Assembly: GCF_007829525.1 (NCBI RefSeq)
Contig: NZ_VLJP01000012.1
Location: 120,411-184,410, forward strand
From: Mesorhizobium sp. J18
Lineage (GTDB): Bacteria > Pseudomonadota > Alphaproteobacteria > Rhizobiales > Rhizobiaceae
DNA length: 64,000 nucleotides
Direction: 5' to 3'
The notes below the pieces were generated by a model that was not told where the DNA came from, searched no databases, and worked only from the letters and a program-made list of their open reading frames with translations. Every line of letters starts with the position of its first letter. Position 1 is the stretch's first letter. Both the position numbers and the translations under genes were made by a program. This document shows positions 1-64,000 of this stretch, piece after piece.

Positions 1-133
1 GCTCGTCTGAAACATAGCTGAGGGCGACGCGATAGCCAGCCTCAGCAGCGAGTCTGGCCGTGGCCGCGCCGATTCCGCGCGAGCCCCCTGTCACGAGAAG
101 GGTCTTTGTTTCGACCGGGGCAGCCAAGGCCAT
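1..133 (-). CDS. Short-chain dehydrogenase/reductase, N-terminal part (cut by window edge)
   Basis: Reading leftward from an ATG at 131-133, the first 44 codons give a short leader and then a Rossmann beta-alpha-beta start with the glycine-rich motif TGGSRGIG, the NAD(P)-binding signature of classical SDR enzymes. The rest, including the YxxxK catalytic site, lies outside the window, so the substrate cannot be told. It starts 16 bp after the sucB stop on the same strand, so it probably belongs to the tail of the mdh-suc operon. In many rhizobial genomes this place is followed by the lipoamide dehydrogenase gene. Family call sure, role unknown. Confidence 0.85.
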   Translation of the reverse strand, partial: MALAAPVETKTLLVTGGSRGIGAATARLAAEAGYRVALSYVSDE

Positions 134-149
134 CGTCACACCATACGGC

Positions 150-1769
150 CTAGAGGTCGAGAACCAGTCTTTCGGGATCTTCGAGGACTTCCTTGACGCG
201 TACGAGGAAGGTCACGGCTTCCTTGCCGTCGACGATCCGGTGGTCATAGGAGAGCGCCAGGTACATCATCGGGCGGACAACGATCTGTCCGCCTAGGACC
301 ATCGGTCGCTCCTGGATCTTGTGCATGCCCAGAATGCCCGATTGCGGGGCGTTGAGGATGGGCGTGGACATGAGCGAGCCGTAGACGCCGCCATTGGAGA
401 TGGTGAAGGTGCCGCCCTGCATGTCGGCGAGCGCCAGCTTGCCGTCGCGCGCCGCCGCGCCGAGCCGGCCGATCTCCTTCTCGATCTCGGCGATGCCCAT
501 ACGATCCGCATCGCGCACGACCGGCACGACAAGGCCCTTGTCGGTGCCGACAGCGACGCCGATATGGCAGTAGTTCTTGTAGATGATGTCCGTGCCGTCG
601 ATCTCGGCATTGACGGCAGGAATCTCCTTCAGCGCGTAGCATACGGCCTTGGTGAAGAAGCCCATGAAGCCGAGCTTCACGCCATGCTTCTTCTCGAAGA
701 GGTCCTTGTACTTCTTGCGCAGGTCCATGACGGCAGTCATGTCCACCTCGTTGAAGGTGGTGAGCATGGCGGCCGTGTTCTGTGCATCCTTGAGCCGGCG
801 GGCGATGGTCTGGCGCAGTCGGGTCATTTTCACCCGTTCCTCGCGCGCTTCGTCACCGGCAGACGAGGGCGCACGAGCAACCTTGGGAGACTCGGCCGGT
901 TCGCTGGGCGCCCCACGGCCCCGAGCCGCGCCGCTTTCGATCGCGGCGAGCACGTCGCCCTTCAGGATCTGGCCGTCCTTGCCGGAGCCGGTAACATCGG
1001 AAGCACTCAAACCCTTCTCCTGCATCATCTTGGCTGCGGAGGGCGCCGGCGGACGACGCTCCTCGATCTGCGGTTCGCCGCCAACCGCAGCCGTCTTCTC
1101 CTCCGCCTCACGCTGGACCCGGGCGCCGGCCTCCCCTGCGGCTTGAGCTATCGCCCCGGACTTTTCGCCGGCGGCGGCACCCTGCTCGATTCGAACCAGC
1201 AAAGCGCCCACCTTCACTTCGTCGCCGCTAGCGACCACGATCTCGCGGATCACGCCGTCAACCGGCGACATCACCTCCTGCGCTGCCTTGTCGGTCTCCA
1301 GCTCGAGGATCGGCTCGTCTGTCTTCACCGCGTCGCCGACCTTCTTGTATACGGAGCCCACCTGAGCCTCCGTTACCGATTCCCCGGCGGAAGGCACCTT
1401 CACCTCAACCAGCTTGCCGGCATCGGATTTCTCCGCTGCGGCGGATGCCTTCTCGGGGGTCTGGGCAGGCTCCTGTTGCGCCGTGGCGGCATCGGAAGCC
1501 TTGGCGGCCTTGGATGGTGCGGTGCCGCTTTTTCCGTCAGCGATCATTCCCAGAAGAGCGCCGACTTCCACGGTCTCGCCTTCCTTCGCCGTGATCTCGT
1601 CAAGGGTGCCGGCCGCGGGGGCCGGCACTTCGATCGTTACCTTGTCGGTCTCCAATTCCACGATCGGTTCGTCTGCGGCAATTGACTCGCCGGCCTGCTT
1701 GAACCAGCGGCCTATCGTCGCCTCGGTCACGGATTCACCGAGAGTGGGAACGCGGATTTCAGTAGCCAT
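150..1769 (-). CDS. sucB: 2-oxoglutarate dehydrogenase E2, dihydrolipoyl succinyltransferase with two lipoyl domains
   Basis: E2 core of the 2-oxoglutarate dehydrogenase complex: it transfers the succinyl group from E1-bound intermediates through a lipoyl-lysine to CoA. The 539-residue product has two lipoyl domains (about 1-77 and 120-195) with lipoylation motifs [11 protein letters not shown] (Lys43) and [11 protein letters not shown] (Lys161), Ala/Pro/Glu-rich linkers, a peripheral subunit-binding domain (about 243-280) and a C-terminal acyltransferase domain ending with the SYDHRIVDG active-site motif (His about 510). Most rhizobial SucB proteins are about 410-425 residues with one lipoyl domain, so this one carries an extra N-terminal domain and linker. 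It lies 33 bp downstream of sucA in the same operon. Confidence 0.97.
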
Positions 1770-1802
1770 TGATCTGTTTTCCGTCTTCTCTGCTTGGCCG
1801 TG

Positions 1803-4790
1803 TCAGTTGCCGAGGGCGTCTTCCAGGAACGCTTCGAGCTGGGCGAGATGCTTCGACATGAGACCGGTCGCCGGCGAAGCGGCCGCCGGACGTCCGGTGT
1901 AGCGTACGCGCTTGTGCTTGGCATCGATATGCGCCAGCACCCATTCCAGATAGGGATCGATGAATGCCCAGGCGCCCATGTTCTTCGGCTCTTCCTGGCA
2001 CCAGACCATCTCGGCATTCTTGAAGCGCGACAATTCGTTGATCAGGGCCTTGGCCGGAAAGGGGTAGAGCTGCTCGATGCGCAGGAGATAGATATCATCT
2101 ATGCCGCGCTTCTCGCGCTCTTCGTAAAGGTCGTAATAGACCTTGCCGGTGCACAGCACGACGCGGCGGATCTTGGAATCCCTGACCAGCTTGACGGCCT
2201 GGTTCTTGAGGGTTTGCGCGTCGTCCCACAGCAGGCGATGGAAGGTGCTGTCCCCCGCCATTTCCGAAAGATTGGAGACTGCCCGCTTGTGGCGAAGGAG
2301 CGACTTCGGCGTCATCAAGATAAGCGGCTTGCGGAAGTCACGCTTCAACTGCCGGCGCAGGATGTGGAAATAGTTCGCGGGCGTCGTGCAATTGGCAACC
2401 TGCATATTGTCTTCCGCGCACATCTGCAGGAAGCGCTCCAGACGTGCGGAGGAATGCTCCGGCCCCTGGCCTTCATAGCCATGCGGAAGCAGGCAGACGA
2501 GGCCCGACATGCGCAGCCACTTCCGCTCGCCCGAAGAGATGAACTGGTCAAAGACGACCTGGGCGCCATTGGCGAAATCCCCGAACTGCGCTTCCCACAA
2601 GGTCAGGGCGCGGGGTTCGGCCAATGAGTAGCCGTATTCGAAGCCGAGCACGGCTTCTTCCGAAAGCATCGAGTTGACAACCTCGTAATTGGCTTGCTGC
2701 GGCCCGAGATTGTTGAGGGGGATATAGCGTCTTTCATCGCGCTGATCGTAAAGCACCGAATGACGCTGCGAGAAAGTGCCGCGCTCCGAATCCTGGCCTG
2801 AAAGGCGGACGGGGTTGCCTTCCATGAGAATGGAACCGAAAGCCAGCGCCTCGGCGGTCGCCCAGTCGATATCCTCTCCGGATTCGATCATCTTTCTGCG
2901 ATTGTCGAGGAAACGCTTGGCGGTCCGATGAACCTCGAAATCCTTCGGCACCTCGGTCAGCTTGCGGCCGATTTCCTTCAGCATCTTGATGGGCACGCCG
3001 GTTTTGCCCCGACGCTGCTCGTCCTCGTTGTCGGCGCTTCTGAGGCCGGACCAGACGCCGTCGAGCCAGTCTGCCTTGTTGGGCTTGTAGGACTGTCCGG
3101 TTTCAAACTCGCTTTCGAGATGGGCACGCCAGCCGGCCCTCATCTCGTCGATTTCCTGCTCGGTTATCAGTCCCTCGTCGATCAGTTTCTGCCCATAGAG
3201 CTGCACCGTCGTCTTGTGCGACTTGATGGTCCGATACATGATTGGCTGCGTGAATGCCGGTTCGTCGCCTTCGTTATGGCCGAAACGGCGATAGCAGAAC
3301 ATGTCGATGACAACAGGCTTCTGGAAGCGCATGCGGAATTCGATCGCCACCTTGGCCGCATAGACGCAGGCTTCGGGATCGTCACCGTTGACGTGGAAGA
3401 TCGGCGCCTCGATCATCTTTGCGACATCCGAGGGGTAAGGCGAGGAGCGCGAGAAGCGCGGATTCGTCGTGAAGCCGATCTGGTTGTTGATGATGAAATG
3501 GACCGTCCCGCCGACGCGGTGGCCGCGCAGGCCGGAAAGGCCGAAGCATTCCGCCACAACGCCCTGTCCCGCAAAGGCCGCGTCGCCGTGGATCAGCAAG
3601 GGCAGTACCTTGGCCCTTTCCGCCTGGGGCACGACCTCCTCGCGCTTGCGGCCGAAGACCTGATCCTGCTTGGCACGGGCCTTGCCCATGACGACCGGAT
3701 TGACGATTTCCAGATGCGAGGGATTGGCGGTCAGCGACAGATGCACCTTGTTGCCGTCGAACTCGCGATCGGAGGAGGCACCGAGGTGGTACTTCACGTC
3801 TCCGGAGCCTTCCACATCGTCGGGCGCGAAGGAACCGCCCTTGAATTCATGGAAAATGGCCCGGTGCGGCTTGCCCATGACCTGGGAAAGCACGTTCAGA
3901 CGTCCGCGATGGGCCATGCCGAGCACGATCTCGGTGAGCCCCAGCGAGCCGCCGCGCTTGATGATCTGCTCGAGGGCGGGGATCAGCGATTCACCGCCGT
4001 CGAGGCCGAAGCGCTTCGTGCCCTTGTACTTCACATCGAGAAACTGCTCGAAGCCTTCCGCCTCGATAAGCTTCTGCAGGATCGCCTTCTTGCCCACATC
4101 GGTGAAGGCAACGCCCTTGTCCGGACCTTCGATGCGCTCCTGGATCCAGGCCTTTTCCTCGGGATTGGAGATATGCATGAACTCGACGCCGAGCGTCGAG
4201 CAGTAGGTGCGCTTCAGGATATCGAGCATTTCGCGAATGGTCGCGAATTCGAGCCCGAGCACATTGTCGATGAAAATCTTGCGATCGTAATCGGCCTCCG
4301 TGAAGCCATAGGCTTCCGGTGAGAGCTCGTTGTAGTCCTCTAGGGGCTTGGCCAGCCCCAGCGGGTCGAGATTGGCGTGGAGGTGGCCGCGCATGCGGTA
4401 GGCGCGGATCATCATGATGGCCCGCACCGAATCCCGCGTCGCCTGCAGCGCTTCCCGGTCGCTCAGGGCGACGCCGCCTTCGGCAGCCTTCTGCTTGACC
4501 TTGCCGTCGAAATGCCGCTCGACCTCACCCCAATTGCCATCCAGTGCCGAAACCAGTTCGCCATTGGCGGTTATTGGCCAGTTCGGCTTTTTCCAGGACG
4601 CGCCGGCTGCGCTCTTCTTCACATCGGCGGCATTGTCCTTCAATTCGCCGAAGAAGGTTCGCCAGCCGTCATCGACCGAAGCCGGATCGTCCTGATATTT
4701 TGAATAGAGCTCCTCGATATAGGCGGCATTGCCGCCATAGAGGAACGAGGTGAGGGAGAATTCGTCGTTGGCCTGATCCTGCCGTGCCAT
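1803..4790 (-). CDS. sucA: 2-oxoglutarate dehydrogenase E1 component
   Basis: Thiamine-diphosphate-dependent decarboxylase of the 2-oxoglutarate dehydrogenase complex (TCA cycle, cytoplasm). The 995-residue length is normal for the family. The N-terminus is the usual SucA start (FLYGGNAAYIEELY). The core holds GMAHRGRLNVL and HGDAAFAGQGVV around the cofactor site and INNQIGFTT, followed by a transketolase-like pyrimidine domain (SEEAVLGFEYGYSL) and a C-terminal domain. The start ATG at 4788-4790 is preceded on the minus strand by an AAAGGAG Shine-Dalgarno about 28 bases upstream plus weaker purine runs nearer, so local initiation strength is unclear. It sits between sucD, with a repeat-bearing 98 bp spacer, and sucB. 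Confidence 0.98.
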   Translation of the reverse strand: MARQDQANDEFSLTSFLYGGNAAYIEELYSKYQDDPASVDDGWRTFFGELKDNAADVKKSAAGASWKKPNWPITANGELVSALDGNWGEVERHFDGKVKQKAAEGGVALSDREALQATRDSVRAIMMIRAYRMRGHLHANLDPLGLAKPLEDYNELSPEAYGFTEADYDRKIFIDNVLGLEFATIREMLDILKRTYCSTLGVEFMHISNPEEKAWIQERIEGPDKGVAFTDVGKKAILQKLIEAEGFEQFLDVKYKGTKRFGLDGGESLIPALEQIIKRGGSLGLTEIVLGMAHRGRLNVLSQVMGKPHRAIFHEFKGGSFAPDDVEGSGDVKYHLGASSDREFDGNKVHLSLTANPSHLEIVNPVVMGKARAKQDQVFGRKREEVVPQAERAKVLPLLIHGDAAFAGQGVVAECFGLSGLRGHRVGGTVHFIINNQIGFTTNPRFSRSSPYPSDVAKMIEAPIFHVNGDDPEACVYAAKVAIEFRMRFQKPVVIDMFCYRRFGHNEGDEPAFTQPIMYRTIKSHKTTVQLYGQKLIDEGLITEQEIDEMRAGWRAHLESEFETGQSYKPNKADWLDGVWSGLRSADNEDEQRRGKTGVPIKMLKEIGRKLTEVPKDFEVHRTAKRFLDNRRKMIESGEDIDWATAEALAFGSILMEGNPVRLSGQDSERGTFSQRHSVLYDQRDERRYIPLNNLGPQQANYEVVNSMLSEEAVLGFEYGYSLAEPRALTLWEAQFGDFANGAQVVFDQFISSGERKWLRMSGLVCLLPHGYEGQGPEHSSARLERFLQMCAEDNMQVANCTTPANYFHILRRQLKRDFRKPLILMTPKSLLRHKRAVSNLSEMAGDSTFHRLLWDDAQTLKNQAVKLVRDSKIRRVVLCTGKVYYDLYEEREKRGIDDIYLLRIEQLYPFPAKALINELSRFKNAEMVWCQEEPKNMGAWAFIDPYLEWVLAHIDAKHKRVRYTGRPAAASPATGLMSKHLAQLEAFLEDALGN

Positions 4791-4857
4791 CTCTTCATCG
4801 GAGCCTGCCGCTCCGTCTCCTTTTGATCGGCAGTCGGTCTTCGGCAGGTCGGCACCC

Positions 4858-4885
4858 GACTGCCTATTGCCTACTGCCGATTGCC
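4858..4885 (-). repeat. Heptameric tandem repeat in the sucD-sucA spacer
   Basis: On the transcribed (minus) strand four 7-base units in a row read GGCAATC, GGCAGTA, GGCAATA and GGCAGTC, a GGCARTM repeat. The last unit continues as GGCAGTCGG and can pair with CCGACTGCC about 18 bases downstream, so the spacer RNA can form a hairpin just before sucA. This is seen directly. A role in setting SucD:SucA stoichiometry or in mRNA processing is inference. Confidence 0.7.
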
Positions 4886-4888
4886 CCT

Positions 4889-5785
4889 TCAGCCCTTGAT
4901 CGCCTCGACCAGTGTCTTGCCCAGCCGGGCGGGGGAAGGCGATACCTTGATGCCGGCCGATTCCATGGCCGTGATCTTGTCCTCGGCACCGCCTTTGCCG
5001 CCGGAAATGACCGCACCGGCATGTCCCATCGTCCGTCCCGGAGGCGCGGTGCGGCCGGCAATGAAGCCCGCCATCGGCTTCTTCCGGCCTTTCCTAGCCT
5101 CGTCCTTGATGAACTGCGCGGCATCCTCTTCCGCCGAACCGCCAATCTCGCCGATCATGATGATGGATTCGGTTTCGTCGTCGGCGAGGAACATTTCGAG
5201 CACGTCGATGAACTCCGTGCCTTTCACCGGATCGCCGCCGATGCCGACCGCAGTCGTTTGTCCAAGCCCTTCATTCGTCGTCTGGAACACGGCTTCATAT
5301 GTAAGCGTGCCCGAGCGCGAAACAACGCCCACCGAACCCTTCTTGAAGATGTTGCCCGGCATGATGCCGATCTTGCATTCGTTCGGCGTCAGCACGCCGG
5401 GGCAATTCGGGCCGATCAGGCGTGATTTCGATTTTTCGAGCTTGGCCTTCACCTTAACCATGTCCATGACCGGAATGCCCTCGGTAATGCAGACGATCAA
5501 GGGAATCTCCGCCTCGATTGCCTCGATGATTGCAGCCGCAGCACCTGCCGGTGGCACATAGATGACCGAGGCATTGGCGCCGGTCTTTTCCTTGCCCTCG
5601 GCGACGGTCGCGAAAATCGGCAGCGGCACGCTTCCGTCCCAGGTCGTTCCACCCTTTTTCGGATGGACGCCGCCAACCATCTTGGTGCCGTAATAGGCAA
5701 GCGCCTGCTCGGTATGGAACGAGCCGGTATTGCCGGTGAGCCCCTGGACGAGAACCTTGGTGTCTTTGTTGACGAGAATGGACAT
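4889..5785 (-). CDS. sucD: Succinyl-CoA ligase (ADP-forming), alpha subunit
   Basis: Alpha subunit of succinyl-CoA synthetase, which makes ATP or GTP from succinyl-CoA. The 298-residue product begins with the typical [15 protein letters not shown] CoA-binding domain ([13 protein letters not shown]), contains [10 protein letters not shown], and has the phospho-histidine loop near [17 protein letters not shown] (His about 250), which carries the phosphoryl group during catalysis. Length is normal. It starts 5 bp after the sucC stop, consistent with translational coupling and a fixed 1:1 ratio with the beta subunit. A 98 bp spacer with a heptameric repeat separates it from sucA. Confidence 0.98.
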
Positions 5786-5790
5786 CCGGC

Positions 5791-6987
5791 TCAGCTTCCC
5801 TTCACTGCAGCAACGATCTTCTTGGCGGCATCGTCGAGGTCGTCGGCGGGCACGACGTTGAGGCCGCTTTCGTTGATGATCTTCTTGCCGAGATCGACAT
5901 TGGTACCCTCGAGGCGGACCACTAGGGGTACCTTGAGGCCGACTTCCCTGACGGCGGCCACGACGCCTTCGGCGATCACGTCACAGCGCATGATGCCGCC
6001 GAAGATGTTGACCAGGATGCCCTTCACGTTCGGATCGGCGGTTATGATCTTGAAGGCGGCAGTCACCTTTTCCTTGCTCGCGCCGCCGCCGACGTCGAGG
6101 AAGTTTGCCGGTTCGGCGCCATAGAGCTTGATGATGTCCATCGTCGCCATGGCAAGGCCCGCTCCATTCACCATGCAGCCGATATTGCCGTCCAGCGCCA
6201 CATAGGCGAGATCGTATTTGGAGGCCTCGATCTCCTTCTCGTCCTCTTCGGTCGTGTCGCGCAGCTCCATCACTTCCGGATGGCGGAACAGCGCGTTGTT
6301 GTCGAAGGACACCTTGGCGTCGAGAACGCGCAGGCGGCCATTCTCCATGACGATCAGCGGATTGACCTCGAGGAGGCTCATGTCCTTCTCGACGAAAGCC
6401 TTGTAGAGCGTCGGGAACAGCATTTCACCGTCCTTGGCCGCGTCGCCGGTCAGTTTCAAAGCCTGGTTGAGCTTTTCGACATCGGCCGCCGTGACACCCG
6501 TTTCGGGATCAATGGCGACGGTGACGATCTTCTCGGGCGTTTCTTCGGCCACGGCCTCGATATCCATGCCGCCTTCAGTCGACACCACGAAGGAGACGCG
6601 GCCTGCCGAGCGGTCCACGAGGATCGACAGGTAGAGCTCGCGGTCGATGTCGGCGCCGTCTTCGATATAGAGGCGGTTGACCTGCTTGCCGGCCGGACCG
6701 GTCTGCTTGGTGACCAGCGTGTTGCCGAGCATCTCCTTGACGTTGGCGACAACCTCGTCCACTGATTTGGCAAGACGGACGCCACCCTTGGCGTCAGGTC
6801 CCAACTCCTTGAACTTGCCCTTGCCGCGCCCGCCGGCATGGATCTGGCTTTTCACCACATAGAGCGGGCCGGGAAGCTGTTTGGCGGCTGCTTCGGCATC
6901 AGCCACATTCAATACCGGCACGCCCTCGGCAACCGGCGCGCCATAGCTCTTGAGAAGCTGCTTGGCCTGGTATTCGTGGATGTTCAT
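5791..6987 (-). CDS. sucC: Succinyl-CoA ligase, beta subunit
   Basis: ATP-grasp beta subunit of succinyl-CoA synthetase; binds the nucleotide and pairs with SucD. I take the start at [12 protein letters not shown] (ATG at 6985-6987, GGAGGCG just upstream), giving 398 residues, the normal family length; an in-frame upstream extension overlaps the end of mdh and has no family resemblance. Visible features are the ATP-grasp N-domain ([15 protein letters not shown]), EVNPL metal-binding region, and the C-terminal CoA-ligase fold ([11 protein letters not shown]). It lies 14 bp after mdh and 5 bp before sucD in one operon. Confidence 0.98.
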
Positions 6988-7001
6988 CGCCTCCGGGGCT
7001 C

Positions 7002-7976
<975 letters not shown>

Positions 7977-8145
7977 TTATCCCCTTGCGTAATGCCGAGC
8001 CGTGGATCGGCCAGCCAACTTGGTCCAAGCAGGTCTGACGAGGCCTAGCCCACCACCCGAAAGTCCGGAAGGCATAGTCGTATCGCCAACGAAATTCAAC
8101 CGTTTCTTTCTGTCGCAATGATTTCAATCGTTTAGACAGTATGGA

Positions 8146-8163
8146 ATTTACGTAAACGTAAAT
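8146..8163. promoter_or_regulatory. Inverted repeat ATTTACGT-N2-ACGTAAAT upstream of mdh operon
   Basis: Perfect 8-base arms with a 2-base spacer, lying in the only sizeable gap before mdh, 179 bp upstream of its start and 24 bp from the zapE stop. A dyad of this form is typical of a dimeric regulator operator; ACGT-centred palindromes of this length are reported for MerR-family regulators of fatty-acid and branched-chain amino acid catabolism, but naming the regulator here is only a guess. It could equally serve as the end of zapE transcription, although no T-run follows it. Confidence 0.5.
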
Positions 8164-8186
8164 ATTTGCCGGCTCCGATATTGCCG

Positions 8187-9398
8187 TCAGCCGCCCGCGG
8201 CCGCCATGGGACCATCATCCTTCTGCCTTGCTATTCCCGCCCGACGCGCCCCGGCACCGTCCACCCAGTCACGGCTTTGCATTTCGAAGAGCCGGGAAGC
8301 CGTTCGCTGGAATTCGAAGGCTTCCGTGCCGCTCCTGCCTGTATAGAGCTTCTCCGGTGCCGCTTCGGCGCTCAGGACGAGATGGGCGCGGCTGTCATAG
8401 AGCGTGTCGATCAGTAGGATGAAGCGCTTCGCCTCGTTGCGCTGCGCCTCGTCCATGACCGGAACGTGATCGATGAAGATCGTGTCATAGGCTTCGGCGA
8501 TGGCCATGTAGTCCCGGGCGCCATGCGGCTGTCCGCACAGGTCGTGAAAGGAAAAGCGCGCCGCGCGTCCGGCTGCGGCCGGCACGACGATCTCGCGGCC
8601 TTTGACGGAGATTTCCGCGGGACGAATGTCATGTCCTTCGGTCGCCGCCCTCCATGCCTCATCCATCATCCGATCCGTATCTGCACCGATGGGTGTCATG
8701 TAGACCGGAAGATGATGGAGCTTTTCCAGCCGGTAGTCGGTTGCCGTATCGAGCCGCATCACCGTGACGTGCTGCTTGAGGACATCGATGAAAGGCTCGA
8801 ACAGGCCGCGATTGAGCCCGTCCCTGTAGAGATCCTCCGGCGCTACATTGGAGGTCGCGACCAGAACCACGCCGTGTTCGAAAAGTGCTGAGAACAGGCG
8901 CGACAGGATCATGGCGTCGGCTATGTCCGTCACCGAGAATTCGTCGAAGCATAACACCCATGCCTGTTCGGCAAGCGCTTTCGCCACGGGCGGGATCGGG
9001 TCCCGGTCTCGCGTAGCGCCGGCCTTGAACGCTTCGCGATGACGTCCGATACGGTCATGGACATCGGCCATGAAGTCGTTGAAATGGGCCCGCCGTTTTG
9101 CTTCTACCGGGACAAGTTCAAAGAACATGTCCATGAGCATGGTCTTGCCGCGCCCGACCCCGCCATGGACATAAAGGCCCATGATGTTTTCACGCGCCTT
9201 GCGGCGCTTGGCGAAAAGCCAGCCAAGGGCGCTGGATTTCAGCGCCAGACGCCGTTCGTCTATATCTCCGATCAGCCGGTCGAGAGCCTTTGCGACCGCT
9301 TCCTGCGCCGGATCGCGCGACAATGCGCCGAGTTCGACGAGGTGATCATAGCGCTGCGTGACGGAGGGGTGCGTTACGAGGCCGTCGCGCAAGGACAT
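8187..9398 (-). CDS. zapE: Cell division protein ZapE (AFG1-like ATPase)
   Basis: P-loop ATPase of the AFG1/ZapE family; the E. coli member associates with FtsZ under stress, and mitochondrial Afg1 handles misassembled respiratory subunits. The 403-residue product shows Walker A (GGVGRGKTMLMD), Walker B (LCFDEFSVTD) and the conserved IDHVPVMDEAQRNEAKRF region near the C-terminus. Length is usual. It is followed by the mdh operon on the same strand after 219 bp and preceded 54 bp upstream by the Omp19-like gene. A regulatory link with mdh is possible because the two are neighbours in many rhizobia (recall), but the sequence does not prove one. Confidence 0.93.
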   Translation of the reverse strand: MSLRDGLVTHPSVTQRYDHLVELGALSRDPAQEAVAKALDRLIGDIDERRLALKSSALGWLFAKRRKARENIMGLYVHGGVGRGKTMLMDMFFELVPVEAKRRAHFNDFMADVHDRIGRHREAFKAGATRDRDPIPPVAKALAEQAWVLCFDEFSVTDIADAMILSRLFSALFEHGVVLVATSNVAPEDLYRDGLNRGLFEPFIDVLKQHVTVMRLDTATDYRLEKLHHLPVYMTPIGADTDRMMDEAWRAATEGHDIRPAEISVKGREIVVPAAAGRAARFSFHDLCGQPHGARDYMAIAEAYDTIFIDHVPVMDEAQRNEAKRFILLIDTLYDSRAHLVLSAEAAPEKLYTGRSGTEAFEFQRTASRLFEMQSRDWVDGAGARRAGIARQKDDGPMAAAGG

Positions 9399-9452
9399 GT
9401 TTCAGGTTCCGGCCAAAAAAGCTGTCGGGAAGGATTTAACGATCCGTGAGGG

Positions 9453-9983
9453 TCAGCGAGAGAGGGATATGGGCTGGCCGGTGCTTGTCTGGCCGTTGAA
9501 CTGCTCGTTGCCGCTGGAAGAAAGGCGGGCGAGCACACCGCCGCTCTCGTCGTAGAAGGCCAGTTGGCCGCCTTCGACGTTCCACGACTTCACCCCGTCG
9601 AGCGGGGCCGGGCAGCGAAGCGGCCCTGCGCGATAACCCTGGCCGAATTTCGTTTGCGGCGTGGCCACCCGGCAACTCTGTCCGGCAACATTGACGGTCC
9701 AGACGCCTGCGACGCTGCCCGCCGAAATTTCGGGGCCGCTGGCGGCAGCATTGGGGTCGAGAGCCGCCATCTGCTGTTCCTGCTGCGGCGCTTGAGGGAA
9801 CTCTGTTGGGGACAGTGGTCCGGACGGAGGCGGAAGCTGGCTGGACTGGACGGTGCCCGACGGAGCAGGGGTCAGCGGGGCCGGACCAGCGCTTTGCGGT
9901 TGACTGAAACGGTCGCTCTGACAGCCTGCTGCAAGAAGCGTCGTCAGCGATACGGCGACCATTGCAATTTTTGATCGTGACAT
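9453..9983 (-). CDS. omp19: Omp19-like outer membrane lipoprotein, AprI/Inh-type protease inhibitor
   Basis: I choose the ATG at 9981-9983, preceded by GGAGG at good spacing, giving 176 residues; Brucella Omp19 is 177. The signal peptide ends in the lipobox LAAGC (Cys21). A Pro/Gln-rich linker follows (about 22-85), then a beta-barrel inhibitor domain with GVWTVNVAGQSCRVATPQTK, GQGYRAGPLRCP, and an end QPISLSR that matches Omp19 closely. Two further cysteines in the domain would form the conserved disulfide. Brucella Omp19 inhibits proteases and is immunogenic; that role is carried over from the family. Long in-frame upstream extension rejected because it lacks a signal peptide. Confidence 0.92.
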   Translation of the reverse strand: MSRSKIAMVAVSLTTLLAAGCQSDRFSQPQSAGPAPLTPAPSGTVQSSQLPPPSGPLSPTEFPQAPQQEQQMAALDPNAAASGPEISAGSVAGVWTVNVAGQSCRVATPQTKFGQGYRAGPLRCPAPLDGVKSWNVEGGQLAFYDESGGVLARLSSSGNEQFNGQTSTGQPISLSR

Positions 9984-10236
9984 CCCGTCCTCCGTTGGCG
10001 GCACGCGATGCACCGCTTGCGGTCCCTTCAATAGCCGAATCATGGCGATGTTGCGGAAAAGATCAGATTTCAACGTGGTTAATATCAGGTTCATCCAAGT
10101 GGCACAGCACTGGGCTTACTGGACAGATATGCTTGTACAGGCACAATTGCGCAAGCAGCGCGGTTTGTCCATGCAAGGATCGCTGGCAAAGATGGCTCGA
10201 ACTTGAACCTGCAAGGCCAATCACTATTCTCCAGCA

Positions 10237-11355
10237 ATGAACAGACGCAAACTGCTTGCATGGCTGGGATCGGGAAGTGTCGGCGCCGTGGTTGCCGGGA
10301 GTGCCGCGACAAGCGGGAAAAAGACCGGCAACCGCTATTATAAAGGCCCGGTCAGCGACCATTTCGATGGCGAAGTCTTCTTCAATCCCAAAGGCGTGCC
10401 GCCGCGATCGCTCGGCGATCTGCTGAAATGGCAATTCTGGGAAACCCGCGCCAAATGGCCGGCATCCTTTCCTAGCCCGCATCCGCAGGCGAGGCCCGTT
10501 GCCCGTGTCGATGGCGGCGGCTTGCGCGTGACCATGATCGGGCATGCAAGCCTGCTGGTTCAAATTGCAGGGCTGAACATATTGACCGATCCAGTCTGGT
10601 CCGAACGCTGCTCGCCCTTCAGTTTCGTCGGGCCCCGGCGCGTGAACCCGCCGGGGATTGCCTTCGAGAACCTGCCGCGGATCGACCTCGTGCTGCTCAG
10701 CCACAATCACTACGACCATATGGACATGGCCACGCTGGCGCAGCTCAGGGAGGCGCATGACCCGGTCGTGATGACGCCGCTCGGGAACGACACGATCGTG
10801 AAAGGCTCCATTCCCGGCATGAAGATTGTGACGGGCGATTGGGGTGATCAGGTTTCGTTCGGGCCGGCGATGATCCATTTCGAGCCGGCGCATCACTGGT
10901 CCGCGCGCGGCATGGGAGACCGCCGCATGGCGCTCTGGGCTGCCTTTGTCGTCGATACACCCGCCGGCAGGATTTATCATGTCGGCGACACCGGCTTTCA
11001 CCAGGGCATCAACTATCGCGCCGCAGCCGAAAAGCATGGCGGGTTTCGTTTCGCCATTCTTCCGATCGGTGCTTACGAGCCGCGTTGGTTCATGGAGGCG
11101 CAGCACCAGAATCCCGAGGAAGCCGTGAAAGGCATGCTGCTTTCCAACAGCGCCTTCGCCGCCGGCCATCATTGGGGAACGTTCCAGCTCACCAACGAGG
11201 CAATAGAAGAGCCTCGCGAGCGGCTCCTAGCCGCCCTTGATGCGGAGGGCTTGTCAAAAGATCGTTTCCGTCCGATGCAACCCGGCGAAGTCTGGGACGT
11301 CCCCGAAGAGATCGGATCGGTCTTTTCGAGGGCCCAGGGGGCACAAGGAACGTAA
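10237..11355 (+). CDS. MBL-fold metallohydrolase, NAPE-PLD/UlaG-like, exported
   Basis: The 372-residue product starts with MNRRKLLAWLGSGSVGAVVAG, which resembles a short Tat/Sec signal, so it is probably periplasmic or membrane anchored. The body is a metallo-beta-lactamase fold of the NAPE-PLD/UlaG-like type: a GHASLLVQI beta-strand with NILTDPVWSERCSP, the metal motif SHNHYDHMD, HVGDTGFHQG and a late histidine in AGHHWGTFQL. This family hydrolyses phosphodiester or lactone bonds; the substrate here is unknown. It is divergent from omp19, with a 253 bp promoter-sized gap between them in which I see no clear operator, and is followed by a small DUF1328 gene. Confidence 0.88.
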   Translation: MNRRKLLAWLGSGSVGAVVAGSAATSGKKTGNRYYKGPVSDHFDGEVFFNPKGVPPRSLGDLLKWQFWETRAKWPASFPSPHPQARPVARVDGGGLRVTMIGHASLLVQIAGLNILTDPVWSERCSPFSFVGPRRVNPPGIAFENLPRIDLVLLSHNHYDHMDMATLAQLREAHDPVVMTPLGNDTIVKGSIPGMKIVTGDWGDQVSFGPAMIHFEPAHHWSARGMGDRRMALWAAFVVDTPAGRIYHVGDTGFHQGINYRAAAEKHGGFRFAILPIGAYEPRWFMEAQHQNPEEAVKGMLLSNSAFAAGHHWGTFQLTNEAIEEPRERLLAALDAEGLSKDRFRPMQPGEVWDVPEEIGSVFSRAQGAQGT

Positions 11356-11416
11356 TCGTCGCCGCAGCGTTCTCCTGAAGCCGCATTTGCGCGGCTCTAA
11401 AGGAGGGTCGTTTCCG

Positions 11417-11578
11417 ATGATCAAATGGATTCTCATTCTTCTTGTCGTTGCGGCGGTAGCAAGCCTGCTCGGTTTCAATTCGCTGGCTGGCGTGGCTGCG
11501 ACCGGTGCGAAGATACTGATCGCGATCGTGCTCGTCCTCTTCCTGCTGGTCATACTGGGCATCGTCGCCATCGCCTGA
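11417..11578 (+). CDS. DUF1328-type small membrane protein
   Basis: A 53-residue peptide made of two hydrophobic helices, MIKWILILLVVAAVASLL and ILIAIVLVLFLLVILGIV, joined by a GFNSLAGVAATGAK turn. This matches the DUF1328/YtjA family of tiny inner-membrane proteins of unknown function, common in proteobacteria. The ATG at 11417 has AAAGGAGGG upstream. A longer in-frame reading into the preceding gene is not used because the family starts here. It lies 61 bp after the metallohydrolase gene. Confidence 0.85.
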   Translation: MIKWILILLVVAAVASLLGFNSLAGVAATGAKILIAIVLVLFLLVILGIVAIA

Positions 11579-11651
11579 GCAGATATTCACCGGCTGGTAA
11601 TTTCCGCTTCGATCCGCCATATAGGCGCCAAACCGGAATGATCGGTGCGCT

Positions 11652-12533
11652 ATGGCGGTTGAGGTACAGTTCGCGAAGATGAACGGGCTCGGCAACGAGA
11701 TCATTGTTGCCGATATGCGCGGTCGTGCGGACCGTGTGAGCCCCGCCGCGGCGGTTGCGCTCAATGCCGACCAGGCCACCCGGTTCGATCAGATCATGGC
11801 GATCCATGATCCGCGCACAAAGGGCACGGCGAACTACATAGAAATCATCAATTCCGACGGCAGCCAGGCGCAGGCCTGCGGCAATGGCATGCGATGTGTG
11901 GTGCAGGCGCTGGCTTCCGAAACCGGCCAAAGGATTTTTACTTTCGAAACCATGGCCGGCATCTTGAACGCCGAAGAACATGCGGATGGCTTGATCTCGG
12001 TCGATATGGGCAAGCCGCGTTTCGGCTGGCAGGATATTCCGCTGGCGAAGGAGTTCCGCGACACGCGCATGATCGAATTGCAGGTCGGGCCCGTCGTCGC
12101 GCCGGTGCTGGACTCTCCATCGGTCGCCTCCATGGGAAACCCCCACGCGATCTTCTGGGTGGAGGATGACGTGTGGAATTATGACCTGGAGCGGTTCGGG
12201 CCGATGCTCGAGCATCACCCGATTTTTCCCGAGCGCGCCAACATCACCATTGCACAGGTCAAAGGGCGTGACGCGCTGACGATCCGCACATGGGAGCGTG
12301 GCGCCGGGCTCACCAAGGCCTGCGGCTCGGCTGCTTGCGCAGCCGCCGTCTCGGCCGCCCGCACGGGCAGAACCGACCGCTCCGTTACCGTCACCGTTCC
12401 CGGCGGGCCGCTGCATATCGAATGGCGGCAGGACGATCACGTCGTCATGACCGGTCCGGCGGAATGGGAATTTTCCGGCCGCTTCGATCCCGAAACCGGG
12501 GCGTGGCAACGCGATGAAGAGGTCGTCGCCTGA
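11652..12533 (+). CDS. dapF: Diaminopimelate epimerase
   Basis: Converts LL- to meso-diaminopimelate for lysine and peptidoglycan. The 293-residue product has the two-domain DapF fold: N-terminal [10 protein letters not shown], first catalytic cysteine in [12 protein letters not shown] (about residue 76), and second catalytic cysteine in [13 protein letters not shown] (about residue 223). Both active-site cysteines are present. The stop overlaps the start of mtaB by one base (TGATG), a translational-coupling arrangement seen in rhizobial dapF-mtaB-ftsY clusters. Confidence 0.97.
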
Positions 12534-13816
12534 TGGCAGTCGAGGTCGTCACCTTCGGCTGTCGGCTCAATACTTACGAGTCGGAAGTCATGCGCCGCGA
12601 AGCCGAAGCCGCGGGGCTTGGGGAATTGACGGGCGGCGCAGTCGTAATCAATACCTGCGCCGTCACCGGCGAGGCGGTGCGGCAGGCCAAGCAGGCGATC
12701 CGCAAGGCGCGGCGTGACAATCCGCAGGCACGCATCATAGTCACCGGATGCGCCGCTCAGACGGATCCGCAAGGTTTCGGCGCGATGGAGGAAGTCGACC
12801 TCGTGCTCGGCAACGAGGAGAAGCTGAAGGCGCACAATTATCGCGCCTTGCCCGATTTTGGTGTCAATCAATTCGAGAAGGTGCGCGTCAACGACATCAT
12901 GGGAGTGCGCGAGACCGCATCGCACATGGTGGACGCCATAGAAGGCAGGGCGCGCGCCTTCGTGCAGGTGCAGAACGGCTGCGATCATCGCTGCACCTTC
13001 TGCATCATCCCTTACGGCCGAGGCAATTCGCGCTCGGTACCCATGGGCGCGGTGGTGGATCAGGTGCGGCGGCTGGTCGAAAACGGTTATGCCGAAGTGG
13101 TGCTGACCGGGGTCGACCTGACCAGCTATGGCGCAGACCTGCCCGGAAAGCCGAGGCTTGGCCGGCTTGTGCAAGCTATACTGCACCAAGTGCCGGAACT
13201 GGCCCGGCTGCGGCTCTCATCCATCGATTCCATCGAAGCCGACGAGGGCCTGATGGAAGCGATCGCGGATGAGAAGCGCCTGATGCCGCATCTGCACCTG
13301 TCGTTGCAGGCCGGCGATGACATGATCCTGAAGCGCATGAAGCGCCGCCATCTGCGCGACGACGCCATCCGCTTCTGCGAGGATGTTCGGAAGCTTCGCC
13401 CCGATGTCATCTTCGGCGCCGACATCATTGCCGGTTTCCCGACAGAAACCGAGGAAATGTTCGAAAATTCCCTGCGCATCGTCGAGGAATGCGGGTTGAC
13501 GCATCTGCATGTCTTCCCCTTCAGCCCGCGCGAGGGAACGCCCGCCGCGCGCATGCCACAACTGCCGCGCAAGTTGATCAAGGAGCGTGCCGCGCGCCTG
13601 CGCGAGGCAGGCGAGCGTGCCTATCGGGCGCATCTGAAGGCGCTTTCAGGCACCCGCCAACGCATTTTGATCGAGCGGGAAGGGCTCGGCCGGACGGAAG
13701 GCTTTACCCTCGCAGCGGTTCGAGAAGGAGTCCCGGGCGAGATCGTAGAAGCAGCAATCATCGGTGACGATGGGGCGCGGCTTCTGGCCGAAGCATTGCG
13801 TGCAGAGGCAGCCTGA
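12533..13816 (+). CDS. mtaB: tRNA t6A37 methylthiotransferase MtaB
   Basis: Radical-SAM enzyme that adds a methylthio group to N6-threonylcarbamoyladenosine at position 37 of ANN-decoding tRNAs. The 427-residue product has the three N-terminal UPF0004 cysteines (TFGCRLN, INTCAVT, TGCAAQ) for the auxiliary 4Fe-4S cluster and the radical-SAM motif CDHRCTFC (about 150-157). Its substrate base is made by TsaD, which is encoded about 5 kb away in this window. A canonical TRAM domain is expected at the C-terminus but is short here. It overlaps dapF by one base and precedes ftsY by 15 bp. Confidence 0.95.
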   Translation: MAVEVVTFGCRLNTYESEVMRREAEAAGLGELTGGAVVINTCAVTGEAVRQAKQAIRKARRDNPQARIIVTGCAAQTDPQGFGAMEEVDLVLGNEEKLKAHNYRALPDFGVNQFEKVRVNDIMGVRETASHMVDAIEGRARAFVQVQNGCDHRCTFCIIPYGRGNSRSVPMGAVVDQVRRLVENGYAEVVLTGVDLTSYGADLPGKPRLGRLVQAILHQVPELARLRLSSIDSIEADEGLMEAIADEKRLMPHLHLSLQAGDDMILKRMKRRHLRDDAIRFCEDVRKLRPDVIFGADIIAGFPTETEEMFENSLRIVEECGLTHLHVFPFSPREGTPAARMPQLPRKLIKERAARLREAGERAYRAHLKALSGTRQRILIEREGLGRTEGFTLAAVREGVPGEIVEAAIIGDDGARLLAEALRAEAA

Positions 13817-13831
13817 GGCTATGTCGATCTG

Positions 13832-15520
13832 ATGGCATTCGGTCTCATCAAGAAGATTTTCTCCTTCGGCAAGAAGGCGATTGAAGAGGTTCCCGCGGAC
13901 GGAATGGAAGCGGCCCAGCTTCCCGCGTCCGAGCCCGCGCGCCCTGAAACTCCGGGAAACGAGCCCGCGCCGGGACCACGCCCGCAGGAGCCGCCACCGG
14001 CAGAACCGGAGACCCCTGAACCGCCGAAGGAACCTGAACCGGTCCCTGCACCAGAGCCGGAAACCGCGCCGCCTCCAGAACCGGAGCAGGTGCCAGCGCC
14101 AGTGCCACAGGAAGTCCCGACACCGGCGCCCGAGAGACCTGCGGAAGTGCCGCCGGAACCGCGACCGGTGCCGGAAGTCCCGATTGAGAAGCCGGAGCCT
14201 GCGCCCGAGCCGTCGCATCTCGAAGAGCTCCTTGCGCGCGAGCCTGGGACCTCGGCGGAGTCGTCCGCTGAAATGCCTTCCAAGCGGGAGCTGGAACCCC
14301 AGAACGAGCCGTTGCCGGAGGAGCCGGAACCATCGCCGCCGGAAGAGCTGCCTGTCAGACAGGAAGCGCCAGAGACCGAGGCACCTGCGCCAGGCCTGCC
14401 CGTGGACGAGGAACCCGTCGAAGGCGATCGCCCGGATGCGGTAGAGGAAGAAGTGTTCGACCAGGAACAGCTCGTCCCGGAGGCTTCCGCCATTCCCGAG
14501 CTCCCGATTCCGGCTGAGCCGCGACCAGCGGGCAAGGTCACCGTTTCGAGAACCGTCGAGCGGCGTGAGGAGCCTGTACAGGCGGAGCCGCAAGCCGCGC
14601 CGCGTCTGTCCTGGCTGCAGCGCATGCGTCAGGGGCTTTCCCGGTCTTCACGCGAGCTTGCCGACAGCATTTCCGGCGTCTTCACCAAGGGCCGTCTGAC
14701 GGACGAGATAATGGAGGATCTGGAGGATGTCCTGATCCGTGCCGATCTCGGCGTCGAAACGGCAATGCGCATCACCGACAAGCTCGCTTCCGGCCGCTAC
14801 GGGCGACAAACGACGGAGGCCGACGTGCGCGCCGTGATGGCCGAGGAGATCACGAAGGTGCTCGATCCGGTCGCCTTGCCGCTCGAGCTCGATCTTTCGC
14901 ACAAGCCGCATGTGATCCTCGTCGTCGGTGTGAACGGCACGGGCAAGACCACGACGATCGGCAAGCTCGCCGCCAAGCTGACTCAGGGCGGGCTTTCGGT
15001 CATGCTGGCGGCTGGCGACACCTTCCGTGCCGCGGCGATCGAACAGCTGAAGATCTGGGGCGAGCGGACCGGTTCGCCCGTGATATCCTCGAAGCTCGGC
15101 GCCGATGCGGCGGGCCTTGCCTGGGACGCCTATGTGAAGGCCAGGGAGGCGGGCTCCGACGTGCTCATCATAGACACGGCCGGCCGGCTGCAGAACAAGG
15201 CCGAGCTGATGGCCGAACTGGAAAAGATCGTCCGTGTGCTCGGCCGCCACGATCCGGATGCGCCCCATACGGTGCTGCAGACGGTGGATGCGACGACCGG
15301 ACAGAACGCCCTCAATCAGGTCGAAATCTTCCGCAATGTTGCTGGCGTGAACGGGCTGGTAATGACCAAGCTGGACGGCACGGCGCGTGGCGGCATCCTG
15401 GTTGCGATCGCCGCCAAGCACAAGCTGCCGGTCTATTTCATCGGCGTCGGCGAGCAGGTCGACGATCTCGAACCCTTTTCCGCAAGCGATTTTGCCAAGG
15501 CGATCGCAGGAGTCCAATAA
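13832..15520 (+). CDS. ftsY: Signal recognition particle receptor FtsY
   Basis: SRP-receptor GTPase that docks ribosome-SRP complexes at the inner membrane. The 562-residue product has an N-terminal amphipathic start ([19 protein letters not shown]), then about 230 residues of Pro/Glu-rich low-complexity sequence (roughly residues 25-255), then the N domain ([20 protein letters not shown]) and the G domain with [15 protein letters not shown] (P-loop), [12 protein letters not shown] and [10 protein letters not shown]. The catalytic NG part is standard; the acidic A-domain is longer than in E. coli and built from PEP-type repeats, which bias all three frames and create long spurious reading frames opposite. 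It overlaps the next gene by one base (TAATG). Confidence 0.96.
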
Positions 15521-16167
15521 TGGCCAACCACATTTTCGAGCGCGACCCGACCGATCCCAAGCGCAAGGAGATGAACCCGCTGCTCAAGCTGGCCCTGGAG
15601 CTGGGGCCGCTCCTGATCTTCTTCTTCGCCAATGCGCGGGGCGAGTGGATCGTCGCTCAATTTCCGGCGCTCGGTGCTCTCGGCGGACCGATCTTCCTTG
15701 CCACCGGACTGTTCATGGCCGCCACCGCTATCGCGCTTGCCGTCTCCTGGGTGCTGACGCGATCGCTGCCGATCATGCCGCTGGTGTCGGGCGTGGTCGT
15801 TTTCGTGTTCGGCGCGCTGACGCTTTATCTGCACAACGACACTTTCATCAAGATGAAGCCGACCATCGTCAACACGCTGTTTGGCGCGCTGCTGCTTGGC
15901 GGGCTCGCCTTCGGCAAGTCGCTGCTGGGCTATGTCTTTGATTCCGCCTTCAAACTGGATGCGGAGGGCTGGCGCAAGCTGACATTGCGTTGGGGTCTGT
16001 TCTTTCTGTTTCTGGCCGTTGTCAACGAGATCGTCTGGCGCTCCTTCTCGACAGACGCATGGGTCGCCTTCAAGGTATGGGGCATCATGCCGATCACCCT
16101 TGTCTTCACCATGAGCCAGATGCCGCTGATCATGCGCCACACGGTTGAGGAGCCGTCGGGGAAATAG
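15520..16167 (+). CDS. Inner membrane septation protein A (YciB/IspZ)
   Basis: 215-residue polytopic membrane protein of the YciB/IspZ family, involved in envelope maintenance and septation; it is not an isoprenoid enzyme despite the old ispZ name. Hydrophobic segments are visible around 28-50, 55-80, 85-105, 120-140, 155-175 and 185-205, and the family start [19 protein letters not shown] is present. It is coupled to ftsY by a one-base overlap. Its last 38 bases overlap the 3' end of the convergent methyltransferase gene, so both C-termini share DNA. Confidence 0.92.
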
Positions 16168-16831
16168 GTCGAGCGAGGCGCCAGACCGTGGTGCGCTTGA
16201 CTTCCGAATCTTCCAGTAGACGCGTTACCGGGACTTCATAAACGGCGAGCCGCTCCAGACCTGAATTCGGCAGATAGCTTCGGCCGGGATCTCCAATGAG
16301 AATGGTCACGCCTTTCCGGTGCAGCTCTTCGAACCAAGGCACCAAGTGCCCGGCCAGCACTTTGTCGTAAAAGACATCGCCGGCGAGAAGCACATCCCAA
16401 TCGCCCTTTTTACCGATGAGGTTGGCGGCGGTGAAGCCGATCTCCACCTGATTGGCGGCCGCATTGAGGCGGACTGCCGTTTCGCAGAAGGGATCGGTGT
16501 CGGCTGCCATGACGCTTTGCGCACCGGCCATTGCAGCAGCGATGGCGACCAGCCCTGAACCGCTGGCGAAATCGAGCACATGGCGGCCTGCTACAAGTTT
16601 CGGGTGGTCCAGTATGCAGCGGGCGAGACCTTGCCCTCCTGCCCATGCGAAAGCCCAGAAGGGCGGCGGCAGGCCGATCTCCTGGAGCTCTTCTTCCGTC
16701 TTGTGCCACAGATCATGGACCTCGTCCGCCAGATACAGGCGGATTTCCGGCACATGCGGCGGAGCCATCAGGCTGGTATTGCCGAGGATGAATGCCTCGG
16801 CATCTTCGGGCGTGATCCTGCGGGCGTTCAC
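16130..16831 (-). CDS. Class I SAM methyltransferase, bacterial METTL20 (ETF-beta lysine methyltransferase) homologue
   Basis: The sequence [22 protein letters not shown] followed by the SAM site [20 protein letters not shown] and the post-II motif LLAGDVFYD is the pattern of the METTL20/ETFB-KMT branch. Known members, human METTL20 and an Agrobacterium orthologue, trimethylate lysines of the electron-transfer flavoprotein beta subunit and modulate its electron transfer; the call here is by resemblance. I use a GTG start at 16831 (233 residues), which overlaps the stop of the EVE gene as GTGA; an in-frame upstream extension is unrelated sequence inside that gene. The 3' end overlaps the convergent septation gene by 38 bp. 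Confidence 0.8.
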
Positions 16832-17253
16832 TGCGCCGGATCGAGCCCGCCCATGCGGCAGACCTCGATCCATTCCTCCTTCGTGACCGGTTGCACCGAA
16901 AGGCGCGAATTGTTGACGAGCACCATCTCCTTGAGCTTTGGATTGGCCTTGATGTCCTTCATCGTAACGGGCTTCGGCATATCCCTCACGGCGCGGACGT
17001 CGACGCATTCCCAGCGCTCGTCATCCGTTGTGGTGTCGCGATGGGCAAGCGCGCAGACCTCGACAATGCCGACCACTTCAAGGCCCTCGTTGGAATGATA
17101 GAAGAAGCCGAGATCGCCGATCTTCATTGCACGCATATTGTTGCGTGCCTGGTAGTTGCGTACCCCGTCCCATTGCTGGCCGGCGTCACCTTTCTTCTTC
17201 TGCATCTCCCAGGACCAGGTCGAGGGCTCGGACTTGAAGAGCCAGTATGCCAT
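16828..17253 (-). CDS. EVE domain-containing protein
   Basis: About 141 residues forming a single EVE (PUA-like) domain: start AYWLFKSEPSTWSWE, then WDGVRNYQARNNMRAMKIGDLGFFYHSN and the closing MVLVNNSRLSVQPVT. EVE domains belong to the PUA-like fold that recognises modified bases in RNA or DNA; the thymocyte protein THYN1 is a eukaryotic member. The ligand here is unknown. ATG at 17253 overlaps the YciI stop (ATGA); an in-frame GTG one codon upstream is also possible. It is co-transcribed with gpsA-YciI upstream and the methyltransferase downstream. Confidence 0.9.
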   Translation of the reverse strand: MAYWLFKSEPSTWSWEMQKKKGDAGQQWDGVRNYQARNNMRAMKIGDLGFFYHSNEGLEVVGIVEVCALAHRDTTTDDERWECVDVRAVRDMPKPVTMKDIKANPKLKEMVLVNNSRLSVQPVTKEEWIEVCRMGGLDPAQ

Positions 17254-17549
17254 CACGCTTTCTCCGGACTGTTGAACACCCAGTTCCAGGGATGGATCTC
17301 GACGGATGCGAAAAGGCCTGCGCGTGCATAAGGATCGGCATCGGCAAGCGCCTGCGCAGCATCATGATCGTCCGCTTCGATCATCACCAGACTGCCGCAG
17401 GGTTTGCCTTCAGCGTCGAGGAACGGTCCGGCGAATTTCAGCTTTCCCTCTTCGTTGAGCCCATTCAGATAAGCCACATGGTCCGGTCGCGTGTCGAGCC
17501 GTGTCTGGAGTCCGCCGGGCTTGTCCTTGCAGATGATGGCAAACAGCAT
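17253..17549 (-). CDS. YciI-like protein
   Basis: 98 residues starting MLFAIICKDKPGGLQTRLDTRPDHVAYL, with the YciI-family His and Asp (RPDH) and the GPFLDAEGKPCGSLVMIEADDHDAAQALADADPYARAGLF body. YciI proteins have a ferredoxin-like fold and a proposed His/Asp active site, but no settled reaction. It lies 12 bp after gpsA and overlaps the EVE start by a base, so it forms part of the tsaD-gpsA-yciI-EVE-methyltransferase string. Confidence 0.9.
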   Translation of the reverse strand: MLFAIICKDKPGGLQTRLDTRPDHVAYLNGLNEEGKLKFAGPFLDAEGKPCGSLVMIEADDHDAAQALADADPYARAGLFASVEIHPWNWVFNSPEKA

Positions 17550-17561
17550 TTCAATTCCCTC

Positions 17562-18554
17562 CTAAATATCGTCCTCGCTCTTCAATGGCCGCGACAATAG
17601 CAGCCTTGTCGCATCATCGACCGTGATCTCGCCGCGCAATATGCGGTCCACGATGTCGGTGATCGGCGCATCTATCCCGCGCTCGCGCGTGATGCGCGCC
17701 GCGATGCCAGCCGTCGCCACGCCCTCTGCCAGCGGCAGCCCGGCCAGATTTTCCTTGCGGCCGAGCGCAAGGCCATAGGCGAAATTGCGCGACTGGGACG
17801 AATTGCAGGAGAGGATCAGATCGCCGAGCCCGGAAAGACCCAACAGGGTCTCGGGCCGTGCGCCCAGGGCAGCGCCGATGCGCCTCAATTCGACGAAGCC
17901 GCGCGTGACGATGGCCGCCTGCGCGCTGGCGCCGAGATTGGCGCCCGAAGTCGCGCCGGCGGCGATGGCCATGACATTCTTCAGGGCGCCGCCGATCTCC
18001 ACGCCGATCAGGTCGTCGGTGGAGTAGCAACGGAAATGCGGCGTGCTGAGAAGGGCGGCGAGTTCGGCCGCCAGACCCGCATTGGCAGCCGCGACCGTCA
18101 CGGCCGTCGGCAGGCCGCGCGCAACGTCGGATGCAAAGCTTGGGCCGGAGAGCGCGCCGACCGGATTTTGCGGAAGGATATCGGACGCGACGGCAGACAG
18201 CAGCTTGCCGCTTTGCCGGTCTATCCCCTTGGCGCAAAGCACGAGGGGGGCGCCGGAGGGAATGCGATCCTTGAGGCCGTCAAGCACGGTGTGGAGGGTC
18301 TGCGCCGGCGTCACCATGAGGATGCAGTCGGCGCCACGCAGGGCAGCAGCGGCATCCTGGGTCGCAGTCAGCCTGTCGTCGAGCCGGAGGTCCGGCAGGT
18401 AGCGCGGGTTTACATGGCGTTCATTGATGGCCGCGACCGTTGCGGCGTCGCGCCCCCACAGCCGGACATCGTGGCCAGCGCGCAGCATGGTCATGCCCAG
18501 GGCCGTGCCCCAGGCGCCGGTTCCCATAATCGCAATGGTCTTTCCCGTCCTCAT
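17562..18554 (-). CDS. gpsA: Glycerol-3-phosphate dehydrogenase (NAD(P)+)
   Basis: Makes sn-glycerol 3-phosphate from dihydroxyacetone phosphate for phospholipid synthesis. I choose the ATG at 18554 ([20 protein letters not shown]), 330 residues; it overlaps the tsaD stop as ATGA. The upstream in-frame reading is inside tsaD. Visible are the Rossmann motif [38 protein letters not shown], the catalytic lysine region ([13 protein letters not shown]) and [12 protein letters not shown]. The start is a standard GpsA N-terminus with a short extension. Confidence 0.97.
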
Positions 18555-19633
18555 GCCTTGGCTCCGCGCCGGCCGGAGCCGATCATGGGCTCGGCCTCCA
18601 TGTCGAGGGGCCACCGAGACCGTGGCGCGAATGCAAAGGGATCGTCCTCCGTAAGGCCTGCTTCGAGCCGTTCGAGACCTGCCCAGGCGATCATGGCGGC
18701 GTTGTCGCCACAAAGGACGGCCGGTGGAGCAACCAGGCGGAAACCGTGTGAGACGCAAAGACCATCCAGGGCGTCCCGGATTTCACGATTTGCAGCCACG
18801 CCGCCGGCTACGACCAGAACGGGTTCGGAAATCGCAGGAAACATGTCCCGGAAGCGTCCGAGGCTGCGGCCGACACGTTCTGCCAGGGTTTCTGTCACGG
18901 CACGCTGAAAGGAGGCACAGATATCGGCAATCGCTTTTTCATCAAGCGGTTCGAGTTCGCTTGCCGCCTTGCGCACGGCGGTCTTGAGGCCGGAGAAGGA
19001 AAAATCGGGGCGGCTTTCGCCCTTGAGGGGACGGGGAAAGGCGAAGCGCGTCGGATCGCCCTCCTTGGCCGCCTTCTCTACGCTCGGCCCTCCCGGATAT
19101 GGCAGGCCGAGGTGCTTGGCGGTTTTGTCGAAAGCCTCGCCGAGCGCGTCGTCTATCGTGGTCGCCCAGCGCGCATAGCGGCCAACACCGGTTACGAGCA
19201 AGATCTGCGTATGCCCGCCGGAAACGAGCAGGAGCAGGTAGGGAAATTCCAGCCGGTCGGTCAGGCGGGCGGTCAGGGCATGGCCTTCCAGATGGTTGAT
19301 CGGCAGGAGCGGCTTGCCGGCTGCGGCAGCTATCGCCTTGGCCGTCGTCAGCCCGACGATGAGGCCGCCGATCAGGCCGGGTCCGGAGGTGGCGGCGACC
19401 GCGTCGATGTCGGAAAGCCCGAGGCCGGCCTGCGACAATGCGGCTTCAATCACGCCGTCCAGTGCCTCGACGTGAGCGCGGGCTGCGATTTCCGGCACGA
19501 CGCCGCCAAAAGCTGCGTGATCCTCGATCTGGCTGAGCACCACGTTGGAAAGAATGGAGGGTGCGCTGCCGGCATCGACGACCGCCGCAGCGGTCTCGTC
19601 GCAACTCGTCTCTATTCCGAGCACGCGCGTCAT
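18551..19633 (-). CDS. tsaD: tRNA N6-adenosine threonylcarbamoyltransferase TsaD
   Basis: Transfers threonylcarbamoyl to A37 of ANN-decoding tRNAs with TsaB and TsaE. The 360-residue product starts [20 protein letters not shown], has the metal-binding INHLEGH motif (HLEGH, about 112-116), [10 protein letters not shown], and [10 protein letters not shown] with a late aspartate ([11 protein letters not shown]). The upstream in-frame extension of 18 codons lacks family similarity. It is the first gene of the leftward tsaD-gpsA string and is divergent from hemC, an arrangement typical of the order. Confidence 0.97.
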
Positions 19634-19722
19634 TCCGTCCGACTGTCCTTTGTTGATGGTCCGCAATTTCCGGGTTAGGGCTGGCACCCCGCCCGAATGG
19701 GGGTTATCACGGACGCAGTAGC

Positions 19723-20652
19723 ATGCAAACCGATGTGATTAGAATAGGGACGCGCGGCAGTGCCCTGGCGCTTGCCCAGGCCGCGGAAACACGCGCGCGC
19801 CTGATGACGGCCCATGCCTTGCCTGAAGAGGCCTTCGATATCGTGGTGATCTCCACCAGCGGCGATCGTATTCAGGACCGGTCGCTTGCGAATGCCGGCG
19901 GCAAAGGCTTGTTCACCAAGGAACTGGAAGAGGCGCTTTTCGACAACCGCATCGATCTTGCCGTGCATTCCTCAAAGGACATGCCGACGATATTGCCGGA
20001 CCGGCTGGAGATATCCGCCTTCCTGGAGCGTGAGGATGTTCGCGATGTCTTTATCGGCCGCGCGGCGAAGCGTCTGGAAGACCTGCCTCAAGGCGCAAAG
20101 CTCGGCACATCGTCGCTGCGCCGCCAGGCGCTCGCATTGCGGATGCGGCCGGACCTGAATGTCAGCCTGTTCCGCGGCAATGTGCAGACCCGACTGAGCA
20201 AGCTCGAAAACGGTGAGGCCGAAGGCACGCTGCTCGCCCTTGCCGGCCTGAAGCGACTGCAACTGGAAAGCGTGGCGAGTGAAGTGCTGCCGGTCGAGCG
20301 CTTCCCGCCGGCGCTCGGGCAGGGTGCGATCTGTATCGAAAGCCGCATCGGCGACGAGCGCATCCGGAAGCTGGTCGATGCCATTCATCATGAGGAAACC
20401 GGCATCGCGCTCGCTTGCGAGCGCGCATTCCTGGCCGCCTTGGACGGGTCGTGCCGGACGCCCATCGCCGGTCATGCCGCCGTCGTAGGCAGCCGACTGG
20501 AATTCCATGGCATGATCCTGACACCGGACGGCAGCCAGGCGCATGAGGTCGCGGCAAAAGGCCCGGTCTTGGATGCGGCGTGGATCGGTACCGATGCGGG
20601 CTCGCGCGTTCGAGACAAAGCCGGTACGAGTTTCTTCGAAGGCTGGGGATGA
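19723..20652 (+). CDS. hemC: Porphobilinogen deaminase (hydroxymethylbilane synthase)
   Basis: Polymerises four porphobilinogens to hydroxymethylbilane. The 309-residue product has [14 protein letters not shown] at the start, the catalytic aspartate in VHSSKDMPT (Asp86), [10 protein letters not shown], and the cysteine that carries the dipyrromethane cofactor in [10 protein letters not shown] (Cys244). All key residues are present. It is divergent from tsaD across an 89 bp gap and abuts hemD with no gap (TGAATG), the start of the hemC-hemD-Mic60-hemY operon. Confidence 0.98.
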
Positions 20653-21369
20653 ATGCGCCGCATACTGGTCACGCGCCCGGAGCCGGGAGCTTCCGACACT
20701 GCCCGGCGGCTTGAAGCAGCCGGTTTCGAACCGGTGAAGCTGCCGTTGACGCGGATCGAGGCCATTGTCCCCGAGAGGATTCCCGATCCTTCGGATTATG
20801 ACGTGGTGGCGGTGACCAGCGCCAATGCCCTGCACCATGCGGGGACGGCTCTCATCGGCAGCATGGCGGGGCGCAGATGTTATGCTGTCGGAACGCGCAC
20901 GGCGGAGGCTGCGAGCCGGGCCGGACTTGCGGTCCAGGTCGCCGGCCACGGAGATGCCGAAACGCTGGCGAAGGCCATCGTCACGGCCGAGCCCGGAGGA
21001 AGGATAGCCTATCTTTGCGGACGCGTGCGGCGCGATTCCTTCGAGCGCATATTGGGCGAGAACGGGCTTCGGGTTGAAGCGATCGAAACTTATGACACTC
21101 TGCCAGTCGACTATCCGTCAGAAGCTCTTTCGGTGGCGACGGACGGGAACCCGATCTGGGGCGCGCTTGTTTACTCGGTTGCGGGTGCGCTAGGGCTCAG
21201 GGAACTGGTCGCAGCGCATAAGGCGGATCCGGTTTTCGCACGGATGAGGTTCTTTTGCATATCGCGGCGTGTTGCCGATGCGCTTGCGCGCAATGGGCAG
21301 GGTCCGGTTCATATTGCGGAGCGCCCCGCCGAAGAGGCGATGCTACGATTGCTGACGTCTGTCGATTGA
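20653..21369 (+). CDS. hemD: Uroporphyrinogen-III synthase
   Basis: Closes and inverts ring D of hydroxymethylbilane to form uroporphyrinogen III. The 238-residue product begins RRILVTRPEPGASDTARRLEAAGFEPV, typical for HemD, and contains VAVTSANALHHAG, CYAVGTRTAEAA, LCGRVRRDSFE and a second-domain ISRRVADAL. HemD is poorly conserved at the sequence level, so its place right after hemC is strong support. Starts with the base after the hemC stop. A 105 bp gap with small inverted repeats follows. Confidence 0.94.
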   Translation: MRRILVTRPEPGASDTARRLEAAGFEPVKLPLTRIEAIVPERIPDPSDYDVVAVTSANALHHAGTALIGSMAGRRCYAVGTRTAEAASRAGLAVQVAGHGDAETLAKAIVTAEPGGRIAYLCGRVRRDSFERILGENGLRVEAIETYDTLPVDYPSEALSVATDGNPIWGALVYSVAGALGLRELVAAHKADPVFARMRFFCISRRVADALARNGQGPVHIAERPAEEAMLRLLTSVD

Positions 21370-21474
21370 GGTGGAAGGTCACCTTTTCATCAGATGTCTG
21401 TATGATACGACAGACCTGATCCAAGCCGCGCCGTCACGGCGCCCGTTGAAATCACACGAGCACGGAGTTCCGTG

Positions 21475-22980
21475 ATGGTCAAGACGCCTCAGACGCGCCA
21501 TTCCAAGACGAAAAGGGAGCCGGTGACGATCGATCTCGATCCGGAAACCGTCAAGCGCGTTCCGCAAGGGGCGGAGAAGGCCACATCGGCCAAGAATCCG
21601 AAGGAAGCCGCGGAAGCCAAAAAGGAATCGGCGGATAGTCCGGCGAGTGCCGCAAGGCCATCGCAGGCGGAGGCTTCCAGGCCTGAAACCAAACCGGAGC
21701 AGAAGGCATCCGTATCCGGCACTGCGTCCACGGCCACGAGCAAGACTGCTGCAACCGGAACATCTCCTTCTTCTGCAAAGGAGGAAGCCAAACCCTCCGC
21801 GACAGGCACGGCCTTTTCAGGGAGTGCAACGGGAGGAGCAACGAAGCCTGGGGAGCAGAAAGCCGAACCGGCGGCGCGTGAAAAACCAGGTGCGGGGGCA
21901 TCACTCGCGGCCGGCGTGGCGGGCGGTGTGATCGCGCTGTTGTTGGGCGGCGCTCTGCAATGGGCAGGCCTGGTGCCGACCCCGGCGCGGAACACAGAGG
22001 ATTCGTCGGCGGAACTGGCCTCGCTGAGACAGGAACTATCTGCCGCTCAGAGCCAGATCGCCGAGGTCCGGGAACTGGCGAGTGCGCCCGCTGGTTCGAG
22101 CGGAGAAGAACTTGCTCAAGCCAGCGAACGGATCGGTCAATTGGAAAACAGTGTAGACACTTTGCGCGGTGATCTGGATCAGCTCCAATCTGCCGTCGAG
22201 TCGGGCGGGGCGGGCGAGAGTGCCGGCCTTGACGCGCTTCAAACCCGGATTGCGGAGCTGGAAACAAAGGTGGGCGGCCTGGCCCAGACAGACGGCGCGG
22301 CACCGGATGCCGCCGCGATTGCAGAGCGGATTGCCGGTATCGAGCAGCAGATAGGCTCGGTGAACGAGGCTGCTTCCTCGGCCTCCTCCGCGGCAGCGAT
22401 GAATGCCGAACGTCTGTCGGCGCTGGAGAGTGAGTTGAAGGCTCTCGGCGAGCAGGTGGCCGCGCAGGACGAACAGCCGCGCATGGCGCGCATCGTGGCG
22501 GCCTCCGCGCTCAAATCGGCGGTCGAGAGCGGATCATCCTTTACGGATGAACTCGAGACCTATGCCGCCATCGCGACGGACGATCCGAGCATCGAGGCGT
22601 TGCGGCCCTTTGCTGCCGAAGGCATTCCGACCCATGCAGCACTTTCGGCCGAGGCTTCGCAGGCCGCAAAGCAGATGCTCGTCGCGACGCGACCGGCGAC
22701 TCAGGACGGCGGTGTGGTCGACCGACTGATGGCGAGCGCCCGCTCTCTGATCACGGTTCGTCCGGTCGGCAATGTCGAGGGCGATGATCCCGCGTCGATT
22801 GTCGCGCGCATGGAAACGGCGGTGACGGATGGCGACTATCAGCGCGCACTGTCGGAATATGAGAAGCTGCCGGAAAATGCGAAGACGGCTGGCGCGGAAT
22901 TCGCCGACAAGCTGAAAGCCCGGCTGGCCGCTGACAAGGTTGTCGACAAAGCGCTGTCCGATGCGCTCAAGCCGGCCTGA
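21475..22980 (+). CDS. Alphaproteobacterial mitofilin/Mic60 homologue (COG4223)
   Basis: The product (501 residues from the ATG at 21475; an in-frame GTG precedes it) has a Lys/Thr/Ala/Pro-rich cytoplasmic part (1-140), a single membrane helix (about 145-165, AAGVAGGVIALLLGGALQWAG), a coiled-coil region (about 175-330, with regular Leu/Ala heptads such as LASLRQELSAAQSQIAEVREL) and a C-terminal helical domain. This layout and the place between hemD and hemY match the alphaproteobacterial Mic60 protein, related to mitochondrial mitofilin, which bends inner membranes. Specific function in this organism is inference. The role in heme synthesis is not known. Confidence 0.85.
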   Translation: MVKTPQTRHSKTKREPVTIDLDPETVKRVPQGAEKATSAKNPKEAAEAKKESADSPASAARPSQAEASRPETKPEQKASVSGTASTATSKTAATGTSPSSAKEEAKPSATGTAFSGSATGGATKPGEQKAEPAAREKPGAGASLAAGVAGGVIALLLGGALQWAGLVPTPARNTEDSSAELASLRQELSAAQSQIAEVRELASAPAGSSGEELAQASERIGQLENSVDTLRGDLDQLQSAVESGGAGESAGLDALQTRIAELETKVGGLAQTDGAAPDAAAIAERIAGIEQQIGSVNEAASSASSAAAMNAERLSALESELKALGEQVAAQDEQPRMARIVAASALKSAVESGSSFTDELETYAAIATDDPSIEALRPFAAEGIPTHAALSAEASQAAKQMLVATRPATQDGGVVDRLMASARSLITVRPVGNVEGDDPASIVARMETAVTDGDYQRALSEYEKLPENAKTAGAEFADKLKARLAADKVVDKALSDALKPA

Positions 22981-22985
22981 GGATA

Positions 22986-24668
22986 GTGTCGATGTTCCGT
23001 ATCCTGTTCTATCTGATCATCGTTTTTCTTCTCGGCCTCGGCTTCGCCTGGCTGGCGGAGAGGCCTGGCGATCTTGTGCTGACCTTCGGCGGCTACCGTT
23101 ACGAGGTGTCATTGATGGTCGCCGCTGTCGCCGTTGCGGCGATCGTCGCGACCGTCATGATCCTGTGGTGGCTGGTGCGCTCGCTCTGGAACAGCCCCTA
23201 TGCCGTGGCGCGGTATTTCCGGGTACGGCGTCGCGATCGCGGTTATCAGGCACTTTCCACGGGCATGATCGCGGCGGGAGCAGGTGATGGGGGGCTCGCC
23301 CGACGCATGGGGCGCCAGGCATCGAAGCTGATCGATTCCGACAGGGAGCCGCTGCTCCATCTGCTCGATGCGCAGGCCGCGCTTCTGGAGGGCGATCACG
23401 ATACGGCGCGCAAGCGGTTCGAGGCCATGCTCGATGATCCGGAGATGCGACTTCTGGGCCTGCGAGGTCTCTATATCGAGGCGGAACGTCTCGGCGACCG
23501 CAGCGCAGCGCATCATTACGCGGACCGCGCCGCCGAGATCGCGCCGCAACTCGGCTGGGCCGTCAATGCGACCATGGAAGCGAGAACCGAACAGGGTGAC
23601 TGGGATGGCGCGCTGAAGCTGGTCGGCGCGCAGAAGGCATCGGGGCAGGCCGATCGCGCAGCCGCGGCGAGGAAGCGCGCCGTGCTGCTCACCGCAAAGG
23701 CCATGGCGGATGCCGATACCGATCCGGCGGCGGCACGGGTCGCTGCACTGGAAGCAAACAGACTGCAACCGGAGTTCATTCCCGCCGCGCTCATCGCGGC
23801 AAAGCTGCTCTTCCGGCAGGACGAGTTGCGCAAAGGGTCGAAGATTCTGGAGACAGTGTGGAAAAAGGAGCCGCATCCGGAGGTTGCCGATCTTTACGTT
23901 CATGCCCGCTCCGGCGATGCCGCCCTGGATCGTTTGGCGCGCGCAAGAAAGCTGCAAAGCCTGAGGCCGAACAATGCCGAATCGGAACTGGCGGTGGCGC
24001 GTGCCGCTCTCGATGCGGGCGAATATCAGCTGGCCCGGGTGGCGGCGGAGGCTGCAATCCGCATCTCGCCGCGGGAGGGCGCGTATCTGCTGCTCGCCGA
24101 TATCGAGGAGGCCGAGACCGGCGATCAGGGTCGCGTACGGCAATGGCTCGCAAAGGCGGTCCGCGCTCCGCAGGACCCCGCCTGGGTCGCCGACGGGCAT
24201 GTTTCGGACAAATGGGCTCCATGCTCGCCGGTGACGGGGCGTCTCGACGCTTTCGAATGGCGCGTGCCCATGGAACGGCTTGGGCAGGTGGTGGAGGCGG
24301 ACGAAGATTTCGCGACGGCTCCAGGGAAAACCGTCGCGCTGCCCGCGATCCGGGAAGAAAACAAGCCGGATATCGTCGAAGTGGAAGAGGCCACGTCAGG
24401 GAAGCCGCAAGCCACGACGCAAAAGCCCCCCATGACAAAGGCAAGCAATGGCGCGGACAAAGGCCCGGCGGCTCCCTCGGAGAGCGAGACAGACGCAAGT
24501 TCCGGCATGGATGGCGCAGCAGATGCCGAGCCGGCAATGTCCGAGCCGGCGCCGAAACCTGCCGACCGGCGGGAAGCCGCTCCCGAACCGCCCCGGCCTC
24601 CGGACGATCCCGGCGTGGATGAGGAAGAAAAGCCGGAGGAAACCGAGCGCCGGTTCCGGTTGTTCTGA
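22986..24668 (+). CDS. hemY: HemY-type membrane TPR protein
   Basis: Membrane protein of the HemY family encoded in the heme operon. The N-terminus has two hydrophobic helices (about 3-22 and 42-62), then TPR-like helical repeats (RKRFEAMLDDPEMRLLGLRGLYIEAERLGDRSAAHHYADRAA is one), and a C-terminal Pro/Glu-rich tail of about 110 residues. The tail is longer than in E. coli HemY (about 400 residues against about 560 here). HemY is needed for normal heme synthesis in proteobacteria but its reaction is unsettled. Start is GTG at 22986 or ATG at 22992; GAGGAT sits a few bases before GTG. Confidence 0.9.
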   Translation: MSMFRILFYLIIVFLLGLGFAWLAERPGDLVLTFGGYRYEVSLMVAAVAVAAIVATVMILWWLVRSLWNSPYAVARYFRVRRRDRGYQALSTGMIAAGAGDGGLARRMGRQASKLIDSDREPLLHLLDAQAALLEGDHDTARKRFEAMLDDPEMRLLGLRGLYIEAERLGDRSAAHHYADRAAEIAPQLGWAVNATMEARTEQGDWDGALKLVGAQKASGQADRAAAARKRAVLLTAKAMADADTDPAAARVAALEANRLQPEFIPAALIAAKLLFRQDELRKGSKILETVWKKEPHPEVADLYVHARSGDAALDRLARARKLQSLRPNNAESELAVARAALDAGEYQLARVAAEAAIRISPREGAYLLLADIEEAETGDQGRVRQWLAKAVRAPQDPAWVADGHVSDKWAPCSPVTGRLDAFEWRVPMERLGQVVEADEDFATAPGKTVALPAIREENKPDIVEVEEATSGKPQATTQKPPMTKASNGADKGPAAPSESETDASSGMDGAADAEPAMSEPAPKPADRREAAPEPPRPPDDPGVDEEEKPEETERRFRLF

Positions 24669-24687
24669 TCGAAGATGCCGCGTAAGA

Positions 24688-24707
24688 CTCTAGGTCCTGA
24701 CCTAGAG
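24688..24707. repeat. Perfect 20-base inverted repeat between hemY and terB
   Basis: Arms CTCTAGGTC and GACCTAGAG are separated by two bases. It lies 20 bp after the hemY stop and 53 bp before the terB start. There is no following T-run, so it is not a clear intrinsic terminator; a dimeric-repressor operator or an mRNA end-protecting hairpin are both possible. Seen directly; function inferred. Confidence 0.5.
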
Positions 24708-24759
24708 AGCCCCTTGTCCGCTGCGCTCTGCGGCAGACCAGTCATCGTCAAGGATGCGG

Positions 24760-25227
24760 ATGTTCGACCGTCTTCTTTCGTTCCTCAAGAATCTTCCCGG
24801 CAATGGAGCAAACAGGCGCCTTTCGGCCGATGATGATCCGCGCGTGGCCGCTGTCGCGCTTCTCTTCCATGTGATGGACGCCGACGGAATCCGGAATGAG
24901 GAAGAGAGGAAGCGCCTCAAGACGGCGCTTACCAATGCCTACGGTCTCAAGGGCGGTGAACTTGATGCGCTGATGCGGGCGGGAGAGATGGCAGATCGGG
25001 AAGCCGTCGATCTCTATGCCTTCACCAGCGTCATAAAACGGCATCTGGACGAGGATGCCCGTGCCGAGTTCATTCGCATCATGTGGGAAGTGGTGCTTGC
25101 GGATGGCGACCTTCATGAACTGGAGGACAATCTCGTCTGGCGGGTCGCGGAACTGATCGGTATCGACAGCCGGGAGCGGATCGCGCTGCGCCAGCAGGTC
25201 CAGAAGAAGGCGAGCGAGCAGTCCTGA
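24760..25227 (+). CDS. TerB-like protein
   Basis: 155-residue helical protein of the TerB/DjlA-N family (VAAVALLFHVMDADGIRNEEERKRLKTAL, then WEVVLADGDLHELEDNLVWRVAELIGI), which shows the two acidic repeats D-x-D-G typical of TerB. I start at the second ATG (24760) because AAGG lies six bases upstream of it and none before the first (24754). The name comes from tellurite-resistance operons, but isolated TerB proteins are common in rhizobia and probably act as metal/envelope-stress-related helical modules. No other ter genes adjoin it. Confidence 0.85.
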   Translation: MFDRLLSFLKNLPGNGANRRLSADDDPRVAAVALLFHVMDADGIRNEEERKRLKTALTNAYGLKGGELDALMRAGEMADREAVDLYAFTSVIKRHLDEDARAEFIRIMWEVVLADGDLHELEDNLVWRVAELIGIDSRERIALRQQVQKKASEQS

Positions 25228-25229
25228 GC

Positions 25230-25949
25230 ATGCAGAAGAGGGGTACGCAACCGAAGATCCTGGTCGTCCTGCATCAGGAACTGTCCAGCCCAGGTCGCGT
25301 CGGGCAAATGCTGGAGGCCGAGGGCTTCAGCCTGGATATCAGGCGTCCGCCGCTTGGAGATCCGCTGCCCGACACGCTTGCCGAGCATCGTGGCGCGATC
25401 GTGTTCGGCGGTCCGATGAGCGCCAACGACCATGACGAATTCGTGCGCCGGGAGACCGAATGGCTGTCAGTCCCGCTCATGGAGGACAAGCCGTTCCTGG
25501 GCATTTGTCTGGGTGCCCAGATGCTGGTCAATCATCTCGGCGGGCAGGTGAAGAGCCATGACGACGGCCTGGTCGAGATCGGCTGGTATCCGCTCAAGGC
25601 GACCGAGGAAGGGCGGCAGATGATGCACTGGCCCGAAATGGTCTATCAGTTCCATCGCGAGGGCTTCTCCCTGCCGAAGGATGCAGTCCTGCTTGCCACT
25701 GCCGATACTTATCCCAACCAGGCTTTCCGCTATGGTCGCAATGCCTGGGGCATTCAGTTTCATGCCGAACTGACCAGGGCGATGATGCAGCGCTGGGTCG
25801 TTCGCGGCGCGCATCGCTTCGTGCTTCCGGGCGCGCAGCAGGGCCGCGATCACTTGGGCGGCCGCCTTGTCTGGGACATGCATCTGAAGAAGTGGCTGGG
25901 CGAATTCCTGGAGATGGTATTCGGCCGCGCCGAAACATCGGCAGAATGA
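25230..25949 (+). CDS. Class I glutamine amidotransferase-like protein
   Basis: 239 residues with the class I amidotransferase core: nucleophile elbow LGICLGAQML (Cys about 90), a histidine and glutamate in WGIQFHAEL (about 176-178), and the oxyanion strand IVFGGPMSA. All three residues of the Cys-His-Glu triad are present, so it should be an active hydrolase or amidotransferase, but no synthetase partner is encoded nearby. Its relatives are often annotated as GMP synthase-like or gamma-glutamyl hydrolases; substrate unknown. It starts 2 bp after terB, so the two are probably co-transcribed. Confidence 0.88.
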   Translation: MQKRGTQPKILVVLHQELSSPGRVGQMLEAEGFSLDIRRPPLGDPLPDTLAEHRGAIVFGGPMSANDHDEFVRRETEWLSVPLMEDKPFLGICLGAQMLVNHLGGQVKSHDDGLVEIGWYPLKATEEGRQMMHWPEMVYQFHREGFSLPKDAVLLATADTYPNQAFRYGRNAWGIQFHAELTRAMMQRWVVRGAHRFVLPGAQQGRDHLGGRLVWDMHLKKWLGEFLEMVFGRAETSAE

Positions 25950-25971
25950 TCCCATCTGAGGTTATCTCGCT

Positions 25972-27162
25972 CTAATGCCGGTGGGAAAGTTCGCGCGTGG
26001 CCTCCTCGATGCCGGCCAGCGTCAGCGGGTACATTCTCCCTGCGAAGAGCTCCCGGATTATCTTGATGGAATGCGTATAGCTCCAGTGCTGCTCCCTGAC
26101 AGGGTTGAGCCAGATCGCGTTCGGCCATTGCGCGAGCACGCGCTGCAGCCAGACAGCACCGGCCTCCTGGTTCCAATGCTCCACCGAACCGCCGGGATAG
26201 GCAATCTCGTAAGGGCTCATCGAGGCGTCGCCGACGAAGATCACCTTGTAGTCATGCCCGTATTTGTGAAGGACGTCCCAGGTCGGAATCACTTCCGAAT
26301 GGCGCCGCCGATTGTCCTTCCATACGCCCTCGTAGAGGCAGTTGTGGAAATAGAAATATTCAAGGTGCCGGAATTCGGCATGGGCAGCCGAGAACAGCTC
26401 CTCCACAATCCTGACGTGATCGTCCATCGAACCGCCCACATCGAAGAACATCAGCAGCTTGACCGCGTTGCGCCGCTCCGGCCGGGTCTGCACGTCGAGG
26501 TAACCATGCTCGGCGGTAGCCTTGATGGTGCCCGGCAGGTCGAATTCCTCCTCGGCGCCCTCGCGAACCCAGCGCCGCAGCCGTTTCAGGGCGACCTTGA
26601 TGTTGCGCGTGCCGAGTTCGACGGAGTCGTCGAAATTTCGGAACTCCCGCTTGTCCCACACCTTGACCGCGCGGCGGTGACGGCTCTCGTGCTGGCCGAT
26701 GCGCACGCCTTCGGGATTGTAGCCATAGGCGCCGAAGGGCGAGGTGCCGGCGGTGCCAATCCATTTCGAGCCGCCCTGATGGCGTCCTTTCTGCTCCTGA
26801 AGGCGCTTCTTCAGCGTTTCCATCAGCTTCTCGAAACCGCCCAGTGCCTCGACGAGCTTCTTCTCCTCCTCCGTCAGATGCTTCTCCGCGAGCCGGCGCA
26901 GCCATTCCTCGGGCAGATTCGCAACATCCAAGGCGGCTTCGCCTGAAACCGCTTCCACGCCGTTGAAGACGTGAGAAAAGAGCTGATCGAAGCGGTCTAT
27001 GTGGCGCTCATCCTTAACCAGCACAGAGCGGGCAAGGTAGTAGAAGCCCTCGACGTCATAGGTAACGAGATCGGCTTCCATCCCTTCGAGCAGAGTCAGG
27101 TATTCCCGCAGGGAAACCGGGATTTTTGCGGCTTTCAACTCCAGGAAGAAGGGAATGAACAT
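25972..27162 (-). CDS. CoxE-like von Willebrand factor A domain protein
   Basis: 396-residue protein with an N-terminal helical region (1-140), a Gly/Gln basic linker (KGRHQGGSKWIGTAG), and a C-terminal vWA domain. In the latter, the metal site reads LMFFDVGGSMDDH rather than the classic D-x-S-x-S: the first Ser is replaced by Gly. CoxE-like VWA proteins pair with MoxR ATPases in cofactor insertion and protein maturation, for example CoxD-CoxE in CO dehydrogenase. The MoxR gene is 1.1 kb upstream (28254-29093) on the same strand, separated by a SpoIIAA-like gene and a GNAT gene. The target enzyme is unknown. Confidence 0.88.
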   Translation of the reverse strand: MFIPFFLELKAAKIPVSLREYLTLLEGMEADLVTYDVEGFYYLARSVLVKDERHIDRFDQLFSHVFNGVEAVSGEAALDVANLPEEWLRRLAEKHLTEEEKKLVEALGGFEKLMETLKKRLQEQKGRHQGGSKWIGTAGTSPFGAYGYNPEGVRIGQHESRHRRAVKVWDKREFRNFDDSVELGTRNIKVALKRLRRWVREGAEEEFDLPGTIKATAEHGYLDVQTRPERRNAVKLLMFFDVGGSMDDHVRIVEELFSAAHAEFRHLEYFYFHNCLYEGVWKDNRRRHSEVIPTWDVLHKYGHDYKVIFVGDASMSPYEIAYPGGSVEHWNQEAGAVWLQRVLAQWPNAIWLNPVREQHWSYTHSIKIIRELFAGRMYPLTLAGIEEATRELSHRH

Positions 27163-27298
27163 ATGAGCTTCTTAGCGATTTCACCGAGCGACGGGAAGGG
27201 CCGACGCCATATGGATGCGAACCATCATGCGCCTTTTGCGTTCCCTGTATAGGCTGGCGTATAGGCCGGGGGTTGCCATTTGGACAGGAGATGCGGCC

Positions 27299-27679
27299 AT
27301 GATCGAATTCGAAGCTGCAACCGACCATGTGCTTTCCTTCCGCGCGGAAGGCAAGCTGACAAAGATCGACATCCAGGCAGTGGTGCGGAAAATCGACGAG
27401 AAACTGGCGCGTCATGACAGGATCGGGTTGGTGAGCGACGTTACCAAGCTCGACGGCATGACCCTGGACGGGATGGCCGAGGATCTCCGGGCGGAGCTGA
27501 AATATCTCGGCAAGTGGCACAGGTTTCCCCGATTGTCGCTGATCGCCACCGAAGGCTTCATCAAGAGCGCGGCACAGATATTCGACAAAGTACTGCCGCA
27601 GGTGGAGATACGCGTCTTCGAACCGGCGCAACGGGAGCAAGCCATCGCATTTGCTGCCGAAGCAGGCGAGGCGGCATAA
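27299..27679 (+). CDS. SpoIIAA-like (STAS-type) protein
   Basis: 126 residues from the ATG at 27299 (AGGAGA just upstream) with the start MIEFEAATDHVLSFRAEGKLTKIDIQ and a body LARHDRIGLVSDVTKLDGMT... FPRLSLIATEGFIKSAAQI. This is the SpoIIAA-like PF11964 type pattern seen in many bacteria. It is similar to STAS modules and may bind small lipophilic molecules or partner proteins; the role is not known. Divergent from the VWA gene and convergent with the GNAT gene. Confidence 0.7.
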   Translation: MIEFEAATDHVLSFRAEGKLTKIDIQAVVRKIDEKLARHDRIGLVSDVTKLDGMTLDGMAEDLRAELKYLGKWHRFPRLSLIATEGFIKSAAQIFDKVLPQVEIRVFEPAQREQAIAFAAEAGEAA

Positions 27680-27698
27680 ACCGAGCGATGCTCGGAAC

Positions 27699-28142
27699 CT
27701 ATCTCTGATATTTTATGAACGGCGTCTTTCTTGCCACGCGGTCATATAACCGACGCGCCGTGTGATTGAATTCCTGGGTCGTCCAGTAGACAGCGCCCGC
27801 ACCCAGTCTGTCCGCCTCCGCGTAGACCGCCTCGATGAGGGCTCGGCCAACGCCCTTGCCGCGCATTTGCGGGTCAGCGAAAAGATCCTGAAGGTAGCAA
27901 TTGTTCTTCTCCGACCAGCAGGTGCGGTGCATGAGGTAGTGGACCAGTCCCACGGGGCTTCCTTCGACGATCGCCAGCATGCCGTTCGGCTCGAATTCGC
28001 CCTCAGTGAACAGCCGCCGCCACGTCGTTTCGTAGACGACTTCGGATACGGACGTCTCGTAGAACTCCAGATAGGCAGTCCACAGGCGGCGCCATTCGGC
28101 ATGATCGGATCGTTCGACAGGACGGACAGTAACGGCGGTCAT
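27699..28142 (-). CDS. GNAT family N-acetyltransferase
   Basis: 147 residues, starting MTAVTVRPVERSDHAEW. The acetyl-CoA-binding motif is LQDLFADPQMRGKGVGRALIEAVYAEAD (Q/RxxGxG/A). Substrate is not predictable; its WTTQEFNHTARRLYDRV ending resembles aminoglycoside or small-molecule acetyltransferases. The chosen start excludes 22 upstream codons that lack similarity. It lies between the MoxR gene and the convergent SpoIIAA-like gene. Confidence 0.88.
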   Translation of the reverse strand: MTAVTVRPVERSDHAEWRRLWTAYLEFYETSVSEVVYETTWRRLFTEGEFEPNGMLAIVEGSPVGLVHYLMHRTCWSEKNNCYLQDLFADPQMRGKGVGRALIEAVYAEADRLGAGAVYWTTQEFNHTARRLYDRVARKTPFIKYQR

Positions 28143-28253
28143 CGGCAAGCTTTCCTTCAGGCTGCTGCGAAAGTGCAGCATCCTTGCCGAGGGGCATGGT
28201 TTTGCCAACGGTCCAGAAGCCGGATATCGGCTGGCCTATGGCCAGGCCGGCAC

Positions 28254-29093
<840 letters not shown>

Positions 29094-29211
29094 CCGCTGA
29101 CCCTTGAAAAATGAATCCGCGGAGACCCTAAGGAGCAAGGGAGCGGCGCGCAAGTGTGGTGTGGAGCTTCTCCGGAGAGAGGGAAACCTGTCCGGCTGAT
29201 GCCGAAAACAG

Positions 29212-29244
29212 AACGCCCGCGCCGGGGATGGAGGCGCGGGCGTT
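29212..29244 (-). terminator. Intrinsic terminator-like hairpin after the small secreted protein gene
   Basis: A 12-base perfect stem (AACGCCCGCGCC / GGCGCGGGCGTT) with a short loop. On the minus strand it is followed by TCTGTTTTC, a modest T-rich run. It lies 45 bp past the stop of the 29290-29535 gene and upstream of moxR, so it fits termination of the small gene and separates it from moxR. Confidence 0.7.
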
Positions 29245-29289
29245 AGGGAGCGGCGACCTTGAGATCGTCGCTCCGGTATCCACTATGTC

Positions 29290-29535
29290 TCAGCGGCCAT
29301 AATTTTCGCTATGGACCGGGTTCGACTGAACCGACGAACCGGCGCCGATGCCGCGGTCCGAACGAACCGTATGGGTCGTCACCAGATCGACACCATCGGC
29401 CCTTGGGGCATTGTCGTTGTTGAGGCTCTGCTCGACGGCAGCATCATAGTTGCCGACATAAACGGGAGCCTCCTGGGCGGCAGCAATACCGGTCAGTCCC
29501 AAAACGGCGACAGAGGCGATGAGAAAGCTTTTCAT
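29290..29535 (-). CDS. Small secreted protein of unknown function
   Basis: 81 residues from the ATG at 29535, with AGAAGGACG upstream. The first 22 residues are a clear Sec signal peptide (MKSFLIASVAVLGLTGIAAA, cut before QEAPV). The mature part is about 60 residues of polar, Asn/Asp-rich sequence (NYDAAVEQSLNNDNAPRADGVD), with no cysteines. It resembles the DUF680-type small periplasmic proteins of mesorhizobia, though I am not sure. The upstream in-frame codons to 29679 are not a signal and are rejected. It has its own terminator and lies in a 510 bp stretch with the 6S RNA region on the other side. Confidence 0.65.
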   Translation of the reverse strand: MKSFLIASVAVLGLTGIAAAQEAPVYVGNYDAAVEQSLNNDNAPRADGVDLVTTHTVRSDRGIGAGSSVQSNPVHSENYGR

Positions 29536-29800
29536 GATATTCGTCCTTCTAGAAATACGGACCCTCGGAACCCGGCATCCGCCAGCAAACCAAGGGCGTC
29601 CCTTCTTGTCGTGACGGCTCCAATGCCGTTCTTCGACGAGGGTTAGGTGTGCCTTTGAAGGCTTATGTGCAAAGCACAATTTGTTGAGTCGCCGCTCTCG
29701 GATTTTTTACCGCCCGCAGGTTGAAAGGCCTTAGGCGATACCTATTAGCCGCCTGATTAAATCTCTGGCGGAATGCTTGCAGGGCTCCTATATTCCGCCC

Positions 29801-29946
29801 CGGCGGTCTGCGCTTCACGACAGGAGAAACTTTCCCCGGGGCCTTATTGATCCCAAGGGAGCTGTCCCTGATTGGACCCGTGGGTTCTTTCATACGGCGC
29901 CCACCTACTTTGTAGGCGCCCGGGATCACCTCTCCATCGGTTGCCG
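29801..29946 (+). ncRNA. ssrS: 6S RNA
   Basis: The gap 29536-30045 holds no gene but this RNA. Directly before the 5-formyl-THF cyclo-ligase gene, as in most proteobacteria, is a sequence recognisable as alphaproteobacterial 6S RNA. It has CTTTCCCCGGGGCC, the GATCCCAAGGGAGC-type stem, TGGACCCGTGGGTTCTT, and an ACCTACTTTGTAGGCGCC hairpin. The ends are approximate: a closing stem CGGCGGTC (29801-29808) with GGTTGCCG (29939-29946) and an upstream TATATT (29789-29794) suggest the start. 6S binds RNA polymerase holoenzyme as a promoter mimic and lowers sigma-70 transcription in stationary phase. Family call is from memory of sequence and position; ends uncertain by several bases. Confidence 0.88.
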
Positions 29947-30045
29947 CGGATCGCTCCGCACTTCTTCGCTGCGCTGGGCGGCTTCCTTGACGGGCCGGCA
30001 AACATCGGCTTCCCTGCCGCGCGGCGAATTGATCTTCGAGACAGG

Positions 30046-30624
30046 ATGAGCAGAGCACTCAAGAGGCAATTGCGGGCCGAGGCGCTTTCGCGGCGTGATG
30101 CTCTCGATCCGGTGTGGCGGGTGGAAGCCTCCCTCGGGATTGCCGAAGCGGCTGACAGCTTCGAGATTGAGCCGGGACAGATCGTCTCCGGTTTCTGGCC
30201 GATGCGGTCGGAGGTGGACATCCGTCCGCTCATGGCCGCGCTGCGCGACCGTGGCGCCCGGCTGTGCCTGCCCGCCATCATCGACAAGACGACGATCGTC
30301 TTCCGCGAACTCGTGCGGGGGGCGGAGATGGTCGAGATGAGTTTCGGAACCAAGGGACCGGCGGAAGGCGCCGAGATCCTGAATCCTTCCCTTATGCTTA
30401 TACCGCTTGCCGCGTTTGACGGCAGGGGGCACCGCATCGGCTATGGCGGAGGCTACTATGATCGGGCCATCGAGAGGCTGAGGCGGAAAGGTCATGCGCC
30501 GCGGCTCGTCGGCGTCGCCTTCGATTGCCAGGAAGTGGAGCGCGTTCCTGACGAGGGACATGATATCATCATTCCCGAAATGCTTACCGAAAGCGGCTTG
30601 CGTCGCCTTGCACCATCCCTGTAG
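30046..30624 (+). CDS. 5-formyltetrahydrofolate cyclo-ligase
   Basis: ATP-dependent conversion of 5-formyl-THF to 5,10-methenyl-THF. The 192-residue product from the ATG at 30046 (preceded by ACAGG) has the family start SRALKRQLRAEALSRRDAL, a central strand VSGFWPMRSEVDIRPL, and the signature GRGHRIGYGGGYYDRAIERL. It directly follows the 6S RNA, the common ssrS-ygfA arrangement. A longer in-frame start into the 6S region is rejected. Confidence 0.95.
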   Translation: MSRALKRQLRAEALSRRDALDPVWRVEASLGIAEAADSFEIEPGQIVSGFWPMRSEVDIRPLMAALRDRGARLCLPAIIDKTTIVFRELVRGAEMVEMSFGTKGPAEGAEILNPSLMLIPLAAFDGRGHRIGYGGGYYDRAIERLRRKGHAPRLVGVAFDCQEVERVPDEGHDIIIPEMLTESGLRRLAPSL

Positions 30625-30632
30625 ATGATCCA

Positions 30633-31463
30633 ATGAGGCTACTTTTTCTCGGCGATATGGTAGGCCGTTCGGGCCGAACGGCGGTTTGGCAGAGACTTCC
30701 CGGCCTGATCTCCGATTTCAAGCTGGACTTCGTCGTCGTCAATGGTGAGAACGCGGCTGGTGGCTTCGGCATCACCGAGGAAATTTTCCGCGAGACCCTG
30801 AATGCCGGGGCAGACGTGGTGACGACCGGAAATCATGTCTGGGACCAACGCGAAGCTCTGGAATTCGCGCCGCGCCAGGATCGTTTCCTGCGCCCGGCGA
30901 ATTTCCCCAAGGGCACGCCAGGCCGCGGCTCCGGCGTCTTCATGGCTCGCAACGGCGCGCGCGTGCTCGTCTCCAACATCATGGGACGCGTCTTTATGCA
31001 TCCCGAACTCGACGATCCGTTCCAGCGCGTCGAGGAGGAACTGGCGGCTTGCCGGCTTGGCGAGCAGGCCGACGCCATCGTCATCGATTTTCATGCCGAG
31101 GCGACATCTGAGAAGATGTGCTTCGCACATTTCGTCGACGGCCGCGCCAGTTTCGTGGTCGGAACGCATACTCACCAGCCAACGGCCGACCACCAGATCC
31201 TCAATGGCGGAACGGCCTATATCTCGGATGCTGGCATGTGCGGCGACTACGATTCGTCGCTGGGCATGGACAAGGAGGAACCATTGAACCGCTTTCTCTC
31301 CAAAGTACCGAAAGGCCGTTTCGAGGCGGCCGCAGGCTTGGCGACAATCTGCGGGGTCGGCGTCGATATATCCGATCGCACCGGCCTTGCGGAGAAGATT
31401 GCCCCGCTTCGGCTTGGACCGAGGCTGGAAGAAACTATACCGTCGTTCTGGCAGGGACATTGA
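30633..31463 (+). CDS. YmdB-family metallophosphoesterase (TIGR00282)
   Basis: 276-residue metallophosphoesterase of the YmdB group. Motifs: FLGDMVGRSGR (D-x-V-G), VNGENAAGG, TGNHVWDQREAL, IDFHAEATSEK and GTHTHQPTADHQIL; the conserved His, Asp and Asn metal ligands are all present. Bacillus YmdB is a cyclic-nucleotide phosphodiesterase affecting biofilm; the substrate here is not known. It starts 9 bp after the cyclo-ligase stop, so both are likely co-transcribed. The end is 71 bp before terC. Confidence 0.93.
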   Translation: MRLLFLGDMVGRSGRTAVWQRLPGLISDFKLDFVVVNGENAAGGFGITEEIFRETLNAGADVVTTGNHVWDQREALEFAPRQDRFLRPANFPKGTPGRGSGVFMARNGARVLVSNIMGRVFMHPELDDPFQRVEEELAACRLGEQADAIVIDFHAEATSEKMCFAHFVDGRASFVVGTHTHQPTADHQILNGGTAYISDAGMCGDYDSSLGMDKEEPLNRFLSKVPKGRFEAAAGLATICGVGVDISDRTGLAEKIAPLRLGPRLEETIPSFWQGH

Positions 31464-31534
31464 CGGGCGCTGCCCGCGTTCCTACCTGACGGCGAATACT
31501 TCGCTGACCCGCAATTTTTTCCACGGGCCCCGCC

Positions 31535-32296
31535 ATGGACTGGTTTCTCTCCCATTTCGATTTCGTCTCCAATCCCGAGGCATGGATCGCCCTCGTGACG
31601 CTGGTCGTCATGGAGATCGTCCTCGGCATCGACAATCTGATCTTCATTTCAATCCTCACAAACAAGCTGCCCCAGGAGCAGCAGAAGATGGCGCGGCGGC
31701 TGGGCATCAGCGCCGCACTGATCCTGCGGCTGGCGCTCCTGGCAACCATTTCCTTTATCGTTCAGTTGACGACGCCGCTTTTCGAACTTTTCGGACACGG
31801 TTTCTCATGGCGCGATCTCATACTGATTGCCGGCGGCCTCTTCCTTGTCTGGAAGGCGACGAAGGAAATTCATCATTCCGTCGATCCGGCCGACGGCAAG
31901 GAGAACATGGTCGGCACGGTCACGCTCTCAATGGGCGCGGCCATTTTCCAGATCCTGCTTCTCGATCTCGTCTTCTCGATCGACTCCATCATTACGGCCG
32001 TTGGCATGACGGACGAGATTGCCATCATGTTCATTGCAGTCATCGCGGCCGTCACCGTCATGCTTCTGGCGGCCGAGCCATTGTCGCGCTTCATCGCCAA
32101 CAATCCGACGATCGTGATGCTGGCACTCGGTTTCCTTCTGATGATCGGCATGACGCTGATAGCGGACGGCTTCGGCTTCCATGTGCCGAAAGGCTACATC
32201 TACGCCGCCATGGGCTTCTCGGCGCTGGTCGAGGCCCTCAACATGCTGGCGCGCCGCAAGCGCAGGCTAGACAAGGAAGGCGGCGGCACGCACTGA
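31535..32296 (+). CDS. TerC-family integral membrane protein
   Basis: 253-residue polytopic protein of the TerC/Alx family, which moves metals such as Mn2+. It shows [18 protein letters not shown] (transmembrane with the conserved acidic pair), a second [19 protein letters not shown] with the mirrored acidic residues, and several other hydrophobic helices. Family members carry two pseudo-symmetric halves, as here. No tellurite operon is adjacent; it stands alone behind the ymdB-like gene. Confidence 0.92.
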
Positions 32297-32398
32297 CGCG
32301 CTGCCTCCTCTGTTTGCAGCGAAGGCATTGTTTCGAACGCGTTCTGGCGTCTCGGGGTGATGCTTTGCATGCGCTCCGGCGCGGAGCGTGGGAGAGCC

Positions 32399-33199
32399 TT
32401 ACACCCCGTCCAGGATCAGGATGGTGGGCCGTCGCGGCAGGCTTGCCATGGAGACCGTGAACGAGCGCCCGTCCCGGAAATCGACGTTGAAGCCTTCGCC
32501 CATCATCGCAGTGAATTCGCCCAGCGGTGTGGCATGGCGATGCATGGGCAGCACGATCGAGGAATGCAGACGCTGCGTGATCTCCGTCATGCCCGACAAT
32601 GACATTGTCAGCCCACCATCGATGGGAACCATGACGATGTCGAGACGTCCGATTGCCGCGTAATGCTCGTTTTCCAATCGATGATGCAGATGGCCAAGAT
32701 GGCCTATGCACAACCCCGCCACTTCGAAAATGAAGATCGAATTGCCATCCTTCTCCATCTCGCCCCAGCGGCGGATGTCTGTCGGGACGTTGCGAATATA
32801 GACGTCGTCGATGACGAGAGCATGTTTTGCCGGCCCGCCTTCCGGGTTCCAGCCCCGCAAGATATGCTCGATCCGCGGATCAGGCGTTTCCGTGAAGTGG
32901 GTGGAATGCGCCTTGTTCATCGTGACGACGCGCGGCGGCGGCTCGGCACCATAGTAGCCGCTGAAATCCGTGGCGATGCGCACGCCTTCGGGCGTCTCGA
33001 TGACATAGGTCGAATGGCCGGCATAGCTGATCGTCACTTCGCCGGAACCGGCAGCGACCGGTTGATGGCCGACGAAAATAGCGTCCGGCAGCGTCTGGGC
33101 CATGGCAAGACAATTGCTGGGAATAGGCTCTTCCTGAGCCAGGGTGGCTGGTACTGTGAAAAAAGCGGTTACGAAAGCAAAAAGGCGGAATGCGTGCAT
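32399..33199 (-). CDS. Secreted MBL-fold metallohydrolase
   Basis: 266 residues with an N-terminal signal peptide (MHAFRLFAFVTAFFTVPATLAQ). The mature part resembles the UlaG/MBL family: strand VTISYAGHSTYVIETPEGVRIATDFSGYYG, NKAHSTHFTE (a variant of the HxHxDH site: only parts of the classical metal motif are seen), GHLGHLHHRL, and a late VLPMHRHATPLGEF. The metal ligands are less canonical than in the other MBL protein of this window. Substrate unknown. The 184 bp gap to yebC must hold both promoters. Confidence 0.75.
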   Translation of the reverse strand: MHAFRLFAFVTAFFTVPATLAQEEPIPSNCLAMAQTLPDAIFVGHQPVAAGSGEVTISYAGHSTYVIETPEGVRIATDFSGYYGAEPPPRVVTMNKAHSTHFTETPDPRIEHILRGWNPEGGPAKHALVIDDVYIRNVPTDIRRWGEMEKDGNSIFIFEVAGLCIGHLGHLHHRLENEHYAAIGRLDIVMVPIDGGLTMSLSGMTEITQRLHSSIVLPMHRHATPLGEFTAMMGEGFNVDFRDGRSFTVSMASLPRRPTILILDGV

Positions 33200-33383
33200 G
33201 GGCAGTCCCCTTGTGTCCCTAACCGCATCCTAGTCGACAAGTCCGCCTCGTGACGCTCAAAGCAAAACCGCACCGTTCACGTTTTCGCGAGCATGTGCCC
33301 GATGCCCTTCTGGACGCGCGGGGGCATTTTCACTATAAGCGCGCCATTCCGAAACAGATCGAAATTTTCCGAGCAGGAGCCCC

Positions 33384-34133
33384 ATGGCAGGTCATTCCCA
33401 GTTCAAGAACATCATGCACCGCAAGGGCCGTCAGGACGCGGCCAAGTCGAAGATGTTTTCCAAGCTGGCGCGCGAGATCACCGTCGCGGCCAAAGCCGGC
33501 CTGCCTGATCCCGACATGAATCCGCGCCTGCGCCTCGCCGTTCAGAACGCCAAGGCGCAATCCATGCCGAAGGATAATATTGAACGCGCCATAAAGAAGG
33601 CCTCGGGCGGCGACGCGGAGAATTATGAAGAGGTGCGCTACGAGGGATACGGCCCGGGCGGTGTCGCCATCATCGTCGAGGCATTGACCGACAACCGCAA
33701 CCGTACGGCTTCCAATGTCCGTGCCGCCTTCACCAAGGCGGGCGGTTCGCTCGGCGAAACCGGGTCTGTCTCCTTCATGTTCGATCGTGTTGGCGAGGTC
33801 GTCTATCCCACGAGTGCCGGCGATGCGGAAAAGGTGATGGAGGCCGCCATCGAGGCCGGCGCTGAGGACGTCCAATCAGACGAGAACGGCCATGTCATCA
33901 CCTGCGCTTTCGAAGACATAGGCGAGGTCACGTCCGCCCTGGAAGGAACGCTGGGCGAGGCCGAATCCGTCAAGACTGTGTGGCGCCCGCAGACCGGCAC
34001 GCCCGTGGACGAGGAACGCGCGCAGTCCATCCTCAGGCTAATCGCCACTCTCGAAGACGACGACGACGTGCAGAACGTTTATGCGAATTTTGAGGTGGAC
34101 GACGAGACCATGGCACGGCTCAGCGCCGCATGA
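33384..34133 (+). CDS. YebC/PmpR family protein (TACO1 homologue)
   Basis: 249 residues with the YebC start [31 protein letters not shown] and the typical three-domain layout. The family was long listed as transcriptional regulators; the mitochondrial homologue TACO1 and newer bacterial work implicate members in translation of proline-rich stretches. That is relevant to FtsY, TolA and HemY of this window with their Pro-rich regions, but this is inference. It overlaps the next gene (ATGA). Confidence 0.95.
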
Positions 34134-34408
34134 GCTCGACGCACCGGATCACCATCACTTATTGCACGCAATGCCAGTGGCTGTTGCGCGCGGCCTGGAT
34201 GGCGCAGGAACTGCTCTCCACCTTCGGACCCGAGCTTGGGGAAGTGGCGCTTATCCCTGGCACCGGCGGGATTTTCGAGATCACCTGCAATGGTGAACTC
34301 ATCTGGGAGCGCAAGCGGGACGACGGTTTCCCGGAGGCCAAGGTGCTGAAACAGCGTGTCCGGGACATCATCGACCCTGAACGCGATCTGGGTCATAGCG
34401 ATCGCTAG
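34130..34408 (+). CDS. Rdx/SelW-type thioredoxin-like protein
   Basis: 92 residues with the start [21 protein letters not shown]: Cys12-x-x-Cys15 redox motif of the SelT/SelW/SelH (Rdx) family, here with Cys instead of selenocysteine. The rest ([49 protein letters not shown]) fits the family. Likely a small cytoplasmic redox protein; partner unknown. Its ATG overlaps the yebC stop as ATGA, so the two are translationally coupled. Confidence 0.9.
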
Positions 34409-34497
34409 AAGTCTGTATCGAGCGCCAGGATCGAGCAGGCGGGGGCGGCAGGGCCTGCCCGTTGGAACATTATGCAGCAGCCACGGCCAAAACGAAA

Positions 34498-34520
34498 AAA
34501 CCCGCCTCGAGGGCGGGTTT
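34498..34520 (-). terminator. Intrinsic terminator of rpmE, possibly bidirectional
   Basis: Inverted repeat AAACCCGCC / GGCGGGTTT with a 5-base loop, followed on the minus strand by TTTTTTCGTTTT. It lies 21 bp after the rpmE stop. On the plus strand the upstream A-run and the T-triplet after it would also let it serve as a weak terminator for the yebC-rdx pair. Confidence 0.85.
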
Positions 34521-34541
34521 CGGGATTGATCCAGGGCAGTT

Positions 34542-34763
34542 TCAGATGCCAAGACCTTCGTAACGCTTCTTGAACTTGGAAACGCGGCCGCCGCGATCGA
34601 CCAGCGTCTGCTGGCCTCCCGTCCATGCCGGATGGGTGGTCGGATCGATATCGAGCTGGAGCGTGTCGCCTTCCTTGCCCCAGGTCGAGCGCGTCTCGAA
34701 TTCGGTTCCGTCGGTCATGACGACCTTGATAGTGTGGTAATCGGGATGGATATCGGCTTTCAT
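34542..34763 (-). CDS. rpmE: 50S ribosomal protein bL31
   Basis: 73 residues: [33 protein letters not shown]... with the conserved HPDYH start and [24 protein letters not shown] end. It has no cysteines, so it is the zinc-free (C-) form. The chosen start excludes 46 upstream codons. It is followed by a strong terminator. It is divergent from the ABC exporter. Confidence 0.96.
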
Positions 34764-34949
34764 GGGTCTCTGTCCTGCGTTTCGGGGGCGATGCGCAGCC
34801 TGCGGCAAAGTCGCCCACACTGAAAACTTGAAGCCGCGGCCAATGAAGGCTACGGCTTCCGAAACTTCGGCGTGCCTATACATCAGCCGACCGGCCAGCA
34901 CAAGGCCGCCGACCGGACTTATTCTCGGACAGGCGCAGAAGGACCGACC

Positions 34950-36755
34950 ATGGCGGAACCGGCCGTCGCCGCAAGCGACAAGAAAAGGCGATCGCTCGGC
35001 CCGCTCGCGCGGCTCTTTCCCTATATCCGCCGTTATCGCGGCCTCGTCGCAGGCGCTGTATTCTTTCTTACCCTGGCGGCCGTGACAACGCTAACATTGC
35101 CCATCGCCGTGCGCCGCATGATCGATCACGGCTTCTCCAGCTCCGATTCCACTTTCATCTCCAATTATTTCTCCATGCTGGTGGTCATCGCCGGTGTGCT
35201 GGCGACCGCATCCGCCTGCCGTTACTACTTCGTCGTCACTTTAGGCGAGCGCGTCGTGACGGATCTGCGGCGCGATGTCTTTTCGCATGTGACGCGGCTT
35301 TCGCCGGATTTCTTCGACCGCTCCCAGTCGGGCGAGATCGTCTCTCGGCTGACAGCCGATGCGACACAGATCAAATCGGCTGTCGGGGCGACCGCCTCCA
35401 CAGCGCTGCGCAACATCATCATGGGTACGGGCGCGGTGGTGATGATGATCATCACCAGTCCGCGGCTGTCGCTGCTGGTGGTCGTCGCCATTCCCGCCAT
35501 CGTCTTCCTGCTCGTCGCCTTCGGCCGGTCCGTGCGCCGCAAGTCGCGGCTTGCTCAGGATACGCTCGCGGATGCCTCGGCCTATGCGAGCGAGCAGATC
35601 GGCGCGATGCGCACGCTTCAGGCCTTCACAAGCGAGGCGCGCGTGATCGATCGTTTTGCCAACGCCATCGAATCTGCCTTCCAGGCCGCGCGCTCTTCGA
35701 TCTTCGCGCGCTCCATCCTGACCTTCTTTGCCATTTTTGCCACTTCTGCCTCCGTGGTCGGAGTACTTTGGGTGGGCTCCCAGGACGTGCTGGCGGGGAC
35801 GATGTCTCCCGGCACGCTCGGCCAGTTTCTCCTCTATTCGGTGCTTGCGGCCGGAGCGCTTGGTGCACTTTCCGAAGTCTGGGGCGAGCTTTCGCAGGCT
35901 GCGGGCGCGGCCGAACGCATGACGGAACTGCTCGCAGAGGAGCCGACGATCGCCTCGCCGGCGGCCCCCGAGGCGCTGCCGGTGCCGGCGAGCGGAATGA
36001 TCGAGTTTCGCGACGTGCATTTTGCCTATCCGACAAGACCTGAAAAGTCGGCGCTGAAGGGGCTTACTTTTTCAGTCAGGAAGGGGGAAACAGTCGCCAT
36101 CGTTGGCCCCTCGGGAGCAGGCAAGACAACCGTCTTCTCCCTTCTCCTTCGTTATTATGACCCTGCAAGCGGCGAGATACTGGTTGATGGCGTCGACCTG
36201 CGTCAGGCCAATCTGATCGAATTGCGTTCGCGCATGGCGATCGTGCCCCAGGACGTGACGATCTTTGCGGCGAGTGTGGCCGACAATATCGGCCTCGGCC
36301 GCCCGGACGTCTCGCGTGAGGAGATCGAGGCGGCCGCGAAGGCGGCGCATGCCGATGAGTTTATCCGCATGCTCGATCAGGGATACGATACACTCGTCGG
36401 TGAGCGCGGCATCACCCTTTCAGGTGGCCAGCGTCAGCGGATCGCTATTGCCCGTGCCATATTGCGCGACGCGCCGATCCTGCTCCTCGACGAGGCTACT
36501 TCAGCTCTTGATTCGGAAAGCGAAACCCTTGTGCAGACGGCGCTGGAGCAACTGATGCGCCAGCGGACCACCATAGTCATCGCACATCGCCTGGCGACCG
36601 TCCTCAGGGCCGATCGCATCCTCGTCATGGAGGATGGACGGATCGTGGAGGAAGGTACGCATGCCGTACTTGTGCGCAGGGACGGGGTCTATGCCCGGCT
36701 GGCGCGTCTCCAGTTCGAGACAGGCGCAGACGCGTTCAGGGGTGCGGCGGAGTAG
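34950..36755 (+). CDS. ABC exporter, fused permease and ATPase half-transporter
   Basis: 601 residues from the ATG at 34950 (AGAAGGAC upstream). The N-terminal ABC transmembrane domain has about six helices (residues 30-310); the C-terminal ATPase has Walker A ([19 protein letters not shown]), Q-loop, signature [12 protein letters not shown] and Walker B ([12 protein letters not shown]). This is an MsbA/LmrA-like homodimeric exporter of lipid or hydrophobic compounds; the substrate is not clear. The stop is next to the stop of the convergent toxin gene with no gap. Confidence 0.92.
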
Positions 36756-37187
36756 TCAATCCGGCCGCCACTCGGCAAGCAACTGGACGCCGCCAAATGT
36801 CCTGGTTCTGTCAAAGTGCCTTTTGTCCGCGGTTAGAAAGGTACCATTCCGCACGATTGCCATCGCGTGGTAGATCGAATCCGCCAGTGCTGGAAATCCA
36901 TGCGCGGATGTTTTGGTCGTCGCGATGGCCTCCGCTTTATTCAGATCCTCGGCATTGGGCTCGATGAAACGGAAGCCGGTTTTCTTGAGGGCAGCTATCA
37001 GCCTGACTGGGATATCGAACGGGACGCCATAATGAAGAGCCACGGAGAGGACTTCGTAGAGCGCTAATCCGGGTGCAAGATGTGCGATCCTGCGTTCCGC
37101 ACAATGAATGACGGCTGCCTTGGCCAGCGGGCTGTCCGGTTCATCTCGAAAGAGTTTGACCAGAATCGAAGCATCGAGCACGAGCAT
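36756..37187 (-). CDS. PIN-domain toxin (VapC type)
   Basis: 143-residue PIN-domain ribonuclease: VLDASILVKLF (first Asp), LYEVLS (Glu), and FPALADSIYHAMAIVRNGTFLTADKRHFD (later acidic residues). The four acidic metal-binding residues of PIN toxins are present. The ATG at 37187 overlaps the antitoxin stop (TGATG). VapC toxins cleave tRNA or rRNA; the target is unknown. It is convergent with the ABC gene with adjacent stops. Confidence 0.85.
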   Translation of the reverse strand: MLVLDASILVKLFRDEPDSPLAKAAVIHCAERRIAHLAPGLALYEVLSVALHYGVPFDIPVRLIAALKKTGFRFIEPNAEDLNKAEAIATTKTSAHGFPALADSIYHAMAIVRNGTFLTADKRHFDRTRTFGGVQLLAEWRPD

Positions 37188-37462
37188 CAATGCCTGGATC
37201 CATGCCGCGCGGCCAGATATGTGTCGCGTTCGCTCCGCAATCTGCGAAGCATTTCGACGCTATCTTCGCCATCGCTGGAATAGCCCTCCATGCTGTCGAG
37301 CGTCTTCCGCAGACTCTCAATAGCCTCTTTCCTGAGGGCTTCGGCGATGGCTCGCTCCACGAAACCGGATCGTTTGCTCGACGGAATCCGTGCTTCGAGT
37401 TCTTCCTTGACCGCACTGTCGATGGAGAATGTAGCGCGCTGCTTGCGTTCATGCATAGCCAT
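37187..37462 (-). CDS. Ribbon-helix-helix-type antitoxin (VapB-like)
   Basis: 91 residues: an N-terminal RHH-type DNA-binding part (ATFSIDSAVKEELEARIPSSKRSGFVERAIAEAL) and a charged C-terminal tail expected to wrap the toxin. The start could be the first ATG (37462) or the third codon. It overlaps the toxin start. Three ATACC half-sites lie just before it at 37473-37507, a likely autoregulation operator. Confidence 0.8.
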   Translation of the reverse strand: MAMHERKQRATFSIDSAVKEELEARIPSSKRSGFVERAIAEALRKEAIESLRKTLDSMEGYSSDGEDSVEMLRRLRSERDTYLAARHGSRH

Positions 37463-37472
37463 GGAAGATTCC

Positions 37473-37507
37473 TTTCATACCAAAAAGTAATACCATCTGG
37501 TATGAAA
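37473..37507. promoter_or_regulatory. Operator of the PIN toxin-antitoxin pair
   Basis: Nested inverted repeats: outer arms TTTCATACC (37473-37481) and GGTATGAAA (37499-37507), and inner palindrome ATACCA-TC-TGGTAT (37490-37503). Three ATACC half-sites with a spacing that suits cooperative RHH dimers. It lies 11 bp upstream of the antitoxin start and between two genes on the same strand, so its target is the toxin-antitoxin operon. Confidence 0.8.
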
Positions 37508-37514
37508 ATCCAGT

Positions 37515-39170
37515 CTATTGTCCCGCCGCATGCCTGCCGGCATTGCGGCCTGAGAAGATGCAGCCGCCGAGGAAGGTTCCTTCCAGCGCGTTGTAGCCGT
37601 GATAGCCGCCGCCTCCGAAACCGGCGACTTCGCCTGCCGCATAGAGGCCAGGTATCGGCTCACCATCCTTATCAAGAACCTGAGCGTCCAGATTGGTATG
37701 CAGGCCGCCGAGCGTCTTGCGGGTGAGCACATGCAGCCGCACCGCAATCAGCGGGCCATTGGCCGGATCGAGTATCCTGTGTGGCCTGGCGGTGCGGACC
37801 AGCCGGTCGCCCAGATAGTTGCGGGCGCCGCGGATCGCCATCACTTGCGCGTCCTTGGAAAAAGGATTGTCGATTTCGCGATCGCGGGCGGCAATCTGCG
37901 CCTCGATATGCGCGCGGTCGAGCAGCGTGCTTCGAGTGAGGTCGTTCATCGCCTGGACAAGCGCGCCGAGCGTGTCGCGGACGATGAAATCCTCGCCCTT
38001 CTGCTTGAAGGCTTCGACGGGCGGGGGCGCACCCTCGCCACGGCGGCTTTTCAGCACGGCGCGCCAGCTTTTGGAAGCGAAGTCCGGATTCTGCTCGGAA
38101 CCGGAAAGCGCGAATTCCTTCCTGATGATCTTCTGGGTCAGGATAAACCAGGAATAGTCATGGCCGGTGGAAAGGATCTGCTTCAGCGTCGTCATCGTAT
38201 CGAAGCCGGGCAGGCAGGGCGGCGGCAGGCGGTTGCCGAGCGCGTCGAACCACATGGAGGACGGACCAGGCAGGATGCGTATGCCGTGGTCGGGCCAGAT
38301 CGGCGCCCAGTTCTTTACGCCCTCGGTATAGTGCCACATGCGGTCAGCATTGATGATGGCGCCGCCCGCCTTGCGGGCAATCTCCAGCATGCGGCCATCG
38401 ACATGGTGGGGAACGCCGGCGACCATGTTCTTCGGCGGTGGACCAAGGCGATCCCTCGGCCAGTTCTTGCGCACGAGCTCGAAATTGCCGCCGATGCCGC
38501 CGGAAGCAACGATTACCGCGCCGGCCCTGAACTCGAAATCTCCCACGATCTCGCGGCTCGACTGCTGGCCGCGTTCCACCGACGAGGGTTTCAGCACCTC
38601 GCCCGCGACGCCGGTGACCGCGCCCTTCGACCTGATCAGGCGGCTGGCGCGGTGGCGGAATTTCAGCGCAATCAGACCACCGGCCACATGTTCGCGTATA
38701 CGTCGCTCGAACGGCTCGGTGACGCCCGGGCCGCTTCCCCAGGTGATGTGGAAACGGGGAACGGAATTGCCGTGACCATGCGCCAGCGAGCCGCCGCGCT
38801 CGGCCCAGCCGACGACGGGGAACCAGCGCATGCCCATACCGTAGAGCCACGATCGCATCTCGCCGGCGGCGAAATCGATGAAGGCCTCTGCAACCTTGCG
38901 CGGCCAGTAGTCCTCGTCGCGATCGAAGCCGGCGGAGCCCATCCAGTCCTGCAGGGCGAGGTCGCGGCTGTCCCGGATGCGTATACGGCGCTGTTCCGGG
39001 CTGTCGACGAAGAACAGCCCGCCGAGCGACCAGAAGGCCTGGCCTCCGAGGGAATTCTCTCCTTCCTGCTCGAGGATGATTACACGCTTGCCCGCATCGG
39101 CCAATTCGGCCGCTGCGACCAGCCCTGCCAGTCCGCCGCCGATGATGACCGCATCTGCCTCCTCTGCCAT
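37515..39170 (-). CDS. FAD-binding dehydrogenase (fumarate reductase/KSTD-like)
   Basis: 551-residue flavoprotein starting at the ATG 39170 (GAGGAG upstream): ADAVIIGGGLAGLVAAAELADAGKRVIILEQEG binds FAD and GLYAAGEVAGFGGGGYHGYNALEGTFLGGCIFSGRNAG is the C-terminal FAD motif. This is the rhizobial FAD-binding dehydrogenase group, related to fumarate-reductase flavoproteins and 3-ketosteroid dehydrogenases. No signal peptide, no steroid cluster nearby; the substrate is unknown. Confidence 0.88.
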   Translation of the reverse strand: MAEEADAVIIGGGLAGLVAAAELADAGKRVIILEQEGENSLGGQAFWSLGGLFFVDSPEQRRIRIRDSRDLALQDWMGSAGFDRDEDYWPRKVAEAFIDFAAGEMRSWLYGMGMRWFPVVGWAERGGSLAHGHGNSVPRFHITWGSGPGVTEPFERRIREHVAGGLIALKFRHRASRLIRSKGAVTGVAGEVLKPSSVERGQQSSREIVGDFEFRAGAVIVASGGIGGNFELVRKNWPRDRLGPPPKNMVAGVPHHVDGRMLEIARKAGGAIINADRMWHYTEGVKNWAPIWPDHGIRILPGPSSMWFDALGNRLPPPCLPGFDTMTTLKQILSTGHDYSWFILTQKIIRKEFALSGSEQNPDFASKSWRAVLKSRRGEGAPPPVEAFKQKGEDFIVRDTLGALVQAMNDLTRSTLLDRAHIEAQIAARDREIDNPFSKDAQVMAIRGARNYLGDRLVRTARPHRILDPANGPLIAVRLHVLTRKTLGGLHTNLDAQVLDKDGEPIPGLYAAGEVAGFGGGGYHGYNALEGTFLGGCIFSGRNAGRHAAGQ

Positions 39171-39240
39171 CCGCTCCTCCCTTTGCGGCGGCATGGTAGA
39201 AGCGATGGGCAGCGGCTTGCAACGCCGTTTTGTGGCTGGC

Positions 39241-40272
39241 CTAACGCTCGGTCAGCTTGAGTTCGATGCGGCGGTTCCTGGAGCGCGCTTCCATGGTATC
39301 GGCTTCATCGAGCGGCTGATATTCGCCGAAGCCGGCGGCGACGAGCCTGTTCGCAGGAACGCCGTTCTCGATCAGGAACTTGACCACCGCGGTAGCGCGG
39401 GCCGAGGACAATTCCCAGTTATCGCGATAACGGCCGGTGCCGGAAAGGGGAATGTTATCCGTGTGGCCGTCGACACGCAGCACCCAGTTGATCTCGGGCG
39501 GGATCTCCTTCTGCAGGTCGATCACCGCGTCGGCGAGTTTTTTCATCTCGGCCTTGCCGGCATCGTTGATCTCGGAGGCTCCGGAAGGAAACAGGACTTC
39601 CGCCTGGAAGACGAAACGGTCACCGACGATACGGATATTCTCGCGATCCGAAAGGATTTCGCGCAAGCGCCCGAAGAAGTCGGACCGATAGCGGTTCAGC
39701 TCCTGGACGCGCTGGGCCAGTGCCACATTCAGGCGGCGGCCGAGATCGGCAATCTTGGCATTGGATTCCCTGTCGCGCTGCTCGGAAGCGTCAAGCGCGG
39801 CTTCAAGAGCCGCGATCTGCTTGCGCAGGGCGGAAATCTGCTGGTTGAGCAATTCCACCTGGGAGAGCGCCCGCTGGCTTATCTGACGCTCGCTGGCAAG
39901 TTCATCGGTCAACTCTCCGACGCGTTCCTCAGCCGCCTGGCTTTCGCCTGCGCCGCTGGTCAGAAGCTGCTCCAGACGGGAATTCTCGGCTTCCGCATCG
40001 GAGAGAGAGGCGCGCAGACTGGCGATGATATCCTCCGCATCCTGCGAGTTGGATCGCTCCAGCGCGAGCAATTGCGTCAGTTCGTTGATCTGGTCATTGA
40101 GCCTGTTGAGAACCGCATCCTTGCCGGTGATCTCCTGGCTGAGGAAATACTGCGCCAGCACGAAGACCGACAGCATGAACATGATGGCAAGAAGCAGCGT
40201 CGAAAGCGCGTCAACAAAGCCGGGCCAATAGTCGACACCCCGTTCGCGACGGCGACCGCGGGCAAGCGCCAT
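39241..40272 (-). CDS. MotB/OmpA-domain peptidoglycan-anchoring membrane protein
   Basis: 343 residues: one N-terminal membrane helix (GFVDALSTLLLAIMFMLSVFVLAQYFLS, about 18-45), a long coiled-coil (about 55-180, many Leu heptads), and a C-terminal OmpA/MotB domain (WVLRVDGHTDNIPLSGTGRYRDNWELSSARATAVVKFL) that binds peptidoglycan. It starts one base after the MotA/ExbB-like gene stop, so they form a two-gene unit. The acidic residue in the membrane helix (Asp of GFVDALS) would be the proton site, as in MotB. Its function in the cell is not known; the pair is common in rhizobia. Confidence 0.85.
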   Translation of the reverse strand: MALARGRRRERGVDYWPGFVDALSTLLLAIMFMLSVFVLAQYFLSQEITGKDAVLNRLNDQINELTQLLALERSNSQDAEDIIASLRASLSDAEAENSRLEQLLTSGAGESQAAEERVGELTDELASERQISQRALSQVELLNQQISALRKQIAALEAALDASEQRDRESNAKIADLGRRLNVALAQRVQELNRYRSDFFGRLREILSDRENIRIVGDRFVFQAEVLFPSGASEINDAGKAEMKKLADAVIDLQKEIPPEINWVLRVDGHTDNIPLSGTGRYRDNWELSSARATAVVKFLIENGVPANRLVAAGFGEYQPLDEADTMEARSRNRRIELKLTER

Positions 40273-40273
40273 G

Positions 40274-41293
40274 TCAGCTTCTTTCCTCTTTGCTCAGTGC
40301 CGCGGCGATCTTCTCCAGCGTTTCACGGAGGGCTTTCTGGTCCTCGGCCTGGGATTCGACCCAGTCGCGCATCATCTGCTGCTCATGGCGCATGTTCTTG
40401 ACCAGACCAGCGATGCCGTCGGCCAGAGCAGCCATGGAGGCTGCGACACGCGGATTGGGCGAACCGCCGGCTTCCTGCATGCTGCGCAGGCGCTCGGAAA
40501 GTATTTTCAGCTCCTCGGAGGAATTCGCCTTTCCGCCATCAGCAAGGTCCGATCCGAGATCGGTCACCGTCGACAGCCAGTTTTCCAGTTCGGTGTAAAA
40601 TCTGTTCTGGGCTCGTCCCGCCTGGAGGTCGAGGAAGCCGAGGACCAGTGATCCCGACAGGCCGAAAAGCGACGAGGAGAAAGCCGTGCCCATGCCTTGC
40701 AGCGGTGCCGAAAGGCCGGATTTGAGCGATTGAAGGATGTCATTGGCATCACCCGAACCCGGATCGAGAGACTGGATCGTGTCGCCAATCGACCCGATTG
40801 TCTGCAATAGGCCCCAGAAGGTGCCAAGCAGGCCCAGAAAGACGAGAAGGCCGATGAGATAGCGGGATATGTCCCGGCTCTCATCCAGGCGGGTGGCGAT
40901 GGAATCGAGTATGGAGCGCATCGAACTTGTCGAAAGCGCCATGCTGGACGACCGGCCGAGAAGGGCTTTCATGGGCGCCAGAAGAACCGGGTCTCCCGCT
41001 TCCGTGCCCGCCCTGAAGGAATTGACCCAGCGCACTTCGCGGAAAAGCCTGACGACCTGTGCGAAAGCAAGAAGAATTCCGACTGCGAGCACCCCCAGAA
41101 TGAGCCCGTTCAGACCAGGATTGGTTTGAAATGCCGAAGATATCTGGCGGTAGAGTATCGCCGCGACGAAACCGACGATCGCCAGGAAAATCAGCATCGA
41201 AAACAGGAACACCTGCGGACTGGAAAGGCTGCGCGGATCGTAATCCTCATCGGGGGACAGGCGATCCGAACCCAGTGCTTTCAGCAAGGCCAT
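40274..41293 (-). CDS. MotA/TolQ/ExbB-family proton-channel-like protein
   Basis: 339 residues with membrane helices near 33-55, 62-80, 140-160 and 185-210 (LIGLLVFLGLLGTFWGLLQTIGSIGDTI) of the MotA/ExbB fold. A region after the last helices continues as a cytoplasmic coiled tail (LRSMQEAGG...VAASMAALADGIAGLVKNMRHEQQMM). Paired with the OmpA-domain gene downstream; together they form a proton-driven peptidoglycan-anchored complex in type. Flagellar genes, TonB and TolA-like partners are absent here; the Tol genes of this window are 10 kb away. Confidence 0.85.
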   Translation of the reverse strand: MALLKALGSDRLSPDEDYDPRSLSSPQVFLFSMLIFLAIVGFVAAILYRQISSAFQTNPGLNGLILGVLAVGILLAFAQVVRLFREVRWVNSFRAGTEAGDPVLLAPMKALLGRSSSMALSTSSMRSILDSIATRLDESRDISRYLIGLLVFLGLLGTFWGLLQTIGSIGDTIQSLDPGSGDANDILQSLKSGLSAPLQGMGTAFSSSLFGLSGSLVLGFLDLQAGRAQNRFYTELENWLSTVTDLGSDLADGGKANSSEELKILSERLRSMQEAGGSPNPRVAASMAALADGIAGLVKNMRHEQQMMRDWVESQAEDQKALRETLEKIAAALSKEERS

Positions 41294-41370
41294 AGGCTCC
41301 TCGAATCCGTTGCTGCATAGAGACTGCCCGTGACTCTAAACGGAAATGCGACAAAATTGAAAGATATCGT

Positions 41371-41395
41371 CGCCGCCGGCCCTGCGCTGGCGGCG
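41371..41395 (-). terminator. GC-rich hairpin after the IMPase gene
   Basis: Stem CGCCGCCGGC / GCTGGCGGCG with a 5-base loop (one G-T pair), 13 bp past the IMPase stop on the minus strand. The following bases (ACGATATCTTTCAATTTTGTC) are only mildly T-rich, so termination is probable but not certain. Confidence 0.5.
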
Positions 41396-41407
41396 CAGCA
41401 AGCCAAT

Positions 41408-42208
41408 TTAGCGGCCCGTCGCCGGCTTTTTCAGGGCTGCGAGCAGGGCTTTGTGGATCGCCTCATTGCCAGCCACCACGGTACCGCTATCGAAGATGTT
41501 CTGCCCACCGGTCCGATCGGTAGCGAATCCACCGGCCTCGCGGATCATGAGCAGGCCCGCCGCCATGTCCCAGGGCGAGAGCGCGTCTTCCCAGAAGCCG
41601 TCGATGCGCCCAGCCGCCACATAAGCGAGATCGAGCGCGGCCGCGCCCATGCGACGGATGCCCGCGGTCTCGCCCATGACGTTGCGAAGATCGATCAGCG
41701 CGCGGCCGTGATCACCGCGCCCGAGATGCGGGATGCCCGTACCGATCACGCAATCGTATAGCCTGCTGCGCGCGGCCACGCGCAGGCGCCGGTCGTTCAG
41801 AAATGCGCCGCCGCCGCGCTCGGCGGTGTAGAGCTCGTCCATTGCCGGATTGTAGATGACGCCGGCTACGAGTTGCCCTTGCCGCTCAAGGCCGATCGAG
41901 ACGGCAAAGATGGGGATGCCGTGCAGGAAATTGGTCGTGCCGTCGAGCGGATCGACAATCCACCGATGCTGCGCGTCCTCGCCTTCGACCACGCCGCGTT
42001 CTTCCATGAGAAAGGAATAGCCCGGTCGGGCGCGCTTCAGTTCCGTATAGATGATCTCCTCGGCCTTGCGGTCGGCCTGGCTCACATAGTCGCCGGGCCC
42101 CTTGAGGGAGACCTGCAGGTTCTGCACCTCACCGAAATCGCGCGCCAGCGAACGGCCTGCCTTCATGGCGGCCTGAACCATGACATTTATGATTGCGGAA
42201 CGCGCCAT
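41408..42208 (-). CDS. Inositol monophosphatase family protein
   Basis: 266 residues with the family signature WIVDPLDGTTNFLHGIPIFAVSIGL and the second motif LSPWDMAAGLLMIREAGG. Metal-binding acidic residues (Glu in MEERG, Asp-Pro-Leu-Asp) are complete. Family members hydrolyse inositol phosphates or related sugar phosphates; bacterial SuhB also binds ribosome assembly factors. Here it stands upstream of the MotA/OmpA pair and 37 bp after efp, as in related genomes. Confidence 0.93.
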   Translation of the reverse strand: MARSAIINVMVQAAMKAGRSLARDFGEVQNLQVSLKGPGDYVSQADRKAEEIIYTELKRARPGYSFLMEERGVVEGEDAQHRWIVDPLDGTTNFLHGIPIFAVSIGLERQGQLVAGVIYNPAMDELYTAERGGGAFLNDRRLRVAARSRLYDCVIGTGIPHLGRGDHGRALIDLRNVMGETAGIRRMGAAALDLAYVAAGRIDGFWEDALSPWDMAAGLLMIREAGGFATDRTGGQNIFDSGTVVAGNEAIHKALLAALKKPATGR

Positions 42209-42245
42209 CGGAATGGTCTTCCAAACAAGATTGTGATGCTACGCC

Positions 42246-42809
42246 TCAGTCGGCGCGGCGGATATAGGTGATTTCGTTCGTATCGACCACGATGCGCTCG
42301 CCGGCCGAAATGAAGGGCGGCACCATGACGCGGATGCCGTTTTCCAGTACCGCAGGCTTGTAGGAGGATGCGGCGGTCTGACCCTTGACCACGGGATCGG
42401 CTTCCGCAACTTCGAGCGTGACCTGATCCGGCAGGGAGATGCCGATAGGCTTGTCCTCATAGAGCTCGACCGTAACGGTCATGCCGTCCTGCAGGAAAGC
42501 CGCGCGCTCGCCGACAAAATCCTTCTGCAATTCGAGCTGCTCATAGCTTTCCGAATCCATGAAGACGAGCGCTTCACCCTGCTCATAGAGATAAGTGAAG
42601 TCCTTCTGCTCGAGCCTGATCCTTTCGACGGTTTCGGCAGAACGGAAGCGTTCGTTGAGCTTGGTGCCGTTGATCAGGTTCTTGAGTTCCACCTGATTGT
42701 AGGCGCCACCCTTGCCCGGCTTCACAGCATTGGTCTTGACCGCCACCCAAAGGCTGCCGTCATGCTCGATGACATTGCCGGGCCGGATTTCGTTACCGTT
42801 GATCTTCAT
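42246..42809 (-). CDS. efp: Elongation factor P
   Basis: 187 residues with the EF-P three-domain layout. The loop lysine to be modified is in [11 protein letters not shown] (Lys33). EF-P relieves ribosome stalling at polyproline stretches, relevant to the Pro-rich FtsY, TolA and HemY encoded here. The N-terminus [18 protein letters not shown] is canonical. Gap to the SEL1 gene 129 bp, no gene or clear terminator. Confidence 0.97.
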
Positions 42810-42938
42810 CCTTCAAAGTCCTGGAATTATCTTGCCTGCGGGCCGGATTGGCGCCTCCAAGACCATAAAAAGGGCCGGGAAGCAAGCCGTTGCAGGCGCT
42901 TATGCATGAAAACGGCTGGTAGCATCGGCTTGTGTCGT

Positions 42939-43946
42939 TCAGCGGAGATCGTTCGCTTCCTCGATCGCCTTCTTGCGCTGGTCTTCGGTCAGTCCTTGCA
43001 GGAAGTCCTCCATGAAAGGATCCACAAGACCTGCGCGACGAGCCAGCACATACCAGGCAGCCGCCGCAACCGGATCCGCCTCAGTGCCGACTCCGGAACG
43101 ATAGAGCTTGGCCAGACGGTTCTGTGCCGCCACATTACCGCCTTCGGCGGCCTGCTTGAGCCAGCCGAAACCGGCTTCCGGATCCGCCTTGCCGCCTCGG
43201 CCCTCCACCAGCCAGGTTCCCAGATCGAGCTGTGCCGTGTCAAAGTTCTGCCGGGCTGCGAGTTCCAGCCAGCGACGCGCCTCTGCCTCGTCGGCCGGTT
43301 TGCCACCGATGCCGTTGGCATAGACTTGCGACATGGCATATTGGGCATCCGCTAGGCCGGCTTCAGCGGCCCGTTCGTAATAGGCGACGGCTTTCTTGGT
43401 GCTTTCAAACCCGAATTCGCGATTCATCACCATCTGCGCGAAGTTGAATTCTGCCAGGTGATTGCCCCTGTCGGCTGCTGCCTTCATCAGTTCATAGGCT
43501 TTTTCCTCGTCCTTCTCGACATAGCGGCCGTCGATGAGCAGGAGCGCATACTGGAACTGGGCTTCGGGTATGCCTTGCTCAGCCGCCTTGGCATACCATT
43601 TCGCGGCTTCCTTCTCATCTCGGGCAACACCCAGGCCGCGGGCATAAATCTCCGCGATTAGCGTCTGCGCGGCGCCATCTCCATTCTCGGCGCGGGGTTT
43701 TGCCAGGTTGAGAGCGGTAAGATAGTAGCCGCGCTGGAAAGCGCCGTAGGCTGCATCAGGCACCTTGCCGAAGCGCGAGGGATTGATCTCCTCCGCCGAT
43801 GGTGACGAACCGTTGTCCCTGCCGGGGCGCGCTTCCTTGCCGTCGGCCGTTGCGGATGGTTCGTCCGCTGCCCATGCGGTTGCCTGGGCATTGCCGAACA
43901 ACAATAGGGCGAAAGCGAGTGCTGCGGGAGCAAGTCGTTTCGTCAT
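42939..43946 (-). CDS. SEL1-like repeat protein, exported
   Basis: 335 residues with an N-terminal signal peptide (MTKRLAPAALAFALLLFGNAQATAWA). It contains about six SEL1-like repeats (for example ARGLGVARDEKEAAKWYAKAAEQGIPEAQFQYALLL), which form alpha-helical scaffolds for protein-protein contacts. Likely periplasmic; partner unknown. It starts right after the thiE-like gene with a 2 bp gap. Confidence 0.9.
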   Translation of the reverse strand: MTKRLAPAALAFALLLFGNAQATAWAADEPSATADGKEARPGRDNGSSPSAEEINPSRFGKVPDAAYGAFQRGYYLTALNLAKPRAENGDGAAQTLIAEIYARGLGVARDEKEAAKWYAKAAEQGIPEAQFQYALLLIDGRYVEKDEEKAYELMKAAADRGNHLAEFNFAQMVMNREFGFESTKKAVAYYERAAEAGLADAQYAMSQVYANGIGGKPADEAEARRWLELAARQNFDTAQLDLGTWLVEGRGGKADPEAGFGWLKQAAEGGNVAAQNRLAKLYRSGVGTEADPVAAAAWYVLARRAGLVDPFMEDFLQGLTEDQRKKAIEEANDLR

Positions 43947-43948
43947 TT

Positions 43949-44608
43949 TCAGCCTTCAAATCGCGGAGCCTTGGCGTCGAGAATCGAATTCGCGCGACGG
44001 ACGGCTTCCGCCGGGTCCACTCCTGCGGCGAATACCGCCGAAGACAAGGCAACGAATTCGGCGCCCGTTGCGGCCACGGCCTCCACGGAACTGATATCGG
44101 CGCCGCCAAGAACGATGCAAGGCAGCTCGATCATCTCCGACCACCATGCCCCAAGCCCGAGGTTGCGGGGATGCGGCTCCGGTTTGGTGTCGTAGCCGAA
44201 ACGCCCGAAAAACATATAGTCGGGTTGGGTCTCTCCGAGTTCAAGCGCATCGTCGCGGGTCTTGACCCCGCCGCATCCGACCATCATGCGGTCCTGATAT
44301 TTGTGTATGGTATTGGCAAGCTCGGCTTTCGAAGCTTCGACATGGATGCCGTCCGCCTTGACCCTGCTGGCAATCCGAGGTTCCCCGGCGATCACGACGG
44401 CCACGCCACGCTCCTGAACAAGCGGCGTCAGCCGTTCCGCCCGCCGCTGAAAGCTGGCTTCGTCGAGATCGTAAGCTGGCAGGATCAGCGAAGCCACATC
44501 TCCGCCGGCAAGTGCCGCTGAGACGCGTTCTTCCGCATCCGCAGCATCTGGTGCAGATGGAGCGATCAGAACAAGGCGACAGCGGTCCGCGGGGATGGTT
44601 TCGGTCAT
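43949..44608 (-). CDS. Thiamine phosphate synthase-like protein, degenerate active site
   Basis: 219 residues from the ATG at 44606-44608. The overall TIM-barrel pattern of ThiE is visible (GCGGVKTRDDALELGETQPDYMFFGRF, ELPCIVLGGADISSVEAVAATGAEFVALSSAVF). However, the usual ThiE signatures are changed: no QLRxK pyrimidine-binding motif, no VNDR, GIHVEASK instead of GVHLGQED, and no G-P-I-F-x-T-x-T phosphate loop. So this is probably a paralogue with another function, or inactive. It sits 2 bp before the SEL1 gene; no thiamine genes adjoin it and no TPP riboswitch is seen. Confidence 0.75.
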   Translation of the reverse strand: MTETIPADRCRLVLIAPSAPDAADAEERVSAALAGGDVASLILPAYDLDEASFQRRAERLTPLVQERGVAVVIAGEPRIASRVKADGIHVEASKAELANTIHKYQDRMMVGCGGVKTRDDALELGETQPDYMFFGRFGYDTKPEPHPRNLGLGAWWSEMIELPCIVLGGADISSVEAVAATGAEFVALSSAVFAAGVDPAEAVRRANSILDAKAPRFEG

Positions 44609-44750
44609 AGCTTCGGCATCTTTAGGAAGCGATCTTGGTTCTATTGGGGCATAGACGATGGGTTCCCTTTTGAACAGGGATCGATTCCACAAAGGCCTCT
44701 CGCCAATGCCGCCGCGAAGAGCTAAGCGGTGCGCGAAAGGCATATTCCGC

Positions 44751-45524
44751 ATGACGTCTCTGCTCACCGATCCGTTCTTCTACGCTGCCGCAATTCCGGC
44801 CGTCATTCTTGTCGGTCTGTCCAAAGGCGGTTTTGGCGGTGCGATGGCGCTGCTAGGCGTGCCGCTGATCTCCCTGGTGGTGCAGCCGGTGCAGGCAGCG
44901 GCCATCCTGCTGCCGATCCTGATCGTCATGGATATGGCTTCACTCTGGGCATGGCGCGGCTACCGCGACGCCAGGACGCTGCGGATCATGCTGCCTGGAG
45001 CCATGATAGGCATTGCCATCGGATGGCTGACGGCAGCGGTGGTGACGGCCGGCATGGTGCGGCTCATTGTTGGTATCATCACTTTCCTGTTCTTCCTGCG
45101 CTGGGCCGTGCAGAAATTCGGCGGAGGCGAAAAGATCACACCGCACCGGCCAGTCGTCGGAGTCTTCTGGGGCGTTATTTCGGGCTTCGCGAGCTTCGTC
45201 GCCCATGCCGGCGGTCCGCCCTATCAGATCTATGCCTTGCTGTTGAAGCAGGATCCGAAGATCTATACCGGCACCAGCGTGATATATTTCGCGATCGTCA
45301 ATGCGGTGAAGCTCGTTCCCTATTTCCTGCTTGGGCAGTTCGACAGGGCGAATCTCACCGCGTCGTTCGTCCTGGTCCCCATTGCTCCTGCGGCCACCCT
45401 TGCCGGTGCATGGATCGTGAAGCGGATGCGGCCGACGGTCTTCTATCCTTTCATGTATGCAATGATATTGGTCATTTCCCTGAAACTGATCTCGGACGGC
45501 ATATCCGACATCTGGGGCTGGTGA
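44751..45524 (+). CDS. TauE/SafE-family sulfite exporter-like membrane protein
   Basis: 257 residues from the ATG at 44751, with about eight membrane helices. TauE-like signatures are VGLSKGGFGGAMALLGVPLISLVV and SGFASFVAHAGGPPYQIYAL. The family exports sulfite, sulfonates or related C2 acids. An N-terminal in-frame extension is rejected. Neighbours: divergent from the ThiE-like gene; followed by an acyl-CoA ligase after 49 bp. Confidence 0.9.
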   Translation: MTSLLTDPFFYAAAIPAVILVGLSKGGFGGAMALLGVPLISLVVQPVQAAAILLPILIVMDMASLWAWRGYRDARTLRIMLPGAMIGIAIGWLTAAVVTAGMVRLIVGIITFLFFLRWAVQKFGGGEKITPHRPVVGVFWGVISGFASFVAHAGGPPYQIYALLLKQDPKIYTGTSVIYFAIVNAVKLVPYFLLGQFDRANLTASFVLVPIAPAATLAGAWIVKRMRPTVFYPFMYAMILVISLKLISDGISDIWGW

Positions 45525-45573
45525 CGATCGCCGAGGCTTGTGCTTAAAGATGGCCGAATTCTGGAGGATGTCA

Positions 45574-47214
45574 GTGACCAACCCTTACGAACAGGATCTC
45601 GACAAGAACACGGCCAATTACCAGCCGCTCTCGCCGCTCTCCTTCCTGGAGCGCGCCGCGAAGGTCTATCCGGATCATGCGGCCATCATCCACGGGGAAA
45701 TGAAGGTGAGCTACAGGGAGTTCTGGCGGCGTGCGCGCCGGCTCGCCTCGGCGCTCACGGGGGAGGGCATCGGCAAGGGCGATACGGTGACGGTGATGCT
45801 GTCCAATACGCCGCCCATGCTCGAGGCGCATTTCGGCGTTCCGATGACCAAGGCCGTTCTGCATTCGCTCAATACGCGACTTGACGCGGTGATTATCGCT
45901 TTCCAGCTCGATCATGCCGATACCAAGGTGCTGATCGTCGACCGGGAATTTTCCGGCGTGGTGAAGGAGGCGCTCGCGCAGGCCAAGGTCAGGCCGCTCG
46001 TCATCGATTATGACGACCCCGAATATCCGGTCGATGCGCCCTATCCAAAAGGGGAAGCGATCGGTTCGATCGACTATGAAGCGTTTCTCGCCAAGGGCGA
46101 TCCCGACGGCGCCTGGTCCATGCCGGACGACGAATGGGATGCCATAGCGCTGAACTACACTTCCGGCACGACGGGCAACCCGAAGGGGGTTGTCTACCAT
46201 CATCGTGGCGCTGCCCTCATGGCCTATGCCAATACGGTGCATGCAGGACTGGGCAAGCACTGCGTCTATCTTTGGACGCTGCCGATGTTTCATTGCAACG
46301 GCTGGTGCTTCCCTTGGACGCTGGCGCTGCAGGCCGGCACGCATGTCTGTCTGCGCTGGGTGCGCGCCAAGGCGATATACGACGCGATCGCCGATCACGG
46401 CGTGACACATTTGTGTGGTGCGCCCGTCGTCATGTCGGCCCTGATCAATGCTTCCGACGAGGATAGGCGGGAGTTTCCGCAGACCGTCACCTTCAACACG
46501 GCCGCTGCGCCGCCGCCGGAGACGGTGCTTTCGGGCATGGCGGATGCCGGTTTCTCGGTGACGCATCTCTACGGACTGACGGAAACCTACGGTCCCGCCG
46601 TCGTCAATGAGTGGCATGCGGACTGGGACGCTCTTACCAAGGAGGGCCAGGCGACGAAGAAGGCTCGCCAGGGCGTGCGCTATGCGGCGCTCGAGGATCT
46701 CACCGTTATGGACCCGAGGACCATGGAGCGGACGCCGCCGGACGGCGAAACCATCGGCGAGGTCATGTTCCGCGGCAATATCGTCATGAAGGGTTACCTG
46801 AAGAACAGAAAAGCCACCGACGAGGCGTTTGCCGGCGGCTGGTTCCATTCCGGCGACCTCGGCGTGATGCATCCGGATGGCTACATCCAGCTCAAGGACC
46901 GCTCCAAGGACATCATCATATCGGGCGGAGAGAACATTTCCTCCATCGAGGTGGAGGAGGCGCTCTACAAACATCCGGCCATCGGAGCCTGTGCTGTCGT
47001 GGCCAAACAGGACGAGAAATGGGGCGAGACTCCCGTCGCCTATGTGGAACTGAAGCCCGGCAAATCGGCGACGGAAGCGGAGCTTATCGAGCATTGCCGC
47101 GGGCTGCTTGCCCGCTTCAAATGCCCCAAACAGGTTATTTTCGCGGAAATCCCGAAGACCTCCACCGGAAAGATCCAGAAATTCGTCCTGCGCGACAGGG
47201 CCAGAAACCTATGA
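45574..47214 (+). CDS. Acyl-CoA synthetase (AMP-forming)
   Basis: 546 residues from a GTG start at 45574 (GGAGG six bases upstream; ATG at 45568 is too near the Shine-Dalgarno). Motifs: YTSGTTGNPKGVVYHHRGA (AMP/P-loop), YGLTETYGP, GWFHSGDLGVMHPDGYIQLKDRSKDIIISGGENISS, and the adenylation lysine in PKTSTGKIQKFVLR. The closest type I recall is the medium-chain or DmdB-like (3-methylthiopropionate) ligase group; the substrate is not established. Confidence 0.9.
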   Translation: MTNPYEQDLDKNTANYQPLSPLSFLERAAKVYPDHAAIIHGEMKVSYREFWRRARRLASALTGEGIGKGDTVTVMLSNTPPMLEAHFGVPMTKAVLHSLNTRLDAVIIAFQLDHADTKVLIVDREFSGVVKEALAQAKVRPLVIDYDDPEYPVDAPYPKGEAIGSIDYEAFLAKGDPDGAWSMPDDEWDAIALNYTSGTTGNPKGVVYHHRGAALMAYANTVHAGLGKHCVYLWTLPMFHCNGWCFPWTLALQAGTHVCLRWVRAKAIYDAIADHGVTHLCGAPVVMSALINASDEDRREFPQTVTFNTAAAPPPETVLSGMADAGFSVTHLYGLTETYGPAVVNEWHADWDALTKEGQATKKARQGVRYAALEDLTVMDPRTMERTPPDGETIGEVMFRGNIVMKGYLKNRKATDEAFAGGWFHSGDLGVMHPDGYIQLKDRSKDIIISGGENISSIEVEEALYKHPAIGACAVVAKQDEKWGETPVAYVELKPGKSATEAELIEHCRGLLARFKCPKQVIFAEIPKTSTGKIQKFVLRDRARNL

Positions 47215-47267
47215 CAAGCGCCGCGAATCCGCCTGCCGTCGATAAAGTTTTAGATTCATTGCAGGGA

Positions 47268-47282
47268 TTAACGGCTTGTTAA
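47268..47282 (+). promoter_or_regulatory. CtrA-type box (TTAA-N7-TTAA)
   Basis: TTAA at 47268-47271 and 47279-47282 with exactly seven bases between: a full CtrA consensus. It lies 23 bases upstream of the putative sRNA. This is seen directly; the regulator assignment is by consensus. Confidence 0.6.
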
Positions 47283-47304
47283 GCTTTACGGGGGTTTACT
47301 CCAA

Positions 47305-47401
47305 TTCATCCAGTGATCTGGATTCTTACCGAGTGGCTGGAGCCATTCTGTTTGACGCCTCCCTGTTAACTCCTGAGAGCCGCCTTCGCGGCTCTTTTTT
47401 T
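47305..47401 (+). ncRNA. Putative alphaproteobacterial sRNA (suhB/mmgR-like)
   Basis: The 336 bp gap 47215-47550 has no gene. From about 47305 it has a hairpin ATCCAG-TGAT-CTGGAT (47308-47323), a single-stranded GCCTCCCTGTTAACTCC segment, and ends with the intrinsic terminator at 47376-47401. That architecture, with a CCTCCCTG stretch before the terminator hairpin, resembles the Rhizobiales suhB/mmgR (alpha-r8) trans-acting sRNA. The match is from memory and no homology search was run. The start is not known. A CtrA box lies just upstream. Confidence 0.5.
47376..47401 (+). terminator. Intrinsic terminator
   Basis: Perfect 8-base stem AGAGCCGC / GCGGCTCT with a CTTC tetraloop, followed by six more T residues. 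Serves the putative sRNA and/or the acyl-CoA ligase transcript. Confidence 0.95.
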
Positions 47402-47415
47402 GCCCTTCGAGGACG

Positions 47416-47430
47416 TTAACCTTTTGTTAA
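47416..47430 (+). promoter_or_regulatory. CtrA-type box upstream of rcdA
   Basis: TTAA at 47416-47419 and 47427-47430 with seven bases (CCTTTTG) between. It lies 121 bp upstream of the rcdA ATG, downstream of the terminator, so it belongs to rcdA. In Caulobacter rcdA is reported to be CtrA-controlled, so this would be a conserved feedback loop. The assignment rests on consensus only. Confidence 0.65.
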
Positions 47431-47550
47431 GCATGTGCTTGCCTTAACTTGGGACAAGTTGCATTTTCCGATCCCCGGAACAGACGAACTGAATATGAAA
47501 TGGCCCCCTGAAGGGCAGGCTAGGGCGACAGGATCAGCAGGGCGAGCGGA

Positions 47551-48078
47551 ATGAAGGAATCGGGCGCGGATAGCGCTGAAACGATCAAGCTGGCCGAGCG
47601 CCGGGTTTTTTCCCGGCTGTTCAAGCCCCTCTACAATGACGGCATGACGCTGGTCGAGGAGGCTGCGGAATATCTCGACGGCGAGGGGCGCATCGCCGCC
47701 AAGCATCTGTCGCGCGTTGCCGCCACGCTTTACGCAGCCGAATCCATGCGGTTGACGACAAGGCTGATGCAGATCGCCTCCTGGCTGCTGCTTCAGCGGG
47801 CGGCGAATTCCGGCGAAATGACCCGCGAGCAGGTGGCGGCGGAGAAGTCGAAAGTAAGGCTGGATACCGCCTCGGCACAGGAGGACGTGCCTGGCTGGGA
47901 GGAATTGCCCCAGGCTTTCCGCACCCTTGTCGGTCGTTCGTTGCGGTTGCAGTCGCTGGTCAGACGGATGGACGAGGAGATCTACGGAGACCAGAAGGCG
48001 GCCCGCCAGGACTTTTCCAGCACCAATCCGGTTTCTGATCAGATCACGCTCCTGAAGACGGCCTTTGGCCGCGGTTGA
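47551..48078 (+). CDS. rcdA: RcdA/DUF1465-family regulator of CtrA degradation
   Basis: 175 residues of the DUF1465 type: ERRVFSRLFKPLYNDGMTLVEEAAEYLDGEGR, LSRVAATLYAAESMRLTTRLMQIASWLLLQRA, and a C-terminal FRTLVGRSLRLQSLVRRMDEEIYG. In Caulobacter RcdA is an adaptor that helps ClpXP degrade CtrA at the cell pole. The C-terminal tail is disordered (FSSTNPVSDQITLLKTAFGRG), as in the family. Here the gene is alone with a CtrA-type box in its promoter region and is followed 79 bp later by ruvC. Confidence 0.9.
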   Translation: MKESGADSAETIKLAERRVFSRLFKPLYNDGMTLVEEAAEYLDGEGRIAAKHLSRVAATLYAAESMRLTTRLMQIASWLLLQRAANSGEMTREQVAAEKSKVRLDTASAQEDVPGWEELPQAFRTLVGRSLRLQSLVRRMDEEIYGDQKAARQDFSSTNPVSDQITLLKTAFGRG

Positions 48079-48157
48079 GGCACATGCCCGAAACCTGAAT
48101 GTCGATTGGTCCTGGCAGTTCGGTGTCAATGGCATCGTCAGAGAGTAGAATGATGCC

Positions 48158-48667
48158 ATGAGTGTTCCGATTCGCATCATCGGCATCGATCCCGGTTTGA
48201 GGCGCACCGGCTGGGGGATAATCGACAGCTTCGGCAATTCCCTGCGCTTCGTCGCCGCCGGCACGATACGCTCGGATGACAAGGCGGCGCTTGCTTCGCG
48301 GCTCTGCCAGCTTCACGACGGGCTTGCCTCCGTCCTTCATCTGCATATGCCGCAGGAAGCGGCTGTCGAGGCTACATTCGTGAACCGGGACGCCGCCGCG
48401 ACGCTGAAGCTTGGCCAGGCCCGCGGCATAGCGATGCTGGTGCCGGCGCTTGCCGGTCTGCAAGTTGCCGAATATGCCCCGAACGCCGTGAAAAAGGCGG
48501 TTATCGGCGTCGGGCACGGTGACAAGAAACAGATCAACATGATGGTCAAGGTCCTGCTGCCGAAAGCTACCTTCGATACGGACGATGCCGCCGATGCGCT
48601 GGCGATCGCCATTTGTCATGCTCATCATGACCGCAGTTTGAATGCCCGTCTGGCTGCGGTGCCGTGA
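48158..48667 (+). CDS. ruvC: Holliday junction resolvase RuvC
   Basis: 169 residues with the RuvC active-site acids: Asp11 in [14 protein letters not shown], Glu71 in [12 protein letters not shown], and Asp143/Asp146 in [12 protein letters not shown]. Dimeric endonuclease that cuts Holliday junctions. It is the first gene of the ruvC-ruvA-(vapBC)-ruvB group. It is 77 bp from ruvA. Confidence 0.97.
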
Positions 48668-48744
48668 AGGGATTTGTTCTTGGCTTGTTCCGGAGGCGGA
48701 AATTCCCTACACCATTCGCGGGTAACTGCGCATGAGGCATCCTG

Positions 48745-49365
48745 GTGATCGGCAAGCTCAAGGGACTGGTTGACGAGATCGGCGAGGACTATTGCGTGAT
48801 CGATGTCGGAGGCGTGGGCTATGTCGCCTATTGTCCCGCGCGGACCTTGTCGGCTCTGGGCGGCATAGGTACTGCCGTGACGCTCTTCATCGAAACCTAT
48901 GTTCGTGAGGACATGATCCGGCTTTATGGCTTTCAGACGGCTCTGGAGCGGGAATGGTTTCGCTTGCTTCAGAACAATGTGCAGGGCGTCGGCGCGAAGG
49001 TGGCGCTGGCCATATTGTCCACATTGGCCGCACCGGAACTCGCCAATGCCATCGCATTGAGGGACACAGCCATGATCGCGCGGGCGCCGGGCGTCGGCAG
49101 GAAGGTCGCGGAGCGTATCGTCACCGAATTGCGCAACAAGGCACCCGCATTGGCCGGCGATGGGGCGGCTGGAATCGGACTGAAGCAGGAACTCGGCGAG
49201 GGCGTTGCTCCGGCGCCTGTTTCCGATGCGGTTTCCGCGCTCGTTAATCTCGGCTATTCGCGCGATGTCGCCGCCAACGCCGTGGCTGCGGCGCTCAAGG
49301 AAGCAGGCGAGGGAGCGGAATCGGCCAAGCTGATCCGGCTCGGCTTGAAGGAACTGGCGCGGTGA
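48745..49365 (+). CDS. ruvA: Holliday junction DNA helicase RuvA
   Basis: 206 residues with a GTG start ([35 protein letters not shown]). Two HhH motifs near [13 protein letters not shown] and [13 protein letters not shown], and a C-terminal domain ([24 protein letters not shown]) that contacts RuvB. Normally ruvA-ruvB are adjacent; here a VapBC-type module separates them by 750 bp. A palindrome (49381-49411) follows the stop after 15 bp. Confidence 0.96.
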
Positions 49366-49380
49366 GCTTGATAGCAGCCA

Positions 49381-49411
49381 TACTCCTTACTAGATCGGTA
49401 AGTAAGGAGTA
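49381..49411. promoter_or_regulatory. Operator of the vapBC-type module inserted in the ruv operon
   Basis: Perfect 11-base arms TACTCCTTACT (49381-49391) and AGTAAGGAGTA (49401-49411) with a 9-base spacer, 16 bp upstream of the antitoxin ATG. GGTAAGGA just before the start is a partial third copy of the same element, as well as the Shine-Dalgarno. Typical of AbrB-type autoregulation. Confidence 0.8.
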
Positions 49412-49427
49412 TAGAGGAAGGTAAGGA

Positions 49428-49724
49428 ATGGGCGCGATCGCGACGATAACCGCCAAAGGTCAGATCACTTTGCCTAAAGAGCTTCGTGATCGGTTCGGGC
49501 TCAAGCCCGGCGACAGAGTAGAATTTGTTGAAGAGGACGGGAGGACCTGGGTAAGGGCCCGCAATCTGAGGGCGGCCGATTTGATGGGTATATTGGGTCC
49601 GCCTCCCAACGGCGTGAGATTGACAAACGAGGAACTCGATCAGGCTATCAATGACGCTGCTGCTGACGCCGCAGCCGAAGACGATGCGCGTGTAATGCGT
49701 GAATGGCGCGACCGAAACGAATGA
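49428..49724 (+). CDS. AbrB/MazE-fold antitoxin (VapB-like)
   Basis: 98 residues: a swapped-hairpin AbrB DNA-binding domain (IATITAKGQITLPKELRDRFGLKPGDRVEFVEEDGRTWVRAR) and a charged C-terminal helix ([32 protein letters not shown]) expected to block the toxin. Its stop overlaps the toxin start (ATGA). It lies inside the ruv operon between ruvA and ruvB. Confidence 0.88.
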   Translation: MGAIATITAKGQITLPKELRDRFGLKPGDRVEFVEEDGRTWVRARNLRAADLMGILGPPPNGVRLTNEELDQAINDAAADAAAEDDARVMREWRDRNE

Positions 49725-50119
49725 TAGGTGTCGATACCAACGTGCTAGTCCGATTGCTGGTCGCCGACGATGGCAGGCAGGCTCAGGCGGTCGGCGAGTT
49801 CTTCGCACAACGGACCGGTGCCGACCCGGCATTCGTGAGTGCCGTGGTGCTGATAGAGTCTCTTTGGGTACTGGGGCGACGGTTCGGCTATTCGCGGTCG
49901 ACCCTGCTTGATGCTCTTCGCAGGATGATGACCAGTCCCGAGCTCAATTTTGAGCATGGTGGTCGGCTGGCGGAGATCCTGGAGAATGCCGATCCGTCGT
50001 TGTCGGATATTGCCGATCACCTGATTGCCTGGTCATGCGAAAAAGCGGGCTGTGAGCGGACTGTCACTTTCGACAAAAGAGCGGCCAAGAGAAACCCCTC
50101 CATGGAACTTCTCACATGA
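49721..50119 (+). CDS. PIN-domain toxin (VapC type) between ruvA and ruvB
   Basis: 132-residue PIN-domain ribonuclease: [14 protein letters not shown] (Asp), VLIESLWVL (Glu), [27 protein letters not shown] (acidic residues of the metal site). I use the ATG at 49721 that overlaps the antitoxin stop; an in-frame ATG at 49703 also exists. Its stop overlaps the ruvB start as ATGA (50116-50119), so ruvB is translationally coupled to the toxin. Confidence 0.88.
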
Positions 50120-51156
50120 GCGAGGCCCAGCGCATCATATCGGCCGAGAAGCGTGGCGAGGATGTCGACGCCACCATGCGCCCGCAGACGATCGACGACT
50201 TTGTCGGACAGGCGGCGGCACGCGCCAATCTCAAGGTTTTCGTCGAGGCGGCACGGGGCCGCGGCGAGGCGCTCGACCATGTCCTGTTCGTCGGTCCTCC
50301 GGGTTTGGGCAAGACGACCCTGGCGCAGATCGTGGCGCGCGAACTCGGCGTGAATTTCCGTGCCACCTCCGGTCCTGTCATCGCCAAGGCCGGCGATCTG
50401 GCGGCACTTCTCACCAACCTCGAAGAGCGGGACGTTCTTTTTATCGATGAAATCCATCGCCTCAATCCGGCGGTGGAGGAGATCCTTTATCCCGCCATGG
50501 AGGATTACCAGCTCGACCTCATCATAGGCGAAGGCCCGGCGGCGCGGTCAGTCAAGATCGACCTTGCCAAATTCACCCTCGTGGCGGCGACTACCCGGCT
50601 GGGCCTTCTGACCACACCATTGCGCGACCGTTTCGGCATACCGATCCGGCTCGACTTCTATACGGTGGAGGAACTGGAGACGATCGTGAGGCGCGGCGCG
50701 CGCATTCTCGGTCTGCCGCTCGCTCCCGATGGTGCCACGGAGATCGCCCGACGGGCGCGGGGGACGCCGCGTATAGCCGGCAGGCTTCTGCGGCGCGTGC
50801 GCGACTTTGCAGCCGTCTCCGGTGTCGAAAGCGTATCGCGCGAAGTGGCCGATCAGGCGCTTTCCCGGCTGGAGGTTGATACCCTCGGCCTCGATCAGCT
50901 CGACCGCAGATATCTCGCCATGATCGCCCATAATTTCGGCGGCGGCCCCGTCGGCATAGAAACGATCGCCGCCGGACTGTCCGAACCACGCGATGCGATC
51001 GAGGACATCATCGAGCCATATCTCATCCAGCAGGGCTTCATCCAGCGCACGCCGCGCGGGCGCGTGCTTGCCGCAAAAGCCTGGAAGCATCTGGGCCTCG
51101 AAGCGCCGAAGGATTTGGCGCAGTCGCAGATCAATCTTTTCCAGGAAGAGGAATAA
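50116..51156 (+). CDS. ruvB: Holliday junction branch-migration ATPase RuvB
   Basis: 346 residues with Walker A ([15 protein letters not shown]), Walker B (LFIDEIHRL), sensor 1 ([11 protein letters not shown]) and the winged-helix C-terminus ([17 protein letters not shown]). AAA+ motor that drives branch migration with RuvA. The start at 50116 overlaps the VapC stop by four bases; the leader [16 protein letters not shown] is normal, so the coding sequence itself is intact. It should be read from the ruvCA promoter through vapBC and/or from the vapBC promoter. Confidence 0.97.
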
Positions 51157-51223
51157 GCTGCCCTTGCCAATCGCAAGGGCCTATGCGCGGCGCAGCCGAT
51201 GCGGAACTGATGGGGCATAGTCT

Positions 51224-51688
51224 ATGGCCGGAAATGGAAATGCTGACGAAACGACGGGCCTCGCAGGCGTTCTGACGCCCTTCGGACACCGGCTGACGGC
51301 GCGCGTCTACTTCGCCGACACGGATTTTTCCGGTGTCGTCTATCATGCGCGCTACCTGGAATTCTTCGAGCGCGGCCGCTCCGATTTCCTGCGTTTGGCC
51401 GGAGTCCATCACACGGAACTTGCCGACGGGATCCATGGTGAGAAGCTGGTCTGGGTGGTCAAGCGCATGGAAATCGATTTCCGTGCTCCGGCCAGGATTG
51501 ACGACATCCTGACGATCGATACGCGAACGGAGAAGATTTCAGGCGCTCGCATCCATATGGCGCAGGAGATCAGGCGCGGCGAAGATCTGCTCGTCGAGGC
51601 GAAGGTGGAGGCCGCCATCATCGGCAGCTCCGGTCGGCCTCGCCGCTTTCCGGCGGAATGGGTGGCAGCATTTTCCCCGAAGAACTGA
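51224..51688 (+). CDS. ybgC: Tol-Pal system-associated acyl-CoA thioesterase YbgC
   Basis: 154-residue hotdog-fold thioesterase: YFADTDFSGVVYHARYLEFFERGRSDFLRLAGV, with the catalytic Asp in the YxDTDxxGVVYHxxYL motif. It is the standard first gene of the Tol-Pal cluster and hydrolyses short or acyl-ACP/CoA esters. It is 67 bp after ruvB. The following 243 bp gap has a small GCCGG hairpin (51803-51821) and no clear gene; it should hold a tolQ promoter. Confidence 0.95.
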   Translation: MAGNGNADETTGLAGVLTPFGHRLTARVYFADTDFSGVVYHARYLEFFERGRSDFLRLAGVHHTELADGIHGEKLVWVVKRMEIDFRAPARIDDILTIDTRTEKISGARIHMAQEIRRGEDLLVEAKVEAAIIGSSGRPRRFPAEWVAAFSPKN

Positions 51689-51931
51689 CGGCAGGAATTT
51701 GCCGAAGAGCCTTGTTCCTAACGGTTAATTAACCATAACGCTCCATTAACATCGGAGATGAGAAATCGGGCGGAATCCGCACGCCTTCCTTTTACCAAAT
51801 TTCGCCGGAAAAAGGCCGGCGGTGCACGTGACGGGGAATGCTGCCGAGACTGTTCGGTTCAAGAGTTGACGGCATTCGAGCGAAAGCCGCGGTCCGGCGT
51901 GTTGCCATTCCGACGATGAGGACGTGAATTC

Positions 51932-52642
51932 ATGGAAAGTCTAACACTCGCCGCTCCTGGTGGTGAATTGTCGATCTGGGCGCTGTTCTGGCAGGCCGGG
52001 TGGGTGGTCAAGCTGGTCATGATAGGTCTTCTGGCGGCCTCGATCTGGTCGTGGGCCATCATCATAGACAAGCTGATCGCCTATGCCCGTATGCGCGCCG
52101 CGCTCAACCGCTTCGAGCAGATATTCTGGTCGGGTCAATCCCTGGAAGAGCTCTACCGTACGCTATCAGACCGCAAGACCACCGGCATGGGCTCGATATT
52201 CGTGGCTGCCATGCGCGAATGGAAAAAGAGCTTCGAAAAGGGTGCCCGCTCGCCCATCGGCCTTCAGACGCGCATCGACAAGGCGATGGATCTGGCATTG
52301 ACGCGGGAGATGGAGCGGCTGGAAGGCCGGCTCGGCTTTCTGGCCTCGATCGGCTCCTCCGCGCCCTTCATCGGCCTGTTCGGCACGGTGGTCGGCATCA
52401 TGACGTCCTTCCAGGCGATTGCCGGCTCGAAATCCACGAATCTGGCCGTTGTCGCGCCCGGCATCGCGGAGGCGCTGCTGGCGACTGCCATCGGCCTGCT
52501 CGCGGCGATCCCGGCCGTCATCGCTTACAACAAGCTGTCGTCGGACGCCGGTAAGCTGGGGCTTCGCATGGAAGGCTTCGCGGACGAGTTCTCCGCCATA
52601 CTCTCGCGGCAAATCGATGAGAAGGTCGCCGGCAAGGCATAA
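51932..52642 (+). CDS. tolQ: Tol-Pal proton-channel subunit TolQ
   Basis: 236 residues with three membrane helices (about 15-40, 130-155 and 170-195) of the ExbB/TolQ type; the pore segments SIGSSAPFIGLFGTVVGIMTSFQAIAG and ALLATAIGLLAAIPAVIAYNKL are typical. Uses proton motive force with TolR. It precedes tolR by 21 bp. Confidence 0.97.
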   Translation: MESLTLAAPGGELSIWALFWQAGWVVKLVMIGLLAASIWSWAIIIDKLIAYARMRAALNRFEQIFWSGQSLEELYRTLSDRKTTGMGSIFVAAMREWKKSFEKGARSPIGLQTRIDKAMDLALTREMERLEGRLGFLASIGSSAPFIGLFGTVVGIMTSFQAIAGSKSTNLAVVAPGIAEALLATAIGLLAAIPAVIAYNKLSSDAGKLGLRMEGFADEFSAILSRQIDEKVAGKA

Positions 52643-52663
52643 ACGGGCGTAGGAGCAAGCGGC

Positions 52664-53119
52664 ATGGGAATGGCAGTCGGGTCAACCGGCGGACGCGGCG
52701 GGCGCGGTCACAGGCGGCGCGGGCGTCATCACGGACTGATATCGGATATCAATGTCACGCCCTTTGTCGACGTGATGCTGGTGCTGCTCATCATCTTCAT
52801 GGTGGCGGCTCCGCTGTTGACCGTGGGCGTGCCCATCGACCTGCCCGAAACGCAAGCCAAGGCGCTCAATTCCGAGACCCAGCCGATTACTGTCTCCGTC
52901 AACAATGCCGGCCAGATCTATCTCCAGGAGACCGAGATCCCCATCGATGAGGTGGTTCCGAAGCTCGAGGCGATTTCGCGTTCCGGCTATGACGAGCGCA
53001 TCTATGTGCGCGGCGACAAATCGGCCGATTACGGCACGGTAATGAGGGTGATGGCGAGGATTTCTGCTGCCGGCTATCGCAATCTTGGACTGGTTACCCT
53101 GCAGGAACAGGACGACTGA
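52664..53119 (+). CDS. tolR: Tol-Pal proton-channel subunit TolR
   Basis: 151 residues: one membrane helix with the proton-site Asp (SDINVTPFVDVMLVLLIIFMVAAP) and a periplasmic domain (ITVSVNNAGQIYLQETEIPIDEVVPKLEAI). A Gly/Arg/His-rich N-terminus before the helix is longer than in E. coli. It is 6 bp before tolA. Confidence 0.97.
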   Translation: MGMAVGSTGGRGGRGHRRRGRHHGLISDINVTPFVDVMLVLLIIFMVAAPLLTVGVPIDLPETQAKALNSETQPITVSVNNAGQIYLQETEIPIDEVVPKLEAISRSGYDERIYVRGDKSADYGTVMRVMARISAAGYRNLGLVTLQEQDD

Positions 53120-53125
53120 TCGGGA

Positions 53126-54187
53126 ATGAAGACCGGTCTCATTGCATCGGCTACCTTGCATGCAGCGCTGATCGGCTTCGGCCTGTTCTCGCTGTCGGCG
53201 CCGCGCGCCTATGAGGTGGCCGATATCGAGGCATTGCCGGTCGACATCGTGCCCGTGGAATCCATCACTCAGATCCAGGAGGGCGACAAGAAGGCGCCTG
53301 CCGCCGAGAAACCTGCTCCGACCCCGACCAAGAGGCCCGATCCCGTCGAGAACGCCGCCAAGGTCGGCGACAATGATGTCGATCTGAAACCACCTCCGAC
53401 GCCCGAAGCCAAACCGAAGCCGGTGGAGACGGCTTCGACACCACCGCCTTCCGAGAAGCCTGCCCCGAAACCGGCCGAGCGGCCCGAGCCGGAGCCGCAG
53501 GAGGCAAAAGCCGAGCCTGTGCCCGTACCTGCGACCGAGGTCACTCCCGAACCCCAGCCGAAACAGGAAGTAGAGCCCGATCCGGCGGCCGAAACGATCG
53601 TAGCGGAAGATGCGGAGGCAGAAAGCGTCAAGCTGCCGAAGACTGCGCCTGTCCCGCAGGCCCGTCCGCAGCCGCCCAAGGCGCAGACGGCCAAGGCGCC
53701 GGAGCGCAAGAAGGCGGAAGAACCGGCGCGCAAGCAGGCCGCGGCGAGGCCGGAATCGGAAAAGAAAGACGATCTCCTGGACGATGTGGCCGCGCTGCTC
53801 AACAAGCAGAAGGCATCTGGTGGCGGCGCGAAGCGTTCGACGGAGGAAGCTGCGCTCGGCGGCGAACGTACCACAAGCGGAGAGAAGCTGTCACAAAGCG
53901 AGATGGATGCGTTGCGCGGTCAGATCCAGCGCTGCTGGAATGTTCCCGCCGGAGCCCTTGATGCGGAGAATCTCAAGGTCTCCGTCCAGTTCAAGCTTGA
54001 TCCGAGCGGTGCCGTTCAAGGCGCTCCGCAGATCATAGCGGGCGGCAGCGGATCTACTGTCGAAAGGGCTGCTGCGGAATCGGCCCGCCGCGCCATCCTG
54101 CAATGCGCACCCTACAACCTACCCACCGAAAAATACGATGCCTGGGCCGATGTCATCGTCCATTTCGACCCCAGCGATATGTTCTGA
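53126..54187 (+). CDS. tolA: Cell envelope protein TolA
   Basis: 353 residues: a membrane helix near the N-terminus ([20 protein letters not shown]), a long Pro/Glu/Lys/Ala domain (about residues 45-220), and a C-terminal domain with [36 protein letters not shown]. The C-terminal part reaches Pal and TolB at the outer membrane. The repeats make the opposite strand appear open. The stop is 40 bp before tolB. Confidence 0.92.
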
Positions 54188-54227
54188 CGGGCATCGGTTC
54201 CCTGAGAATTTCGAGAGGCAAAGGCTG

Positions 54228-55541
54228 ATGAAGACAATTTTGAGAGCGATTCTGCTGATCGGGGCACTGGCCGGCGCATTTTGTGTCGCGACCTTGCCGG
54301 CCCGCGCGCTCGTCGAGATCGATGTCAACAAGGGTATCGTCGAGCCGCTGCCGATCGCGGTAACGGATTTCATCTCCGGCGATGGCAAGGGCGCGGAGAT
54401 TTCAGGCGTTGTTGAAGCCGATCTGAGGCGCTCCGGCCTTTTTGCTCCGATCGAGAAGGGCGCCTTCATCGAGAAGATATCGAATCCAGATGTCGCTCCC
54501 CGCTTCGAGGACTGGAAAGTCATCAACGCGCAGGCGCTGGTCACAGGACGCGTCACCCGGGAAGCGGATGGGCGGCTGCGCGCCGAATTCCGTCTCTGGG
54601 ACACATTCGCCGGCCAGCAGCTCGTCGGTGAACAGTTTTTCGCGACCGAGGCCAATTGGCGGCGCATCGCACATATCATCGCGGATACGATCTACGAGCG
54701 CCTGACCGGCGAGAAGGGCTATTTCGATACCCGCATCGTCTATATCGACGAATCCGGCGCAAAGAATCAGCGCGTCAAGCGGCTGGCGATCATGGATCAG
54801 GACGGGGCCAATCATCGGTATCTTTCCGACGGCCGGGCTATCGTGATGACGCCTCGTTTCTCGCCGACCCGGCAGGAAATCACCTATATGTCCTATGAAG
54901 GCGGCCAGCCGCAGGTCTATCTCCTGCAACTGGAGACCGGTCAGCGCGAACTTGTCGGCAATTTCCCCGGAATGACTTTCGCGCCACGCTTCTCGCCGGA
55001 TGGGCAAAGGGTCGTCATGAGTCTGCTCAGGGACGACGGTAACTCGAACATCTTCTCCATGGACCTGCGCAGTCGCAATACCACGCGGCTGACCAACTCA
55101 AATTCCATCGACACCTCCCCCTCCTTTTCTCCGGATGGCAACAAGATCGTGTTCACCTCGGATCGTGGCGGACGGCCGCAGATCTATGTGATGGGTGCGG
55201 ATGGCTCCAATCCACAACGCATCTCCTTTGGCGAAGGCAGCTATTCGACGCCGGTCTGGTCGCCGCGCGGCGACCTCATCGCCTTCACCAAGCAGACGGC
55301 AGGCGATTTCCAGATCGGGGTCATGCGCACTGACGGTTCGGGCGAGCGCATCCTGTCGACCGGCTTTCTGCAGGAAGGGCCGACCTGGGCGCCCAATGGA
55401 AGGGTGATCATGTTCTTCCGTCAGGCCGCAGGCGCCGGCGGGCCGCGTCTCTATTCGATCGACCTGACGGGCCGCAATGAACAGCAGATACCGACGCCGA
55501 ACTTTGCTTCCGATCCGGCCTGGTCGCCCCTGTTGGAGTGA
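54228..55541 (+). CDS. tolB: Tol-Pal system beta-propeller TolB
   Basis: 437 residues from the ATG at 54228. Signal peptide [27 protein letters not shown], an N-terminal domain, and a six-bladed propeller with repeats such as [28 protein letters not shown] and [26 protein letters not shown]. The start upstream (54138) overlaps tolA and is rejected. It binds Pal and TolA in the periplasm. Confidence 0.97.
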
Positions 55542-55720
55542 CAGGCCGCGTTTCCGCCGCAATTGGACCTAGGGTGACCTGCGTCTGCTGCGGAAGATTC
55601 GTGGATCGGGGACACCGTAGCGGATAAAGGAAATTTAATGCAGTTTGTTGAGCGTCTGTTAACCGCGACATGGTTACTGATCACTCAACGATTCCATTCA
55701 AATGCGAAGGAGAGGCGGCA

Positions 55721-56230
55721 ATGCGCCGTATCGCATCACTGACCACAAATCCGGTTGTCATCGCGCTTTTCACCACGCTGGTCATCGCCGGCTGTGCATC
55801 CAGGAAGGTTCCGAACAACGCAGCCGATCTCGGCCTTGGTGCCGGCGCCGGCGCGGCAGCCCCTGGTTCCCAGCAGGAGTTCACCGTCAGCATCGGCGAT
55901 CGCATCTTCTTTGACACCGACTCATCCGCTATCCGGTCGGATGCTCAGGCCACGCTTGCCCGTCAGGCGCAGTGGCTGAACAAGTATTCGTCCTATTCTA
56001 TCACCATCGAAGGCCATGCCGACGAACGAGGAACGCGCGAATACAACCTGGCGCTTGGCGCGCGCCGTGCTGCCGCGACGCGCGACTTCCTGGTTTCGCA
56101 AGGCGTTGCCGCCAATCGCATCAGGACGATCTCCTATGGCAAGGAGCGTCCCGTGGCCGTTTGCGACGATATCTCCTGCTGGTCGCAGAACAGGCGTGCA
56201 GTCACTGTGCTGAACGGCGCCGGAAGCTGA
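55721..56230 (+). CDS. pal: Peptidoglycan-associated lipoprotein Pal
   Basis: 169 residues: signal with lipobox VIAGC (Cys25), Gly/Ala-rich linker, and an OmpA-type C-terminal domain (YSITIEGHADERGTREYNLALGARRAAATRDFL) that holds peptidoglycan. The ATG at 55721 has AAGGAGAGG upstream. A longer in-frame start has no signal. Terminator follows. Confidence 0.97.
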   Translation: MRRIASLTTNPVVIALFTTLVIAGCASRKVPNNAADLGLGAGAGAAAPGSQQEFTVSIGDRIFFDTDSSAIRSDAQATLARQAQWLNKYSSYSITIEGHADERGTREYNLALGARRAAATRDFLVSQGVAANRIRTISYGKERPVAVCDDISCWSQNRRAVTVLNGAGS

Positions 56231-56250
56231 GTGCTGGCCCATGTCGGTTC

Positions 56251-56281
56251 AAAAAAGGCGGTCCTCGGGGCCGCCTTTTTT
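56251..56281 (+). terminator. Intrinsic terminator after pal
   Basis: Inverted repeat AAAAAAGGCGG (56251-56261) and CCGCCTTTTTT (56271-56281), loop of 9. With T-runs on both strands it may work bidirectionally. It ends the tol-pal transcript before cpoB. Confidence 0.95.
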
Positions 56282-56390
56282 ACTTGGTTGCGGGAAATCA
56301 AAATTTGGCCGAAGTCTCGCGGCCTGATAAAAACCCAGGCAGGGGGCGGTTACGGCCCCGGGGAATACAATCGAGAGCGAGTTTTTGGGG

Positions 56391-57284
56391 ATGAATATCC
56401 GAAGATTGCTTGGCAGCGCGCTGGCGCTGTCCGTCCTGTTGGCCGGGCCGGCCCTTGCACAACAAGATCCGCGCATTACCGGCATAGAAGAACAGATGCG
56501 CCAGTTGAACGGGCGCGTTGAGGAGTTGAATTTCCAGATCCTGCAGATGCAGGACCAGATTCGCAGGATGCAGGAGGACAACGAATTCCGCTTCCAGCAG
56601 CTTGAAGGCGGAGGGGGCGGCGGCGCGTCGGCTCCCGCTTCGACCGAAGGGGGATCGCCGCGTACGGAGGCGCCGAGCCCTGAGACGCCGGCCAGAGCAG
56701 AAGCTCCGACGACGAACGACGTCGCAAGATCGGCCCCGGCCGGGGAACAGCCCCAGTTGGGCGTCCCGCCGCGCGAGCTCGGCACGATCACCTTCGATGC
56801 AAATGGCAATGTCGTCGGGGGCGGTTCCGGCGGTCTGCTGCAGGGAAGCTCCGATCAGCCTGCGGCCGACGGCACGACTGTCGCTGCCTTGCCTTCGACA
56901 GACAATCCCGAGGAGCTCTACCGGAATTCCTATGAGTTCATCCTTTCGGGTGACTACAGTACGGCGGAAGCCGGTTTCCGGGATTATATCGAGCGCTTTC
57001 CAAGCGATGATCGCGTCGCGGACGCACATTTCTGGCTTGGAGAGGCACTGCTCGGGCAGGACCGCTACAGAGATGCGGCCGAAGTATTCCTGCGGGCGAG
57101 CCGGGATTTTCCCGATTCAAAGAAAGGTCCGGATATGATGCTGAAACTCGGCATCTCGCTCGCAGCGCTGAACCAGCGCGATGTTGCATGCGCGACCTAT
57201 GTCGAACTTGGCCAGCGCTATCCAAGCGCTTCGTCCGCGCTCAAAGAGCGCGTGAAACAGGAACAGGCGCTTGCCGGGTGCTGA
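56391..57284 (+). CDS. cpoB: Tol-Pal associated coordinator CpoB (YbgF)
   Basis: 297 residues: signal peptide (MNIRRLLGSALALSVLLAGPALAQ), an N-terminal coiled coil (ITGIEEQMRQLNGRVEELNFQILQMQDQIRRM), a long Gly/Pro/Ser linker, and C-terminal TPRs (ELYRNSYEFILSGDYSTAEAGF, AEVFLRASRDFPDSKKGPDMMLKLG). In E. coli CpoB links Tol to PBP1B. A TTG two codons earlier is possible. Its stop overlaps the tilS start region. Confidence 0.93.
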   Translation: MNIRRLLGSALALSVLLAGPALAQQDPRITGIEEQMRQLNGRVEELNFQILQMQDQIRRMQEDNEFRFQQLEGGGGGGASAPASTEGGSPRTEAPSPETPARAEAPTTNDVARSAPAGEQPQLGVPPRELGTITFDANGNVVGGGSGGLLQGSSDQPAADGTTVAALPSTDNPEELYRNSYEFILSGDYSTAEAGFRDYIERFPSDDRVADAHFWLGEALLGQDRYRDAAEVFLRASRDFPDSKKGPDMMLKLGISLAALNQRDVACATYVELGQRYPSASSALKERVKQEQALAGC

Positions 57285-58609
57285 GCGACGTTTCGCTCCC
57301 CGATCCTGATGCGATCTTCCAGGACTTCCGCCTCTCCGGACGTGACTGCGTCATAGCCGCCGTTTCGGGCGGTAGCGATTCTCTCGCCCTTCTTGTCCTT
57401 CTCCATGTCTTTCTGCGCCGGCATTCGGCGTCGCCCCGTCTTCTTGCCGTGACCGTGGACCATGCTTTGCGTCCAGGCTCTGCCGGGGAAGCGAAAACCG
57501 TTGCCGCATTCTGCGCCGCCTGTGACATCGACCACCAGATCGCGGTCTGGAGGGGGCCGAAGCCATCGACAGGCATTTCCGCCGCCGCGCGCGAGGCGAG
57601 GCATCGGCTCCTGGCGGAGGCTGCTGCAGCGGCCGGAACGGATCTGGTCTTCACCGGCCACACACAGGACGACCAGGCCGAGACGGTTACAATGCGCGCT
57701 TCGCGCGGTTCCGGACGGGGTGCTGCCGGCATAGCGCTCGCTACCCTGTTCGACGGCCGCATCTGGTTCGCGCGGCCACTGCTTAATATCAGACGCAGCG
57801 CCCTTCGCGCCTATTTGAAGCAGGCGGGCGTGACATGGATCGAGGATCCGACGAACCGCGATGAACGCTACGAGCGGGCCCGTACGCGTATTGCCATGGA
57901 TATAGAACGGTTTCGGCAAGCCGTGGAGCACAGCCGGCGGGCAGCAGCCGATCGCGAGCTTTTGGGTCGGAATGCCGCTGAAGTCATTGTCCGTCACGCC
58001 GAATGCCCGTTACCAGGGCTTGTACGCTTGGATGACGGATTCCTTTCCTGCGACCGGGATGCCACGCGTTACGCTCTTCGCATCCTGCTTGCAGTGGTGG
58101 GCGGTCGTGAGCATTTGCCTGATGACGCCAGAACAGCGGCCCTGCTCGACAAGATCAGGCAGCCCCCGCTACGCGCCACTTTGTCGCGGACAGTCGTGCG
58201 GGCTTCGAAGAAGGGGTTCTACTTCCATCGCGAGAGCCGTGATCTGCCCTTCAATCCACTTGGAGACGCGCCCTTGGTATGGGACGGACGATACCTTCTG
58301 TATGGCAAGGGGGCAGCCGGCATTTCCGTGGGCCCGCTTGGCATCGGCAATGCACAATCCTTCGATATGCCGGCGAATCTCCCCTCATCTGTGTTTCGAG
58401 GCGTCTTGGCTGCCGAGCCGGCCCTTTGGAAGGGCGGGAAATACCTGGGTTTGGCGCGCGAAATGCCGGATCTGACCGTCACGCCGGCCCTTGGACCATG
58501 GCAGCGCTACCTGCCAAGCTTCGATTTCGCGCCGGCGAAGGCAGTGGCGTCGCTTCTGGATATTGAGCCGCTGCCGGTATTGCCATTTGCGAGCCACAAT
58601 GAGAGGTAA
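57278..58609 (+). CDS. tilS: tRNA(Ile)-lysidine synthase TilS
   Basis: 443 residues from a GTG at 57278 that overlaps the cpoB stop by 7 bases. It has the PP-loop SGGSDSLAL, VDHALRPGS, GHTQDDQAETV, and a C-terminal substrate-binding part. It changes CAU anticodon specificity from Met to Ile using lysine. The exact start is inferred by overlap; an internal alternative is possible. Confidence 0.92.
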   Translation: MLSDVSLPDPDAIFQDFRLSGRDCVIAAVSGGSDSLALLVLLHVFLRRHSASPRLLAVTVDHALRPGSAGEAKTVAAFCAACDIDHQIAVWRGPKPSTGISAAAREARHRLLAEAAAAAGTDLVFTGHTQDDQAETVTMRASRGSGRGAAGIALATLFDGRIWFARPLLNIRRSALRAYLKQAGVTWIEDPTNRDERYERARTRIAMDIERFRQAVEHSRRAAADRELLGRNAAEVIVRHAECPLPGLVRLDDGFLSCDRDATRYALRILLAVVGGREHLPDDARTAALLDKIRQPPLRATLSRTVVRASKKGFYFHRESRDLPFNPLGDAPLVWDGRYLLYGKGAAGISVGPLGIGNAQSFDMPANLPSSVFRGVLAAEPALWKGGKYLGLAREMPDLTVTPALGPWQRYLPSFDFAPAKAVASLLDIEPLPVLPFASHNER

Positions 58610-58737
58610 AAGTCACGCCTGCCTGATTGCTTAACCCATCGGCAGTGTTGCGCTTGGCAAGGGTGCGCAGGCTCCCTATGTTAGACAAAACCATCGTTGA
58701 CGGGCCCGAGCCTGTCTGTCGCACCTACGGAACCTAT

Positions 58738-60675
<1,938 letters not shown>

Positions 60676-60694
60676 ACGAGTCCAAAGTTCGCAA

Positions 60695-60731
60695 GACGCT
60701 GCGGAACCTTGTGGTTTCGCGGCGTTTTGTT
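60695..60731 (+). terminator. Terminator-like hairpin after ftsH
   Basis: Imperfect stem GACGC-T-GCGGAACC with GGTTTCGC-G-GCGTT, TTGT loop, followed by TTGTTT. It lies 20 bp past the ftsH stop and before the glmM promoter region. Confidence 0.75.
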
Positions 60732-60938
60732 TGGCGGATCGATGCAAGACAACGAGTGGCGGCAGCAAGAGTTGAATAGCTGCCTCTGGAAAATCAGTAG
60801 AAATTGTTAAGTTCGTGTCGTTAAGTTACGATTCCTTACACAATGTGATATCGGCCATGCCTAAATTTATGGCAAATATGCACGAAGGGTCGTTACAGCG
60901 TGAAAAAGAACAAACGAAGCTGGGGACGACAGCGTAAT

Positions 60939-62294
60939 ATGTCGAGACGATATTTCGGAACGGACGGGATCCGGGGACGGGCCAACAAGTTTCCGATGAC
61001 TGCCGAAGTGGCGATGAAGGTCGGCATGGCTGCCGGGCTTTCCTTCCAGAATGGAAGTCATCGCCACCGGGTGGTCCTTGGCAAGGATACCCGCCTTTCC
61101 GGTTATATGATCGAGAATGCGCTGGTTTCCGGTTTTTGCGCGGCGGGAATGGATGTATTCCTGCTCGGCCCGATCCCGACGCCGGCGGTCGCCATGCTGG
61201 TGCGCTCTCTGCGCGCCGATATCGGCGTCATGATCTCAGCCTCGCACAACCCCTACCACGACAATGGAATCAAGCTTTTCGGCCCTGACGGCTACAAGCT
61301 CTCCGATGAGATCGAGTCGCGCATCGAAACGATGCTCGACCAGGAAGTGGAGATGGCGCTTGCCGATGCCGAAGCGCTCGGGCGCGCCAAGCGCATTGAC
61401 GGCGTGCACGACCGTTATATCGAATTCGCCAAGCGTACATTGCCGCGCTCCATGTCCCTTTCCGGCCTGAGGGTGGTTGTCGATTGTGCCAATGGCGCAG
61501 CCTACAAGGTCGCCCCGGCGGCGCTTTGGGAACTGGGCGCCGAGGTGGTTACGATACATGCCGAACCCAATGGCATGAATATCAACCAGGATTGCGGGTC
61601 CACCCATCCGTTGAGCCTTGCCAAGAAGGTCCATGAGGTCCGCGCCGATATCGGCATCGCGCTCGATGGCGATGCCGACCGCGTCGTGATGGTCGATGAG
61701 AATGGCACGATCATCGACGGCGATCAGATCATGGCGCTGATCGCCCAGACCTGGCTCGAAAACGGTCGTCTGGCCGGTGGGGGCATCGTTGCCACGGTCA
61801 TGTCCAATCTCGGACTCGAGCGGTTCCTTGGGGATCAGGGCCTGGCGCTGCATCGTACCAAGGTGGGCGACCGCTATGTCGTCGAACACATGCGCGCCCA
61901 TGGCCTCAATGTCGGCGGTGAACAGTCCGGCCATGTCGTGCTGTCGGACTTTTCGACCACGGGCGACGGGCTTGTTTGTGCCTTGCAGGTCCTCGCAGCG
62001 ATCAAGCGCATGAATCGCCCGGCGAGCGAAGTCTGCCGGCGGTTCGAGCCGGTGCCGCAGGTACTGAAGAACGTTCATTTCTCCGGCGGCAAGCCACTCG
62101 AAAGCGAGCCGGTCAAGGCCATCATCGCGGATGCCCGTTCCCGTCTGGGAGAGAAGGGCCGGCTGGTCATCCGTCCGTCCGGCACGGAACCGCTGATCCG
62201 CGTCATGGCGGAGGCCGACGATCTCGGGCTGGTCGAGCGGGTGGTCGAGGATATTATCGGCGTCATAGCCACCAGCACCAAAACGGCTGCATAA
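60939..62294 (+). CDS. glmM: Phosphoglucosamine mutase
   Basis: Converts glucosamine-6-P to glucosamine-1-P for UDP-GlcNAc. The 451-residue product from the ATG at 60939 has [13 protein letters not shown], phosphoserine loop [13 protein letters not shown] (Ser102, the E. coli position too), metal loop [10 protein letters not shown], and phosphate-binding [13 protein letters not shown] weak Shine-Dalgarno (GGGGACGAC) is some 13-20 bases upstream; an in-frame GTG at 60900 would add 13 codons and is less likely. Confidence 0.98.
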
Positions 62295-62507
62295 AAGCCG
62301 CAGGCGATACAGCCTGCAATTTCAGTCCGGTCTCGCCCGAATGACGGCCTCGATTCGAGGATCGGATTTTTCACGGCATCACATCCGATATACGCGGCGC
62401 CTCAACTGATTTCGTAAATTCCATCAGATGCGGCCGCCGCCGGGTGCCCAGGCTTTGGGCGGCTATATTTCGGCTGTTGGAAGATGCCTGTTAACCGATC
62501 GTTATCC

Positions 62508-62522
62508 TTAACCGTGGCTTAA
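62508..62522 (+). promoter_or_regulatory. CtrA-type box upstream of the outer-membrane protein gene
   Basis: TTAA at 62508-62511 and 62519-62522 separated by seven bases (CCGTGGC); further TTAAC half-sites at about 62491 and 62531. It lies 78 bp upstream of the ATG. The 305 bp gap 62295-62599 holds this box, a weak hairpin after glmM (62300-62317), and nothing else I can name. Confidence 0.6.
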
Positions 62523-62599
62523 CCACTATGGTTAACACTGCGTTGCAGGCGGCGGAGCAGGCATTAAGGACTCCGGTCGCGTATATCGGAGCACGGATC

Positions 62600-63271
62600 A
62601 TGCGCCCCAATTGGCTTCTCATTTCTCTTGCAGTTTGCGCTCTCGCGCCGGCCTTTGCGGCGGCGGCCGACTACGATCCGCCCATCGACGTCGATGAAAT
62701 GCCGGAATATGTTCCGGAGGAAGTCGGATCCGGCTGGTATCTGCGCGGCGACCTTACCTATAATGTCGACCGTCCCGTTTATGACTTCATGCTCCTTGGC
62801 GAAGAGACCGACAACATCCGCATCGGAGGTTCGGTCGGTGCCGGCTATCATTTCACCGATTTGCTGCGCAGCGACATCAATATCGGTTTTCTGGGACGGG
62901 ATCGTTATGAACTCGGCGGGGGAGCCGCCGAGGCCACCAACGACATGTGGACGGGGATGTTCAACACCTATCTGGATCTCGGCACGGTGGCCGGCTTTAC
63001 GCCCTATGTCGGAGCAGGCGTGGGGCTTCTCTACAGCAAGCAGCAAGTCGATATCGGCGGGACCAGTTTCTATGACGATGATCAATATCGTCTCGCCTAT
63101 GGCCTCAGCGCGGGCGTGAATTACCAGCTGACGAAAAATCTGTCCGTCGACCTCGGATATCAATATCTGAACTCGCCGCAGACGGAATATGTCGACACCG
63201 ATACCTTGAGTGTCAGAGAGGGGGTCGACTTCCATCAGGTGAGGGTCGGCCTGCGCTACGAAATCTGGTAG
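62600..63271 (+). CDS. Outer membrane beta-barrel protein (Omp25/Omp31-like)
   Basis: 223 residues from the ATG at 62600, after a signal peptide (MRPNWLLISLAVCALAPAFAAA). The mature part alternates beta strands (GWYLRGDLTYNVDRPVYDF, IRIGGSVGAGYHFTDLLRSDINIGF, FTPYVGAGVGLLYSKQQVDIGG, LSVDLGYQYLNSP) typical of an 8-stranded barrel. It ends RVGLRYEIW, an aromatic C-terminus as needed for BAM. A CtrA-type box and an in-frame alternative start (62528, inside the box region) precede it; a strong terminator follows. Confidence 0.85.
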   Translation: MRPNWLLISLAVCALAPAFAAAADYDPPIDVDEMPEYVPEEVGSGWYLRGDLTYNVDRPVYDFMLLGEETDNIRIGGSVGAGYHFTDLLRSDINIGFLGRDRYELGGGAAEATNDMWTGMFNTYLDLGTVAGFTPYVGAGVGLLYSKQQVDIGGTSFYDDDQYRLAYGLSAGVNYQLTKNLSVDLGYQYLNSPQTEYVDTDTLSVREGVDFHQVRVGLRYEIW

Positions 63272-63294
63272 GCGCGGCTACAACCGGATTTCCG

Positions 63295-63325
63295 ACGGCG
63301 GGCCCCATGGCCCGCCGTTTTGTTT
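63295..63325 (+). terminator. Intrinsic terminator after the outer-membrane protein gene
   Basis: Ten-base arms ACGGCGGGCC (63295-63304) and GGCCCGCCGT (63309-63318) with CCAT loop, then TTTGTTT. It lies 24 bp past the stop. It separates this gene from serC. Confidence 0.95.
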
Positions 63326-63373
63326 CCGTGGCGGCATGATGCGCCTGTTCTCGGAGCGGCATCGAAATTCCTC

Positions 63374-63401
63374 TTGACGCCATGAGCGCAAACGCATATC
63401 G
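63374..63401 (+). promoter_or_regulatory. Candidate sigma-70 promoter of serC
   Basis: TTGACG (63374-63379) and ATATCG (63396-63401) with 16 bases between them. If used, transcription would start about 63407, at the beginning of the leader structure. Consensus-based only. Confidence 0.5.
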
Positions 63402-63406
63402 CCGTC

Positions 63407-63459
63407 CGTGGGCCACCCCTCCCCACCGAGGGGCTTGCTATCTGGAAGGATAGACCACT
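63407..63459 (+). promoter_or_regulatory. serC leader RNA motif (possible cis-regulatory element)
   Basis: The 53-base leader has a stem CCCCTC (63416-63421)/GAGGGG (63428-63433) with loop CCCACC. Its loop can pair with GTGGG (63408-63412), so a compact H-type pseudoknot is possible. Then a hairpin CTATC (63438-63442)/GATAG (63449-63453) with the Shine-Dalgarno GGAAGGA inside it. The same GTGG can also pair with CCAC (63455-63458) next to the start codon. It fits the alphaproteobacterial serC RNA motif described upstream of serC, identified here from memory. No known ligand. Seen directly: the repeats; function inferred. Confidence 0.65.
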
Positions 63460-64000
63460 ATGACGACTCTCGACGCACCCGGACTCCGTCCGGCCAATCC
63501 CAATTTCTCCTCAGGTCCTTGTGCCAAACGCCCCGGCTGGTCACTGGAGGCGCTTCGCGACGCTGCTCTCGGCCGGTCGCACCGTGCCAAGATCGGCAAG
63601 TCGAAGCTTGCTCGCGCGATCGATCTCACCCGCGAGGTCCTGCAGGTTCCCGAAACCCATCGCATCGGCATCGTGCCCGCGTCCGACACCGGTGCGGTGG
63701 AGATGACGTTATGGTCGCTGCTTGGCGCGCGCGGCGTCGACATGGTCGCCTGGGAAAGCTTCGGCTTGGGCTGGGTGACCGATGTGATCAAGCAGCTCAA
63801 GCTGCCCGACGTCCGCAAGATCGAGGCCGAATACGGCAAGCTCCCCGATCTCTCGCAGATCGATTTCGACCATGATGTGGTGTTCACCTGGAACGGCACA
63901 ACCTCGGGCGTACGGGTGCCGAACGCGGATTTCATTCCGGCCGACCGCAAGGGTCTCACCATCTGTGACGCCACCTCGGCGGCTTTCGCCCAGCGCCTCG
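63460..64000 (+). CDS. serC: Phosphoserine aminotransferase (cut by window edge)
   Basis: The first 180 codons are in the window, starting ATG at 63460: [78 protein letters not shown]. These match the long-form SerC of alphaproteobacteria. It uses PLP to transaminate 3-phosphohydroxypyruvate for serine and for pyridoxine. The catalytic lysine lies beyond the edge. In rhizobia serA normally follows. Confidence 0.95.

Follow-up and report, generated by a model that had tools for sequence, protein, structure and literature searches.

How does the short leader in front of serC control the genes that follow it, and which of its possible folds takes part? The question is raised by the last part of the window, by which we mean the whole stretch of 64,000 nucleotides that was analysed. 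The serC motif was described by Corbino et al. in 2005 as two stems with a promoter directly upstream (PMC1273637). A 2020 review treats it as an orphan riboswitch candidate, to which Greenlee et al. (2018) added conserved sequence and structures (PMC7266159). As the original prediction had it, no ligand for this leader is reported, at least in the literature that we found. The same prediction proposed that two incompatible folds compete at the ribosome-binding site, under the control of a ligand or of temperature: a pseudoknot between GTGGG and the loop of the first hairpin, and a pairing of the same GTGG with CCAC next to the start codon. We find support for the pseudoknot as a helix of three base pairs, and the serC leader is probably an orphan riboswitch.

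The leader and its promoter

The element matches the Rfam model of the serC leader (RF00517) at 63406-63458 over its full length (model positions 1-52), with 64.4 bits and an E-value of 6.5e-12, well above the gathering threshold of 35 bits. It is a real and ordinary member of the family, as had been recognised from the letters, and every sequence feature previously described is in place, including GTGGG at 63408-63412 and the P1 loop CCCACC at 63422-63427 (Table 1). It lies immediately 5′ of serC, whose ATG is at 63460, and in the genome to which the window belongs serA, encoding phosphoglycerate dehydrogenase, comes next. With RF00517 it shares this gene, both conserved hairpins, the Shine-Dalgarno sequence in the second, GNRA-capped hairpin, and a promoter immediately upstream. 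Two further RNAs are found on the forward strand of the window, a 6S RNA (RF00013, 29802-29956, 72.4 bits) and the alphaproteobacterial sRNA BjrC1505 (RF02356, 47258-47401, 72.2 bits), which ends in a strong terminator-like hairpin.

A scan with a strict consensus found no promoter at the leader. When 153 leaders are compared, conserved -35 and -10 boxes emerge at fixed positions, with TTGACG and TATCGC in the window. These positions suggest that transcription starts at about 63408, and hence that the first bases of the mRNA form the knot. A terminator-like hairpin at 63294-63319, 3′ of the upstream outer-membrane gene, fits with serC having its own promoter.

Table 1. Features of the serC leader, in window coordinates
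Feature	Position	Strand	Basis or remark
-35 box TTGACG	63374-63379	+	TTG(A/G)(C/A) conserved at -35 to -31 relative to 63409 (153 leaders)
-10 box TATCGC, 17-nt spacer	63397-63402	+	TA enriched at -12/-11 relative to 63409 (153 leaders)
Pseudoknot 5′ strand GGG	63410-63412	+	partner strand 63422-63424; pair 63410-63424 is G-C or, by double change, A-U; at predicted mRNA 5′ end
Loop L1, 2 nt	63413-63414	+	C63414 nearly invariant (column counts)
A opposite C63434, probable non-canonical seventh pair of P1	63415	+	A.C; G.U or G-C in variants
Hairpin P1	63416-63433	+	stem CCCCTC 63416-63421/GAGGGG 63428-63433, loop CCCACC; covariation
Pseudoknot 3′ strand CCC in P1 loop	63422-63424	+	pairs with 63410-63412
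Hairpin P2	63438-63453	+	stem CTATCT 63438-63443/GGATAG 63448-63453, GNRA loop GGAA; sequesters Shine-Dalgarno; compensatory changes
Shine-Dalgarno GGAAGGA	63444-63450	+	sequence; ATG 63460 follows 9 nt downstream
CCAC, possible alternative partner of 63408-63411	63455-63458	+	lineage-specific
serC (alphaproteobacterial type, TIGR01365)	63460-63999	+	runs past window end; serA (PGDH) next

A pseudoknot of three base pairs

The pseudoknot had been predicted with five base pairs, of which the inner three stand and the outer two do not. The inner pairs (63410-63424, 63411-63423 and 63412-63422) are intact in every leader examined and show no variation in a diverse set of 60. In that same set the outer pairs fail in 46 leaders (63408-63426) and in 37 (63409-63425). 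The five-pair form is also rejected on geometric grounds, as it leaves a single nucleotide (L3) to span the helix.

That said, the constancy of the three inner pairs is no proof by itself. Invariance alone is uninformative, and the pattern with which leaders were initially extracted demanded GGG and CCC. Four loci that escaped this pattern carry the missing evidence: L296, L313, L316 (Agrobacterium rubi) and L319 (A. salinitolerans) have a 5′ strand AGG and a loop strand CCU, which turns the G-C pair 63410-63424 into A-U. The A-U version is found in Agrobacterium and in a number of further Rhizobiaceae. With both strands left free, a search of the loci returned 281 GGG/CCC and 4 AGG/CCU leaders and no other combination, and a pattern scan across 148 genomes of the family gave 90 GGG/CCC, 6 AGG/CCU and one background match. 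The latter, a lone CCC/GGG, is a second match in its genome (G991) and was discarded. A change on one side only of 63410-63424 was found neither in about 280 leaders nor in the free scan of the 148 genomes; in a mixed-set pair count the pair changed on both sides with zero failures. Two SerC protein trees, both of them quick trees, imply three to four changes between the G-C and A-U states, at least two of them by well-supported branches. The pairing of the 5′ strand with the loop, for which an absence of covariation among homologues had been named as the refuting result, thus withstands the comparison, and the existence of the knot, as three base pairs, is supported by the sequences.

The stem on which the knot is built, P1, covaries strongly among about 150 distinct leaders and is probably longer by one pair than its Watson-Crick part. 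Across 181 leaders the combination at 63415/63434 is A/C in 167, G/C in 7, G/T in 6 and T/C in 1, and A never occurs with U. A protonated A.C pair is identical in shape to a G.U wobble. This equality, together with the alternation of A.C, G.U and G-C, suggests that 63415 and 63434 form a seventh pair of P1. With this pair included, the knot consists of a 3-bp helix, an L1 of two nucleotides and an L3 of three, in keeping with what is known of the geometry of H-type pseudoknots.

Column counts further reveal unpaired bases that are nearly invariant, the C of L1 and A-M-C in the loop, and so conservation goes beyond the needs of pairing. Taken with the compensatory change in the knot, this is a conserved, aptamer-like fold rather than a set of simple hairpins.

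The second hairpin and leaders that lack it

The second hairpin does contain GGAAGGA, as predicted, and it is conserved with strong covariation: a pair table of 151 leaders has compensatory changes at pairs 3-6 of P2, and the U-G and C-G pairs beside the GNRA loop that bears the Shine-Dalgarno sequence are conserved. In most leaders P2 follows the knot and P1 after 2-4 nucleotides.

However, P2 is not always present. Among serC upstream regions without an Rfam match, sub-threshold Rfam matches and extra matches to a model built from the knot core alone (R1), we found leaders in which the knot and P1 are present and a canonical P2 is missing (L137, L138, L184, L192, L208, L213, L246 and L248; L136 and L247 are doubtful). 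They belong to several families, and lie below the Rfam cut-off or are missed by it. Several of them have U-W-A-C-A after P1, followed by AAGGAUG as the Shine-Dalgarno sequence. In another, L207, P2 is retained with a long loop. The persistence of the knot in leaders with an absent or rebuilt P2 suggests that sensor and output are separable, with the knot as the sensor and P2 as one output among several. In L192, L213 and L248 the sequences GGCGCC, GGCGTC and GGTGCC stand just upstream of GGG, each complementary to a GGCGCC before the start codon. A closing stem made of these was dropped, since transcription is predicted to start only downstream of its 5′ half.

A proposed mechanism

We consider it reasonably likely that this is a cis-acting leader for the translational control of serC-serA, in which the knot senses a metabolite and P2 is the output. 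The operon would be transcribed from its own promoter, with the first bases of the mRNA at about 63408-63412. The 5′ GGG would fold back onto the loop of P1 (six base pairs and the A.C pair) to give a compact H-type pseudoknot, the sensing domain, and P2 downstream would hold the Shine-Dalgarno sequence. A small metabolite, most likely of serine or one-carbon metabolism, would bind the knot and stabilise the closed state, and less SerC and SerA would then be made. From the comparison of homologues this scheme takes the operon, the stems, the three knot pairs and the separability of knot and P2; it supposes the transcription start, the direction of control, the existence of a ligand and its nature as a small molecule, not a protein. 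The knot and P2 share no bases, and the route by which a signal might pass between them is not visible in the sequence.

A more specific version is possible, and we put it forward tentatively. A minimal H-type knot made of the first nucleotides of the transcript would be a true riboswitch for an intermediate of the serine pathway, for example 3-phosphohydroxypyruvate or O-phosphoserine. It would have been overlooked since 2005 as the RNA was cut inside the knot, and the leaders without P2 would be a second class, with the same aptamer and no hairpin at the ribosome-binding site.

The RNA assayed in 2005 spanned nucleotides -46 to +11, and it did not respond to L-serine, L-threonine, PLP or four vitamers (PMC1273637). 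In A. rubi and A. salinitolerans position -46 falls on the G that immediately follows the A of AGG. If the spacing is equal in A. tumefaciens C58, the assayed RNA was without the first pair of the knot, which we think is probably the case. Had it begun at the second base of the knot, the published negatives would not exclude the compounds tried. A supported 3-bp knot formed by the first bases of the transcript defines the RNA that a fair ligand test needs, and the natural exchange of G-C for A-U is a ready design for breaking and restoring the pair.

Occurrence and possible control by a protein

In Rfam model searches RF00517 passes its threshold in 256 of the 297 genomes searched from the same order and in 111 of 385 genomes of the class Alphaproteobacteria. 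The R1 core model matches 131 of the 385, once per genome, and a sample of the phylum gave no R1 match outside the class. In the loci examined the core lies directly before serC, and the single match per genome in the class and phylum-sample searches leaves no sign of other target genes. Upstream of many other serC genes there is no vestige of it. One weak Rfam match (L139) was rejected as false. In Rhizobium tumorigenes (L407) the leader and serC-serA are carried by a replicon whose record calls it a plasmid (NZ_CP117258.1). A serC gene on a Deinococcus proteolyticus plasmid (NC_015170.1, 51525-52145) has 71.8% DNA identity to Agrobacterium serC over half of the query, a possible transfer between phyla.

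Could a protein be the ligand instead? An RNA-binding protein, perhaps SerC or SerA itself, might bind the domain of the knot and P1 and hold P2 closed or open. The 2005 authors proposed protein control by analogy to PyrR (PMC1273637). One operon in one class, with one copy per genome, is what autoregulatory leaders look like and fits a self-binding protein as well as a metabolite; every SerC found with the leader is of the TIGR01365 type; and the failure of all seven small molecules in 2005 (PMC1273637) speaks for a protein and against a metabolite. However, serC_2, the gene of this SerC type, is present in 304 genomes and the knot core in only 131, so that many genomes have the same SerC without the leader, and the present analysis turned up no candidate protein. 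On balance we regard protein control as rather unlikely.

Alternative pairing and temperature

The pairing of GTGG with CCAC is feasible in the window, and the nested minimum-energy fold is predicted to use it. It is kept in Mesorhizobium-like relatives, and CCAC occurs in 5 of 68 distinct leaders of the GTGG type against none of 93 of the GCGG type (p=0.012 ignoring phylogeny). But these 5 are all that can form the pairing among 161 distinct leaders (about 3%), so that it is rejected as a general alternative fold, although it may have a lineage-specific role. Nor would a toggle of GTGG between the P1 loop and CCAC make the proposed switch: the two pairings are mutually exclusive, yet P2 is closed in either fold, and their exchange alone neither opens nor closes the ribosome-binding site. 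We find such a toggle very improbable as the mechanism. Least credible is an RNA thermometer, in which P2 would melt to free the Shine-Dalgarno sequence: P2 is of modest stability (median about -5.7 kcal/mol) with a U-G pair adjoining that sequence, but pairing of the Shine-Dalgarno alone leaves several things unaccounted for: the invariance of bases in loop, knot and linker, the compensatory change in the knot, and the leaders that have a knot and no P2. The temperature-controlled switch originally envisaged, in its pure form, does not account for the invariant bases of loop and linker either.

Relation to known systems

Relative to the two-stem motif of Corbino et al., the present analysis adds the compensatory A-U pair, the A.C/G.U seventh pair and the leaders without P2 below the Rfam cut-off. 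The pseudoknot itself may already have been drawn by Greenlee et al. (2018), and priority may well belong there. PyrR-type leaders resemble the serC leader as short leaders before one biosynthetic operon, and differ in having an identified binding protein.

The preQ1-I and SAM-II riboswitches are small H-type pseudoknot aptamers in leaders, with an output at the level of translation in many cases. The serC leader, too, has a small H-type pseudoknot, and SAM-II likewise starts near its promoter (PMC1273637). There is no relation in sequence, however, and in contrast to both the serC leader has a knot strand with which the mRNA is predicted to begin and keeps its Shine-Dalgarno sequence in a separate hairpin.
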